DNA of 38,322 bases, from assembly GCA_016788465.1 (NCBI GenBank), contig JAEURV010000204.1, positions 1 through 38,322 of the forward strand, written 5' to 3'. This document shows, one piece after another, positions 1 through 38,322 of this stretch (the stretch's first letter is position 1; the number at the start of each line of letters is the position of its first letter). The notes under the pieces are model-generated. The model was not told the origin of the DNA. It did not search any database and worked only from the letters and a program-made list of their open reading frames with translations. The position numbers and the translations under genes were made by a program. This DNA comes from Nitrospira sp. (GTDB taxonomy: Bacteria; Nitrospirota; Nitrospiria; Nitrospirales; Nitrospiraceae).

Positions 1-2
1 AA

Positions 3-161
3 CGTGCGGAACCAAGCGGGAATTGGCTTGTTTACTCAAGAATTAAGGAGAGGTACATACTGACCAATGGGCAACTTGTCGATCTCGTTAGGGTTCGTAA
101 GATCAATCTGGTACGAAGGAAGGTTGGGGGAGAGCAGAGGGAGTGCTACCCTCCTTCGTAG
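3..161 (+). CDS. possible 3' end of a gene entering from the left edge
   Basis: An open frame of 52 codons runs in from the window edge and stops with TAG at 159-161. The translation is basic and mixed in composition, with a run rich in Arg, Lys and Val. I do not recognise it. A second short frame, from ATG 67 to TAA 243, overlaps it, so the choice of frame is uncertain. It lies outside the integrated element, on the 3' side of the tRNA-Ala gene. It may not be a gene. Confidence 0.18.
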   Translation, partial: RAEPSGNWLVYSRIKERYILTNGQLVDLVRVRKINLVRRKVGGEQRECYPPS

Positions 162-218
162 ATTCGGCCTTGAAACCAACTTATCTGTTTCTGTTGAGGG
201 GCGAACCTCCTCACAAGC

Positions 219-252
219 TCCCCACGAATGGGGGACATCTTAATTGATGTCC
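219..252. terminator. two overlapping hairpins downstream of tRNA-Ala
   Basis: CCCCA (220-224) pairs with TGGGG (229-233) around a CGAA loop. GGACATC (233-239) pairs with GATGTCC (246-252) around TTAATT. The two stems share a base, so they could alternate. They lie just past the 3' end of the leftward tRNA-Ala and could end its transcript. Neither is followed by a T-run, so a terminator role is only a guess. Confidence 0.25.
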
Positions 253-293
253 TCTGATGAGGCTGGACAACTTTCTTCAGTTGTATAGGTGTT

Positions 294-369
294 TGGTGGA
301 GGGCAGGGGAGTTGAACCCCCGACCCCTACGTTGCGAACGTAGTGCTCTCCCAACTGAGCTAGCCCCCC
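294..369 (-). tRNA. tRNA-Ala (anticodon CGC)
   Basis: The reverse strand folds into a full cloverleaf of 76 nt. The acceptor stem GGGGGGC pairs with GCCCTCC, with a G-U wobble at 3:70, the classic alanine identity element. The anticodon stem CTACG/CGTAG encloses the loop TTCGCAA, giving anticodon CGC, which reads GCG. The T-loop arm is intact and CCA is encoded at 294-296. The first 17 nt of the gene are part of the 19-bp repeat that bounds the mobile element. The gene is therefore intact, but everything upstream of it now belongs to the element. A weak promoter candidate on the reverse strand is TTGTGC (430-425) with TAACAT (408-403), spacer 16. Confidence 0.96.
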
Positions 370-371
370 AC
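353..371. repeat. attL: left copy of the 19-bp direct repeat
   Basis: AACTGAGCTAGCCCCCCAC is repeated perfectly at 7517-7535; the flanking bases differ on both sides. This copy covers the 5' end of the tRNA-Ala gene (acceptor strand and start of the D arm) plus two bases upstream. The integrase gene begins less than 100 bp away, as expected for an attachment site. Confidence 0.85.
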
Positions 372-422
372 TCTATTGAACTATTTGTTAAGGTAAATCA
401 ATATGTTATGTAACTTGCGGAA

Positions 423-440
423 TTGCACAAATGTTATACA
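423..440. promoter_or_regulatory. candidate integrase arm-site motifs at the left end
   Basis: TTGCACA (423-429) is followed three bases later by GTTATACA (433-440). The same two words recur near the right end (GTTATACA at 7430 and 7441, TTGCACA at 7493-7499) and ATGTAACT occurs at 408-415 and 7513-7520. Such shared short repeats flanking att cores are typical of tyrosine integrase or excisionase binding. The region also overlaps the possible tRNA-Ala promoter. Confidence 0.35.
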
Positions 441-463
441 TTTTTTCATATCCCACTCACTGA

Positions 464-1684
464 GTGAAATATACAGAAACCCTGAACGAAGTTCAACCGC
501 AGATGCTGAAACTACGGGACGGAAAACTTCACATCTTTCTTCGCACAGGATGTGAAAATTACTTTTACCGGTTTTTCTTCAACGGCAAATACATCACTCG
601 CACTACGAAAACCACTAATCTAGCACTTGCGAAATCCATTGGCGAAAATGCCTACGACTCCCACCGTGTGCAAAACTTTGATCCCAGTGGTAAACAGAAA
701 CTCACCTGGAATGATGCAGTTACTGGTGTGCTGCAATCATTAGAGTCCGATTCTAACCGCACAAGCCGTCTTCGTGACTACAAGATCAAATTCGGTGTTC
801 TCCGAAACTTCTTCCAAGGTATTCCGCTTCCCGACATCAAAGAACGCACTTTAGAAGAATATGTGCATTGGCGGAAACACGTCTATAAACCCGTCCATGC
901 CAACTACCACGGGATTTGGGGGGAGTCTGGGCATGAACCGAATAACAAGACCATTGCCCGTGACTTTGATGCAATTCGCAAAGTCTTGAAATTTTCCCTC
1001 CGCGAGGGGGTCATTACCAAAGTGCCAGAATTTCCTTCGCTGTCTATTATGCCTACGGCAAAGGGTTGGTTTGAACCGAAGGAAATGCGCCACTTGATTG
1101 ACACGGCATCGCAGTGGATCAAGGATGCCACCACAGAGTCCCAGAAGGACAAACGGTGGTATTGTTTTCACTACCTGATGTTTTTGTGGCGCACTGGTCT
1201 CCGCGTGGACGAATGTTTATGCGTGACATATCAAGATGTGAAACCTGATCGCACTGATCCGACTCTGTGCTATATCACCGTTCGGGGCGGCAAACTTGCC
1301 TATCGGATGAAACCCACGCAAACGATGGGGTTTCTCGGTGTGATGAAAGTTATGGAACGGCGACGCAAGAAGTGCCCTGATTACACTCCAAGTGACCACA
1401 TTTTCCCAGACAATCCCCGTGAACTGGTGGAAGAACTTCTGACGAAAGCGGGATTGCTCTACGACGAACGAGGCATCAAACGCACTGCCAAAAGTCTACG
1501 GCACACCTTCATTATGGAACGACTCAGAGCAGGGGTCCGCGCGTTCACGATAGCAAAAAACTGTCGCACCAGTGTCAAACAAATTGAGCAGCATTATGGC
1601 TCCTATCTCACCCCAGAAATGGCAAAAGATGAACTCATCCGGAAACGACCACGCAATCAACTGCGGATGGAGGATGAAGAATGA
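464..1684 (+). CDS. tyrosine recombinase (site-specific integrase)
   Basis: This 406-residue protein would catalyse integration and excision at the 19-bp repeats. The catalytic domain fills the C-terminal half. Box I is seen as TGLRVDE (Arg247), the beta-hairpin lysine is probably Lys277 in VRGGK, and box II is KSLRHT (Arg346) with Lys343 where many relatives have His. The nucleophile is most likely Tyr378 in EQHYG, a layout seen in integrases whose LGH motif is degenerate; here Arg368 occupies that His position. The N-terminal part fits a SAM-like arm-binding domain. The start is GTG 464, with no clear ribosome site; ATG 503 is an alternative. Its stop overlaps the resolvase start by 4 bp. 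It lies 92 bp from attL and reads inward. Confidence 0.93.
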   Translation: MKYTETLNEVQPQMLKLRDGKLHIFLRTGCENYFYRFFFNGKYITRTTKTTNLALAKSIGENAYDSHRVQNFDPSGKQKLTWNDAVTGVLQSLESDSNRTSRLRDYKIKFGVLRNFFQGIPLPDIKERTLEEYVHWRKHVYKPVHANYHGIWGESGHEPNNKTIARDFDAIRKVLKFSLREGVITKVPEFPSLSIMPTAKGWFEPKEMRHLIDTASQWIKDATTESQKDKRWYCFHYLMFLWRTGLRVDECLCVTYQDVKPDRTDPTLCYITVRGGKLAYRMKPTQTMGFLGVMKVMERRRKKCPDYTPSDHIFPDNPRELVEELLTKAGLLYDERGIKRTAKSLRHTFIMERLRAGVRAFTIAKNCRTSVKQIEQHYGSYLTPEMAKDELIRKRPRNQLRMEDEE

Positions 1685-2271
1685 CCAAACGCGTCGCCAT
1701 CTACGCCAGAGTCAGCAGGACACAGCAAGATACGGAAGCGCAGATCGCGGAATGCCAGGCATATGCTCAACGATGTGGGTACGAACTAGCGGGGGTTTAT
1801 CAAGACAAGATCAGCGGCATCACAAGCAAAGATGATCGCCCTGAATTGACCAGGCTCCTAGAGGATGCGTTTGCCAGGAAATTTGATATGGTTGTTTGCT
1901 ATTCAATCGACAGAATGGGCAGAAGTCTCAAACACTGTTTGGACATTTTGGAATCCCTCAAATCTCACCGTTGCGATTTCATTTCCATCAAGCAACAGAT
2001 CGACACCAGCTCCCCCACTGGGCAATTAATTTTTAACATCTTTGCTTGTCTGGCATCTTATGAACGAACCCAGATCCTTGAGAGAACAGCATTGGGCAGG
2101 GAACGGGCAAAGGCAAGGGGTGTCAAGTTTGGTCGTCCCTCAAAGATGAATTCTTCGGTGGCGGAAGCAGTGAGATTGTTACGGGAAAAGGGGGCAGGGA
2201 TCAAGGAGATAGCAAAATCCCTGGAGATTGGGGTCGGAAGTGTGTACAAGGCACTCAGGATGGTTGCGTGA
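1681..2271 (+). CDS. serine recombinase (resolvase/invertase family)
   Basis: This 196-residue protein has the full small-serine-recombinase layout. The catalytic domain starts with YARVSR (nucleophile Ser12), carries YSIDRMGRS with conserved arginines near residue 80, and leads through the long E helix (ASYERTQILERT) to GRPSK. A C-terminal helix-turn-helix of the Hin type follows at about 150-195. The family resolves or inverts DNA at short dimer sites. The ATGA overlap with the integrase stop means the two recombinases are translated together, which is uncommon. It might resolve multimers of a circular form or take part in excision; which of these cannot be told from sequence. Confidence 0.93.
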   Translation: MTKRVAIYARVSRTQQDTEAQIAECQAYAQRCGYELAGVYQDKISGITSKDDRPELTRLLEDAFARKFDMVVCYSIDRMGRSLKHCLDILESLKSHRCDFISIKQQIDTSSPTGQLIFNIFACLASYERTQILERTALGRERAKARGVKFGRPSKMNSSVAEAVRLLREKGAGIKEIAKSLEIGVGSVYKALRMVA

Positions 2272-2440
2272 TGGGGCAGAACCTGGTTCTAAAGTGGTTC
2301 AAGCAGCGACTGCTTACCAAGTTTCTTCTCCCTATCAAAGTGTCCTGTAATTACCCCATAGTGGATTGCTTGCGTCCGCTATCATCCCCGGATAGACTTG
2401 GAGCCTCCATGCACTTCTCGCGCTTATCGAGTTTATAAAT

Positions 2441-3772
2441 ATGGAACAACCCGAGGTTCCTGATCGTCACTTCCAGATCCTCGTTTACGGAATCGAGCAG
2501 AAGGGTCTTACTCCCCCAGCGCAACCAATCATCACCCCACACTACACACTCACTTTTGAGCATTTGAAAACTGTGCGTCTCTTTCAAGAATTTGATGGAG
2601 TAATTCTGTTTCAGGGCACTTTCGAGCAATTCGAAATGAGACACGGACCCATGACTTCATACCTTCACCATTCGTGTGACCAGGATGAACTAGATAAGAG
2701 AAAGAAGGAAGCGGCTTTGCTTCAGAAGAAAGGTGGAGCGCTATGCTTTCTACTCACGGACCAATTTTGTGATAACGATTCCAGGAGTACGAGAGATTTC
2801 AGATACACCGATCTCACTAAGCATCATCTGAATGTCCACAACTTCTATCGGAATAACTTCTCACTACGAGATACCCACCTTACTGTGAAGGTCGATGACT
2901 TCATGAGGTTTCTAGAGCGATACGGTGCTGCGAGTAGTTACTTTAAGAACTACAACAATGATCTCGACTGTCGCTGCATTGTAGAATGCGGTGGGAATAT
3001 GACCGGTATGGTGCTACATAAGCGTAGCTACTTTCTTCCAACGCTTGTCCCCGACAATCGACTCGAAGCGATCAGAGAATACTTCGGTGTCCTGGCAGAT
3101 TCCCTCGTATCATCGTGGACGAAATTGTTCCAGGTATTACCGGAATGGACCAATGCATTCCAGTTTGATGAGGAGAAGCACTTGCATGACGAGCGCAACA
3201 CTCTCGCTGCACGAATGAAATGCATTGATGATCGGATCGAGTGTCTCAAGAGTTACAAATCGATACTTGCTCTTTCTCACCAAGAACTAGTGAACAGCAC
3301 AATAAAGGTTTTCCGTGATGGGCTTGGTATTGCAGTTGATCCCGCCGACGAACTACGAGAGGATTTTAAACTTCTTAATTCCAACAAGAAACCTTTGCTG
3401 CTGTGTGAGGTCAAAAGCACAAACAGGGGAGTTGCTCGCGAACATGTCAATCAAGCAGACTCCCATCGAGAAAGATCAGGATTCGATCCGCGATTCCCTT
3501 CGCTTCTGATCATCAATACAGGTGTAAAGAAGGCTAGATCGGTAGCGGAAAAAGATGAGAAGATCGCAAGGGAACAGATTCAACACGCAAGGCGCAATAA
3601 CATTCTGATCATCCGGACACTGGACCTCTTATTTTTGCTGCGGCAATATCTCGCGAAGCTGATCTCTCGTGACGAAGTGGTGAAGATTTTGACTACCAAC
3701 TCCGGCTGGCTCCGTGTGAATCAGTCGAAGTGGTGGGTGGTTAAAGGGGATGAAAGTGAAGCTTCTTCATAA
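2441..3772 (+). CDS. uncharacterised protein with C-terminal PD-(D/E)XK-like nuclease domain
   Basis: The protein has 443 residues. The last 150 or so fit a restriction-endonuclease fold: a helix (about 279-295), EDF at 307-309, then LLLCEVKS (Glu323-x-Lys325), HVNQAD (336-340) and a later strand LLIIN. Asp308 with Glu323/Lys325 would be the metal site. The N-terminal 110 residues alternate strands and helices (DGVILFQG, GGALCFLLTDQF) and resemble a Rossmann-like sensor domain. A helical, partly coiled segment (240-280) joins them. It follows the resolvase by 169 bp with no good ribosome site; an in-frame stop upstream makes ATG 2441 the first possible ATG. A lone nuclease-like cargo gene in a mobile element suggests a defence role, which is inference. 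Confidence 0.75.
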   Translation: MEQPEVPDRHFQILVYGIEQKGLTPPAQPIITPHYTLTFEHLKTVRLFQEFDGVILFQGTFEQFEMRHGPMTSYLHHSCDQDELDKRKKEAALLQKKGGALCFLLTDQFCDNDSRSTRDFRYTDLTKHHLNVHNFYRNNFSLRDTHLTVKVDDFMRFLERYGAASSYFKNYNNDLDCRCIVECGGNMTGMVLHKRSYFLPTLVPDNRLEAIREYFGVLADSLVSSWTKLFQVLPEWTNAFQFDEEKHLHDERNTLAARMKCIDDRIECLKSYKSILALSHQELVNSTIKVFRDGLGIAVDPADELREDFKLLNSNKKPLLLCEVKSTNRGVAREHVNQADSHRERSGFDPRFPSLLIINTGVKKARSVAEKDEKIAREQIQHARRNNILIIRTLDLLFLLRQYLAKLISRDEVVKILTTNSGWLRVNQSKWWVVKGDESEASS

Positions 3773-3899
3773 ATCCATACTCTTCCTGCAATCCACATAG
3801 CCGTTTGATCTAGATCTCTACCTACTCCTTCATCCATTAGTGTGACCATGACAGGATAATTGACCAACTAGTTTGGTTGACCCTACTTGAAGTCATCTC

Positions 3900-4100
3900 C
3901 TACTCAGGAACCGGCGGCACCAAGCGCACGGCATAAGTTCCAGGTTCTGGAACATCTTCTCTGATTTCCACAAGCCGATCTTTGTCGGGATTCTGATCCT
4001 CAAGAGCATGGAGGAAATCTCCCAGGGACATGACAACTGCATCGTCATGAAGGGAAGAGAAATCGCTTCGTTCCCGAATATATTGCTTGAATGACTTCAT
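3900..4100 (-). CDS. small uncharacterised acidic protein
   Basis: This predicted 66-residue protein starts at ATG 4100 behind GAGGGG, one base after the stop of the ribbon-helix-helix gene, so the two are probably translationally coupled. A longer frame to 4151 exists but would overlap the upstream gene. It begins MKSFKQYIRER, has an acidic middle and ends in a Pro-rich tail. No family was recognised. Its place directly after a ribbon-helix-helix gene would suit a toxin or partner, but nothing in the sequence looks like a known toxin. It is the last gene of the leftward set and faces the nuclease gene tail to tail. Confidence 0.6.
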   Translation of the reverse strand: MKSFKQYIRERSDFSSLHDDAVVMSLGDFLHALEDQNPDKDRLVEIREDVPEPGTYAVRLVPPVPE

Positions 4101-4101
4101 T

Positions 4102-4302
4102 TTATTCCCCTCGGTTAAGAATGTTGGGCAATCGGCTCTTGTGGTAGGCAAGTATGGCTGGAAGTTCCACCTGACGGATGATGGCGAGATTGCGAACTAT
4201 GCTCTGTCTGATTAGAGAGGAACGGTTGGTGTATGTTTCATCGGCAATATGATCTAGTTCAATGAGTAATGATTCCGGAATTCTGAGAATTATGGAAGGC
4301 AT
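4102..4302 (-). CDS. ribbon-helix-helix (CopG/Arc-type) DNA-binding protein
   Basis: This 66-residue protein opens with the beta-strand SIILRIPESLLIELD, followed by two helices with the turn TNRSSLIRQSI. That is the usual layout of the RHH domain, which dimerises and inserts its strand in the DNA major groove. The start ATG 4302 is preceded by GGAGG at a good distance. It is followed immediately by a small unknown gene and preceded by a second RHH gene. Likely roles are copy-number control of the Rep protein, autoregulation or an antitoxin; the sequence does not choose among them. Confidence 0.82.
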   Translation of the reverse strand: MPSIILRIPESLLIELDHIADETYTNRSSLIRQSIVRNLAIIRQVELPAILAYHKSRLPNILNRGE

Positions 4303-4460
4303 ACAACATCCTCCATGGTTTCGCGTCTATCTTCTGTATTTATCCTTTCCTGGTTTTTGAGGTAGTGAGGTTCATGGTTTCCTCCCAATTTGTTGTCTGG
4401 CTTTTATTATCAGTTGCCAATCCAGCAAGAACCTTTCTATTTCGGCATACATGATTGGCG

Positions 4461-4649
4461 TTAACAGAAACCTGATGTCTGTTTTTCCTCTGGTGATCCG
4501 GATCTCCCGTGACTTTTTAAGCCTTCTGTCACCAGATCTCTGACACAGGCGCTTCGGTTCAGAATTCGCTTAGATGCCAGGGCATCGATTTCTTCCAGCA
4601 GGTCTTTAGGTAGGTTGACTGAGACAATGGTGCATTGTGGAAACTTCAT
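4461..4649 (-). CDS. second ribbon-helix-helix protein
   Basis: This 62-residue protein carries the RHH signature: strand TIVSVNLPKDLLEEIDAL, then helices around LNRSACVRDLVTEGLKS. GGAGT precedes ATG 4649 at normal spacing. The C-terminal 15 residues are polar and probably disordered. It lies between the Rep gene and the other RHH gene on the same strand, with a 158-bp gap downstream that could hold a promoter or operator. The two RHH proteins share only the fold pattern by eye, so a recent duplication is not obvious. As the gene next after Rep, it is a candidate repressor of replication or transfer. Confidence 0.82.
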   Translation of the reverse strand: MKFPQCTIVSVNLPKDLLEEIDALASKRILNRSACVRDLVTEGLKSHGRSGSPEEKQTSGFC

Positions 4650-4762
4650 CTGTGACTCCTTTGTTTCTGGTGATTGTGCAGGAACTACGGAAAATGGGCA
4701 GAGCTATGACAATAGGCATTGTGCAAAGATATGTTCAGGAAGCAAGTGCTGGCGATCAGTCA

Positions 4763-5380
4763 TCAACCTATACTTGCGGTTCCTTGCTTGTGTTGGAATT
4801 TCTTGCGAAATGTGGGGGAAACTGTCAGTGCAAATTCTTTTCTGTCATCCTTGAGATTCTTGGTGCCGTAATAGGTTGCACCTGCAGCAAAGTAGATTTC
4901 CTTGAATGCTCCCCTTGGTCGTATATCGGCTTTGGGAGCAAAGTACCGAGTGGCTTTTGAAAACCCGGTGACGAATTTAGCCTTGTCTAGCCCCTTCAGA
5001 TTTACTAAAAGATGAGCGTGAGCGAACCCATCTTCATCTTTCTCAACAAAAGCCACCCATTCTGGACGCTCTTCCCCCTTACATGCCCAATTACGTCCCA
5101 ACAATTCCTTGCACACTCTGGCATCCATCACCCTTAACCGGTTTTCCACGTCACTTATCGAACCCCACGGAGCAGATATCACATTCTTCAGGAATATCCC
5201 GTCACCATTCATATCTTTGGTTGTGCATGGAATCTGCTTTTGACGAAAGTTCACTGAGACAAACAAATCCCAAGGGTACCGTTTAAGCCATGTGACATAA
5301 GCTTTTCGCACCGGATCGGTATCCAGTTCCCAATATTCTTTTTCCCAATCAGCGGGATATGTGAATTCGGTGTTGTTCAT
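4763..5380 (-). CDS. HUH-type rolling-circle replication initiator (Rep)
   Basis: This 205-residue protein shows the three motifs of single-tyrosine HUH endonucleases in order. Motif I is a hydrophobic strand WDLFVSVNF (37-45). Motif II is HAHLLV (His121 and His123), which binds the metal ion. Motif III is YYGTK (Tyr171 as likely nucleophile, Lys174). Such enzymes nick an origin and stay bound to the 5' end during rolling-circle replication or strand transfer. No helicase domain follows, so host helicase would be needed. The start ATG 5380 lacks a good ribosome site. The 359-bp non-coding stretch upstream is the natural place for its origin. A mobilisation relaxase is the alternative, but the length and YxxK spacing favour Rep. 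Confidence 0.8.
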   Translation of the reverse strand: MNNTEFTYPADWEKEYWELDTDPVRKAYVTWLKRYPWDLFVSVNFRQKQIPCTTKDMNGDGIFLKNVISAPWGSISDVENRLRVMDARVCKELLGRNWACKGEERPEWVAFVEKDEDGFAHAHLLVNLKGLDKAKFVTGFSKATRYFAPKADIRPRGAFKEIYFAAGATYYGTKNLKDDRKEFALTVSPTFRKKFQHKQGTASIG

Positions 5381-5739
5381 AATGCTTATTTATGTGTCGG
5401 AAGTGCCAAAACAGCTCTCAGGACCAGAAAAAGTGAAATTTATTTTTGCACTGCTAATAGGGGGTGTAATTAAAATTGAACCCAATATGTTCGCTTTTTA
5501 TTGGCGCAGGGCTGGCAGAGAGGGGCTACGTTGAGCACTCGCTCCCGTTCTCGGGGATTGCTTCAAAACCAATTGGAAGTGGCTAGAAAGGTTGGTTCAG
5601 AAAGTCCAAAATATCAGGACGAGCCAAACAAGCGTGAAATCAACAAGTTAGCAAAGTAGTAAGACGACGGGAAGGAGTGGTTCAGATCTTATGACTTTCC
5701 AAAATTCGTCTTATGACGCAATGCACTAAGTGTTCAGGG
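5381..5739. other. intergenic region with iteron-like repeat and hairpin; candidate origin
   Basis: No gene was found in these 359 bp. TCTTATGAC occurs at 5687-5695 and 5709-5717, starting 22 bp apart (two helical turns). The second copy lies in a small hairpin, CGTC (5707-5710) TTAT GACG (5715-5718), placing TTAT in the loop. TAAGAC at 5660-5665 is a partial inverted copy. It lies directly upstream of the Rep gene, and rolling-circle origins commonly combine a Rep-binding repeat with a hairpin nick site. The repeats are short, so this is a suggestion only. Confidence 0.3.
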
Positions 5740-6246
5740 TTATTCACTCAGTCCACTTATCAAGCGGAACTCACTAACGCTTGAAAAGCGATTTGCTGAC
5801 GACGGTGATCTTTCCAAATTGGCGAGTTGGACATGGTACCTGCCAATCTCAGTTTCATCCCCTGCAATTCCTAAAAAGTTACATCCATCAACCCAGAACC
5901 GTTTGTCAGGGGTCAGGAAAACCACCCCCCAATGCCCTCCCCACTTTTCCACCTTATTGATAAAGTTCACACCAACACTCCACCACATTTTAGTAGCACC
6001 ATGTAGGGACACTTCTATAGTTACTGCTCTGTATTCTAAGTGGTAATGATTGCCTGATCTTCCTTCTTTATGAACTTTTCCTCCTGCCTCTCGGAACTCT
6101 GAAAGGAACTGTTTGACCAAGGCGTTACCTTCCTTCTCTCCCTCTTCCTTCTTCTCCTCATCAAGCACCTTCATGATCATGGATAACGATTCCTGTGTGG
6201 GTGTCATTGTCATAGATCCTTTCCCTTTTAGGAGAAACATTTTCAT
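5740..6246 (-). CDS. uncharacterised element protein
   Basis: This 168-residue protein is not recognised. Residues 1-50 are charged and helical, with a Lys/Glu-rich run. The middle (about 55-130) looks like a compact alpha/beta domain with many aromatics, for example YHLEYRAVTIEVSLHG, MWWSVGV and WGVVFLTPDKRFWVDG. The start ATG 6246 has GGAG seven bases upstream. An alternative ATG at 6213 also has a purine-rich site, and would remove 11 residues. It is followed by the Rep intergenic region and preceded by the HTH gene. The domain layout could suit a nucleic-acid-binding or nuclease-like fold, but no catalytic motif is clear. Confidence 0.65.
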   Translation of the reverse strand: MKMFLLKGKGSMTMTPTQESLSMIMKVLDEEKKEEGEKEGNALVKQFLSEFREAGGKVHKEGRSGNHYHLEYRAVTIEVSLHGATKMWWSVGVNFINKVEKWGGHWGVVFLTPDKRFWVDGCNFLGIAGDETEIGRYHVQLANLERSPSSANRFSSVSEFRLISGLSE

Positions 6247-6292
6247 GAGATGTCTCCGTAACGATGGTCACTACTGAGACGGAATCTGTGAC

Positions 6293-6889
6293 CTATACTG
6301 TCATGGCAGACTTTGCCTCGGCATAAGGAACCAAATCCAGCACATAACGTTTCCCTTTCTCCACTTGGCGTATCCGAAGACACAAGCCAGACTCTATATC
6401 CTTTTTATGTGTGCGAAACCATTCGGTGAGACCACCTTGCACATATTTACCCTCAGTAGGCGCACCTAATTTTGCTCCATCGGATGCTGATGTGACTTGC
6501 GTTTCTATGTCACCACTGACGGTTTCCATGGTGAACGACACTTTATAGCCTGGGAAAAACGTGCGGACGCTATTGGAAAGGGGGATGAGGGAATACGCAA
6601 TGGCACTCCGAGGGTTCGTCAAGCGGACGAACAACTCTCTTTTGTCATGTGACAAACGCCATTCATTTCTGCCCCGCAAGTAGTCTGAATGGGAAGGGGG
6701 TGTGGGCGCGGGAGAATCCGTGCGAGTCTCACCTTCGGTCCATCTGATAACCTGATCCTTCCTGAACCGAATCGCATCTCCCACTCTGAAGTGAGGGATC
6801 TTGGATTCCTTTGCGAGATTTGTGGCAGCATCAACACTGACTCTTAGGAACTTCGCCACATCGTCAAGAGTCCAAATTTCAGGTGTCAT
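6293..6889 (-). CDS. excisionase-like HTH protein with unknown C-terminal domain
   Basis: ATG 6889 follows GGAGT at good spacing, giving 198 residues; an upstream extension to 7024 is open but unlikely. Residues 5-50 read WTLDDVAKFLRV...IPHFRVGDAIRFRKDQVIRW, the pattern of winged-helix excisionase/MerR-like domains that bend DNA at att sites. A Pro/Ser-rich linker follows. Residues 80-195 form a second, strand-rich domain with LFVRLTNPRSAIAYSL and RYVLDLVPY that I do not recognise. Most excisionases lack such an extra domain, so this protein may be a regulator of the element rather than, or as well as, its recombination directionality factor. It is the first gene of the leftward set. Confidence 0.72.
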   Translation of the reverse strand: MTPEIWTLDDVAKFLRVSVDAATNLAKESKIPHFRVGDAIRFRKDQVIRWTEGETRTDSPAPTPPSHSDYLRGRNEWRLSHDKRELFVRLTNPRSAIAYSLIPLSNSVRTFFPGYKVSFTMETVSGDIETQVTSASDGAKLGAPTEGKYVQGGLTEWFRTHKKDIESGLCLRIRQVEKGKRYVLDLVPYAEAKSAMTV

Positions 6890-7075
6890 GTGAATACTCC
6901 TTTGCTTGAATAGGACGACGAGGAGAAAGATATCCTGAAGAAGATCTAATAGTAAAGGACTTCTTAGAAGTTCTTGGTTATGGCGTCCTATGTCTTTTAT
7001 GGCGTTGTAGAGAATGGTCTCCATGTTGGGGATCGTTCAAATCCAATGCGCTTCAGATTCGCGGCAGATAATGGT

Positions 7076-7318
7076 CTAAATCATCTGCTGAAGTGTTCTA
7101 GAGATGGGTGAGTGCGAATTTCTGCGAAGAGCTTGAATCCTCTTTCCTGAGCGGTTTCTTGAGGTTGGAAAACTGCCTTTGATCGTTTCGGCTCTCCTAT
7201 CCTTCATGCGCGATAATTGCTGTGCCCCGATAGTCAGGTTCACCAGTTCGTCCGATTTCATTCTGGCGGTCAGGTGCTTCCCATAGTGCTGCGAAATAAT
7301 TTTCACCGAAGTTCCGCA
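7076..7318 (-). pseudogene. 3' remnant of a second tyrosine integrase
   Basis: Read leftward from 7318, the translation is ECGTSVKIISQHYGKHLTA and on to KSDELV, near 7241. This matches the C-terminal end of the element's own integrase (NCRTSVKQIEQHYGSYLTP, then KDEL) including the nucleophile region HYG. No integrase core can be read upstream: the frame continues to a stop near 7395 but without the RHT box. The frame runs on to a stop at 7076 as an unrelated tail. It is therefore the severed end of a related integrase, left by an earlier insertion or by recombination at the same tRNA. Confidence 0.7.
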
Positions 7319-7429
7319 TTCGTGAGACTCAGCTTGAAAGATGAGGATTCTGGAACTACAGAAATCAAGCTGGTGAAGGGGGAGGATGAGGTAACTTTAT
7401 TGAGGTGGGGGGTAGAGTAGTTATACAAA

Positions 7430-7499
7430 AACGACGATGAGTTATACAGTCATGTGCTGGAATGTTCAGATTATGTCAATATAATCAACAAGTTGCACA
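7430..7499. promoter_or_regulatory. candidate integrase arm-site motifs at the right end
   Basis: GTTATACA occurs at 7430-7437 and 7441-7448, with starts 11 bp apart (one helical turn), and TTGCACA at 7493-7499. Both words also occur beside attL. Paired direct repeats in phase next to an att core fit recombinase or excisionase binding sites. Confidence 0.35.
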
Positions 7500-7516
7500 T
7501 AGCTTTCTGATCATGT

Positions 7517-7535
7517 AACTGAGCTAGCCCCCCAC
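7517..7535. repeat. attR: right copy of the 19-bp direct repeat
   Basis: This is a perfect copy of 353-371. It holds only the first 17 nt of the tRNA-Ala gene plus two bases upstream, not a whole tRNA. The sequence to its right should be the original upstream region of the tRNA before insertion. Confidence 0.85.
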
Positions 7536-7864
7536 GCTTGGGATGATGGGATCGCGATTCATGGATCCCGCAGGGTTTGCTGCACATGATTGTGCAGGTT
7601 TGCTGCTGCGGTCGAAGAACGGGGAGGAATATTGAATCGCGGTTCCCGTTGGGGCATTATACACAACCTGTGGCCGAGACTCTACAGTACCTTCCAGAGT
7701 TTTTTAAAGAGACTGCTTGTTACGATCCCACCATCTTCATTCCGCCTATGACCAAACTCGAGATAACGGTGTATGGAGTATGATGATCCCAGGGGTTGGG
7801 TGTTTCCAAATCACTCATTGCGGAGGACGCTACAATGAAGGTCAGCCGAGACAGGATCGGCTTT
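7536..7864. other. intergenic region right of the element, with an inverted repeat
   Basis: No convincing gene lies here. An inverted repeat, TGCACA (7581-7586) TGAT TGTGCA (7591-7596), is flanked by two copies of GGTTTGCTG. Before the insertion this region was upstream of tRNA-Ala, so it may hold the displaced tRNA promoter or its control site, although I see no clear -35/-10 pair. A 68-codon frame (7577-7783) has no family features and is not called. Confidence 0.4.
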
Positions 7865-8191
7865 TCAACGATAGAACACGGCGACTCGATTGAGGAAATC
7901 TTCTAATTCCCCAATACAGTGTTCGATGGGGGGAAGATCTTGCCGTTTTGCTGCGCTCTCTAATCTTGCACCGATTTCTGAGATTGCATCAAACCCATAG
8001 CCACCACCGTCACCCTTCATGCGGTGGCCCAGTATCTGAAGTGTAGCAAAGTCTTGGATACTCACAGCGTTGTGAAGTGTCTGCAGATCTTTCCTTCTGT
8101 TTTCTAAGAAGATCGGTGCAATGTCTTCAAAATCACGACTGATCTCCACGCGTATGGCGACTTGAGCGTGAGGTGATCGATGAGGTGTCAT
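7865..8191 (-). CDS. histidine phosphotransfer (Hpt) domain protein
   Basis: This 108-residue protein is a single helical Hpt domain. The phospho-accepting histidine is His56 in [14 protein letters not shown], matching the H-x-x-K-G pattern. Its start overlaps the stop of the hybrid kinase upstream by 4 bp, so the two are made together. The expected flow is kinase His, receiver Asp, this His, then a further receiver Asp. The nearby receiver proteins (diguanylate cyclase and Cys-tailed receiver) are the obvious partners, though pairing is not proved by position. Confidence 0.9.
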
Positions 8192-10476
8192 ACTATGGAG
8201 TGCTCCTTATAAGCTTGAAGTACCTCTAATAATGTAGACTTCTTGACCGGCTTGGTAACATGGGTATTACACCCGGCTTCCAGAATGCGAGCGCCTTCTT
8301 CCTTTAATGCCAGTGCCGTGAGCGCAATGATCGGGGTCGCGGGGAGGTCGTGGTCTTGTTCCCATGATCGGATTGCTTTTGTTGCATCACAGCCGTCCAT
8401 CACGGGCATTTGGATGTCCATTAAGATCAGATCATAATGCGTGGTTTTGACTTTCTCGACGGCAATCCCCCCATGGTCTGCGACGTCGAGGAGATAGTCG
8501 GTCTTTTTCAGATAGGACCTGATCAAGAGTTGGTTGTCAGGTGAGTCCTCGACCAGAAGGATCTGAAAAGGTCGTGTTGAAACACTCGGCGATAGGTTCA
8601 TGGTTTCAGGGGGCGCTGTAGGCGGAGGGACTCCTTTTTTCCGGCCAATCGCGATGCTCATTGTTTGGAGCAGATCTGCGCGTCGAATCGGTTTGATCAG
8701 ATAGCCACCGAGGCCAAGGTCGTAAGTGCGGGCAATATCGTCAGCCCAATGGTCCGAGGTCATCATAACCACCGTCAAGTCGTTTCGATCGGATGACCTG
8801 AGGAGTCGTTCCACAACCTCAAACCCGTCCATCTCGGGCATTCGGCAATCAAGCAGCATCATGTCATAATCCTGCTGCTGTTCTCGTGCCATACGGAGAG
8901 CTTCCAAGGCAGCTTGCCCGTTTGCCACATCTGTGACGTGAGCTCCACAGGCACTCAATGTTTCATGAAGGATCCGGCGGTTCGTCGGATGGTCATCCAC
9001 GACTAAGACATTTACTCCGGCAAGATCGATTGGCGGAGTGGGTCTCTGAACGAGAGGGTCCGACTGAACTTGAAGAAGGAGCGAGCAGTGGAACGTACTC
9101 CCTTTTCCCACGGTGCTCTCTGCCCAAATCCGACCCTGCATCTGTTCCACAAGACGTCTGGTAATCGCGAGACCAAGCCCTGTCCCCCCATACTGCCTGG
9201 TCGTCGAGGCGTGGGCTTGTGTGAAGCTGTCAAAGATAGACGTGAGGTTATCGGCAGGAATTCCGATTCCCGTGTCACTGACGGAAATTCGAATTGCGCC
9301 AGGACTCTTTCGGTCAGGATCATTGATGACGCATACTTCAACGCTCCCTCTTTCGGTAAATTTGATGGCATTACCGAGGAGATTGATGACGATTTGTGTT
9401 AATCGCGTCGGGTCGCCGATCAGGCGGCACGGTACCTGTTGGTCGATATGAGCTGTCAGCTCGATCCCTTTTTCATTGGCACGCAAGGCCAATATGTCGA
9501 TGGTTTTATCCAATACCTCGCTGAGGTCGAACTCAATGGATTCCAATTCGAGACGTCCTGCCTCAACCTTGGAAAGATCGAGAATGTCATTGATTAAGTT
9601 AAGCAGCGTTCCTCCCGCACGTCTGAAGATTCGTAAATACTTGCGTTGATCAGGGGTCAGCGATGTCTCCCAGAGGAGGTCAGCCATCCCGATAATCGCA
9701 TTCATCGGCGTTCGAATTTCATGACTCATGCTGGCGAGGAATTCACTCTTGGCACGATTGGCTACCTCAGCAACTTCTTTGGCGACACGAAGCGCCCGCT
9801 CGACGTGATGTCGTTCAGCTGCTTCAAGTGCGAGGGTTGCGAGGGTTGCCAGTAGGCAACAAAGATGTATGTCTTGTTGACTCCATCGTCGAGTTTTTCC
9901 GACCGATTCGGCGCAGAGTACCCCGACCAGCTTTCCCTTCCGTCTGATCGGCGCACTCAGTGAGGATTGAATCTTGAAGCGAGTGAAGTAGAGGGGGGCC
10001 AGATTGCAGGTTCGTGGATCCTGTGAGGCATGTTCTACCGAGAGAGCCCGCCGTTCGCGATCCAGTGATCGAAGATATGCAGAATAGTCCTTGGATTTAA
10101 AGATCGTTCCTGGACTGGAGTGTTCTCGACTCGATTCGGAAAGATCAAGAAGTATGAGTTCCCCCTGGTCTTCAGAAAGCAGCCATGCGCTGGTTCGTTT
10201 GACTCGGAGAAGCTTGGAACAGGTTTCTGAAATGGCGCGGAACGCATGGACTAGGTCGCCACTGCTCAAAGCTTCGCTTTGGGCCAGCTGATGAAGCATG
10301 TCCTGGTACTGTTTCAGCACGGCCGTTGTGTTGCGTTTGGGTGCAGGTGGAGGCAAGGAGCGGCCTGGAGACTTCTGGGTCGTGCGCCCTCGCTTGGGAT
10401 TGGAACGAGGAGATCGCGGGGACTGAGTGGAATGTAAAGCCCGTGTGTCAGATGTTATCCGTCGATGTCGTGGCAT
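8188..10476 (-). CDS. hybrid sensor histidine kinase: GAF, HisKA, HATPase, two receivers
   Basis: The protein has 762 residues and no membrane segment, so it senses in the cytoplasm. A basic Ser/Pro-rich tail (1-50) is followed by a GAF domain (about 75-215). HisKA carries SHEIRTPMN with His252. The ATPase shows an N box ([10 protein letters not shown], about 365), DTGIGIP (401-407) and GGTGLGLAI (430-438). Receiver 1 (about 488-605) has DDHP and phospho-acceptor Asp543. Receiver 2 (about 638-755) has VEDSPDN and Asp687 in [10 protein letters not shown]. Both receivers keep their conserved Lys. With the following Hpt gene this gives the full set for a BarA/ArcB-like relay. The signal bound by GAF is unknown. 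Confidence 0.95.
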
Positions 10477-10569
10477 GAGCCCATAAGTATTTAAGGAATG
10501 GGTAAGCCCTCGATAGGCGCCGCTTGAGCTATCCTGCAGACTGGGACTGTATCATCTGTCACTTGGCAA

Positions 10570-11574
10570 CTACGTGTTCGGCGAATCTTGCACCAATGAC
10601 AATATGCTGGCTGATCTGGTCCTGTTGCGCCCTTCTTGTTTGGCTTGATAGAGAGCTTGATCTGCAGCCTTCACAAGATCCGTAGGAGAGGAGTGTCTGC
10701 TCGGGACTACACAGGCGTATCCGACGCTGATGGTCACGGGTTGTCCGTCTGCTTGTTGGATGCCGAGCGCCTCAACGCGTCGACGAAGGCTTTCGGCGAC
10801 CTGTGCGGCACCGTCAATCCCTGTGCCGGGGAGTACCGTAACGAACTCATCTCCTCCGTAACGTGCGACGAGATCGCCGGGACGATTCACGGCACTCGAA
10901 ATTGCCGCGCAGACCTGCTTCAGACATTCGTCCCCGGCGGTGTGTCCCTTGGAGTCGTTATAGGTCTTGAATCGATCGATATCAAACATGATCAGAGATA
11001 ACGGGGTAGACTCGCGCAAGGACCGTCGCCATTCCTGATCGAGGAAATCATCGAATTGGCGTCGGTTGGTGATGCCGGTCAATCCGTCCAGACAGGAGAG
11101 TCGAAGCAACATCTGATTGGCTTCCTGAAGTTGACGCATAACCTCAAGAAGTTCGTGCTCTCGCGCGCGGCGGCGGTCGATCTCGTGAACAAGTCGGAGT
11201 ACCGATCGGACTCGCGTGAGGAGCTCGATCTTATTGATCGGTTTGGCGACATAGTCCATCGCACCGGCGGCGAACGCCAACTGAAGATCGACAGGGTCTG
11301 TCTTCATGGTCACCATGATGATGGGGGTGTCGCGGAAACGGTCGACGGCCTTTATCTGGCGACAGGCTTCGATGCCGTTCATTTGCGGCATGAGCATGTC
11401 CATGAGGATCAGGTCAACACGTGCGAGGCCGTGTTTCCCTCCATCCAGTCCCAGCTGTTTGAATGCGGAAGCTGCGCAGTCGGTTGCGATGATATGTTCG
11501 TAGCCGGCTGCAGACAAGATGGTCTGGAGCAAGAGACGATCATCCGGCGAATCATCAACGAGGAGGATGCTCAT
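10570..11574 (-). CDS. response regulator diguanylate cyclase (receiver-GGDEF)
   Basis: From ATG 11574 the protein has 334 residues; a TTG at 11595 would add seven. The receiver (1-120) has DDSPDD at the acidic site, phospho-acceptor Asp59 in LILMDM and a Lys in AKPI. A coiled linker (about 125-155) leads to a GGDEF domain with intact RYGGDEF, so it should make cyclic di-GMP from GTP. RPGD sits five residues before GGDEF, fitting the RxxD product-inhibition site. This is the PleD/WspR-like layout in which phosphorylation drives dimerisation. It lies between a kinase/Hpt pair and another receiver on the same strand, suggesting one signalling cluster. Confidence 0.94.
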
Positions 11575-11621
11575 AGGCGCATAGATATCGAGCAAGATGC
11601 GAGTTGAAAGAATCCTAACAG

Positions 11622-12260
11622 CTAGTCTTGGTAAACACCAGGATAAAGCTTTTTGAGGCAGGGTTGACAGATGCCATGGCTGAATTCTGCTTCCGAGTGT
11701 TCGCCGATATACTCCTCAATTTGTTGCCAGAAGCCACCATCGTTCCGAATTTTTTTACATGAAGCGCAAATTGGAATTAAGCCGCGCAGTACTTTGACTT
11801 CCCGTAGAGCCTGCTGTAACTCTTCGTTGCTCCGGCTGAGTTCAGCTTCACGGAGTTTGCGGCAGTCCATTTCCTTCTTCAGCGTAAGAGCGGAGGTAAC
11901 TCGTGCGAGGAGCTCGATGTTTTTGACGGGCTTGTTGATATAATCCATGGCTCCGGCAGAAAAGGCTTCATGCAGGTTTTCGAGGTCGTTCTTGGCCGTC
12001 ACCATGATGATCGGAATGTCACGAAGATGAGGCTGTTGTTTGATGCTTCTACACGCCTGGACACCATCGATCTCAGGCATAAGCACATCCATCAGGATCA
12101 AGTCGATGTCGCTGGCCGCCTGCATCCCATCCAGATTCAAAAGTGAAAAGGCTGCTTGGGCGGACTCTGCCCCAAGAATCTGACGGTGTCCTGCTTTGGT
12201 CAAGATGGATCGGAGAAGTGCATAGTGGTCTGTTGAGTCGTCGACGATGAGAATGGCCAT
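11622..12260 (-). CDS. response regulator with C-terminal Cys-rich domain
   Basis: The protein has 212 residues. The receiver (1-122) carries VDDS, Asp58 in LILMDV and Lys in NKPV, so it should accept phosphate. A coiled-coil (about 125-160) leads to a short terminal domain with [10 protein letters not shown] and, 30 residues on, HGICQPC and LYPG. The two CxxC pairs look like a metal-binding knuckle, probably zinc. This tail is common on receivers and sensors in environmental bacteria, but I know of no assigned function. It lies 48 bp upstream of the diguanylate cyclase gene on the same strand. No DNA-binding domain is present, so output is likely protein-protein. Confidence 0.88.
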
Positions 12261-12342
12261 AGCTCTTACTCTACGGCTGAAATCGTCTGAAACTGAAGCC
12301 CAGGCGTGACCTGTTCCGTCAAACGCACAGGGAGGGGGAGAG

Positions 12343-12789
12343 TCAGGAGAGCTTTTGCTTCACAAGCTCGCTGATGTGCTTGCCGTCGATCGTCTGTCCT
12401 CCAAGGCGTGCCATGACCGCCTTCATCACAGCTCCCATATCCTTCATCGACCGTGCCCCGGTGTCGGCGATGACGGATGCGACCAGGATCCCAAGTTCTT
12501 CCGATGAGAGAGGTTTGGGTAGGTAGGATTCAATGATCTCAATTTCTTGACGTTCCTTGGCCGCTAATTCTTGCCGTTGTGCCTTCTCGAACTGTTCAAC
12601 CGATTCACGACGTTGTTTGACGAGCGTGGTCATCACTCGGCTCATTTCAGCGTCATCGAGATCGCGCTTCAGTTCCACTTCCTTATTCAACACCGCCGCT
12701 TTGATCATTCTGATCACGTCCATGCGGAGCTGATCGCGCGATTTCATGGCAAGTTTGAGATCTTCGGTGAGGCGGTCATAGAGCGACAT
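12343..12789 (-). CDS. yqeY: GatB/YqeY domain protein
   Basis: At 148 residues it has the usual length of free-standing YqeY proteins. It starts MSLYDRLTEDLKLAMKSRD, has the central Gln/Glu-rich helices (KQRRESVEQFEKA) and the block IIESYLPKPLS, and ends with the MKAVMARLGGQTIDGK segment typical of the tRNA-binding tail domain shared with GatB. It has no amidase activity itself; the family is thought to act on tRNA or with aminoacylation. It starts at ATG 12789 behind AGGATCCTC with weak ribosome pairing. It is followed by the signalling genes and faces away from the lipoprotein gene. Confidence 0.93.
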   Translation of the reverse strand: MSLYDRLTEDLKLAMKSRDQLRMDVIRMIKAAVLNKEVELKRDLDDAEMSRVMTTLVKQRRESVEQFEKAQRQELAAKERQEIEIIESYLPKPLSSEELGILVASVIADTGARSMKDMGAVMKAVMARLGGQTIDGKHISELVKQKLS

Positions 12790-12938
12790 GAGGATCCTCT
12801 TAATGGTTCAGGGTCTGTGAGAGGGAGCATACCCGCCTTGTTCGAATGAGTCAACGAACTGCATGCACAACGGTATTCAGAGGAAGTGGTGGTATGATAC
12901 ACAGAGTGCATGATGAGGCAGAACCAAGGAGGATGAGA

Positions 12939-13160
12939 GTGAGACCAACAATTGAGAGAAGGATAAGAACCAGGTATTCCGTTGTGGTTGCTGCGATTGG
13001 GATCGGAGTCGCAAGTGTAACAGGGTGTGCGACGGATCCGCCCATGCCAGCGTCAACAATGACGCAGGAACAGGTCAAGAGCAATGCCGACAAATCGTTT
13101 GAAAGACTGAAACAAGAAGAGAAGGACCGCCCTGCTGGATCGGGGGCAGCGCCTTACTGA
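12939..13160 (+). CDS. small lipoprotein, uncharacterised
   Basis: GGAGG at 12928-12932 sits six bases before GTG 12939, which I take as the start (73 residues). ATG 12933 is only two codons earlier but abuts the site, and longer frames to 12846 add an unlikely leader. A basic N-terminus leads to a hydrophobic stretch (VVVAAIGIGVASV) and the lipobox VTGC, so the protein should be lipidated and anchored. The mature part is polar, Lys/Glu-rich and ends in a Gly/Ala tail, with no domain recognised. Its 3' end overlaps that of the MFS gene by 7 bp, tail to tail. Confidence 0.7.
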   Translation: MRPTIERRIRTRYSVVVAAIGIGVASVTGCATDPPMPASTMTQEQVKSNADKSFERLKQEEKDRPAGSGAAPY

Positions 13161-14563
13161 CTATTGCTGGTCGGTCGCCTCACTATTTGCCGCAAAGTTT
13201 TCAACAACGGTAATTCCCATAGCAATCGGCGGTGGGTCTGTTGTTCAACTTGGCGAGGCTCGTGAAACGTTCGGAAGAGTGTTGCTGCCACGAGCAGACG
13301 GAGCAGACCAGAGAGAAAGAAGATCAGCGGAAGATTGGAAACGGGTTCCAGGGTGAAGGTTCCCATCTGAACTCTCTTCGGTATCATCTGGATCAAGAGA
13401 CTTCCGGCTATGGTTCCCATGGTCCACCCGATGGCGTTGACGATGCTTGCGACAGCGACCGCCTTCGCACGATCTTTGGGCTGGACTGCGTCAAAGACGT
13501 AATTAGTCAACCCAAGCCCTAATCCTGCCCAGACTACACCCCCGAAGAAATTCACGGCGATAAGAAAGAACCACGCCGTACCCAATAGATAGAGCATCGG
13601 CACAAGCGCAACGAGTAATCCGGTGAAGGTGAGTAGCGCTTTGTTGCCAAACCGATCTCCGAACTGACCCCAACCCGGAAGTGTCAGAAATTGCCCAAGA
13701 ATTCCTGCGGCGACCCAAGCTCCATATTGCCAATGGCCGAGGCGGAGGTCCTGAATCAGGTAGAGGACGAAGAATGGACCTGCAATCAGCACCGCAGCGT
13801 GCATGAGCCCTGAAAATAGTAAAAAGTGGCGAAAATTGAGAGAAACGCCCGTACGAAGAAATTCGAGGAAGCCTGTTGGATTGCCGCAGGGGGCATGCTG
13901 AGGGAGTTCAGTAATCTGTTGGAGCAGTAGGGCTGATGCGCTTCGACAGAGCCCTACCGTCAGAAAGATGATAGAGAAGCCAACCCATAACAGATCTTGG
14001 CTTTCGAAGATGCTCAGCAAGCCTCCCGCCAGGCAGAGTGCCAGGAGACTCGTGAGAGCAACGACTCGTGATCGCCTGGCGAAGTAGGCGCCTCGTTCAT
14101 TGGGATCCAGCAACTCGGCGATAAAACTGTTCCAAGCAGGGGAGGTGAAATGAGTACAGGTGAAATATATCGCGACACCTACAATCAGCAGCCAGGGGCC
14201 ATGTTCTGGCCAGAGTAAGGGTAATGCCAAGATTGGAATCCAGGAAACCGATTGACCGATAATGCCCCAGTAGACTTGGGAAGCTTGGCTTGGGAACCAG
14301 TGCGAGATCTTGACAGAAATGAGCTGGGCCCAGGTACCGAGAATCTGGGGAATTGCCGAGAGGATGCTTAATTGAAAGGGTGTCGCGGAGAGGAGAAGGG
14401 CAAAGGCCGAAAGATAGTGCTCACCTCCTCCTTGTGCGACAGCTTGGAAGATTCCGTCACGAATCCCGAAGCGCCGGCCTGATTCATGGGGACCTAACGC
14501 CGTAGGGTGGCTATCACAAGGGCGTTCGGTTGAATGCAAAAGGTGCGCAGGGTGATCAGTCAT
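13154..14563 (-). CDS. MFS transporter
   Basis: This membrane protein of about 469 residues has roughly twelve hydrophobic segments in two halves. A loop GQFGDRFGNK in the second half matches the MFS motif A pattern, and DPNERGAYFARRSR lies in a cytoplasmic loop of the first half. About 35 polar residues precede the first membrane segment. ATG 14563 is preferred over GTG 14578; neither has a strong ribosome site. The substrate cannot be read from the sequence. The family includes drug, sugar and metabolite exporters and importers. The gene starts close to, and partly overlaps, long divergent frames, so its promoter must lie near 14570-14640. Confidence 0.88.
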   Translation of the reverse strand: MTDHPAHLLHSTERPCDSHPTALGPHESGRRFGIRDGIFQAVAQGGGEHYLSAFALLLSATPFQLSILSAIPQILGTWAQLISVKISHWFPSQASQVYWGIIGQSVSWIPILALPLLWPEHGPWLLIVGVAIYFTCTHFTSPAWNSFIAELLDPNERGAYFARRSRVVALTSLLALCLAGGLLSIFESQDLLWVGFSIIFLTVGLCRSASALLLQQITELPQHAPCGNPTGFLEFLRTGVSLNFRHFLLFSGLMHAAVLIAGPFFVLYLIQDLRLGHWQYGAWVAAGILGQFLTLPGWGQFGDRFGNKALLTFTGLLVALVPMLYLLGTAWFFLIAVNFFGGVVWAGLGLGLTNYVFDAVQPKDRAKAVAVASIVNAIGWTMGTIAGSLLIQMIPKRVQMGTFTLEPVSNLPLIFFLSGLLRLLVAATLFRTFHEPRQVEQQTHRRLLWELPLLKTLRQIVRRPTSNSQ

Positions 14564-14629
14564 GTGATAACGTCGCACTCACTCTATCACACCTCTGACC
14601 TGGGACAAGGTTTCATTGATGATGACTTC

Positions 14630-15301
14630 ATGGAATTGACCCGTAGGATTCATGTCAGTACCATGCTCTCTATGATCTGTGCTGTTGCTTCAGGGCGATG
14701 GTTGTATGCCGGCATGGTTGCGCTACCTCTGTTTATGGCTCTGTCGTGTGTACAGGTAGCTGCTGCGAAGGACCTCTTGCCGCTCAAGGAACAGGAGTCG
14801 ACTGAAGTTGGATCAACTCAGAGTCCGTCATTAGACGATCAGGAAAACGGTGTCCCGCAGTCGCTCTTTACCTGGATTACAATGGCAACAGGATTTGACG
14901 TGGAATGGGATACCTTCGGTCGAAAAGGGTGGTACACCCAAGATCCACGCCTCAAACCAATCGGGCCTCAATCTGTATTCACGCCGGAGATTCCAGCCAT
15001 TTATATTGTGTTTGAAGTGGCCCCTCTGGAAGACCCGACTCAATTTGGAGTGCAATGGTATCGGGAAGAATCCAACGGTCAGATGCGTCAGAACGTGTTG
15101 GGCAAAGATGTCTTAGAGCTCCCTGGCCATGAACGGTATGGATATCTGGAGATGACGCGATCAGGCGAGCAGTGGATTGTGGGCAGCTACGTCGCAAAAG
15201 TGTATATTGCGCCAATTGGGCAACAACCGTTTCATGCCGTCAATCAAGTCGGTATGATGCACTTTCGTATTGTGCCTTCTGAACCGGAAGCGATCAGGTA
15301 G
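14630..15301 (+). CDS. uncharacterised exported protein
   Basis: The mature part is clear, the start is not. ATG 14630 gives 223 residues; ATG 14663 or 14672 would give a more compact leader, and the frame stays open to 14534. A hydrophobic stretch (LYAGMVALPLFMALSCV) followed by AAAKD fits a signal peptide cleaved near AAA. The mature protein has no Cys and contains strand-rich segments such as AIYIVFEVAPL, FGVQWYREES and WIVGSYVAKVYIA, suggesting an Ig-like beta fold. No family was recognised. A small gene follows 21 bp later on the same strand and may share the transcript. Confidence 0.68.
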   Translation: MELTRRIHVSTMLSMICAVASGRWLYAGMVALPLFMALSCVQVAAAKDLLPLKEQESTEVGSTQSPSLDDQENGVPQSLFTWITMATGFDVEWDTFGRKGWYTQDPRLKPIGPQSVFTPEIPAIYIVFEVAPLEDPTQFGVQWYREESNGQMRQNVLGKDVLELPGHERYGYLEMTRSGEQWIVGSYVAKVYIAPIGQQPFHAVNQVGMMHFRIVPSEPEAIR

Positions 15302-15322
15302 GTATCTCAGAACAGGAGTGAT

Positions 15323-15607
15323 ATGGGGGAGCGTCTGAAAATTACAGATCCTGAAAAGCTGGCCTTACTCTATGAGCGATTTCGAGACGTCTGTTTGGTT
15401 GAGAAAGAAGTCTGGAAAGAAATTTTTATGCCTCGCGATGTCTCGCAGGGGCCGGTGCGGACGAACATGCAAGACCGTTATGAAGTTGAGATTGACGATC
15501 CTGCAGTGGAGGCTGCTCTTGATGAGAATATCCTACTGGGGCGGGTCGCTTTAGGGGCAGCCGTCAACGAATACCGTCAACACATCACGTTCTATCGGAA
15601 CATATGA
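15323..15607 (+). CDS. small conserved-looking cytoplasmic protein
   Basis: This 94-residue protein starts at ATG 15323, six to seven bases after CAGGAG. It is soluble, acidic and mostly helical, with a middle motif DRYEVEIDDPAVEAALDENILLGRVALG. No signal peptide, Cys or known catalytic motif is present. Family unknown. It lies 21 bp after the exported-protein gene and ends exactly in a strong hairpin that separates it from htpX. Confidence 0.72.
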   Translation: MGERLKITDPEKLALLYERFRDVCLVEKEVWKEIFMPRDVSQGPVRTNMQDRYEVEIDDPAVEAALDENILLGRVALGAAVNEYRQHITFYRNI

Positions 15608-15631
15608 CGCCCGCCAGATCCGGCGGGCGTC
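15606..15631. terminator. 10-bp perfect hairpin between convergent genes
   Basis: GACGCCCGCC (15606-15615) pairs perfectly with GGCGGGCGTC (15622-15631) around AGATCC. It overlaps the stop codon of the upstream gene and lies 31 bp from the stop of htpX. Neither side has a T-run, so it may act as a two-way transcript end or 3'-end stabiliser. Confidence 0.6.
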
Positions 15632-15661
15632 AGGACGAACCACGGTAGGGTTGTTGGTCCC

Positions 15662-16576
15662 TTACAATTGTTGTAGTGCTGCAATACGCGCATCAATGGG
15701 GGGATGTGTCGCGAACAGATGCATGAAGCCTGAGGAGTTTCCTGAGATCTTCATTGTGGCTAATGCATCCTGATTGGAGTATTCAAATTGCGCCCGGTTG
15801 ACCCACCGGTCAATGCCGCGGAGCGCATTGATCATCGCATCTTTCCCGTATACTTTGGCTGCGAATGCATCAGCGGCAAACTCGCGCCGGCGCGAGTGCC
15901 AACTGATGACGATTGATGCAAGAATAGTCAGCACAACTTGTAGAAAGAAGTAGACGATCATCGCTAAGAAGGGATTCCCTGCGGACCCCTCCTCACGATC
16001 TTGACTCGGCTGTGCGATGATGTGGGAGAGCACGTTACTGATGTAATACACGAAGGTATTCATCAGGCCGGCGAGAACGGTTGTTGCAAACATATCTCCG
16101 TTGTAGACATGTCCCATCTCATGGGCGAGAACCGCTTTCACTTCATCTTCCTTGAGGTTTTGCAAGAGGCCTGTGGAGACGGCAACCATCGAGTTATTCT
16201 TGCTTGGACCGGTCGCAAAGGCATTGGGATCAGGTGAGTCATACACCCACACTTCCGGCATCGTGATGTGAAGCCGCTGAGCGATTTCTTGAACCGACCC
16301 GAAGATGACATGTTCGGCATGTGATTGGGGCTGAGTGATTTGTTGGCAACTGAGCATTGCGCGAGCCATCTGCTTGGAAAACGCCAAGCTGATGAAAGCT
16401 CCGCCGAACCCGATTACCAATGAAAACACAAACATTTGCTGATTGAACACTCCACGGACGTCAATTCCGAACGCCGGCAGGACGGCGTTGATCAAGAGAT
16501 TGGCCGTGAATGACAGCGTAATAAAGATGAGAAAGTTTGCAATCAGGAACAAGCCGATACCTTTGAGCCACTTCAT
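15662..16576 (-). CDS. htpX: HtpX-type membrane zinc metalloprotease (M48)
   Basis: ATG 16576 lies behind GGAGG at six bases and gives 304 residues, close to the family's length. Two hydrophobic segments open the protein (about 7-30 and 46-65). The zinc site is HEMGH (His152, Glu153, His156), with Glu232 in RRREFAADAFA as the third ligand. Two further membrane segments lie between (about 165-185 and 203-225). HtpX degrades misfolded membrane proteins, working beside FtsH in other bacteria. The motif EFAADAFAAK and the ATHPP end are typical. It converges on the small upstream gene across the hairpin at 15606. Confidence 0.95.
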   Translation of the reverse strand: MKWLKGIGLFLIANFLIFITLSFTANLLINAVLPAFGIDVRGVFNQQMFVFSLVIGFGGAFISLAFSKQMARAMLSCQQITQPQSHAEHVIFGSVQEIAQRLHITMPEVWVYDSPDPNAFATGPSKNNSMVAVSTGLLQNLKEDEVKAVLAHEMGHVYNGDMFATTVLAGLMNTFVYYISNVLSHIIAQPSQDREEGSAGNPFLAMIVYFFLQVVLTILASIVISWHSRRREFAADAFAAKVYGKDAMINALRGIDRWVNRAQFEYSNQDALATMKISGNSSGFMHLFATHPPIDARIAALQQL

Positions 16577-17101
16577 GAATATCCTCCTTGGCGATAAACG
16601 CTCGCCTATTTCACTCAATAGCAGAGAGCAGTCTTCATTATACACAAATCATTCTTGGGAGTTGCATCCTTCGGCCATCATTGACTTCCAGAAATAAGTA
16701 CACCTTTGGGAAAGTCAAGATCGAGGAAGTGCCTGAAAGTACGAGACAAAGTTGACCGGTTCCGGATGTTCCTGTTAGAAAGTTCTCATGCAGGCAGCAC
16801 CGAGGGGTCTCACCTACTTCCGGTTGGCTTAGCGTCCGGTTGAGTGGGATGATTCACGGGAAATGGATGGGGCTATCAGCGGCCCGGATTATAGTCTGGT
16901 GCAGGTTGATACATCTCTGATTAGGTAACTAAGTCTTTCCCCCTCTCGCACCGCGTCAATCGGGGAGTGGTCAAACTGAGTGAAGTTGCACTTGGCAGAG
17001 CTTCCGGAGTGAGGCTGTACCAAAAGTATGTGAGGACATGCAGGTGTGGCTTCGGGTAAAGCCATTAAACCAAAAAAACCGAGGGATATGACGGAAATTG
17101 T
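16577..17101. other. long intergenic region ahead of squalene synthase
   Basis: I see no gene in these 525 bp. The left part must hold the htpX promoter. On the forward strand TTGACC and TAGAAA, 18 bp apart (about 16753-16782), form a possible promoter, which would leave an untranslated leader of roughly 300 nt. CCGGTT occurs three times. I found no known riboswitch or small-RNA signature. Confidence 0.4.
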
Positions 17102-18160
17102 ATGACGCAGTCTGTTTCGGCCGACACCTCATCGGACAAAAGTTCCCTGCTTCGAGACCTTCTCAAGCGGGTCTCACGCCTGTTTTACACGACATTAGTG
17201 GTGGTGCCTGCAAATGTGCGTGATCAGGTGGGGCTCGCCTATCTCTTTGCGCGGGCTGCCGATACCATTGCCGATACCGAACTCATCGATAGACCACGTC
17301 GACTTGGTTTTCTTCACCGCCTCAGGGAGCAATTTGTCAGCGAGCATCTTGACTGGGAGCAGATTCGGTCTATTCAACAGGCTGTTGGGTCGGTGCAACA
17401 AGATTCAGCGGAACGAATTTTGTTGGAACGGTTGGATGAGTGTTTCCAGCTATTTCTGGCTTGCTCATTGGACGACCAGCATCGGATTCGGCGAGTGATC
17501 GTCACGCTGACGCAGGGAATGGAGATGGATCTCAATACGCTTTCCGGTGCCGCTTCTGGGGAACTGACTGCGCTCAAGACCGTTGATGATCTAGACCGCT
17601 ACACCTACTCGGTGGCCGGTTGTGTCGGTGAATTCTGGACGACGCTGATGTGCGCCCATCGCAAGGCCCTTGCGGATTGGGATGTGCAACCGATGTCTGA
17701 TCGAGGGGTGCGGTTCGGAAAGGGGCTGCAGCTGACGAACATCGTCAAGGATATTGCCCACGATCTTCAGAAGGGGCGATGCTACATTCCTGAAACCATG
17801 CTGACTGAAGTCGGGTTAAAGCCCTGTGATCTATTGGATCAGAACAATCTCCCTCGGTTTCGACCTGTACTAAACAAGCTCGTTCGCCTAGCGGTTGACC
17901 ACTTGGACCAAGGCTGGGCCTATACCATGACGATCCCACGCCATGAAACGCGGTTGCGGCTAGCCTGTATGTGGCCGATTCTCTCTGCTGGAGAATCCCT
18001 CAAGCTCGTCATGAATTCCCCGGATCTTTTGAACCCCACGGTGAAGGTGAAAATCCCTCGTAGTAAGGTGTACCAGATCATGGCCATGACAACGGGTACG
18101 GGGGCATGCGGATATGCAGGGACTGCCTACTGGGGGTATCTGCGCAAACAGATCGTGTGA
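17102..18160 (+). CDS. squalene synthase (farnesyl-diphosphate farnesyltransferase)
   Basis: This 352-residue all-helical prenyltransferase joins two farnesyl diphosphates. The first aspartate motif is DTIAD (Asp54 and Asp58). The second is NIVKDIAHDLQKGRCYIP (Asp217 and Asp221), with the downstream block GRCYIP characteristic of squalene rather than phytoene synthase. LFYTTLVVVP opens the fold, and the final 40 residues hold a hydrophobic stretch that may bind the membrane. The product would feed hopanoid or sterol-like lipids. No other hopanoid gene is in the window, so it is unlinked here. Phytoene synthase is the main alternative. Confidence 0.88.
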   Translation: MTQSVSADTSSDKSSLLRDLLKRVSRLFYTTLVVVPANVRDQVGLAYLFARAADTIADTELIDRPRRLGFLHRLREQFVSEHLDWEQIRSIQQAVGSVQQDSAERILLERLDECFQLFLACSLDDQHRIRRVIVTLTQGMEMDLNTLSGAASGELTALKTVDDLDRYTYSVAGCVGEFWTTLMCAHRKALADWDVQPMSDRGVRFGKGLQLTNIVKDIAHDLQKGRCYIPETMLTEVGLKPCDLLDQNNLPRFRPVLNKLVRLAVDHLDQGWAYTMTIPRHETRLRLACMWPILSAGESLKLVMNSPDLLNPTVKVKIPRSKVYQIMAMTTGTGACGYAGTAYWGYLRKQIV

Positions 18161-18289
18161 GTTCTTGTCCGGGCGGTTTTAGAGTTTCACTAGGCTGCGC
18201 GATTGATCGAGCACCCTTACCATCCAGCCCTTGAGTAATTCCCCTGTGCGGTCAGCGAGCAGCGACGGTTGACTGCAACACCTCGTTGA

Positions 18290-18586
18290 CTACTTCTTTT
18301 GCGGCTCCAACAGTTTGTCACCCTTCTTGAAGACGGCGTAGATTGCCTGTGAGGGACAGGCGTCCAGACAGAGTCTGCAGCTTTCGAGGCAGCGTGACGG
18401 ATCGAATTTATAGGGAGGAGTCGAGAGCCAGGCGCTTGTCGGGCAAATCGGGACACAGACGGCCTGGTGGGTGCAACGGTCCGGATGACGGACGAGATGA
18501 TCACGAATAACCAACATGGGCTTCACTCCTTCAAAGAGACCTTGCGAGAAGATCTCAAACATATTCTTGTTGGGTAGACTACTCAT
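18290..18586 (-). CDS. 4Fe-4S ferredoxin-like protein with an incomplete first cluster motif
   Basis: I choose ATG 18586 because it overlaps the upstream stop as ATGA and has AAGGA six bases before it; this gives 98 residues. The Cys pattern is unusual. The first motif has only three Cys (38, 44, 48) with spacing x5 and x3. The second has four (66, 70, 73, 77) with x3, x2 and x3. A normal two-cluster ferredoxin has CxxCxxCxxxCP twice. This suggests a 3Fe-4S or otherwise altered cluster beside a 4Fe-4S one. It is last in a four-gene leftward run with another iron-sulfur protein, so it likely carries electrons for a common process. Confidence 0.82.
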   Translation of the reverse strand: MSSLPNKNMFEIFSQGLFEGVKPMLVIRDHLVRHPDRCTHQAVCVPICPTSAWLSTPPYKFDPSRCLESCRLCLDACPSQAIYAVFKKGDKLLEPQKK

Positions 18587-18996
18587 GCCCATTCCTTGAC
18601 GAGTGCTCGAAGCCGATCTTTCAGCTCGGGAATCTGTTCAACATTATTGTGAATGGCACCGATAATTTTTTCGAGCCTGGCGCTTCGTAGGGCTTCTTTA
18701 TCTTTCTTGACCAACCGATCATATTCTCCATATGCGATCTGGTGTGCTGGTTCCAGATGGGTACGTGCATCAATGAGGGCTTGCCCAATGGCCCATGGCT
18801 CAGGTGTGACCGGAGGGACGATTATGAAGGATGCGTCGACAAAGACCACGACTGCTGCCCCGGGTTTGCCAGTCAACGGAACAACGGCTTGGATTGTCTT
18901 TCCTGCGCACTCATTCCAGTCCAAGATCAAACCAGGAAACCGTTGAGCAAAGGCCACCTTTTCCATGTTGGCCTTCCATTTGTCTTCGGTTGGCAT
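18583..18996 (-). CDS. uncharacterised soluble protein in an iron-sulfur operon
   Basis: This 137-residue protein is not recognised. An N-terminal alpha/beta half holds strands such as AAVVVFVDASFIIVPP followed by helices; the C-terminal half is helical and charged (YDRLVKKDKEALRSARLEKI). There is one Cys and no membrane segment. Its stop overlaps the ferredoxin start by 4 bp and it begins 17 bp after the 2Fe-2S gene, so all are one transcript. Tight coupling to the ferredoxin suggests the two proteins act together, perhaps as a carrier or assembly partner. Confidence 0.72.
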   Translation of the reverse strand: MPTEDKWKANMEKVAFAQRFPGLILDWNECAGKTIQAVVPLTGKPGAAVVVFVDASFIIVPPVTPEPWAIGQALIDARTHLEPAHQIAYGEYDRLVKKDKEALRSARLEKIIGAIHNNVEQIPELKDRLRALVKEWA

Positions 18997-19013
18997 AGAG
19001 ATGAACGGCCCTT

Positions 19014-19367
19014 CTACGGTTGCTTGAGCGGAATGAGTCGTTCAGGCGCCGGATGGTCCGGCATGAGCAAGCGAGTCACGATTTCGCCTCTTAGGACATG
19101 GCGTTCCATGATCTCAGTCACATCAGCTTCGGTTCCGACCCAATACCAGACGCCTTCAGGATAAATCACCACGCTGGGGCCGAGTTCACAATGGTCCAGA
19201 CACCCCGCCTTGTTGGCTCGGACGAGACCTTTTAGATTGAGTCGCTTGGCTTCGCTCTTGAAGTGGGCATGAAGTTTTTCAGAGCCTACATTCGCACAGC
19301 AGCCGCGAGGATCATCCTTTTGGCGCTGGTTGGTACAAACGAAAATATGTCTTTGAAATGGTGGCAT
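19014..19367 (-). CDS. thioredoxin-like 2Fe-2S ferredoxin
   Basis: This 117-residue protein has the layout of the thioredoxin-fold 2Fe-2S ferredoxins. The four cluster ligands are probably Cys11 (FVCTNQR), one of Cys23/Cys24 (RGCC), Cys56 and Cys60 (KAGCLDHCELGPSVVIYP). The segment VVIYPEGVWYWVGT follows, as in the family. It is a one-electron carrier, often found with hydrogenases, formate or NADH-linked enzymes; none of these is in the window. The neighbours on the same strand are an unknown gene 11 bp upstream and another 17 bp downstream, leading to a 4Fe-4S protein. Confidence 0.9.
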   Translation of the reverse strand: MPPFQRHIFVCTNQRQKDDPRGCCANVGSEKLHAHFKSEAKRLNLKGLVRANKAGCLDHCELGPSVVIYPEGVWYWVGTEADVTEIMERHVLRGEIVTRLLMPDHPAPERLIPLKQP

Positions 19368-19378
19368 AGACGGAGTCG

Positions 19379-19762
19379 TTAGACTGGCATGGTCAAGGTA
19401 TTGAGTCGTTCCATCAAGAGCGTGACGTCGCGGTTATTGAGCAAGTGGGATGTCTGGTGCGGTACATTCAGAATCGCCATAATTTCATGTAATCGTAACG
19501 AGGCTCGTCGGAACTCGTCAGATTTGGATAGTTCGGAGGTGAACCCAGATCGCAACTTATCAAACTCGGCGAGGATATCGCGGAAGTCTCGTTGAAGTTG
19601 TTTATGCAACGAACAGGATGTGCAGTACCACTTGGGGTTCTGATCCGACGAGGGCGATAAACGATCGTAGGGGCGACCAAAAAAATCTCTTCCTAGCGAC
19701 ACCTTTGTCAGAGGGCTGCCAGGGGATCCACAGGCCTGACAAGAGTGATTCCAGGAGTTCAT
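19379..19762 (-). CDS. uncharacterised protein with paired Cys motifs
   Basis: ATG 19762 has AAGGA seven bases before it and gives 127 residues; the frame is open back to 19957, into the ald start region. Two Cys pairs (CQAC near residue 7 and CTSC near 49) could bind zinc in a treble-clef style N-terminal knuckle. The rest is helical and charged, with a conserved-looking end, VTLLMERLNTLTMPV. No family was recognised. It is the first gene of the leftward iron-sulfur set and diverges from ald, so both promoters lie within 19762-19939. Confidence 0.7.
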   Translation of the reverse strand: MNSWNHSCQACGSPGSPLTKVSLGRDFFGRPYDRLSPSSDQNPKWYCTSCSLHKQLQRDFRDILAEFDKLRSGFTSELSKSDEFRRASLRLHEIMAILNVPHQTSHLLNNRDVTLLMERLNTLTMPV

Positions 19763-19938
19763 TGCTCTTTCCTTCATGACGCCAAGCGTGCATCTTACAA
19801 CAGGAGTTTCTGGACTGTCTATCGTCGGGAGGGACTCCAAGAACAGCGCCTGATCCCAGACTGTGGTGTAGACGTATGAGATATAATGGTCATAGTGGTG
19901 AATATCGCAGTGTTTAGCTGAGGGAAGGGGAAGCGAAT

Positions 19939-21042
19939 ATGGTGATTGGGGTTCCAAAAGAAATCAAAAATCATGAGTATCGTGTGAGCTTAACACCGGA
20001 TGGTGCTGCTATCTTGTGCCAGAAAGGACATGCGGTTTGTGTCGAAGCCTCAGCAGGTACGGGCAGCGGGTTTGGCGATGATGAATATCGCAAGGCTGGT
20101 GCCACGATCGCCAATTCAAAAGTTGAGTTGTTCGAGCAAGCAGAGCTAATTCTGAAGGTCAAGGAGCCGATGGTTCAGGAATGTGCGCTCTTTCGCCCCG
20201 GTCACATCTTGTTTACCTACTTGCATCTTGCTGCCGTTCCGGATGTGACGAAAGAACTTCTTGGTCGCAAGGTTACGGCGATTGCCTACGAGACGACAGA
20301 AGCCAAGGATGGGAGTCTTCCCATGCTCAAGCCGATGAGTGAGATCGCGGGTCGGATGTCGATTCAGATTGGCGCCCAATACCTTGAGAAAATCCATGGG
20401 GGGCGCGGAGTGCTATTGGGGGGAGTCCCCGGAGTGGAACCGGGTCGGGTGGTGGTGTTAGGAGCTGGAGTCGTCGGAGCGGCAGCGGTTCGTATGGCTG
20501 TGGGGTTAGGAGCGCAGGTCACGGTCATCAATCTGGATATCGATCGGTTACGTGTCCTTGATGATCAGTATCACGGACGCATCGTCACGCGTGCGGCAAG
20601 TTCTCCTATCATCGAAGAAGCCGTCTGTTCCGCGGATTTGGTGATTGGTGCTGTGCTTGTTCCAGGAGCCAAGGCACCCAAGTTAGTGTCGCGTGCGATG
20701 GTCTCCCGGATGCACTCCGGCTCCGTCATCGTCGATGTCTCCGTGGATCAGGGCGGTTGTGTTGAGACAACCAGGCCAACGACTCATTCTGATCCCGTGT
20801 ACCAAGTGGATGGGGTGATTCATTATTGCGTAGCCAATATGCCTGGAATCGTTCCTCGCACATCTACCTATGCGCTTACCAATGCAACCATGCCGTATCT
20901 AATTCGCCTTGTCTCTGAGGGCGTAGAACGAGCAATTCGCTCCGATCCTGGTTTGGCGAAGGGCGTCAACTTGAAAGAGGGGAAAGTCACGCATGCTGGG
21001 GTGGCGGAATCACATGGGTTGCCTTTTACCCCTCTCTTGTAA
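19939..21042 (+). CDS. ald: alanine dehydrogenase
   Basis: At 367 residues it matches the family's length. It interconverts L-alanine and pyruvate plus ammonium with NAD(H). The substrate and catalytic residues are in the expected places: Arg15, Lys75, His96 and Asp270 (VDVSVDQGG). The nucleotide-binding Rossmann motif is [13 protein letters not shown] (171-183). The start ATG 19939 follows AGGGGAAG. In an ammonia-oxidising or nitrite-oxidising lifestyle it could link nitrogen and carbon pools, but this is inference. tRNA-Pro follows 36 bp downstream and may lie on its own promoter. Confidence 0.97.
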
Positions 21043-21077
21043 GACAATCACACCTTCGGTTGAGCGCTTGGTCTTGT

Positions 21078-21649
<572 letters not shown>

Positions 21650-21946
21650 ATGAATCAACCCACGGATGAATTGCCGGTGCGGGCTCGTATGGTTGTGCAT
21701 GGTCATGTCCAGCGCGTCGGGTTTCGTGCATTTTCAGCACGAGTGGCCTCAGATCTCCGGCTATTCGGCGGCGTGCGTAATCTTCCCGATGGCCGAGTCG
21801 AACTTGAGGTAGAGGGCGAGAGGTCTGTGATCGAAGCGCTTGAACATCGGCTGAGGATTGGTCCTCCTGCCGCGCGAGTGACAAAGGTTGAGACGGAGTG
21901 GGGTACGGCGACTGGGCGATATTCTGCATTTGAAATTTGGTATTAG
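21650..21946 (+). CDS. acyP: acylphosphatase
   Basis: This 98-residue protein carries the family signature GHVQRVGFRAF, with catalytic Arg26, and NLPDG with Asn44. It hydrolyses acyl phosphates such as 1,3-bisphosphoglycerate or carbamoyl phosphate. ATG 21650 follows GGAGG. The end WGTATGRYSAFEIWY fits the last strand. The sigma factor starts 16 bp downstream on the same strand and they probably share a transcript. Cellular targets are unknown. Confidence 0.95.
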   Translation: MNQPTDELPVRARMVVHGHVQRVGFRAFSARVASDLRLFGGVRNLPDGRVELEVEGERSVIEALEHRLRIGPPAARVTKVETEWGTATGRYSAFEIWY

Positions 21947-21962
21947 GTCTGGCTGAGGAACC

Positions 21963-22916
21963 ATGAGTCGGCAATACAACGAGGAATCTGAAGCGAGCGA
22001 GGCGCGAAGACATCTGGATGATGAGATGGGGGCCTCCGACTCGGGGAGTGTTCCCGAGGAGAGTGAGCGTGAAACCGGTCGAGCCGAGGGCCTGGATACG
22101 CTCAAGAGCTATTTACGTGAGGTTCGTCGATCAACATTGCTGACGTTTAAGGAAGAGCAGCAACTTGGGAAACGCGTCATGGCCGGCGACGAACGGGCTC
22201 GCCAACAGATGATTGAATCAAACCTGCGGCTGGTCATCAGCATCGGCAAGCGGTATATGCATCGTGGATTTCCTTTTTCCGATATCGTGGAGGAAGGAAA
22301 CCTTGGGTTGATAAAGGCCGTCGAAAAGTTCAACTACAAGCGCGGGTTTCGGTTCAGCACTTACGCATCTTGGTGGATCAGGCAGTACATCGAACGAGCG
22401 ATCATCAATCAGGGGAAACTGGTTCGACTGCCTGTTCATGTGGTGGAACGGTTGAATCGGTATTTGAATCGCACGGAGCAATTGGTTCAGGCACTCGGGC
22501 GTGAGCCGAGAGCGGCAGAGGTGGCAATCAAGATGAAGACTTCAGAAGAGGAAGTCTTGGACCTGAAGCAGTTGGTGCGTACCACCTGTTCACTCGACAG
22601 TCCGCTCAGCGATCGTACGGATACATTTCTTCGTGATGTGATCGAAGATCCGATGGGGCTGTCCCCAGACGAAACCGCTGATGGGGTTCGGCGCCGAGCG
22701 GAACTCATGGCCTGGGTGAGGGAGTTGCCAGAAAAAGAGCAAACTGTTATTGTGTCGCGGTTCGGGCTTGATGGAGGGGAAGCGAAGACGTTGGAAGAGA
22801 TTGGACGGACCATGGGGTTGACCCGAGAGCGTGTTCGTCAGATCGAAATGGCTGCGCTCGCTCGTCTTCGTCACACCATTGAGCGAAAAACCATGACACA
22901 GGCAGATCTGCTCTAG
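21963..22916 (+). CDS. sigma-70 family RNA polymerase sigma factor (RpoD/RpoS-like)
   Basis: The protein has 317 residues. A variable acidic N-terminus (1-45) is followed by region 1.2 ([24 protein letters not shown]). Region 2 holds [16 protein letters not shown] and [17 protein letters not shown], which read the -10 box. Region 3 follows, with the linker [20 protein letters not shown]. Region 4 ends with [28 protein letters not shown], the -35 helix-turn-helix. It lacks the large non-conserved domain of RpoD, so it looks like a group 2 (RpoS-type) alternative factor. It is co-directional with acyP and apt. A primary sigma factor is less likely from its length. Confidence 0.93.
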
Positions 22917-22921
22917 ATCCC

Positions 22922-23446
22922 GTGACCACTGTCAATTATCAAGCGCTTATCCGCGAAGTACCGGACTTTCCTAAGCCCGGTATTCTCTTCTATGACATCA
23001 CGACATTATTGAAGCATCCATCGGCTGTTCGAAGTCTGTCCGATGAATTGACGGTCCGGTACCAAGGGCGAGGAGTTCAGAAAGTTGTCGGCATAGAGTC
23101 TCGCGGATTTATATTCGGCGGCATTCTTGCTGCGAGGCTTGGAGCGGGATTCGTCCCTGTTCGCAAACCGGGTAAACTTCCTGCTGATTGCTATGAGGTC
23201 AAGTACAGTCTCGAGTATGGCAACAACAGCCTTGCAGTGCACCGCGATGCGATCGAAATGGGCGAACAGGTGTTGATCGTTGATGATCTCCTTGCAACCG
23301 GGGGGACGGCGGAAGCGACGGTGAGTCTCGTCCGGCAACTCGGGGGAACTATTGTTGGACTGGATTTTTTGGTTGAGCTGAAGGGTCTGAATGGACGTGA
23401 AAAGCTCAGTGGGTACGACGTTCATTCAACCATTATCTATCCTTGA
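22922..23446 (+). CDS. apt: adenine phosphoribosyltransferase
   Basis: At 174 residues it has the family's length. It makes AMP from adenine and PRPP. The PRPP loop is [16 protein letters not shown], near residue 120, and the opening [16 protein letters not shown] and [14 protein letters not shown] are typical of Apt. It starts at GTG 22922, five bases after the sigma factor stop, with no good ribosome site, so coupling to the upstream gene is likely. The end [19 protein letters not shown] matches the C-terminus of the family. Confidence 0.96.
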
Positions 23447-23556
23447 TTGGGCCGTGACGACAGCTTCCAGCCGCTTGTTGTAATAGGAGCCTGAGCCATG
23501 AGAGAGCAACCCGGATTCAACTCTCTAAACCACCTAATTTCGGAGCATACATCACT

Positions 23557-24117
23557 ATGGTGACCAAGGGGCAGGTGAAAAAGAAGGGTGAGCTGAAACC
23601 GAAGTCGACCGAGCCAATCGCCAAGAAACTTCAACCGGTGTCCGCCGGTATGGTCGCGTCAGCTAAACCATCGGTCGAAGTCGATGAAGGGCCTGTGCGT
23701 CCTAAGGAAACCGCAAAAGAGCGAGAGGCGCGGGAACAACGACAGGAAGTGCTCCACAAGATGCTCCTGAGTAAGCGCCAAGAAATTATTAAGGAGATCG
23801 AAGAGAGTTTGGGGCAATCGTTGACCGAAGATCAACAGCGACGCCTGGAATCGGCACGCGATGTTGGAGATCAGGCGCTCATGGATCTTGAGCGCGAACT
23901 GGGCATTTCCTTAATGGAGATGCGCAATCGGCGGAGGCAGTCAATCGATGAAGCTCTGACACGTCTGCACGAGGGAACCTATGGAATTTGTGCGGAGTGT
24001 GGAATCGAAATCAGTGAGAAGCGGCTCCAGGCGGTTCCCTTTGCTAAACTGTGCGTCGAGTGCCAATCACGCGCCGAGTTGCTGGAGAAAATCGAACGGG
24101 AAGAGGAGCGAGACTAG
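23557..24117 (+). CDS. DksA/TraR-type zinc-finger protein
   Basis: This 186-residue protein opens with a basic, disordered tail (1-55). A coiled-coil follows (about 56-130) and the DksA/TraR zinc finger ends it: CAEC (145, 148) and CVEC (166, 169). The family binds the RNA polymerase secondary channel or acts in stress control. The segment GTYGICAECGIEISEKRL is characteristic. The coiled-coil tip of DksA normally has two acidic residues; here the tip falls within the RLESARDVGDQA segment, which has Asp102 and Asp105. It starts at ATG 23557 with GGAG rather far upstream. The long basic N-terminus is unusual. Confidence 0.9.
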   Translation: MVTKGQVKKKGELKPKSTEPIAKKLQPVSAGMVASAKPSVEVDEGPVRPKETAKEREAREQRQEVLHKMLLSKRQEIIKEIEESLGQSLTEDQQRRLESARDVGDQALMDLERELGISLMEMRNRRRQSIDEALTRLHEGTYGICAECGIEISEKRLQAVPFAKLCVECQSRAELLEKIEREEERD

Positions 24118-24165
24118 GCTCCTCATTCAGCCTCCGATAACATCCTGCCGTGCCCTCTTCTGCCT

Positions 24166-24864
24166 ATGAGTGGGCAGCTACACAAACGAGCCGTGGTGCT
24201 TGCCAGCGGTGGTCTTGATTCCACCGTGACGGCGGCTGTCGCCCGAGAAGACGGCTACGAGCTGTATCTGTTGACCCTTGCCTACCGACAGCGGCACGCC
24301 GTAGAGATTGAACGGGCGAAACAGGTGGCCTGCGCTCTGAAGGTGGAGCATCATTTGGTGGTGACCGTCGATTTGCAATCAATCGGAGGATCGGCGCTTA
24401 CCGGGGATTTCCCGGTTCCGAAAGGTCGACGAGACTCTGAACGCAGCGGAGATGTGCCGGTGACCTATGTGCCTGGCAGAAATTTAATTTTTCTCTCGAT
24501 TGCGGCTGCTCAGGCGGAGGCGGTAGGGGCTTCAGTGATCTATTTCGGTGCCAATGTGGTGGACTACTCGGGCTACCCTGATTGCCGTCCAGACTTCATC
24601 AAGGCTGTGGAGGAGACGTTACGACTTGGAAGCAAAGTGGGCATGATGGGAGGGCGATTTGAAATTCGGGCGCCTCTGTTGCAAATGTCCAAGGCCGAGA
24701 TTATACGGCTTGGCCTGGCTCTCCATGCTCCACTACATCTTACGCACAGCTGCTACGATCCCGCGGATGAACTGGCCTGTGGACGGTGCGACAGCTGTCT
24801 CATCCGACGGCGAGGGTTTTCCGAGGTGGGAGTTGTAGATCCCATTCCCTATGCGGTATCGTGA
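24166..24864 (+). CDS. queC: 7-cyano-7-deazaguanine synthase
   Basis: This 232-residue ATP-dependent ligase converts 7-carboxy-7-deazaguanine to preQ0 in queuosine synthesis. The PP-loop is ASGGLDST (13-20). The zinc site is formed by Cys196, Cys205, Cys208 and Cys211 (HSCYDP...CGRCDSC). The blocks YVPGRNLIFLS and VVDYSGYPDCRPDF are family hallmarks. No queD, queE or queF is nearby, so the pathway is scattered. The cytochrome gene follows 34 bp later. Confidence 0.96.
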   Translation: MSGQLHKRAVVLASGGLDSTVTAAVAREDGYELYLLTLAYRQRHAVEIERAKQVACALKVEHHLVVTVDLQSIGGSALTGDFPVPKGRRDSERSGDVPVTYVPGRNLIFLSIAAAQAEAVGASVIYFGANVVDYSGYPDCRPDFIKAVEETLRLGSKVGMMGGRFEIRAPLLQMSKAEIIRLGLALHAPLHLTHSCYDPADELACGRCDSCLIRRRGFSEVGVVDPIPYAVS

Positions 24865-24898
24865 GCATCCAGTTATTCTGATCAGGTGGAGAATCCTC

Positions 24899-25294
24899 AT
24901 GAAGCTGTCACAAATCGTGTTGCTGAGTTCAGTGGTATTGATATTCGGAGTCGCCCCGGCATGCAGTCAAGGTGGAGTTGAGCCGAAGGCACCGGGAGTC
25001 GCCTCTACTGCTCCCGTGGAGTTCCGCGAGGGAGAACAGAAATTCGCGGCACACTGTTCACGATGCCATGGAGTCGGTGGAGTGGGAACGAACCAAGGCC
25101 CCACGTTTTTACACAAAGTCTATGAACCGAATCATCACGGCGATGTAGCCTTTCAGCGGGCGGCAGCCAACGGGGTCAAGGCCCATCATTGGCAATTTGG
25201 CGATATGCCGAAGATCGATGCCGTCAAGCCTGAGGATGTCGACGATATTGTGAAATATATCCGTTGGCTGCAGAAACAAGCGGGTATTTTCTGA
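24899..25294 (+). CDS. exported monohaem cytochrome c
   Basis: ATG 24899 follows GGTGGAGAA and gives 131 residues. A signal peptide (VLLSSVVLIFGVAPAC) ends with a Cys that could be a weak lipobox. The haem motif is CSRCH (Cys53, Cys56, His57), and Met103 in FGDMP is the likely sixth ligand, as in class I cytochromes. The motif HHWQFGDMP and the end DIVKYIRWLQ are typical. It is a periplasmic electron carrier. It lies co-directional with queC and converges with the Sel1 gene. Which oxidoreductase it serves is unknown. Confidence 0.92.
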   Translation: MKLSQIVLLSSVVLIFGVAPACSQGGVEPKAPGVASTAPVEFREGEQKFAAHCSRCHGVGGVGTNQGPTFLHKVYEPNHHGDVAFQRAAANGVKAHHWQFGDMPKIDAVKPEDVDDIVKYIRWLQKQAGIF

Positions 25295-25341
25295 GGCCGC
25301 TAACAATTCGGGTCTGCGCAGGTTCTCTCACGGCCAAGTGA

Positions 25342-25944
25342 TTACCGCCGTGAAGGGGCCCACTTCTTGGCTCGCGCGTCGGCCTCAGCGATTTGTTCAG
25401 CCGTCATGTGTTTGGCTAAGGCGTTGCGGGACTCCGCTGCTCGTTTTTCACCATAAGCGGCAGAGAGGTTGTACCACATGTGGGCTTCAACCAGATTTTG
25501 TGGGACGCCCCGTCCTCGTTCATACATCATGCCGAGTTTCGCAAAAGCCAACGCGTTGCGCTGCTCGGCCGCTTTCTGAAACCAAAACAACGCCATTGGG
25601 TCGCTGAACGGCGCTCCCTGCCCTAAAGAGTAGAGCGTGCCAAGGTTTACCTGTGCGCCGGCATGGCCTTGGTCTGCGGCTTTTTTAAACCAATACTTTG
25701 CTTCCTGATAGTTTTGTGAAAGCCCTTGACCTTCACTGTAGTGGATGCCCAGCTGGTTTTGGGCATCGGGCTCCCCTCCTTGCGCGCGCTTCAGCAGCTC
25801 GCTCACCATTGGTCCATTCGGAGGTGATTGAGACGGGGGTGAGGATGAAGGTTGAGGAGGGGAGGTACAGCTTGATGTAACTGCACACAGCATGAGTAGC
25901 CCGATCAGGGGGGGCAACATGCGTTGGCTGGGCTGCAGTGACAT
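25342..25944 (-). CDS. Sel1-repeat lipoprotein
   Basis: From ATG 25944 the protein has 200 residues; GTG 25962 and ATG 25920 are alternatives. A hydrophobic leader (LIGLLMLCAVTSSC) ends in the lipobox-like TSSC, followed by a Pro/Ser-rich stalk. Then come three Sel1-like repeats, each with GA/DAQ..LG..Y..G.G and a paired helix ending in W(F/Y)xxAA. The end HMTAEQIAEADARAKKW is shared with its neighbour. Such repeats form a superhelix that binds proteins or glycans. A similar gene lies just to the right on the same strand. Confidence 0.9.
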   Translation of the reverse strand: MSLQPSQRMLPPLIGLLMLCAVTSSCTSPPQPSSSPPSQSPPNGPMVSELLKRAQGGEPDAQNQLGIHYSEGQGLSQNYQEAKYWFKKAADQGHAGAQVNLGTLYSLGQGAPFSDPMALFWFQKAAEQRNALAFAKLGMMYERGRGVPQNLVEAHMWYNLSAAYGEKRAAESRNALAKHMTAEQIAEADARAKKWAPSRR

Positions 25945-26159
25945 GTCTGATGTAGCGATCACTCTAGTCGTATCCTACTCAGCCTAAGGCTGGGAGTTCA
26001 AGGCTGCAACAGGCAGTAAGATGAGTGAAGAATGATGAGGGGAACTGCACCATTGAGGAAGTCTAGGTATCCTCAGGGCAGGTACGGTCACAGGGTTGAT
26101 GGGGGACACAGGCTGCCGTCGATCGGCAACAGAGAAGATTGACGAAACGGGCTTCTGCG

Positions 26160-26747
26160 TCATTGCTCCTGCTGCGGTTCTTGCCCTTTTGGTTTCCAAT
26201 TGCGCGTCAGAAATTGCGCTTGAGCAATCTGGGCCGGTGTCATGTCGTGCCCTAATCGATTCCGCCATTTGGCGCCGGCTTCATGGCCATTGGCGGCTGC
26301 AAGGTTGTACCAATGGTAGGCCTGCACGAGGTCCTTGGGGACGCCGCGTGCTTGCTCATAGTGGGTGGCGATGAGAAACATCGCAGCGCCATGTCCTTGA
26401 TCCGCGGCCAGCCGGCACCACCGGAGCGCCTCCTGATAATCCTGCGGCATGCCGCGTCCGATGTCCGACAGCACGCAAAGCCGATAGAACGCTCCGACAT
26501 GCCGTTGCGTGGCGGCCATACGATACCACCGTACGGCTTCTCGGTGGTCTGCCGGACGTGCGTTCTCGTACCGTATGCCAAGATTGTATTGGTCTTCCGC
26601 GCTCCCTTGTTCTGCCGCGGACTGAGACTCATCGATTCTCGACGTGGTATCCCGCACGTCGACATAAGGGGATTTGGGTGGATCGATACATCCCGGGAGA
26701 CTTCCGATGATGGTGATCGCGAGGATATAGCGCAAGCCGGTGGTCAT
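26160..26747 (-). CDS. second Sel1-repeat lipoprotein
   Basis: ATG 26747 lies behind GGAGAA and gives 195 residues. The leader YILAITIIGSLPGC ends in a good lipobox. Three Sel1-like repeats follow (for example DQYNLGIRYENARPADHREAVRWYRMAA). The tail HDMTPAQIAQAQFLTRNWKP matches the tail of the neighbouring Sel1 gene. The layout, size and strand point to a tandem duplication, with the repeats having since diverged. The 215-bp gap to the neighbour has no gene. A function in envelope protein binding is likely but unproven. Confidence 0.9.
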   Translation of the reverse strand: MTTGLRYILAITIIGSLPGCIDPPKSPYVDVRDTTSRIDESQSAAEQGSAEDQYNLGIRYENARPADHREAVRWYRMAATQRHVGAFYRLCVLSDIGRGMPQDYQEALRWCRLAADQGHGAAMFLIATHYEQARGVPKDLVQAYHWYNLAAANGHEAGAKWRNRLGHDMTPAQIAQAQFLTRNWKPKGQEPQQEQ

Positions 26748-26971
26748 GAAGGTTCTCCTTTGTGTCATCGGACGAAGGGTAGCTTGTCGCCTCATGTCTT
26801 GCAAGTGGTCCGACACCGAAGCTTACATGTAGCACATCTCGTATGTGAGAGACGACCCTGTATACGCTCATAGTCAAAGTTCTCCGGTTTCTTTCTATCA
26901 CTTGCTCTTTTCCTCGAAGCCCGCAACATGCGTAGGTATATCTGCGTCTATTGTCTGTCTAGGAGGAAAGA

Positions 26972-27619
26972 ATGAAGGCGCTCATTTCATCCAGCCTGCT
27001 CCTGCTCTCTGTACTCGGCTATTCCGAGAACGTTCGGGCGCAGGAAGAAGTTCAGGTTCGATCGGCGGATATGTATATATCGGGCTTTGGCGGCTATTCG
27101 TTTCCGTTCAGCACAGACCTCGTGTTTGGTGTGTTGTCGGTGCCGAATGTCAACGTGAAAGATTCTCTGTCCGTGGGAGGCAAGGTAGGAATGTGGCTTA
27201 CTGCACCTCGGAAGACCTGGGGTATTGATGTGGGAGCCGAGATTGACGTGACTCATTTTAATCCGGACATCTCAAACACAAGTCTTGAGCTGGATGCCAC
27301 ATACTTCGGCTTGAATGTTCTAGCCCGTCTCCCGATGGGGGTGACCCCTGATTTGCCGAACGGACGATGGTTTCCCTATATCGGAGTTGGTGGAGGAGGG
27401 CAACGTCTTGCCGTGAAAGTGACTGAGGGACGAAATACCGCACCGGCATTTCAGGGACTCGGAGGAATCAAAGTCTTTCTGAACAAGCACGTCGCTGCCT
27501 TCGCGGAAGGAAAATTTATTTACGCTTCTCACAATCAAGAACTGGAAGGCACGATTGTCTCGCTCGAGCTTGATCTCAGTTCCGTTCATGGAGTCGGCGG
27601 ACTGTCCTTTCATTTCTGA
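26972..27619 (+). CDS. outer-membrane beta-barrel protein
   Basis: ATG 26972 follows TAGGAGGAAAG and gives 215 residues. A clear signal peptide (ISSSLLLLSVLGYSENVRA) is followed by alternating hydrophobic strands such as MYISGFGGYSFPF, SVGGKVGMWL and PYIGVGGGGQRLAV. It ends in aromatic F (VHGVGGLSFHF), the usual insertion signal of outer-membrane barrels. The strand count suits an eight-stranded OmpA/OmpX-like barrel without a peptidoglycan domain. No partner gene is evident; it starts divergently from the second Sel1 gene. Pore, adhesion or structural roles cannot be told apart. Confidence 0.88.
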   Translation: MKALISSSLLLLSVLGYSENVRAQEEVQVRSADMYISGFGGYSFPFSTDLVFGVLSVPNVNVKDSLSVGGKVGMWLTAPRKTWGIDVGAEIDVTHFNPDISNTSLELDATYFGLNVLARLPMGVTPDLPNGRWFPYIGVGGGGQRLAVKVTEGRNTAPAFQGLGGIKVFLNKHVAAFAEGKFIYASHNQELEGTIVSLELDLSSVHGVGGLSFHF

Positions 27620-27805
27620 TGCACGCTCCGGATGAGCGTATGGAATGTGATGACTCCATGCGCTTGTCCATTTTCAAAACCTGCCCCATCTCTTCCACTG
27701 ACGGTTGACACACGATACCGAGCGTCGTAGCCTTTTCTGGCCTTATGTCTTTATCGATCGCGTAGTCCGACCACGTATAGCTATGTGAGTGCCGCGAGTG
27801 CATCA

Positions 27806-28426
27806 ATGATAGGAATTGCGAGACGCGCGTTGTTTCTTGTGGTGATGACGGTTGTGCCATCGTTCTCGGTCATGGCCCAGCAAGAATTTGTGCCTTCGTC
27901 CGTTCACAAAGGAGCGCTCTTGGTTGCCAGCCCCTCATTGGACGACCCCAACTTTACTCAAACCGTGTTGCTCATCCTCGAACAGGGGCAAGGTGGGACC
28001 ATCGGCCTCATTCTGAACCGCCCGACGAATGTGTTGTTAGCCGAGGTTTTGCGGGATCTTCCGATGTTGAAGCAGACCAACCAGCGATTATTTGGGGGAG
28101 GGCCGGTCGGGCGAACACAGCTGGTGTTACTATTCCGACTCAAGCAACTCTTGCCCGATGCACGACACATTGTGAATGAAATATATCTTGGTACGCCGAC
28201 CGTGCTGGAACGTGTCATGGCTAGCCCTAAGTCTGGTGAAGCCTTCCGGGGATTTGCCGGTTTTGCCGGGTGGGCACCGGGCCAGCTTGAATTCGAGATG
28301 CATCAAGGCTCGTGGGGTGTCTTATCATCCAGCGCCTTTGATATCTTCAGTAACGATCCGGAGATGCTCTGGCGAGACAGCATGAGCATGCTCCAAGCTC
28401 CGAGAGCGATTTCCATCGAGCGATAG
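27806..28426 (+). CDS. AlgH/YqgE-family protein with a signal-like N-terminus
   Basis: From ATG 27806 it has 206 residues; GTG 27785 would add seven. Residues 30-200 follow the AlgH/YqgE (UPF0301) family: KGALLVASPSLDDPNFTQTVLLIL, GTIGLILNRPTN and FAGFAGWAPGQLEFE are its hallmarks. Known members are mostly cytoplasmic. Here the first 25 residues are basic then hydrophobic (IARRALFLVVMTVVPSFSVMAQQ), ending in an AxA-like cleavage site, so this copy looks exported. The function of the family is not well settled. Confidence 0.85.
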   Translation: MIGIARRALFLVVMTVVPSFSVMAQQEFVPSSVHKGALLVASPSLDDPNFTQTVLLILEQGQGGTIGLILNRPTNVLLAEVLRDLPMLKQTNQRLFGGGPVGRTQLVLLFRLKQLLPDARHIVNEIYLGTPTVLERVMASPKSGEAFRGFAGFAGWAPGQLEFEMHQGSWGVLSSSAFDIFSNDPEMLWRDSMSMLQAPRAISIER

Positions 28427-28758
28427 TTGCATCGGCCGACCGTTCGTGAGCCGATGGCAATACGGAAGGAACGAGAAAACCTGTTTCCCTGAAAGGCATG
28501 CTCGATATTGAATGCTCTTTGGCAGAAGAAGGGTTAGTGTGATGCGGTCGGAATCTGTTCCTGGCATGAGGACATTTCTCTTAACATTCTAGAAAAGGTT
28601 CCGAGGTGTCACCAGTTTGACCTCAAAGCTGACATCCTAACTGCATTATGCTTCCCCGGTTGTGAGGGGTAGGGGATGAACATTTATTGTAGGAGTGGAC
28701 TAAGGCTCGACGCAGGCGATGAAGGCTAGACCGTCTCGTCTGAGAGGACACGTACGGA
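28427..28758. other. intergenic region with a hairpin after the AlgH-type gene
   Basis: No gene was found in these 332 bp. CATCGGC (28430-28436) pairs with GCCGATG (28450-28456), and the stem can extend by three bases with one bulge. It begins right after the stop codon, so it may mark the transcript end, but no T-run follows. The rest shows nothing I can name. Confidence 0.4.
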
Positions 28759-29925
28759 ATGGACGGAAGATCACGACGATTCTTTGCCCCCTGCCCACGA
28801 GGCTTGGAGGGGGTGCTGGAACAGGAACTCCACGATCTCGGTGTGCCGGCCACATCCAAGACCGACGGCGGCGTTGGCTTCACGGCCCCCTGGTCGACGA
28901 TGTATTGGGTCAATCTCAAAAGTCACATCGCCAGCCGTGTCCTCTGGGAAGTCGGCTACAGTCCCTATCAAACCGAAGACGATGTCTATCGCGTGGCCTA
29001 CGCGCTCCCCTGGCACGAGTGGTTTGCGCCCTCACAGACGATCAAAGTCAAAGTGAGTGCGCGGCGCTGCCCGCTCCCGAGCCTGGATTTTCTCACCCTT
29101 CGAATCAAAGACGCCGTGTGCGACAAGTTCGTCTCCATGCACCAACGACGGCCTAGCGTCGACACGGACCGGCCGCACATCAAGCTGGATGCTTTTCTCG
29201 ATCAGAGCACCATCACCTTCTACTTGGACACGTCCGGTGAGCCTCTCTTCAAACGGGGCTACCGGATCGCGTCGGTTGAAGCGCCGTTGAAGGAAAATTT
29301 GGCGGCAGGTATCCTCCGGCTCGCTGGTTGGACGCCGAGCGATGTGTTCCTTGATCCCATGTGTGGGGGGGGGACCGTCGCACTCGAAGCCGCGCTGATG
29401 GCCCGCCGGATTCCGCCGGGGATGGCTCGCCACTTTGCCTTCGAGCGGTTGCTGATTCATGATGACAAACTATGGGGCCGTCTGCGCGAAGCGGCGCTCG
29501 CCAAACGCCTAGCTGAAGTTCCCGCTGCCATCTATGCTTCGGATCATGATCCGGCCATGGTGAAGATTGCCCAGCGTGCGTTTCAAGGGGCTGGGGTGGT
29601 GGTCGATGTTCGGTTCAAACAGAGCGACATTTTGGATCTAGAGGCTCCAGCAGAACAGGGCGTCATGGTCATCAATCCGCCCTATGGCGTTCGCTTGAGT
29701 CGCCCCGATGAATTGGCGTCGCTCTACCCCAAGCTCGGCGATTGGCTGAAGCAGCGGTTCGTCGGATGGCGGGCTTATATCCTCACGGGTGATGCTCGCG
29801 TGCCGAAACTCATCGGCCTTGCTCCATCGAAGCGCATTCCTCTCTTCAACGGAGACCTGGAATGCCGGCTGTACGAATTCGTTATCGTCCCAGGTGGAGC
29901 ACGACGACGGCTTGGGACGCGGTAA
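28759..29925 (+). CDS. RlmL-type 23S rRNA N2-guanine methyltransferase (THUMP)
   Basis: This 388-residue protein has a THUMP domain (about 5-160), which binds RNA, then a SAM-dependent methyltransferase domain. The SAM site is DPMCGGGT (199-206) and the catalytic motif is NPPYG (306-310), diagnostic of amino-group methylation. The expected product is N2-methylguanosine in 23S rRNA. It is about half the size of the fused E. coli RlmKL and corresponds to its N-terminal half, as in the YpsC group. Its start ATG 28759 has no strong ribosome site. Confidence 0.9.
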   Translation: MDGRSRRFFAPCPRGLEGVLEQELHDLGVPATSKTDGGVGFTAPWSTMYWVNLKSHIASRVLWEVGYSPYQTEDDVYRVAYALPWHEWFAPSQTIKVKVSARRCPLPSLDFLTLRIKDAVCDKFVSMHQRRPSVDTDRPHIKLDAFLDQSTITFYLDTSGEPLFKRGYRIASVEAPLKENLAAGILRLAGWTPSDVFLDPMCGGGTVALEAALMARRIPPGMARHFAFERLLIHDDKLWGRLREAALAKRLAEVPAAIYASDHDPAMVKIAQRAFQGAGVVVDVRFKQSDILDLEAPAEQGVMVINPPYGVRLSRPDELASLYPKLGDWLKQRFVGWRAYILTGDARVPKLIGLAPSKRIPLFNGDLECRLYEFVIVPGGARRRLGTR

Positions 29926-30363
29926 GCTTCATTCACCAGACGGCGTGCCGCAGTTATAGGATAGCCCTTCTGTGCGGATTCCTTGAGTCGACAACAACCG
30001 GCGGGCCTTCTCATGGGTTTCCCTGATAGATCGGCAGGAAGGTATGCCGGCGAAGTGGAGCGAACGGCAGTCGAGAGTCATGGCTGCTCCCTGGTCCATG
30101 AAGAGCACTCACGCAACTCTCACCGCTGCGTTTGAGTGTCAGCCAGTAACTGTCGGGTCATGCAGCGAGCCGCGGAGGCGATGAGCGTCAGCAGAAACGG
30201 CATATTGGGCAGCCACCGGGCTAGTATTGTCCTGTTCCAAGGCGCGCGCCTTCTGAAATCTCATATGGTATAAGTCATACTGTTATGACTGCTGTATTAG
30301 GAACCCAGAGTGATCCGGACGTTCGTTCGAACGAGGGTTCAATCCAATTTGAGGCTCATCCCG
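29926..30363. promoter_or_regulatory. intergenic region with a perfect inverted repeat ahead of the CorA-like gene
   Basis: AGTCATA (30273-30279) and TATGACT (30284-30290) form a perfect inverted repeat around CTGT. It lies about 75 bp before the CorA-like start, at a place suited to an operator. GGTATAAG just upstream could be part of a -10 region. The rest of this gap holds no gene that I can support. Confidence 0.4.
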
Positions 30364-32010
30364 ATGGCTGACGGATCAACGATCGTTCGGCACTTCCGGC
30401 AGATCTTGCTCTGGCCGATGCAGCTTACTCCCATCCGTGAGGATGCGCCCATTCAAAAGCACTGGGAGCTGTTACAGGCCACCGATTCAGGCAATCCTTG
30501 GCGGGAAGTGGTCGATGAGTTTACCGGCGATCCTCGTCAGTTTCAGGAACGACATTACAGCGAATTTGTGACGTTTCTCCCCTATGTCCAGCGGTTCCTC
30601 TACGGTGAAGGGAAGAGAACGAGCTCGGAAGTCCGTGAGGAGTCGGCGATCCGTGTCTTTCGCCGCAACGATATCGCGAAGGTGCGGATGCTGTTTCCTG
30701 GTCCTAGCGGGACTACGGCGATTTTTACGGTCGCGCATGTCGATTTGTACTTTTTCTATGACATTGATGTGGCGATCCTGGTCGTCGAAATCTCTGCCGA
30801 TGACGTGCCGCTCGAGCAGGTGCAAAATTCGCTCTTTCGCTTTGGCCGATGTTATCCCACCTACTGGGAGCGTGACGGGCATGGCGGACATTGTCCCAAG
30901 CATGTGGAGTGGCTTGCCTCGGATGGGAGAGTGTTGGCCGTTTCAGACTATGATCACCGTGAAAAATACCTCTCGTTTGTCTGTCAACATCGATCGTTGA
31001 GCCTCGCCTCCCATTGGGAGTTTCTGCTCGAACCGTTGGTGCTCCACCATTCGGAAAAAGTAGGTCCTATTCGGTATCGACAACTTGAATACCACTTGAT
31101 GCCGGTGATGGCGTATCTCACGCTCGATGATCCGGGGGCATTGACACGGGGAGAATTCGCACGGGTGGGGCTAGCAGCGGCACCGGGTAGCTCCGACACG
31201 TTACCGTTTTCAGAGCGCTATCTCCGTGACTTCGAAGAGCGCCATTGTTATGACCGGTATTGGAACGGACAGGGTGAAGGCTCTCCGGGCGCACGGTTTA
31301 TGTGTACGGGCCGTGTCTTTACGATGGTCGGGGAAGCCGGGGAACCGGCATTCGAGGATCGCAAGACGAATTTGGAACAGTTCCGTCACGAATACTTTCT
31401 GTTGTTTCTGATTCCGCATTTTCATAAGGCCGCCTTGCTGATGCTGACGAATCGTCTGGTGGAGGCGATGAATCAGCTTGATCTCACGAAGCTCGACTCC
31501 GTCCGGCAATTTCGCCGCGTGATTCGCCAAACGCTCGGCATCTTTCTCCGGTTTACCCATCGCTACTGGTCTCATCAGGTGTCGGATCATGGACAGGTAA
31601 AGGAATTGTATCGGATGGTCAGCGAGCACCTTGGTACCGGTCGACTCTACGACGAACTTCGTTCGGAGTTGGAGGATATGAGCCAATATCTCGACAGCGA
31701 TGCGCTACGCCGTCAGGGTGAAACGATGGTTCGCCTGACGGTGGTGGCGACGGTCGGCTTGATCGGTGTGGCAACGACAGGTGTGTTGGGGATGAACCTC
31801 TTTGACCTGGGCCAGGAGCCGGCCGTACAGCGTATCGGATATTTCGTCGTTGTGCTGATTCCCGTCATCATTGCCACAGTCTATACGGTGCTGAAATCAA
31901 GGCGGCTTTCGGATTTTTTGGAAACCTTGGCTGAGGAACATTGGTCGTCGAAAGACAAACTTGCTGCATTGTTGACGGTATGGCGGAGCAAACACGGTCG
32001 GGAGTCGTAA
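30364..32010 (+). CDS. divergent CorA-like metal transporter
   Basis: ATG 30364 has GAGG nine bases before it and gives 548 residues; GTG 30310 would add 18. The C-terminal end has two hydrophobic segments with TGVLGMNLF between them (GMN at 476-478), the selectivity motif of CorA Mg2+/Co2+ channels. The second segment (GYFVVVLIPVIIATVYTVL) is followed by a basic tail, as in CorA. The N-terminal 400 residues are much longer than usual and match no typical CorA cytoplasmic domain that I recognise. A long helix precedes the membrane part. It may be a regulated or repurposed family member. An inverted repeat lies upstream. Confidence 0.8.
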   Translation: MADGSTIVRHFRQILLWPMQLTPIREDAPIQKHWELLQATDSGNPWREVVDEFTGDPRQFQERHYSEFVTFLPYVQRFLYGEGKRTSSEVREESAIRVFRRNDIAKVRMLFPGPSGTTAIFTVAHVDLYFFYDIDVAILVVEISADDVPLEQVQNSLFRFGRCYPTYWERDGHGGHCPKHVEWLASDGRVLAVSDYDHREKYLSFVCQHRSLSLASHWEFLLEPLVLHHSEKVGPIRYRQLEYHLMPVMAYLTLDDPGALTRGEFARVGLAAAPGSSDTLPFSERYLRDFEERHCYDRYWNGQGEGSPGARFMCTGRVFTMVGEAGEPAFEDRKTNLEQFRHEYFLLFLIPHFHKAALLMLTNRLVEAMNQLDLTKLDSVRQFRRVIRQTLGIFLRFTHRYWSHQVSDHGQVKELYRMVSEHLGTGRLYDELRSELEDMSQYLDSDALRRQGETMVRLTVVATVGLIGVATTGVLGMNLFDLGQEPAVQRIGYFVVVLIPVIIATVYTVLKSRRLSDFLETLAEEHWSSKDKLAALLTVWRSKHGRES

Positions 32011-32155
32011 TCTACCTACGAGCGTGATCAGTTCGGTACAAAGCTGTCCCGGTCATATCTCATTACTGCAGTATCTGTTTCTTGGGACGACGAACCTCAT
32101 GGCCGTCTTTCCGTCGAGACGGAGTTTTGAGGCAAGAGGATTATCGGGCTGAACC

Positions 32156-32184
32156 TTGACAGCGTGTGAGTGAATCAGTAGGAT
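32156..32184 (+). promoter_or_regulatory. sigma-70 promoter of the pyr operon
   Basis: TTGACA (32156-32161) is a perfect -35 box, and TAGGAT (32179-32184) is a four-of-six -10 box, with a 17-bp spacer. The predicted start near 32191 is eight bases before the PyrR-binding hairpin, so the leader begins exactly where an attenuator requires. Confidence 0.85.
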
Positions 32185-32198
32185 GACTCAACCTTTAA

Positions 32199-32220
32199 TG
32201 CTCATCCAGTGAGGTGGGCA
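32199..32220 (+). promoter_or_regulatory. PyrR-binding hairpin (anti-antiterminator)
   Basis: TGCTCA (32199-32204) pairs with TGGGCA (32215-32220), with one G-U pair. The enclosed TCCAGTGAGG matches the PyrR-binding loop consensus ARUCCNGNGAGGYU of Gram-positive pyr leaders at 12 of 14 positions (CATCCAGTGAGGTG). Its 3' part, GTGAGGTGG (32209-32217), can instead pair with CCTTCTCAC (32269-32277) of the terminator as an antiterminator. PyrR with UMP should hold the hairpin closed and so favour termination. Confidence 0.85.
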
Positions 32221-32266
32221 AGGAGTTGAGCATGGGTGGTTTTCCGATTCAAGTTGCCTTGCAGTC

Positions 32267-32302
32267 AACCTTCTCACTTTCGCTGTGAGGAGGTTTTTTT
32301 TT
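32267..32302 (+). terminator. pyr leader attenuator terminator
   Basis: AACCTTCTCAC (32267-32277) pairs with GTGAGGAGGTT (32285-32295) around TTTCGCT, giving an 11-bp stem with one G-U. A run of nine T (32294-32302) follows. It lies downstream of the pyr promoter and 107 bp before pyrR, so it attenuates the operon rather than ending the CorA-like gene. Confidence 0.9.
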
Positions 32303-32394
32303 GCCTAGAAAAATAGGGCTCGCTCTCAGCATACAACCGTCAGCTTTTAGTTTTCTTTCGAGTTAAAGATTGTGCCCCGATCGTTGTAGGCTGA

Positions 32395-32979
<585 letters not shown>

Positions 32980-33001
32980 CGATCATGGAATGGAGAGTTC
33001 C

Positions 33002-33925
33002 ATGAGCGTGAAGCGCAAGGATCTGTTGAGTCTCGCCCCGTTGTCGGTCGACGAGATCACGCTCATGTTGGAGACTGCGGATTCCTTCAAGGAAGTGACG
33101 GGCCGCGAGATCAAGAAGGTCCCGGCGCTGAGAGGAAAAACGGTCGTGAATCTCTTTTTTGAACCGAGTACGAGGACGCGGACGTCTTTTGAGTTGGCCG
33201 CCAAGCGGTTGAGCGCCGATGTGATTAACTTTTCACCTTCTTTCAGCAGTGTCGTGAAGGGGGAAACGCTGCTTGATACGGCGAGAAATATCGAAGCAAT
33301 GCAGGCGGACATTATCGTCTTGCGTCACTCCTCGGCCGGTGCCGCCGAAACGTTGGCCCAGGGAGTGAAGTCGTCCGTCATCAATGCAGGCGATGGATGG
33401 CATGAGCATCCGACACAAGCGTTGCTCGATCTCTATACGATTCGGCAACGAGGCATGGGGTTTCGCGGGTTGCGCGTGGCGATTGTCGGCGATGTGTCGC
33501 ACAGCCGTGTCGCTCGTTCAAATATCTATGCGCTCATCAAACTTGGTGCGGAGGTCAGGTTAGTGGGGCCGCCGACGATGATGCCTCGGAACATCGAAAA
33601 ACTGGGGGCGAAAGTGTACTCCAACATGGATGAAGGTTTGCGCGACGTCAATGTCATCATGATGCTGCGGCTTCAATTGGAGCGGCAAGGGCGCGCACAA
33701 TTTCCTTCGATCCGTGAATATTCGCGACTCTACGGGCTCACCGCTGAACGGGTGCGGTTGGCTGACTCTGCTGCCATCGTCATGCATCCCGGTCCCATCA
33801 ATCGTGGGGTGGAGATTGCTCCGGATGTTGCCGATAGTTTGTCGTCGGTGATCTTGGACCAAGTGGCCAATGGTGTCGCGGTCAGAATGGGGATTCTCTA
33901 CCTCATGTCGGGAGCCAATTCGTGA
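33002..33925 (+). CDS. pyrB: aspartate carbamoyltransferase catalytic subunit
   Basis: ATG 33002 has GGAG six bases before it and gives 307 residues; ATG 32990 would add four. It joins carbamoyl phosphate and aspartate, the first committed step of pyrimidine synthesis. The carbamoyl phosphate motif is STRTRT (56-61), and [21 protein letters not shown] and HPGPINRG are typical. No pyrI regulatory subunit follows, so it is of the unregulated or PyrC-complexed type. It lies 22 bp after pyrR, in one transcript. Confidence 0.98.
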
Positions 33926-34044
33926 ATCTGATGATCTGCCAATCCGTTGAGGAGGTGAACGATCAGCAGAGCCTGAATGGAGCGTGGGTTAGTCGACGGA
34001 TCATCGGATCAATAGCGTCTACCAAATCGTAGAAAGGGTTTATC

Positions 34045-35331
34045 GTGTCGATTTTAATTAAAGGTGGTCGGGTCATCGATCCCGGTCGGTTTGTCGGAAT
34101 CGCCGATGTACTGATTGATGGCGGGAAGATCTCGGCTGTGGGACCCCAACTGTCTGTTCCTGTCGACACTCGAACGATTCAGGCAGAGGGAAAGCTTGTT
34201 CTGCCGGGATTCGTGGATCTGCACGTGCATTTTCGAGAACCGGGATTCGAATATAAAGAAACCATTCAAAGCGGCAGCGCAGCGGCGGTAGCGGGAGGAT
34301 TTACGACCGTCTGCTGTATGCCCAATACCAGTCCGGTGAACGACAATCAAGCAGTGACTGAATTCATTCTGGAACGGGCCCGGCTGGCTGGTCTCGCGAA
34401 TGTGTTGCCGATCGGGGCCATCACCAAAGGGTCGGAAGGGAAGGAACTGGCGGAAATCGGCGACTTGCGGCGTTCCGGTTGCGTGGCGATCTCCGATGAT
34501 GGGAAACCGGTGATGAATAGTTTGGTGATGCGGCGTGCGATGGAGTATGCATCGGCGTTTGACCTCACCGTCGTTGATCACTGTGAGGATCTCCATCTCG
34601 CCGAGGGCGGTTGCATGAACGAGGGGTTGATTTCAACCGAGCTTGGATTGCCCGGTATCCCTGCGGCTGCTGAGGACGTGATGGTGGCGCGCAATTTATC
34701 GCTGTCTGAATTGACGGGAGCTCGGTTGCATCTTGCTCATATCAGTACCGCAGGCTCGGCGCGAATGGTTCGAGAGGCGAAGGCTCGCGGGATTCTTGTG
34801 ACGGCGGAAGCCTGCCCTCACCACTTTACATTAACAGAAGAACTGGTACGCGGGTACAATACGCATGCTAAAATGAATCCACCGTTGCGGACGTGGACCG
34901 ATGTCCAGGCAATCAAAGAGGGATTACGAGATGGCACGATCGATGTCATTGCCACGGACCATGCTCCCCATGCAACCCAGGAAAAACAGCAGGATTTTAC
35001 TGAAGCCCCGTTTGGAATCGTGGGATTGGAGACGGCGCTCTCGCTGACATTGGGATTGGTGGACGAAGGGGTTCTTTCGCTTGAACAAGCAATTCAGAAG
35101 CTCACGTCCGCTCCAGCGGTCGCGTTTGGACTCAAGAAAGGTACATTGGCGGTGGGGGCGGACGCTGATGTCGTCATTGTGGATCAGCATGAACAGTGGG
35201 TGGTCGATCCTACGAGATTTCGATCGAAGAGTCGAAATACTCCGTTTGCCGGTTGGAAGGTGAAAGGGCGTGTGCGGACCACGATCGTGGGCGGTCGGGT
35301 GGTATTCGAGGCCACCCCAGTGGAGCAGTAG
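34045..35331 (+). CDS. pyrC: dihydroorotase, class I
   Basis: At 428 residues it matches class I enzymes. It cyclises carbamoyl aspartate to dihydroorotate. The metal site is HVHFR (His60, His62, Arg64), with Asp152, His179 and His232, and Asp305 (ATDHAPH) as catalytic aspartate. The start is GTG 34045, behind AAAGGG. It lies 119 bp after pyrB; that gap has no gene, but could hold a control site. Class I enzymes from other bacteria often associate with PyrB. Confidence 0.98.
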   Translation: MSILIKGGRVIDPGRFVGIADVLIDGGKISAVGPQLSVPVDTRTIQAEGKLVLPGFVDLHVHFREPGFEYKETIQSGSAAAVAGGFTTVCCMPNTSPVNDNQAVTEFILERARLAGLANVLPIGAITKGSEGKELAEIGDLRRSGCVAISDDGKPVMNSLVMRRAMEYASAFDLTVVDHCEDLHLAEGGCMNEGLISTELGLPGIPAAAEDVMVARNLSLSELTGARLHLAHISTAGSARMVREAKARGILVTAEACPHHFTLTEELVRGYNTHAKMNPPLRTWTDVQAIKEGLRDGTIDVIATDHAPHATQEKQQDFTEAPFGIVGLETALSLTLGLVDEGVLSLEQAIQKLTSAPAVAFGLKKGTLAVGADADVVIVDQHEQWVVDPTRFRSKSRNTPFAGWKVKGRVRTTIVGGRVVFEATPVEQ

Positions 35332-35335
35332 TGCC

Positions 35336-35857
35336 GTGCGACGGATGCCCCGTTGGGGGATGGTCTGCTGTCTTACGCTCGAGTGGGTGGCACTCGCAGT
35401 GTGGGTGGGGGGAATGATCGTACTGAGCGGTGCGGTGATTCCGGCGGTCTTCAATACGTTCGGTGGACAGGATTCCGGCGGGATGTTTTTGACACGGGCG
35501 TTTGAAGGGTACCATCACTTCGTCATCGGGGCCAGTGGTGTACTTGTAGTGGCGCTGATAACCCGGTGGTGGAGCGGTGAGGCTCAGGTGGTGGTTCGTA
35601 AAAGCGAGGTCATCGTCTTGGCGGCAATGGTGGTCATTGCGGGGTTGATTATTGTGGTGTTGCATCCAGAAGCATCCGCGCTTCAAGCACAGGCATTTGC
35701 GACAAAGGATGAGGGAGCGAAGAAAGCCGCATTCGAGGCATTCTTTCGCGTAGTGTTACCAATCCGGTCGCTGTACATGGTTAATTTGGTGTTGGGCCTC
35801 CTACTTATTGGGGTGAAGGCAAGACGCATGCTGGATGACGACGGAAGGCAATCGTGA
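35336..35857 (+). CDS. small membrane protein in the pyr cluster
   Basis: GTG 35336 gives 173 residues; ATG 35345 and longer frames back to 35270 are alternatives. Four hydrophobic segments are seen, at about 12-34, 61-76, 91-109 and 146-160. The second is preceded by a His pair (GYHHFVIG), and Pro-rich ends lie in the others. The pattern resembles small DUF4149/TMEM205-like proteins. It lies between pyrC (4 bp away) and carA, which it overlaps by 4 bp, so it is made with the pathway. A link to pyrimidine synthesis is not known; transport or co-location alone are possible. Confidence 0.75.
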
Positions 35858-37026
35858 AAAAAGCAGTATTGGCATTAGCAGATGGGACGGTATTCGAAGG
35901 CCGTGCTCTTGGTTATGAAGGTGAAACGGTCGGCGAAGTCGTTTTTAACACAGCCATGACCGGCTACCAGGAGATTCTCAGTGATCCTTCCTACAAGGGG
36001 CAGATCATCACAATGACCTGCCCACAGATCGGGAACTATGGCGTGACGCCTGAGGACGTCGAATCCCGTCGAGCTTGGGCTGAAGGTTTTGTCGTCCTGG
36101 AGGCCAGTCGATTGGTTAGTAACTGGCGAGGTAAGCAGACCCTGCATGAGGCATTAGTAGAGAGTCGGGTTGTCGCCATTGAGGGGATCGACACGAGGGC
36201 GTTGACGAGGCATTTGCGTGAGCACGGGTCGCAACAGGGTTGCATTACGCATCTTGATCTCGATCATGCACGGACGATCGGGCGGGCGAGACAGGCGCCC
36301 GGTATTGTCGGGCGAGATCTTGCGGCTGAAGTCACCTGTGCTCACCCCTACGATTGGACGACAGGGACCGGTGATTGGGCTCCCTGGCCAAGCGGGCAAG
36401 GATCCGGAAGGGGCACGCGTTGGCGGGTGGTCGCATATGATTTCGGCATTAAATATAACATCCTGAGACGACTGGTCGACGTTGGTTGTGATGTGACCGT
36501 GGTTCCTGCCGCCACGCCAATCGAAGCCGTTGAGGTCCTCAAGCCGCACGGAATTTTTCTTTCGAATGGTCCGGGAGACCCGGAGGGCGTTCCATATGCG
36601 GCAAAGTCGGTAGAGCAACTGATCGGTCGCTATCCCATCTTCGGGATTTGTTTGGGGCATCAGATCTTGGGCCTTGCGTTTGGACTCAAGACCTATAAAC
36701 TGAAGTTCGGCCACCATGGAGCGAATCACCCGGTGATGGATCTTCGAACAAGGAAAGTTGAAATTACGTCACAGAACCATAATTTTGCTGTGCAGGCTCC
36801 TACGGCACTCGTCGATGTGCCGAAGGTTCCGCCGGTGATTGATACGCGGTACGGACAGCTTGCGTTAACGCATGTCAGCTTGAATGACTGTTCGGTCGAA
36901 GGGATGGCTTCCCTTGAGCATCCGATCTTCTCGGTCCAGTACCATCCGGAGGCGGCACCGGGACCGCACGATGCCGCCTACTTGTTCCATGAATTTGTAC
37001 GGCGTATGGAGAGACACTATGCGTAA
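35854..37026 (+). CDS. carA: carbamoyl-phosphate synthase small subunit
   Basis: The protein has 390 residues. The N-terminal domain (1-150) opens with [20 protein letters not shown]. The C-terminal glutaminase domain has nucleophile Cys266 in GICLGHQ, with His364 and Glu366 (YHPEA) completing the triad. It releases ammonia from glutamine for CarB. GTG 35854 overlaps the upstream stop by 4 bp, and the sppA start overlaps its end by 8 bp. carB is not in the next 1.3 kb, so the two subunits are not adjacent here. It makes carbamoyl phosphate for PyrB. Confidence 0.98.
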
Positions 37027-37969
37027 TCGCGTTGTCGTCGGCGTGATTGGACTACTACTGTCAGGTTGCATCAATCTGCCGCCCTTTCCTGGGCAGGGAC
37101 CTCTGCAAGAGGCGCAGGTCGATGGAACCGGTAAAGCGAAAGTGCTGTTGGTCGAAATTTCAGGGATGATCAGCTCTCAGGAGAAAGAGGGGTTGTTCCG
37201 GCAGACTCCGAGCATGATTGCGAACGTCAAGGAACAACTGACTAAAGCCGCGAAGGATGATCAGGTCAAAGCTGTTGTGTTGCGTATCAACACACCTGGA
37301 GGAACGGTTACGGCCTCGGACATCATCTATCATGAGTTGAAAACGTTCAAAGCTAATCGCAAAATTCCTATTATCGCCTCCATCATGGATCTTGGGACCT
37401 CAGGTGGGTACTATGTTGCGGCCGCTGCCGACCGGGTTTTGGCACATCCGTCGTCCGTCACCGGGAGTATTGGTGTCATTATGCTTACGGTCAATGCCAA
37501 AGGGCTGTTGGAAAAGATCGGAGTTGAGGCAACGGCCGTGACCTCAGGTCCTCGTAAGGATATGGGCTCGCCGTTTCGAACCATGACTATGGAAGAACGA
37601 GCCATTTTTCAGGGGTTGATTGATTCATTTTACCAGCGATTTTTGGGCATCGTGCAAGAAGGTCGTTCCAATTTACAGATGGAACAGATCAAGCGCCTGG
37701 CCGATGGTCGCATCTACACAGGGGAACAAGCGAAGGAAGCCGGTTTGGTCGATGAGATCGGCTATCTCGAAGACGCCGTCGAAGTTGCGAAGAAACAAGC
37801 TGGTCTCACGGAAGCTCGTGTCGTGACGTACCAACGTCCAGGTGAGTATTCGAACAACGTGTACTCGAAATTGGTTGCGCCGGGAGGACTCGCCAGCCTG
37901 GCGGATTTTGACCTTGGCACAGTCGTGCGTGGGGGAACTCCCCAGTTTATGTACTTGTGGATGCCCTAG
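37019..37969 (+). CDS. sppA: signal peptide peptidase SppA-type serine protease (lipoprotein)
   Basis: ATG 37019 overlaps the carA end by 8 bp and gives 316 residues. The leader [13 protein letters not shown] ends in a lipobox (Cys17), so it is lipid-anchored. The catalytic dyad is Ser128 (LGTSGGYY) and Lys180 (GPRKDMGSP), as in the short SppA type of bacteria. SppA clears leftover signal peptides. The ClpP-like fold is seen in the block [12 protein letters not shown]. It is co-transcribed with the pyr genes only by position; no functional link is apparent. Confidence 0.93.
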
Positions 37970-38038
37970 GAATAAAGAAGGGTGGCGAAGGTGTGGCTGG
38001 TGTTAGAATGAAGGTGAAGGGTGCGACAGAGGTGATAG

Positions 38039-38322
38039 ATGGTGCAGCCGTCGGATCACGAGATCGACCGATTGCTCTCAATGCCAGTTCATCGTCGGGC
38101 TTTGCTCTTGGGAGGTGTTCGCAAAGCCATGGGGCTTTCGTGTCTTCTCACAACTGGGTCCGTGGGAACCTTGGCCGCGGCAGTGAGCGGATGCGTCAGG
38201 GCTCCGGGAACCGCACGGGATCAGTTCATTTATATCTCCGAAGAAAAAGAAATCGCGATGGGAGTCGGGGCCTATCGGGAATTATTACGAAAAGCGCCGG
38301 TGAGCGACGATCCTGAGTTGAA
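38039..38322 (+). CDS. M48-family metalloprotease, N-terminal part (cut by window edge)
   Basis: The frame from ATG 38039 has GAGGTG just upstream and stays open to the edge (94 residues). Its N-terminus (about 25-50) is hydrophobic and ends in a lipobox-like AVSGC (Cys52). The next block, DQFIYISEEKEIAMGVGAYRE, is typical of the start of BepA/LoiP-type M48 peptidases, which have an ISEEQEIAMG motif. The zinc site must lie beyond the edge. It follows sppA by 69 bp on the same strand, so two envelope proteases sit side by side. Confidence 0.75.
   Translation, partial: MVQPSDHEIDRLLSMPVHRRALLLGGVRKAMGLSCLLTTGSVGTLAAAVSGCVRAPGTARDQFIYISEEKEIAMGVGAYRELLRKAPVSDDPEL

Follow-up and report, generated by a model that had tools for sequence, protein, structure and literature searches.

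Introduction

Shedu is based on restriction endonucleases (REases) with variable N-terminal sensory modules, and both standalone and sensor-fused REases are described near BREX-related loci in one report (PMC12839542). The same report indicates that, among DUF499-centred BREX-related systems, the loci devoid of a helicase-nuclease fusion have other nucleases nearby (PMC12839542). The E. coli Shedu protein EcSduA is described as a tetramer in which an N-terminal clamp binds DNA ends, after which the PD-(D/E)XK domain nicks (PMC12904381).

What many N-terminal domains of such sensor-plus-nuclease proteins recognize is a current topic in phage immunity. A protein combining an N-terminal domain for which we found no named relative with a recognizable nuclease fold makes this recognition question testable. 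Here, we analyze such a protein, encoded in a 38,322-nucleotide stretch of Nitrospira sp. DNA (contig JAEURV010000204.1, hereafter the window). We computed its open reading frame, the selection acting on it, its fold, catalytic residues, and domain layout, as well as the boundaries of the element carrying it and the exchange of the cargo slot. These features lead us to propose that the protein is probably a one-protein, sensor-gated immune nuclease that a small integrative element carries in its cargo slot.

An Intact Gene under Purifying Selection

The initial annotation had placed an unrecognized protein at 2441-3772, and this position proved exact: the open reading frame (+ strand) begins with an ATG, encodes 443 aa, and contains no internal stop. 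Another species of the same genus (genome G147) has a homologue that is 81% identical across its full length, and the ATG/MEQ start is common to both proteins. Between the two genes, dN is 0.11 and dS 0.56, the silent difference being about five times the replacement difference. A chance open reading frame is thus ruled out, and the gene is maintained by selection. This purifying selection (dN/dS about 0.2) supports a role in defense. The window protein, N-terminal domain included, has no match in Pfam, NCBIfam, or PADLOC (at E 1), and a search of PDB sequences with it returned nothing significant.

An Integrated Element in a tRNA Gene

The gene had been described as carried by an element, and we confirmed this carriage. 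Indeed, a 7.16-kb insert (353-7535 of the window) is bounded by 19-bp direct repeats (Table 1), and in nine of the ten loci examined in the genus the site is empty, i.e., the tRNA gene runs straight into the sequence that follows 7517. Of the further loci in the genus, eleven in number, this check covered ten, L061 being left out and L054 lacking the tRNA. Integration is more usual at the 3' end of tRNA genes; the window element lies instead in the 5' part. The nuclease gene had also been called the only obvious cargo gene, which is broadly right, except that the minus strand also encodes small ribbon-helix-helix (RHH) proteins, a rep-like protein, a 168-aa protein of no known family, and an excisionase-like HTH protein. 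The HAHLLVN motif, read by eye, makes the rep-like protein a probable replication initiator or relaxase. Adjoining the right repeat, a 76-aa frame (7076-7306, minus strand) resembles the C-terminal end of the integrase encoded by the element itself (QHYG...) and may be left over from an earlier insertion.

Table 1. Positions in the window of the element's features and of the parts of the nuclease gene.
Feature	Position	Strand	Evidence
tRNA-Ala (CGC), integration target	294..369	-	tRNA call
Left 19-bp direct repeat, 5' part of tRNA-Ala(CGC)	353..371	.	repeat comparison
Tyrosine integrase	464..1684	+	Pfam Phage_integrase E 2.6e-4, below cut-off; XerD-type matches
Serine recombinase (resolvase/invertase family)	1681..2271	+	Pfam Resolvase E 3e-43
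443-aa protein: sensor-like N-terminal domain, P-x-W linker, long helix, C-terminal PD-(D/E)XK nuclease	2441..3772	+	ORF, 81% G147 homologue, structure
N-terminal domain, residues 1-232, unnamed	2441..3136	+	no family match; profile match to four distant members
P234-E-W236 linker motif, invariant in 15/15 members	3140..3148	+	core alignment
Long helix, residues 243-277	3167..3271	+	AlphaFold2 model
PD-(D/E)XK nuclease domain, residues 279-439	3275..3757	+	AlphaFold2 pLDDT, FokI structural match
D308 (codon GAT)	3362-3364	+	residue numbering, core alignment
E323-V-K325 (GAG 3407-3409, AAA 3413-3415)	3407..3415	+	numbering, core alignment
Q338, invariant in 15/15 members	3452..3454	+	core alignment
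Small protein, 83 aa, retained in G147 element	3900..4151	-	comparison with G147
Ribbon-helix-helix protein, 66 aa, backbone gene	4102..4302	-	RHH_1 E 9e-4, just below cut-off; block conserved in G212
Ribbon-helix-helix-type protein, 62 aa	4461..4649	-	PHROG 4738 transcriptional repressor E 3.5e-9
205-aa protein, HAHLLVN (HUH-like) motif	4763..5380	-	no Pfam match; block in G212 at 73% DNA identity
168-aa protein, family unknown	5740..6246	-	no Pfam match
Excisionase-type HTH protein	6293..7024	-	HTH_17 E 6.4e-9; excise domain
Right 19-bp direct repeat	7517..7535	.	repeat comparison; empty site in relatives

A Predicted FokI-Like Nuclease Domain

We ran AlphaFold2 on two family members, the window protein and the protein of a Dadabacteria locus (L036), with a four-row alignment consisting of these two proteins and of a Deltaproteobacteria protein in two pieces. 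Both models are confident in the C-terminal third and not in the remainder. For the window protein, the pLDDT of ten-residue blocks ranges from 73 to 89 over residues 281-360 and from 74 to 92 over residues 371-430, dropping to 44 in between, at 361-370; the Dadabacteria model resembles it in this respect. The top structural match is the FokI cleavage domain (Z 11.7 with an rmsd of 4.3 over 150 residues for one model; Z 11.9 and 3.6 over 145 for the other), accompanied over the two models by the BspD6I small subunit (Z 10.1 and 10.7), HindIII (8.1 and 8.6), EcoT38I (8.7 and 8.1), E. coli SduA (8.3), and B. cereus Shedu (8.0 and 7.8). Can2 is also found among the matches of the C-terminal fold and, alongside FokI, BspD6I, EcoT38I, HindIII, and Shedu, supports a defense role. 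The search of viral structures gave no match below E 0.001.

The restriction-endonuclease fold and an acidic residue followed by a (D/E)-x-K motif, both characteristic of the PD-(D/E)XK superfamily, are found together here. As modeled, the C-terminal third is a PD-(D/E)XK fold in which D308, E323, and K325 occupy the motif. Both the fold and these three residues had been proposed from the sequence; the first is borne out by the confident core and the FokI matches, and the numbering of the second is exact, down to the codons.

An Unnamed N-Terminal Domain and a Long Helix

As had been anticipated, the N-terminal ~230 residues form a separate domain. It recurs in several phyla, and no reliable name was obtained for it by searching PDB sequences, Pfam at E 10, and the two structure models. 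Its pLDDT is mostly below 50 in the window protein and, in the Dadabacteria model, reaches about 60 for residues 1-50; this low model confidence counts against the defense reading. A profile built from five near members matches one built from four distant ones with an E of 8e-5 (for a single comparison) and a probability of 61%. The strand-helix order of the Dadabacteria model, together with a 'DYDVVII ... GG.IIVC ... G.V.LLP' pattern, suggests by eye, and with low confidence, a Rossmann-like/GATase1-like layout, as in class I amidotransferases. A glutaminase (Pdx2) came fourth in one Foldseek list, but its E of 0.24 was too weak to rely on, and none of the searches bore the layout out. Downstream of the P-x-W motif, the modeled long helix would likely form a coiled coil and serve in dimerization.

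A Nuclease Core Used as a Module

Our core alignment comprises fifteen members. Ten possess the long N-terminal domain (the window protein; G147, G157, G253, G302, and G331; and the Dadabacteria L036, Deltaproteobacteria L035, Fusobacterium L031, and Halobaculum L032 proteins), and five have just the P-x-W/nuclease core in common with them (L045, L048, L049, L071, and L073). N359 is, like P-x-W and Q338, conserved in all fifteen. The catalytic glutamate is found in 11 of the 15, the exceptions being a stop codon (L035), K (L073), N (L071), and T (L048), and the position of K325 is occupied by K (9), E (4), R (1), or I (1). The glutamate is intact in nine of the ten members with the N-terminal domain, the tenth having a TAA there, which supports a defense role. 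This in-frame TAA of the Deltaproteobacteria locus (10961-10963) falls exactly on the glutamate codon, with the frame intact on either side; it is either a natural inactivation or an assembly error. On the other hand, the G157 relative has a weaker active site (N for D308 and R for K325), and this counts against defense.

The core is found with differing N-terminal parts and thus constitutes a module. It is fused to a winged-helix-like start with a sub-threshold TrmB match in L045 and to MshEN in L048 (L049 being assigned MshEN through its likeness to L048), and stands without any added N-terminal part in L073. A PilZ-DUF4388-DnaJ protein also has a P-x-W/nuclease-like core, with N replacing the catalytic glutamate (L071, 7385-9787, minus strand), a possible non-defense use of the module. 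The absence of the catalytic glutamate from four of the fifteen members counts against defense, and the PilZ-DUF4388-DnaJ and MshEN fusions among these four look regulatory.

The protein is present in 2 of the 79 genomes of the genus, a rarity that also counts against defense. The single-protein search retrieved 4 of 395 genomes at E 6.3e-4 or better (G000, G147, G157, and G331); most of the 43 genomes that it listed in total were chance matches. The core profile found members in 8 of 390 genomes of the phylum, a rarity that counts the same way. Matches came from 3 of 57 genomes for the phylum to which L036 belongs and from 4 of 297 for that of L035. Two of these last four (L046 and L047) were dropped, as these chain-length-determinant-like coiled-coil proteins match in the helix alone. 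Single-protein pattern scans, which are narrow, confirmed no relative among 33 stretches from genome contigs and 2 from viral contigs; an alignment-based scan of genome contigs gave two relatives from 105 stretches, and three further narrow pattern scans of viral contigs (83, 20, and 63 stretches) gave none. Phage records contained no relative either, so that no virus-borne copy was found in the phage records and in the viral contigs covered by these narrow scans. In plasmid records, the window protein retrieved one relative at E 0.2 (later E 2e-124, by a profile that includes that relative), the G331 protein one, and the G157 protein none. Our literature search found no description of the nuclease family, which is weak evidence of absence since most subscription papers lie outside its coverage.

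An Exchangeable Cargo Slot

The G147 copy of the gene belongs to another element, which has its repeat (33 bp plus 14 bp) at a gene that by eye looks thioesterase-like. The G302 relative lies in an element about 9.9 kb long, with a repeat spanning the 3' end of a tRNA-His gene. Between the window and G147, a 2.8-kb block (1670-4452, from the integrase end to the RHH gene) containing both the serine recombinase and the nuclease is 77% identical, the tyrosine integrases being different. This association would favor a role in element housekeeping, i.e., a structure-specific nuclease aiding integration, excision, resolution, or replication with the serine recombinase, and Hjc-type resolvases are indeed present among the weaker structural matches. 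We nevertheless regard housekeeping as unlikely. Related integrase and recombinase pairs are found in two more genomes of the genus, G212 (at tRNA-Lys) and G394 (at tRNA-Arg), and no homologue of the nuclease was found in these genomes, while homologues from other phyla come without such a recombinase in the stretches listed. Moreover, pS between the window and G147 is 0.39 for the nuclease and 0.76 for the adjacent recombinase (1681-2271); the two genes have therefore not always moved together, and this suggests that they were exchanged separately inside the element.

The sibling elements count in favor of an immune nuclease. G212 matches the window at 1431-2260 (recombinase side, 69% DNA identity) and 4119-5446 (RHH/rep-like side, 73%), and between these flanks it encodes a GmrSD_N protein (PADLOC NsnA E 2e-27, PD-T4-2_A E 1.5e-19), which supports defense. 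Since the shared flanks enclose different genes, the nuclease gene sits in an exchangeable position, and this position holds a defense-type gene in at least one clear sibling. Such a slot, framed by backbone blocks on both sides in a small element, is also a place to seek further defense genes. Besides the GmrSD_N protein, the G212 cargo (L098, 7239-13408) comprises a 204-aa protein without a name, an SNase, and a metallophosphoesterase of 757 aa; together they may form an uncharacterized defense set. Downstream of the G394 recombinase, PIN_8 and Schlafen AlbA_2 proteins likewise support defense, and an Mrr gene lies further on. In this cargo (L097, 4543-8387), a membrane-like 231-aa protein precedes these two, in the order PIN_8 then Schlafen AlbA_2, and a 217-aa protein without a name follows them. 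No direct repeats were found for the G212 and G394 elements, which leaves the G394 end unplaced relative to the Mrr gene.

Genomic Neighborhoods of the Relatives

About ten loci, taken without a matched background, make up the neighborhood evidence. In the Deltaproteobacteria locus, which comes from a MAG, the relative starts 18 bp after a BrxHI/HmaA/DrmD-type SNF2 helicase, which supports defense; an HmaC/DUF499-type ATPase comes first there, then PglZ, a protein that by eye looks PIN-like, pieces of methyltransferase, the helicase, and finally the relative. In G331 (L039), an Mrr-type REase overlaps the end of the relative and is followed by a methyltransferase recognized by eye from its TSPP motif. 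A KAP NTPase adjoins the Fusobacterium relative on the other strand, and in G253 (L070) a T5orf172 gene with a PADLOC PDC-S57 match ends about 90 bp before the relative. These three neighborhoods likewise support defense. No defense neighbor is evident for the Halobaculum relative, carried on a haloarchaeal plasmid, nor for those of G157 (L038) and Dadabacteria (on a 6.3-kb contig), the last two counting against defense. In L038, similar Nudix genes (3087-3710 and 10446-11087) flank the stretch with the relative, a pair that suggests an insertion with duplication. Homologues are not confined to housekeeping contexts: several have restriction or BREX-related genes as neighbors or belong to integrated elements, in keeping with the defense role suggested by the initial annotation.

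Integrated elements carry the gene in the window, G147, and G302, and the Halobaculum relative is on a plasmid; the nuclease could accordingly target mainly rival plasmids or integrative elements rather than phages. Other relatives adjoin restriction and BREX-related genes, and we consider such a dedication to inter-element competition to be improbable. With FokI as the best structural match and the G331 relative sharing its operon with an Mrr-type REase and a motif-identified methyltransferase, one could also think of a restriction enzyme proper, cutting specific sequences and paired with a methylase. This is very unlikely: a Pfam scan of the six main element proteins revealed no methyltransferase, and the G331 operon already has another REase. 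Finally, a catalytically dead regulatory or DNA-binding protein, as the loss of the glutamate in 4 of 15 core members that all keep P-x-W, Q338, and N359 might suggest, is hardly credible for the window protein, in which D308, E323, and K325 are intact and on which purifying selection acts.

Proposed Function

An immune nuclease thus remains our preferred reading, and the gene would most likely guard against phages or rival mobile DNA. FokI-type cleavage domains need a dimer or a larger oligomer. In the window protein, the PD-(D/E)XK domain would cut DNA, and the long helix after P-x-W would bring it into a dimer or larger oligomer. The N-terminal domain would act as a sensor keeping the nuclease inactive and releasing it on a sign of infection, be it the end of a DNA molecule, a protein of the phage, a signaling nucleotide, or a rival element. 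We infer these four properties, i.e., DNA cleavage, oligomerization, N-domain gating, and protection of the host or of the element, from the sequence and the models.

Comparison with Known Systems

The chances seem to us about even that the protein represents a separate, undescribed family of single-gene defense nucleases, combining an unnamed, probably Rossmann-like sensor, an invariant P-x-W/long-helix switch, and a FokI-like PD-(D/E)XK core. Such a family would extend across several phyla of bacteria and into the haloarchaea, and in this genus it would be one occupant of an exchangeable slot for defense cargo within a family of small integrative elements. The system had been put forward as undescribed; it is indeed absent from the family models searched, but the one-gene design joining a sensor to a PD-(D/E)XK nuclease is already known from Shedu.

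The type IIS cleavage domains of FokI and BspD6I are the best structural match, but no sequence relation to them is detectable, the N-terminal domain differs, and no methyltransferase was found in the window element. The only methyltransferase, identified by motif, lies beside the distant G331 relative, and membership in a restriction-modification system is thus not supported. Among BREX and BREX-related systems, standalone PD-(D/E)XK effectors offer another comparison, given that the Deltaproteobacteria relative directly follows a BREX-related SNF2 helicase; the window gene, in contrast, stands alone on its element, away from any BREX or BREX-related core (ATPase, methyltransferase, PglZ, or helicase). 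As for the AHJR-like REases (PF18743), the Fusobacterium relative matches them over the nuclease core below threshold (E 0.008, 16.2 bits for a cut-off of 26.1), and the window protein has no match.

Shedu (SduA, DUF4263/PF14082) is the closest in design, with one gene, an N-terminal part for which we assume a sensing role here, and a C-terminal PD-(D/E)XK nuclease. The structural likeness of the modeled cores to Shedu (Z 7.8-8.3) is lower than to FokI (11.7-11.9), and the window family has its own P-x-W linker and Q338/N359 pattern. By sequence, no PF14082 match was found at E 1 and no SduA model appeared among the PADLOC matches, and comparing profiles with those of three SduA_C proteins from the phylum gave no significant match (probability 0.5%, E 0.11). 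The comparison is therefore a functional one, and the best explanation by analogy is that the window protein would work like Shedu while not being detectably Shedu by sequence.
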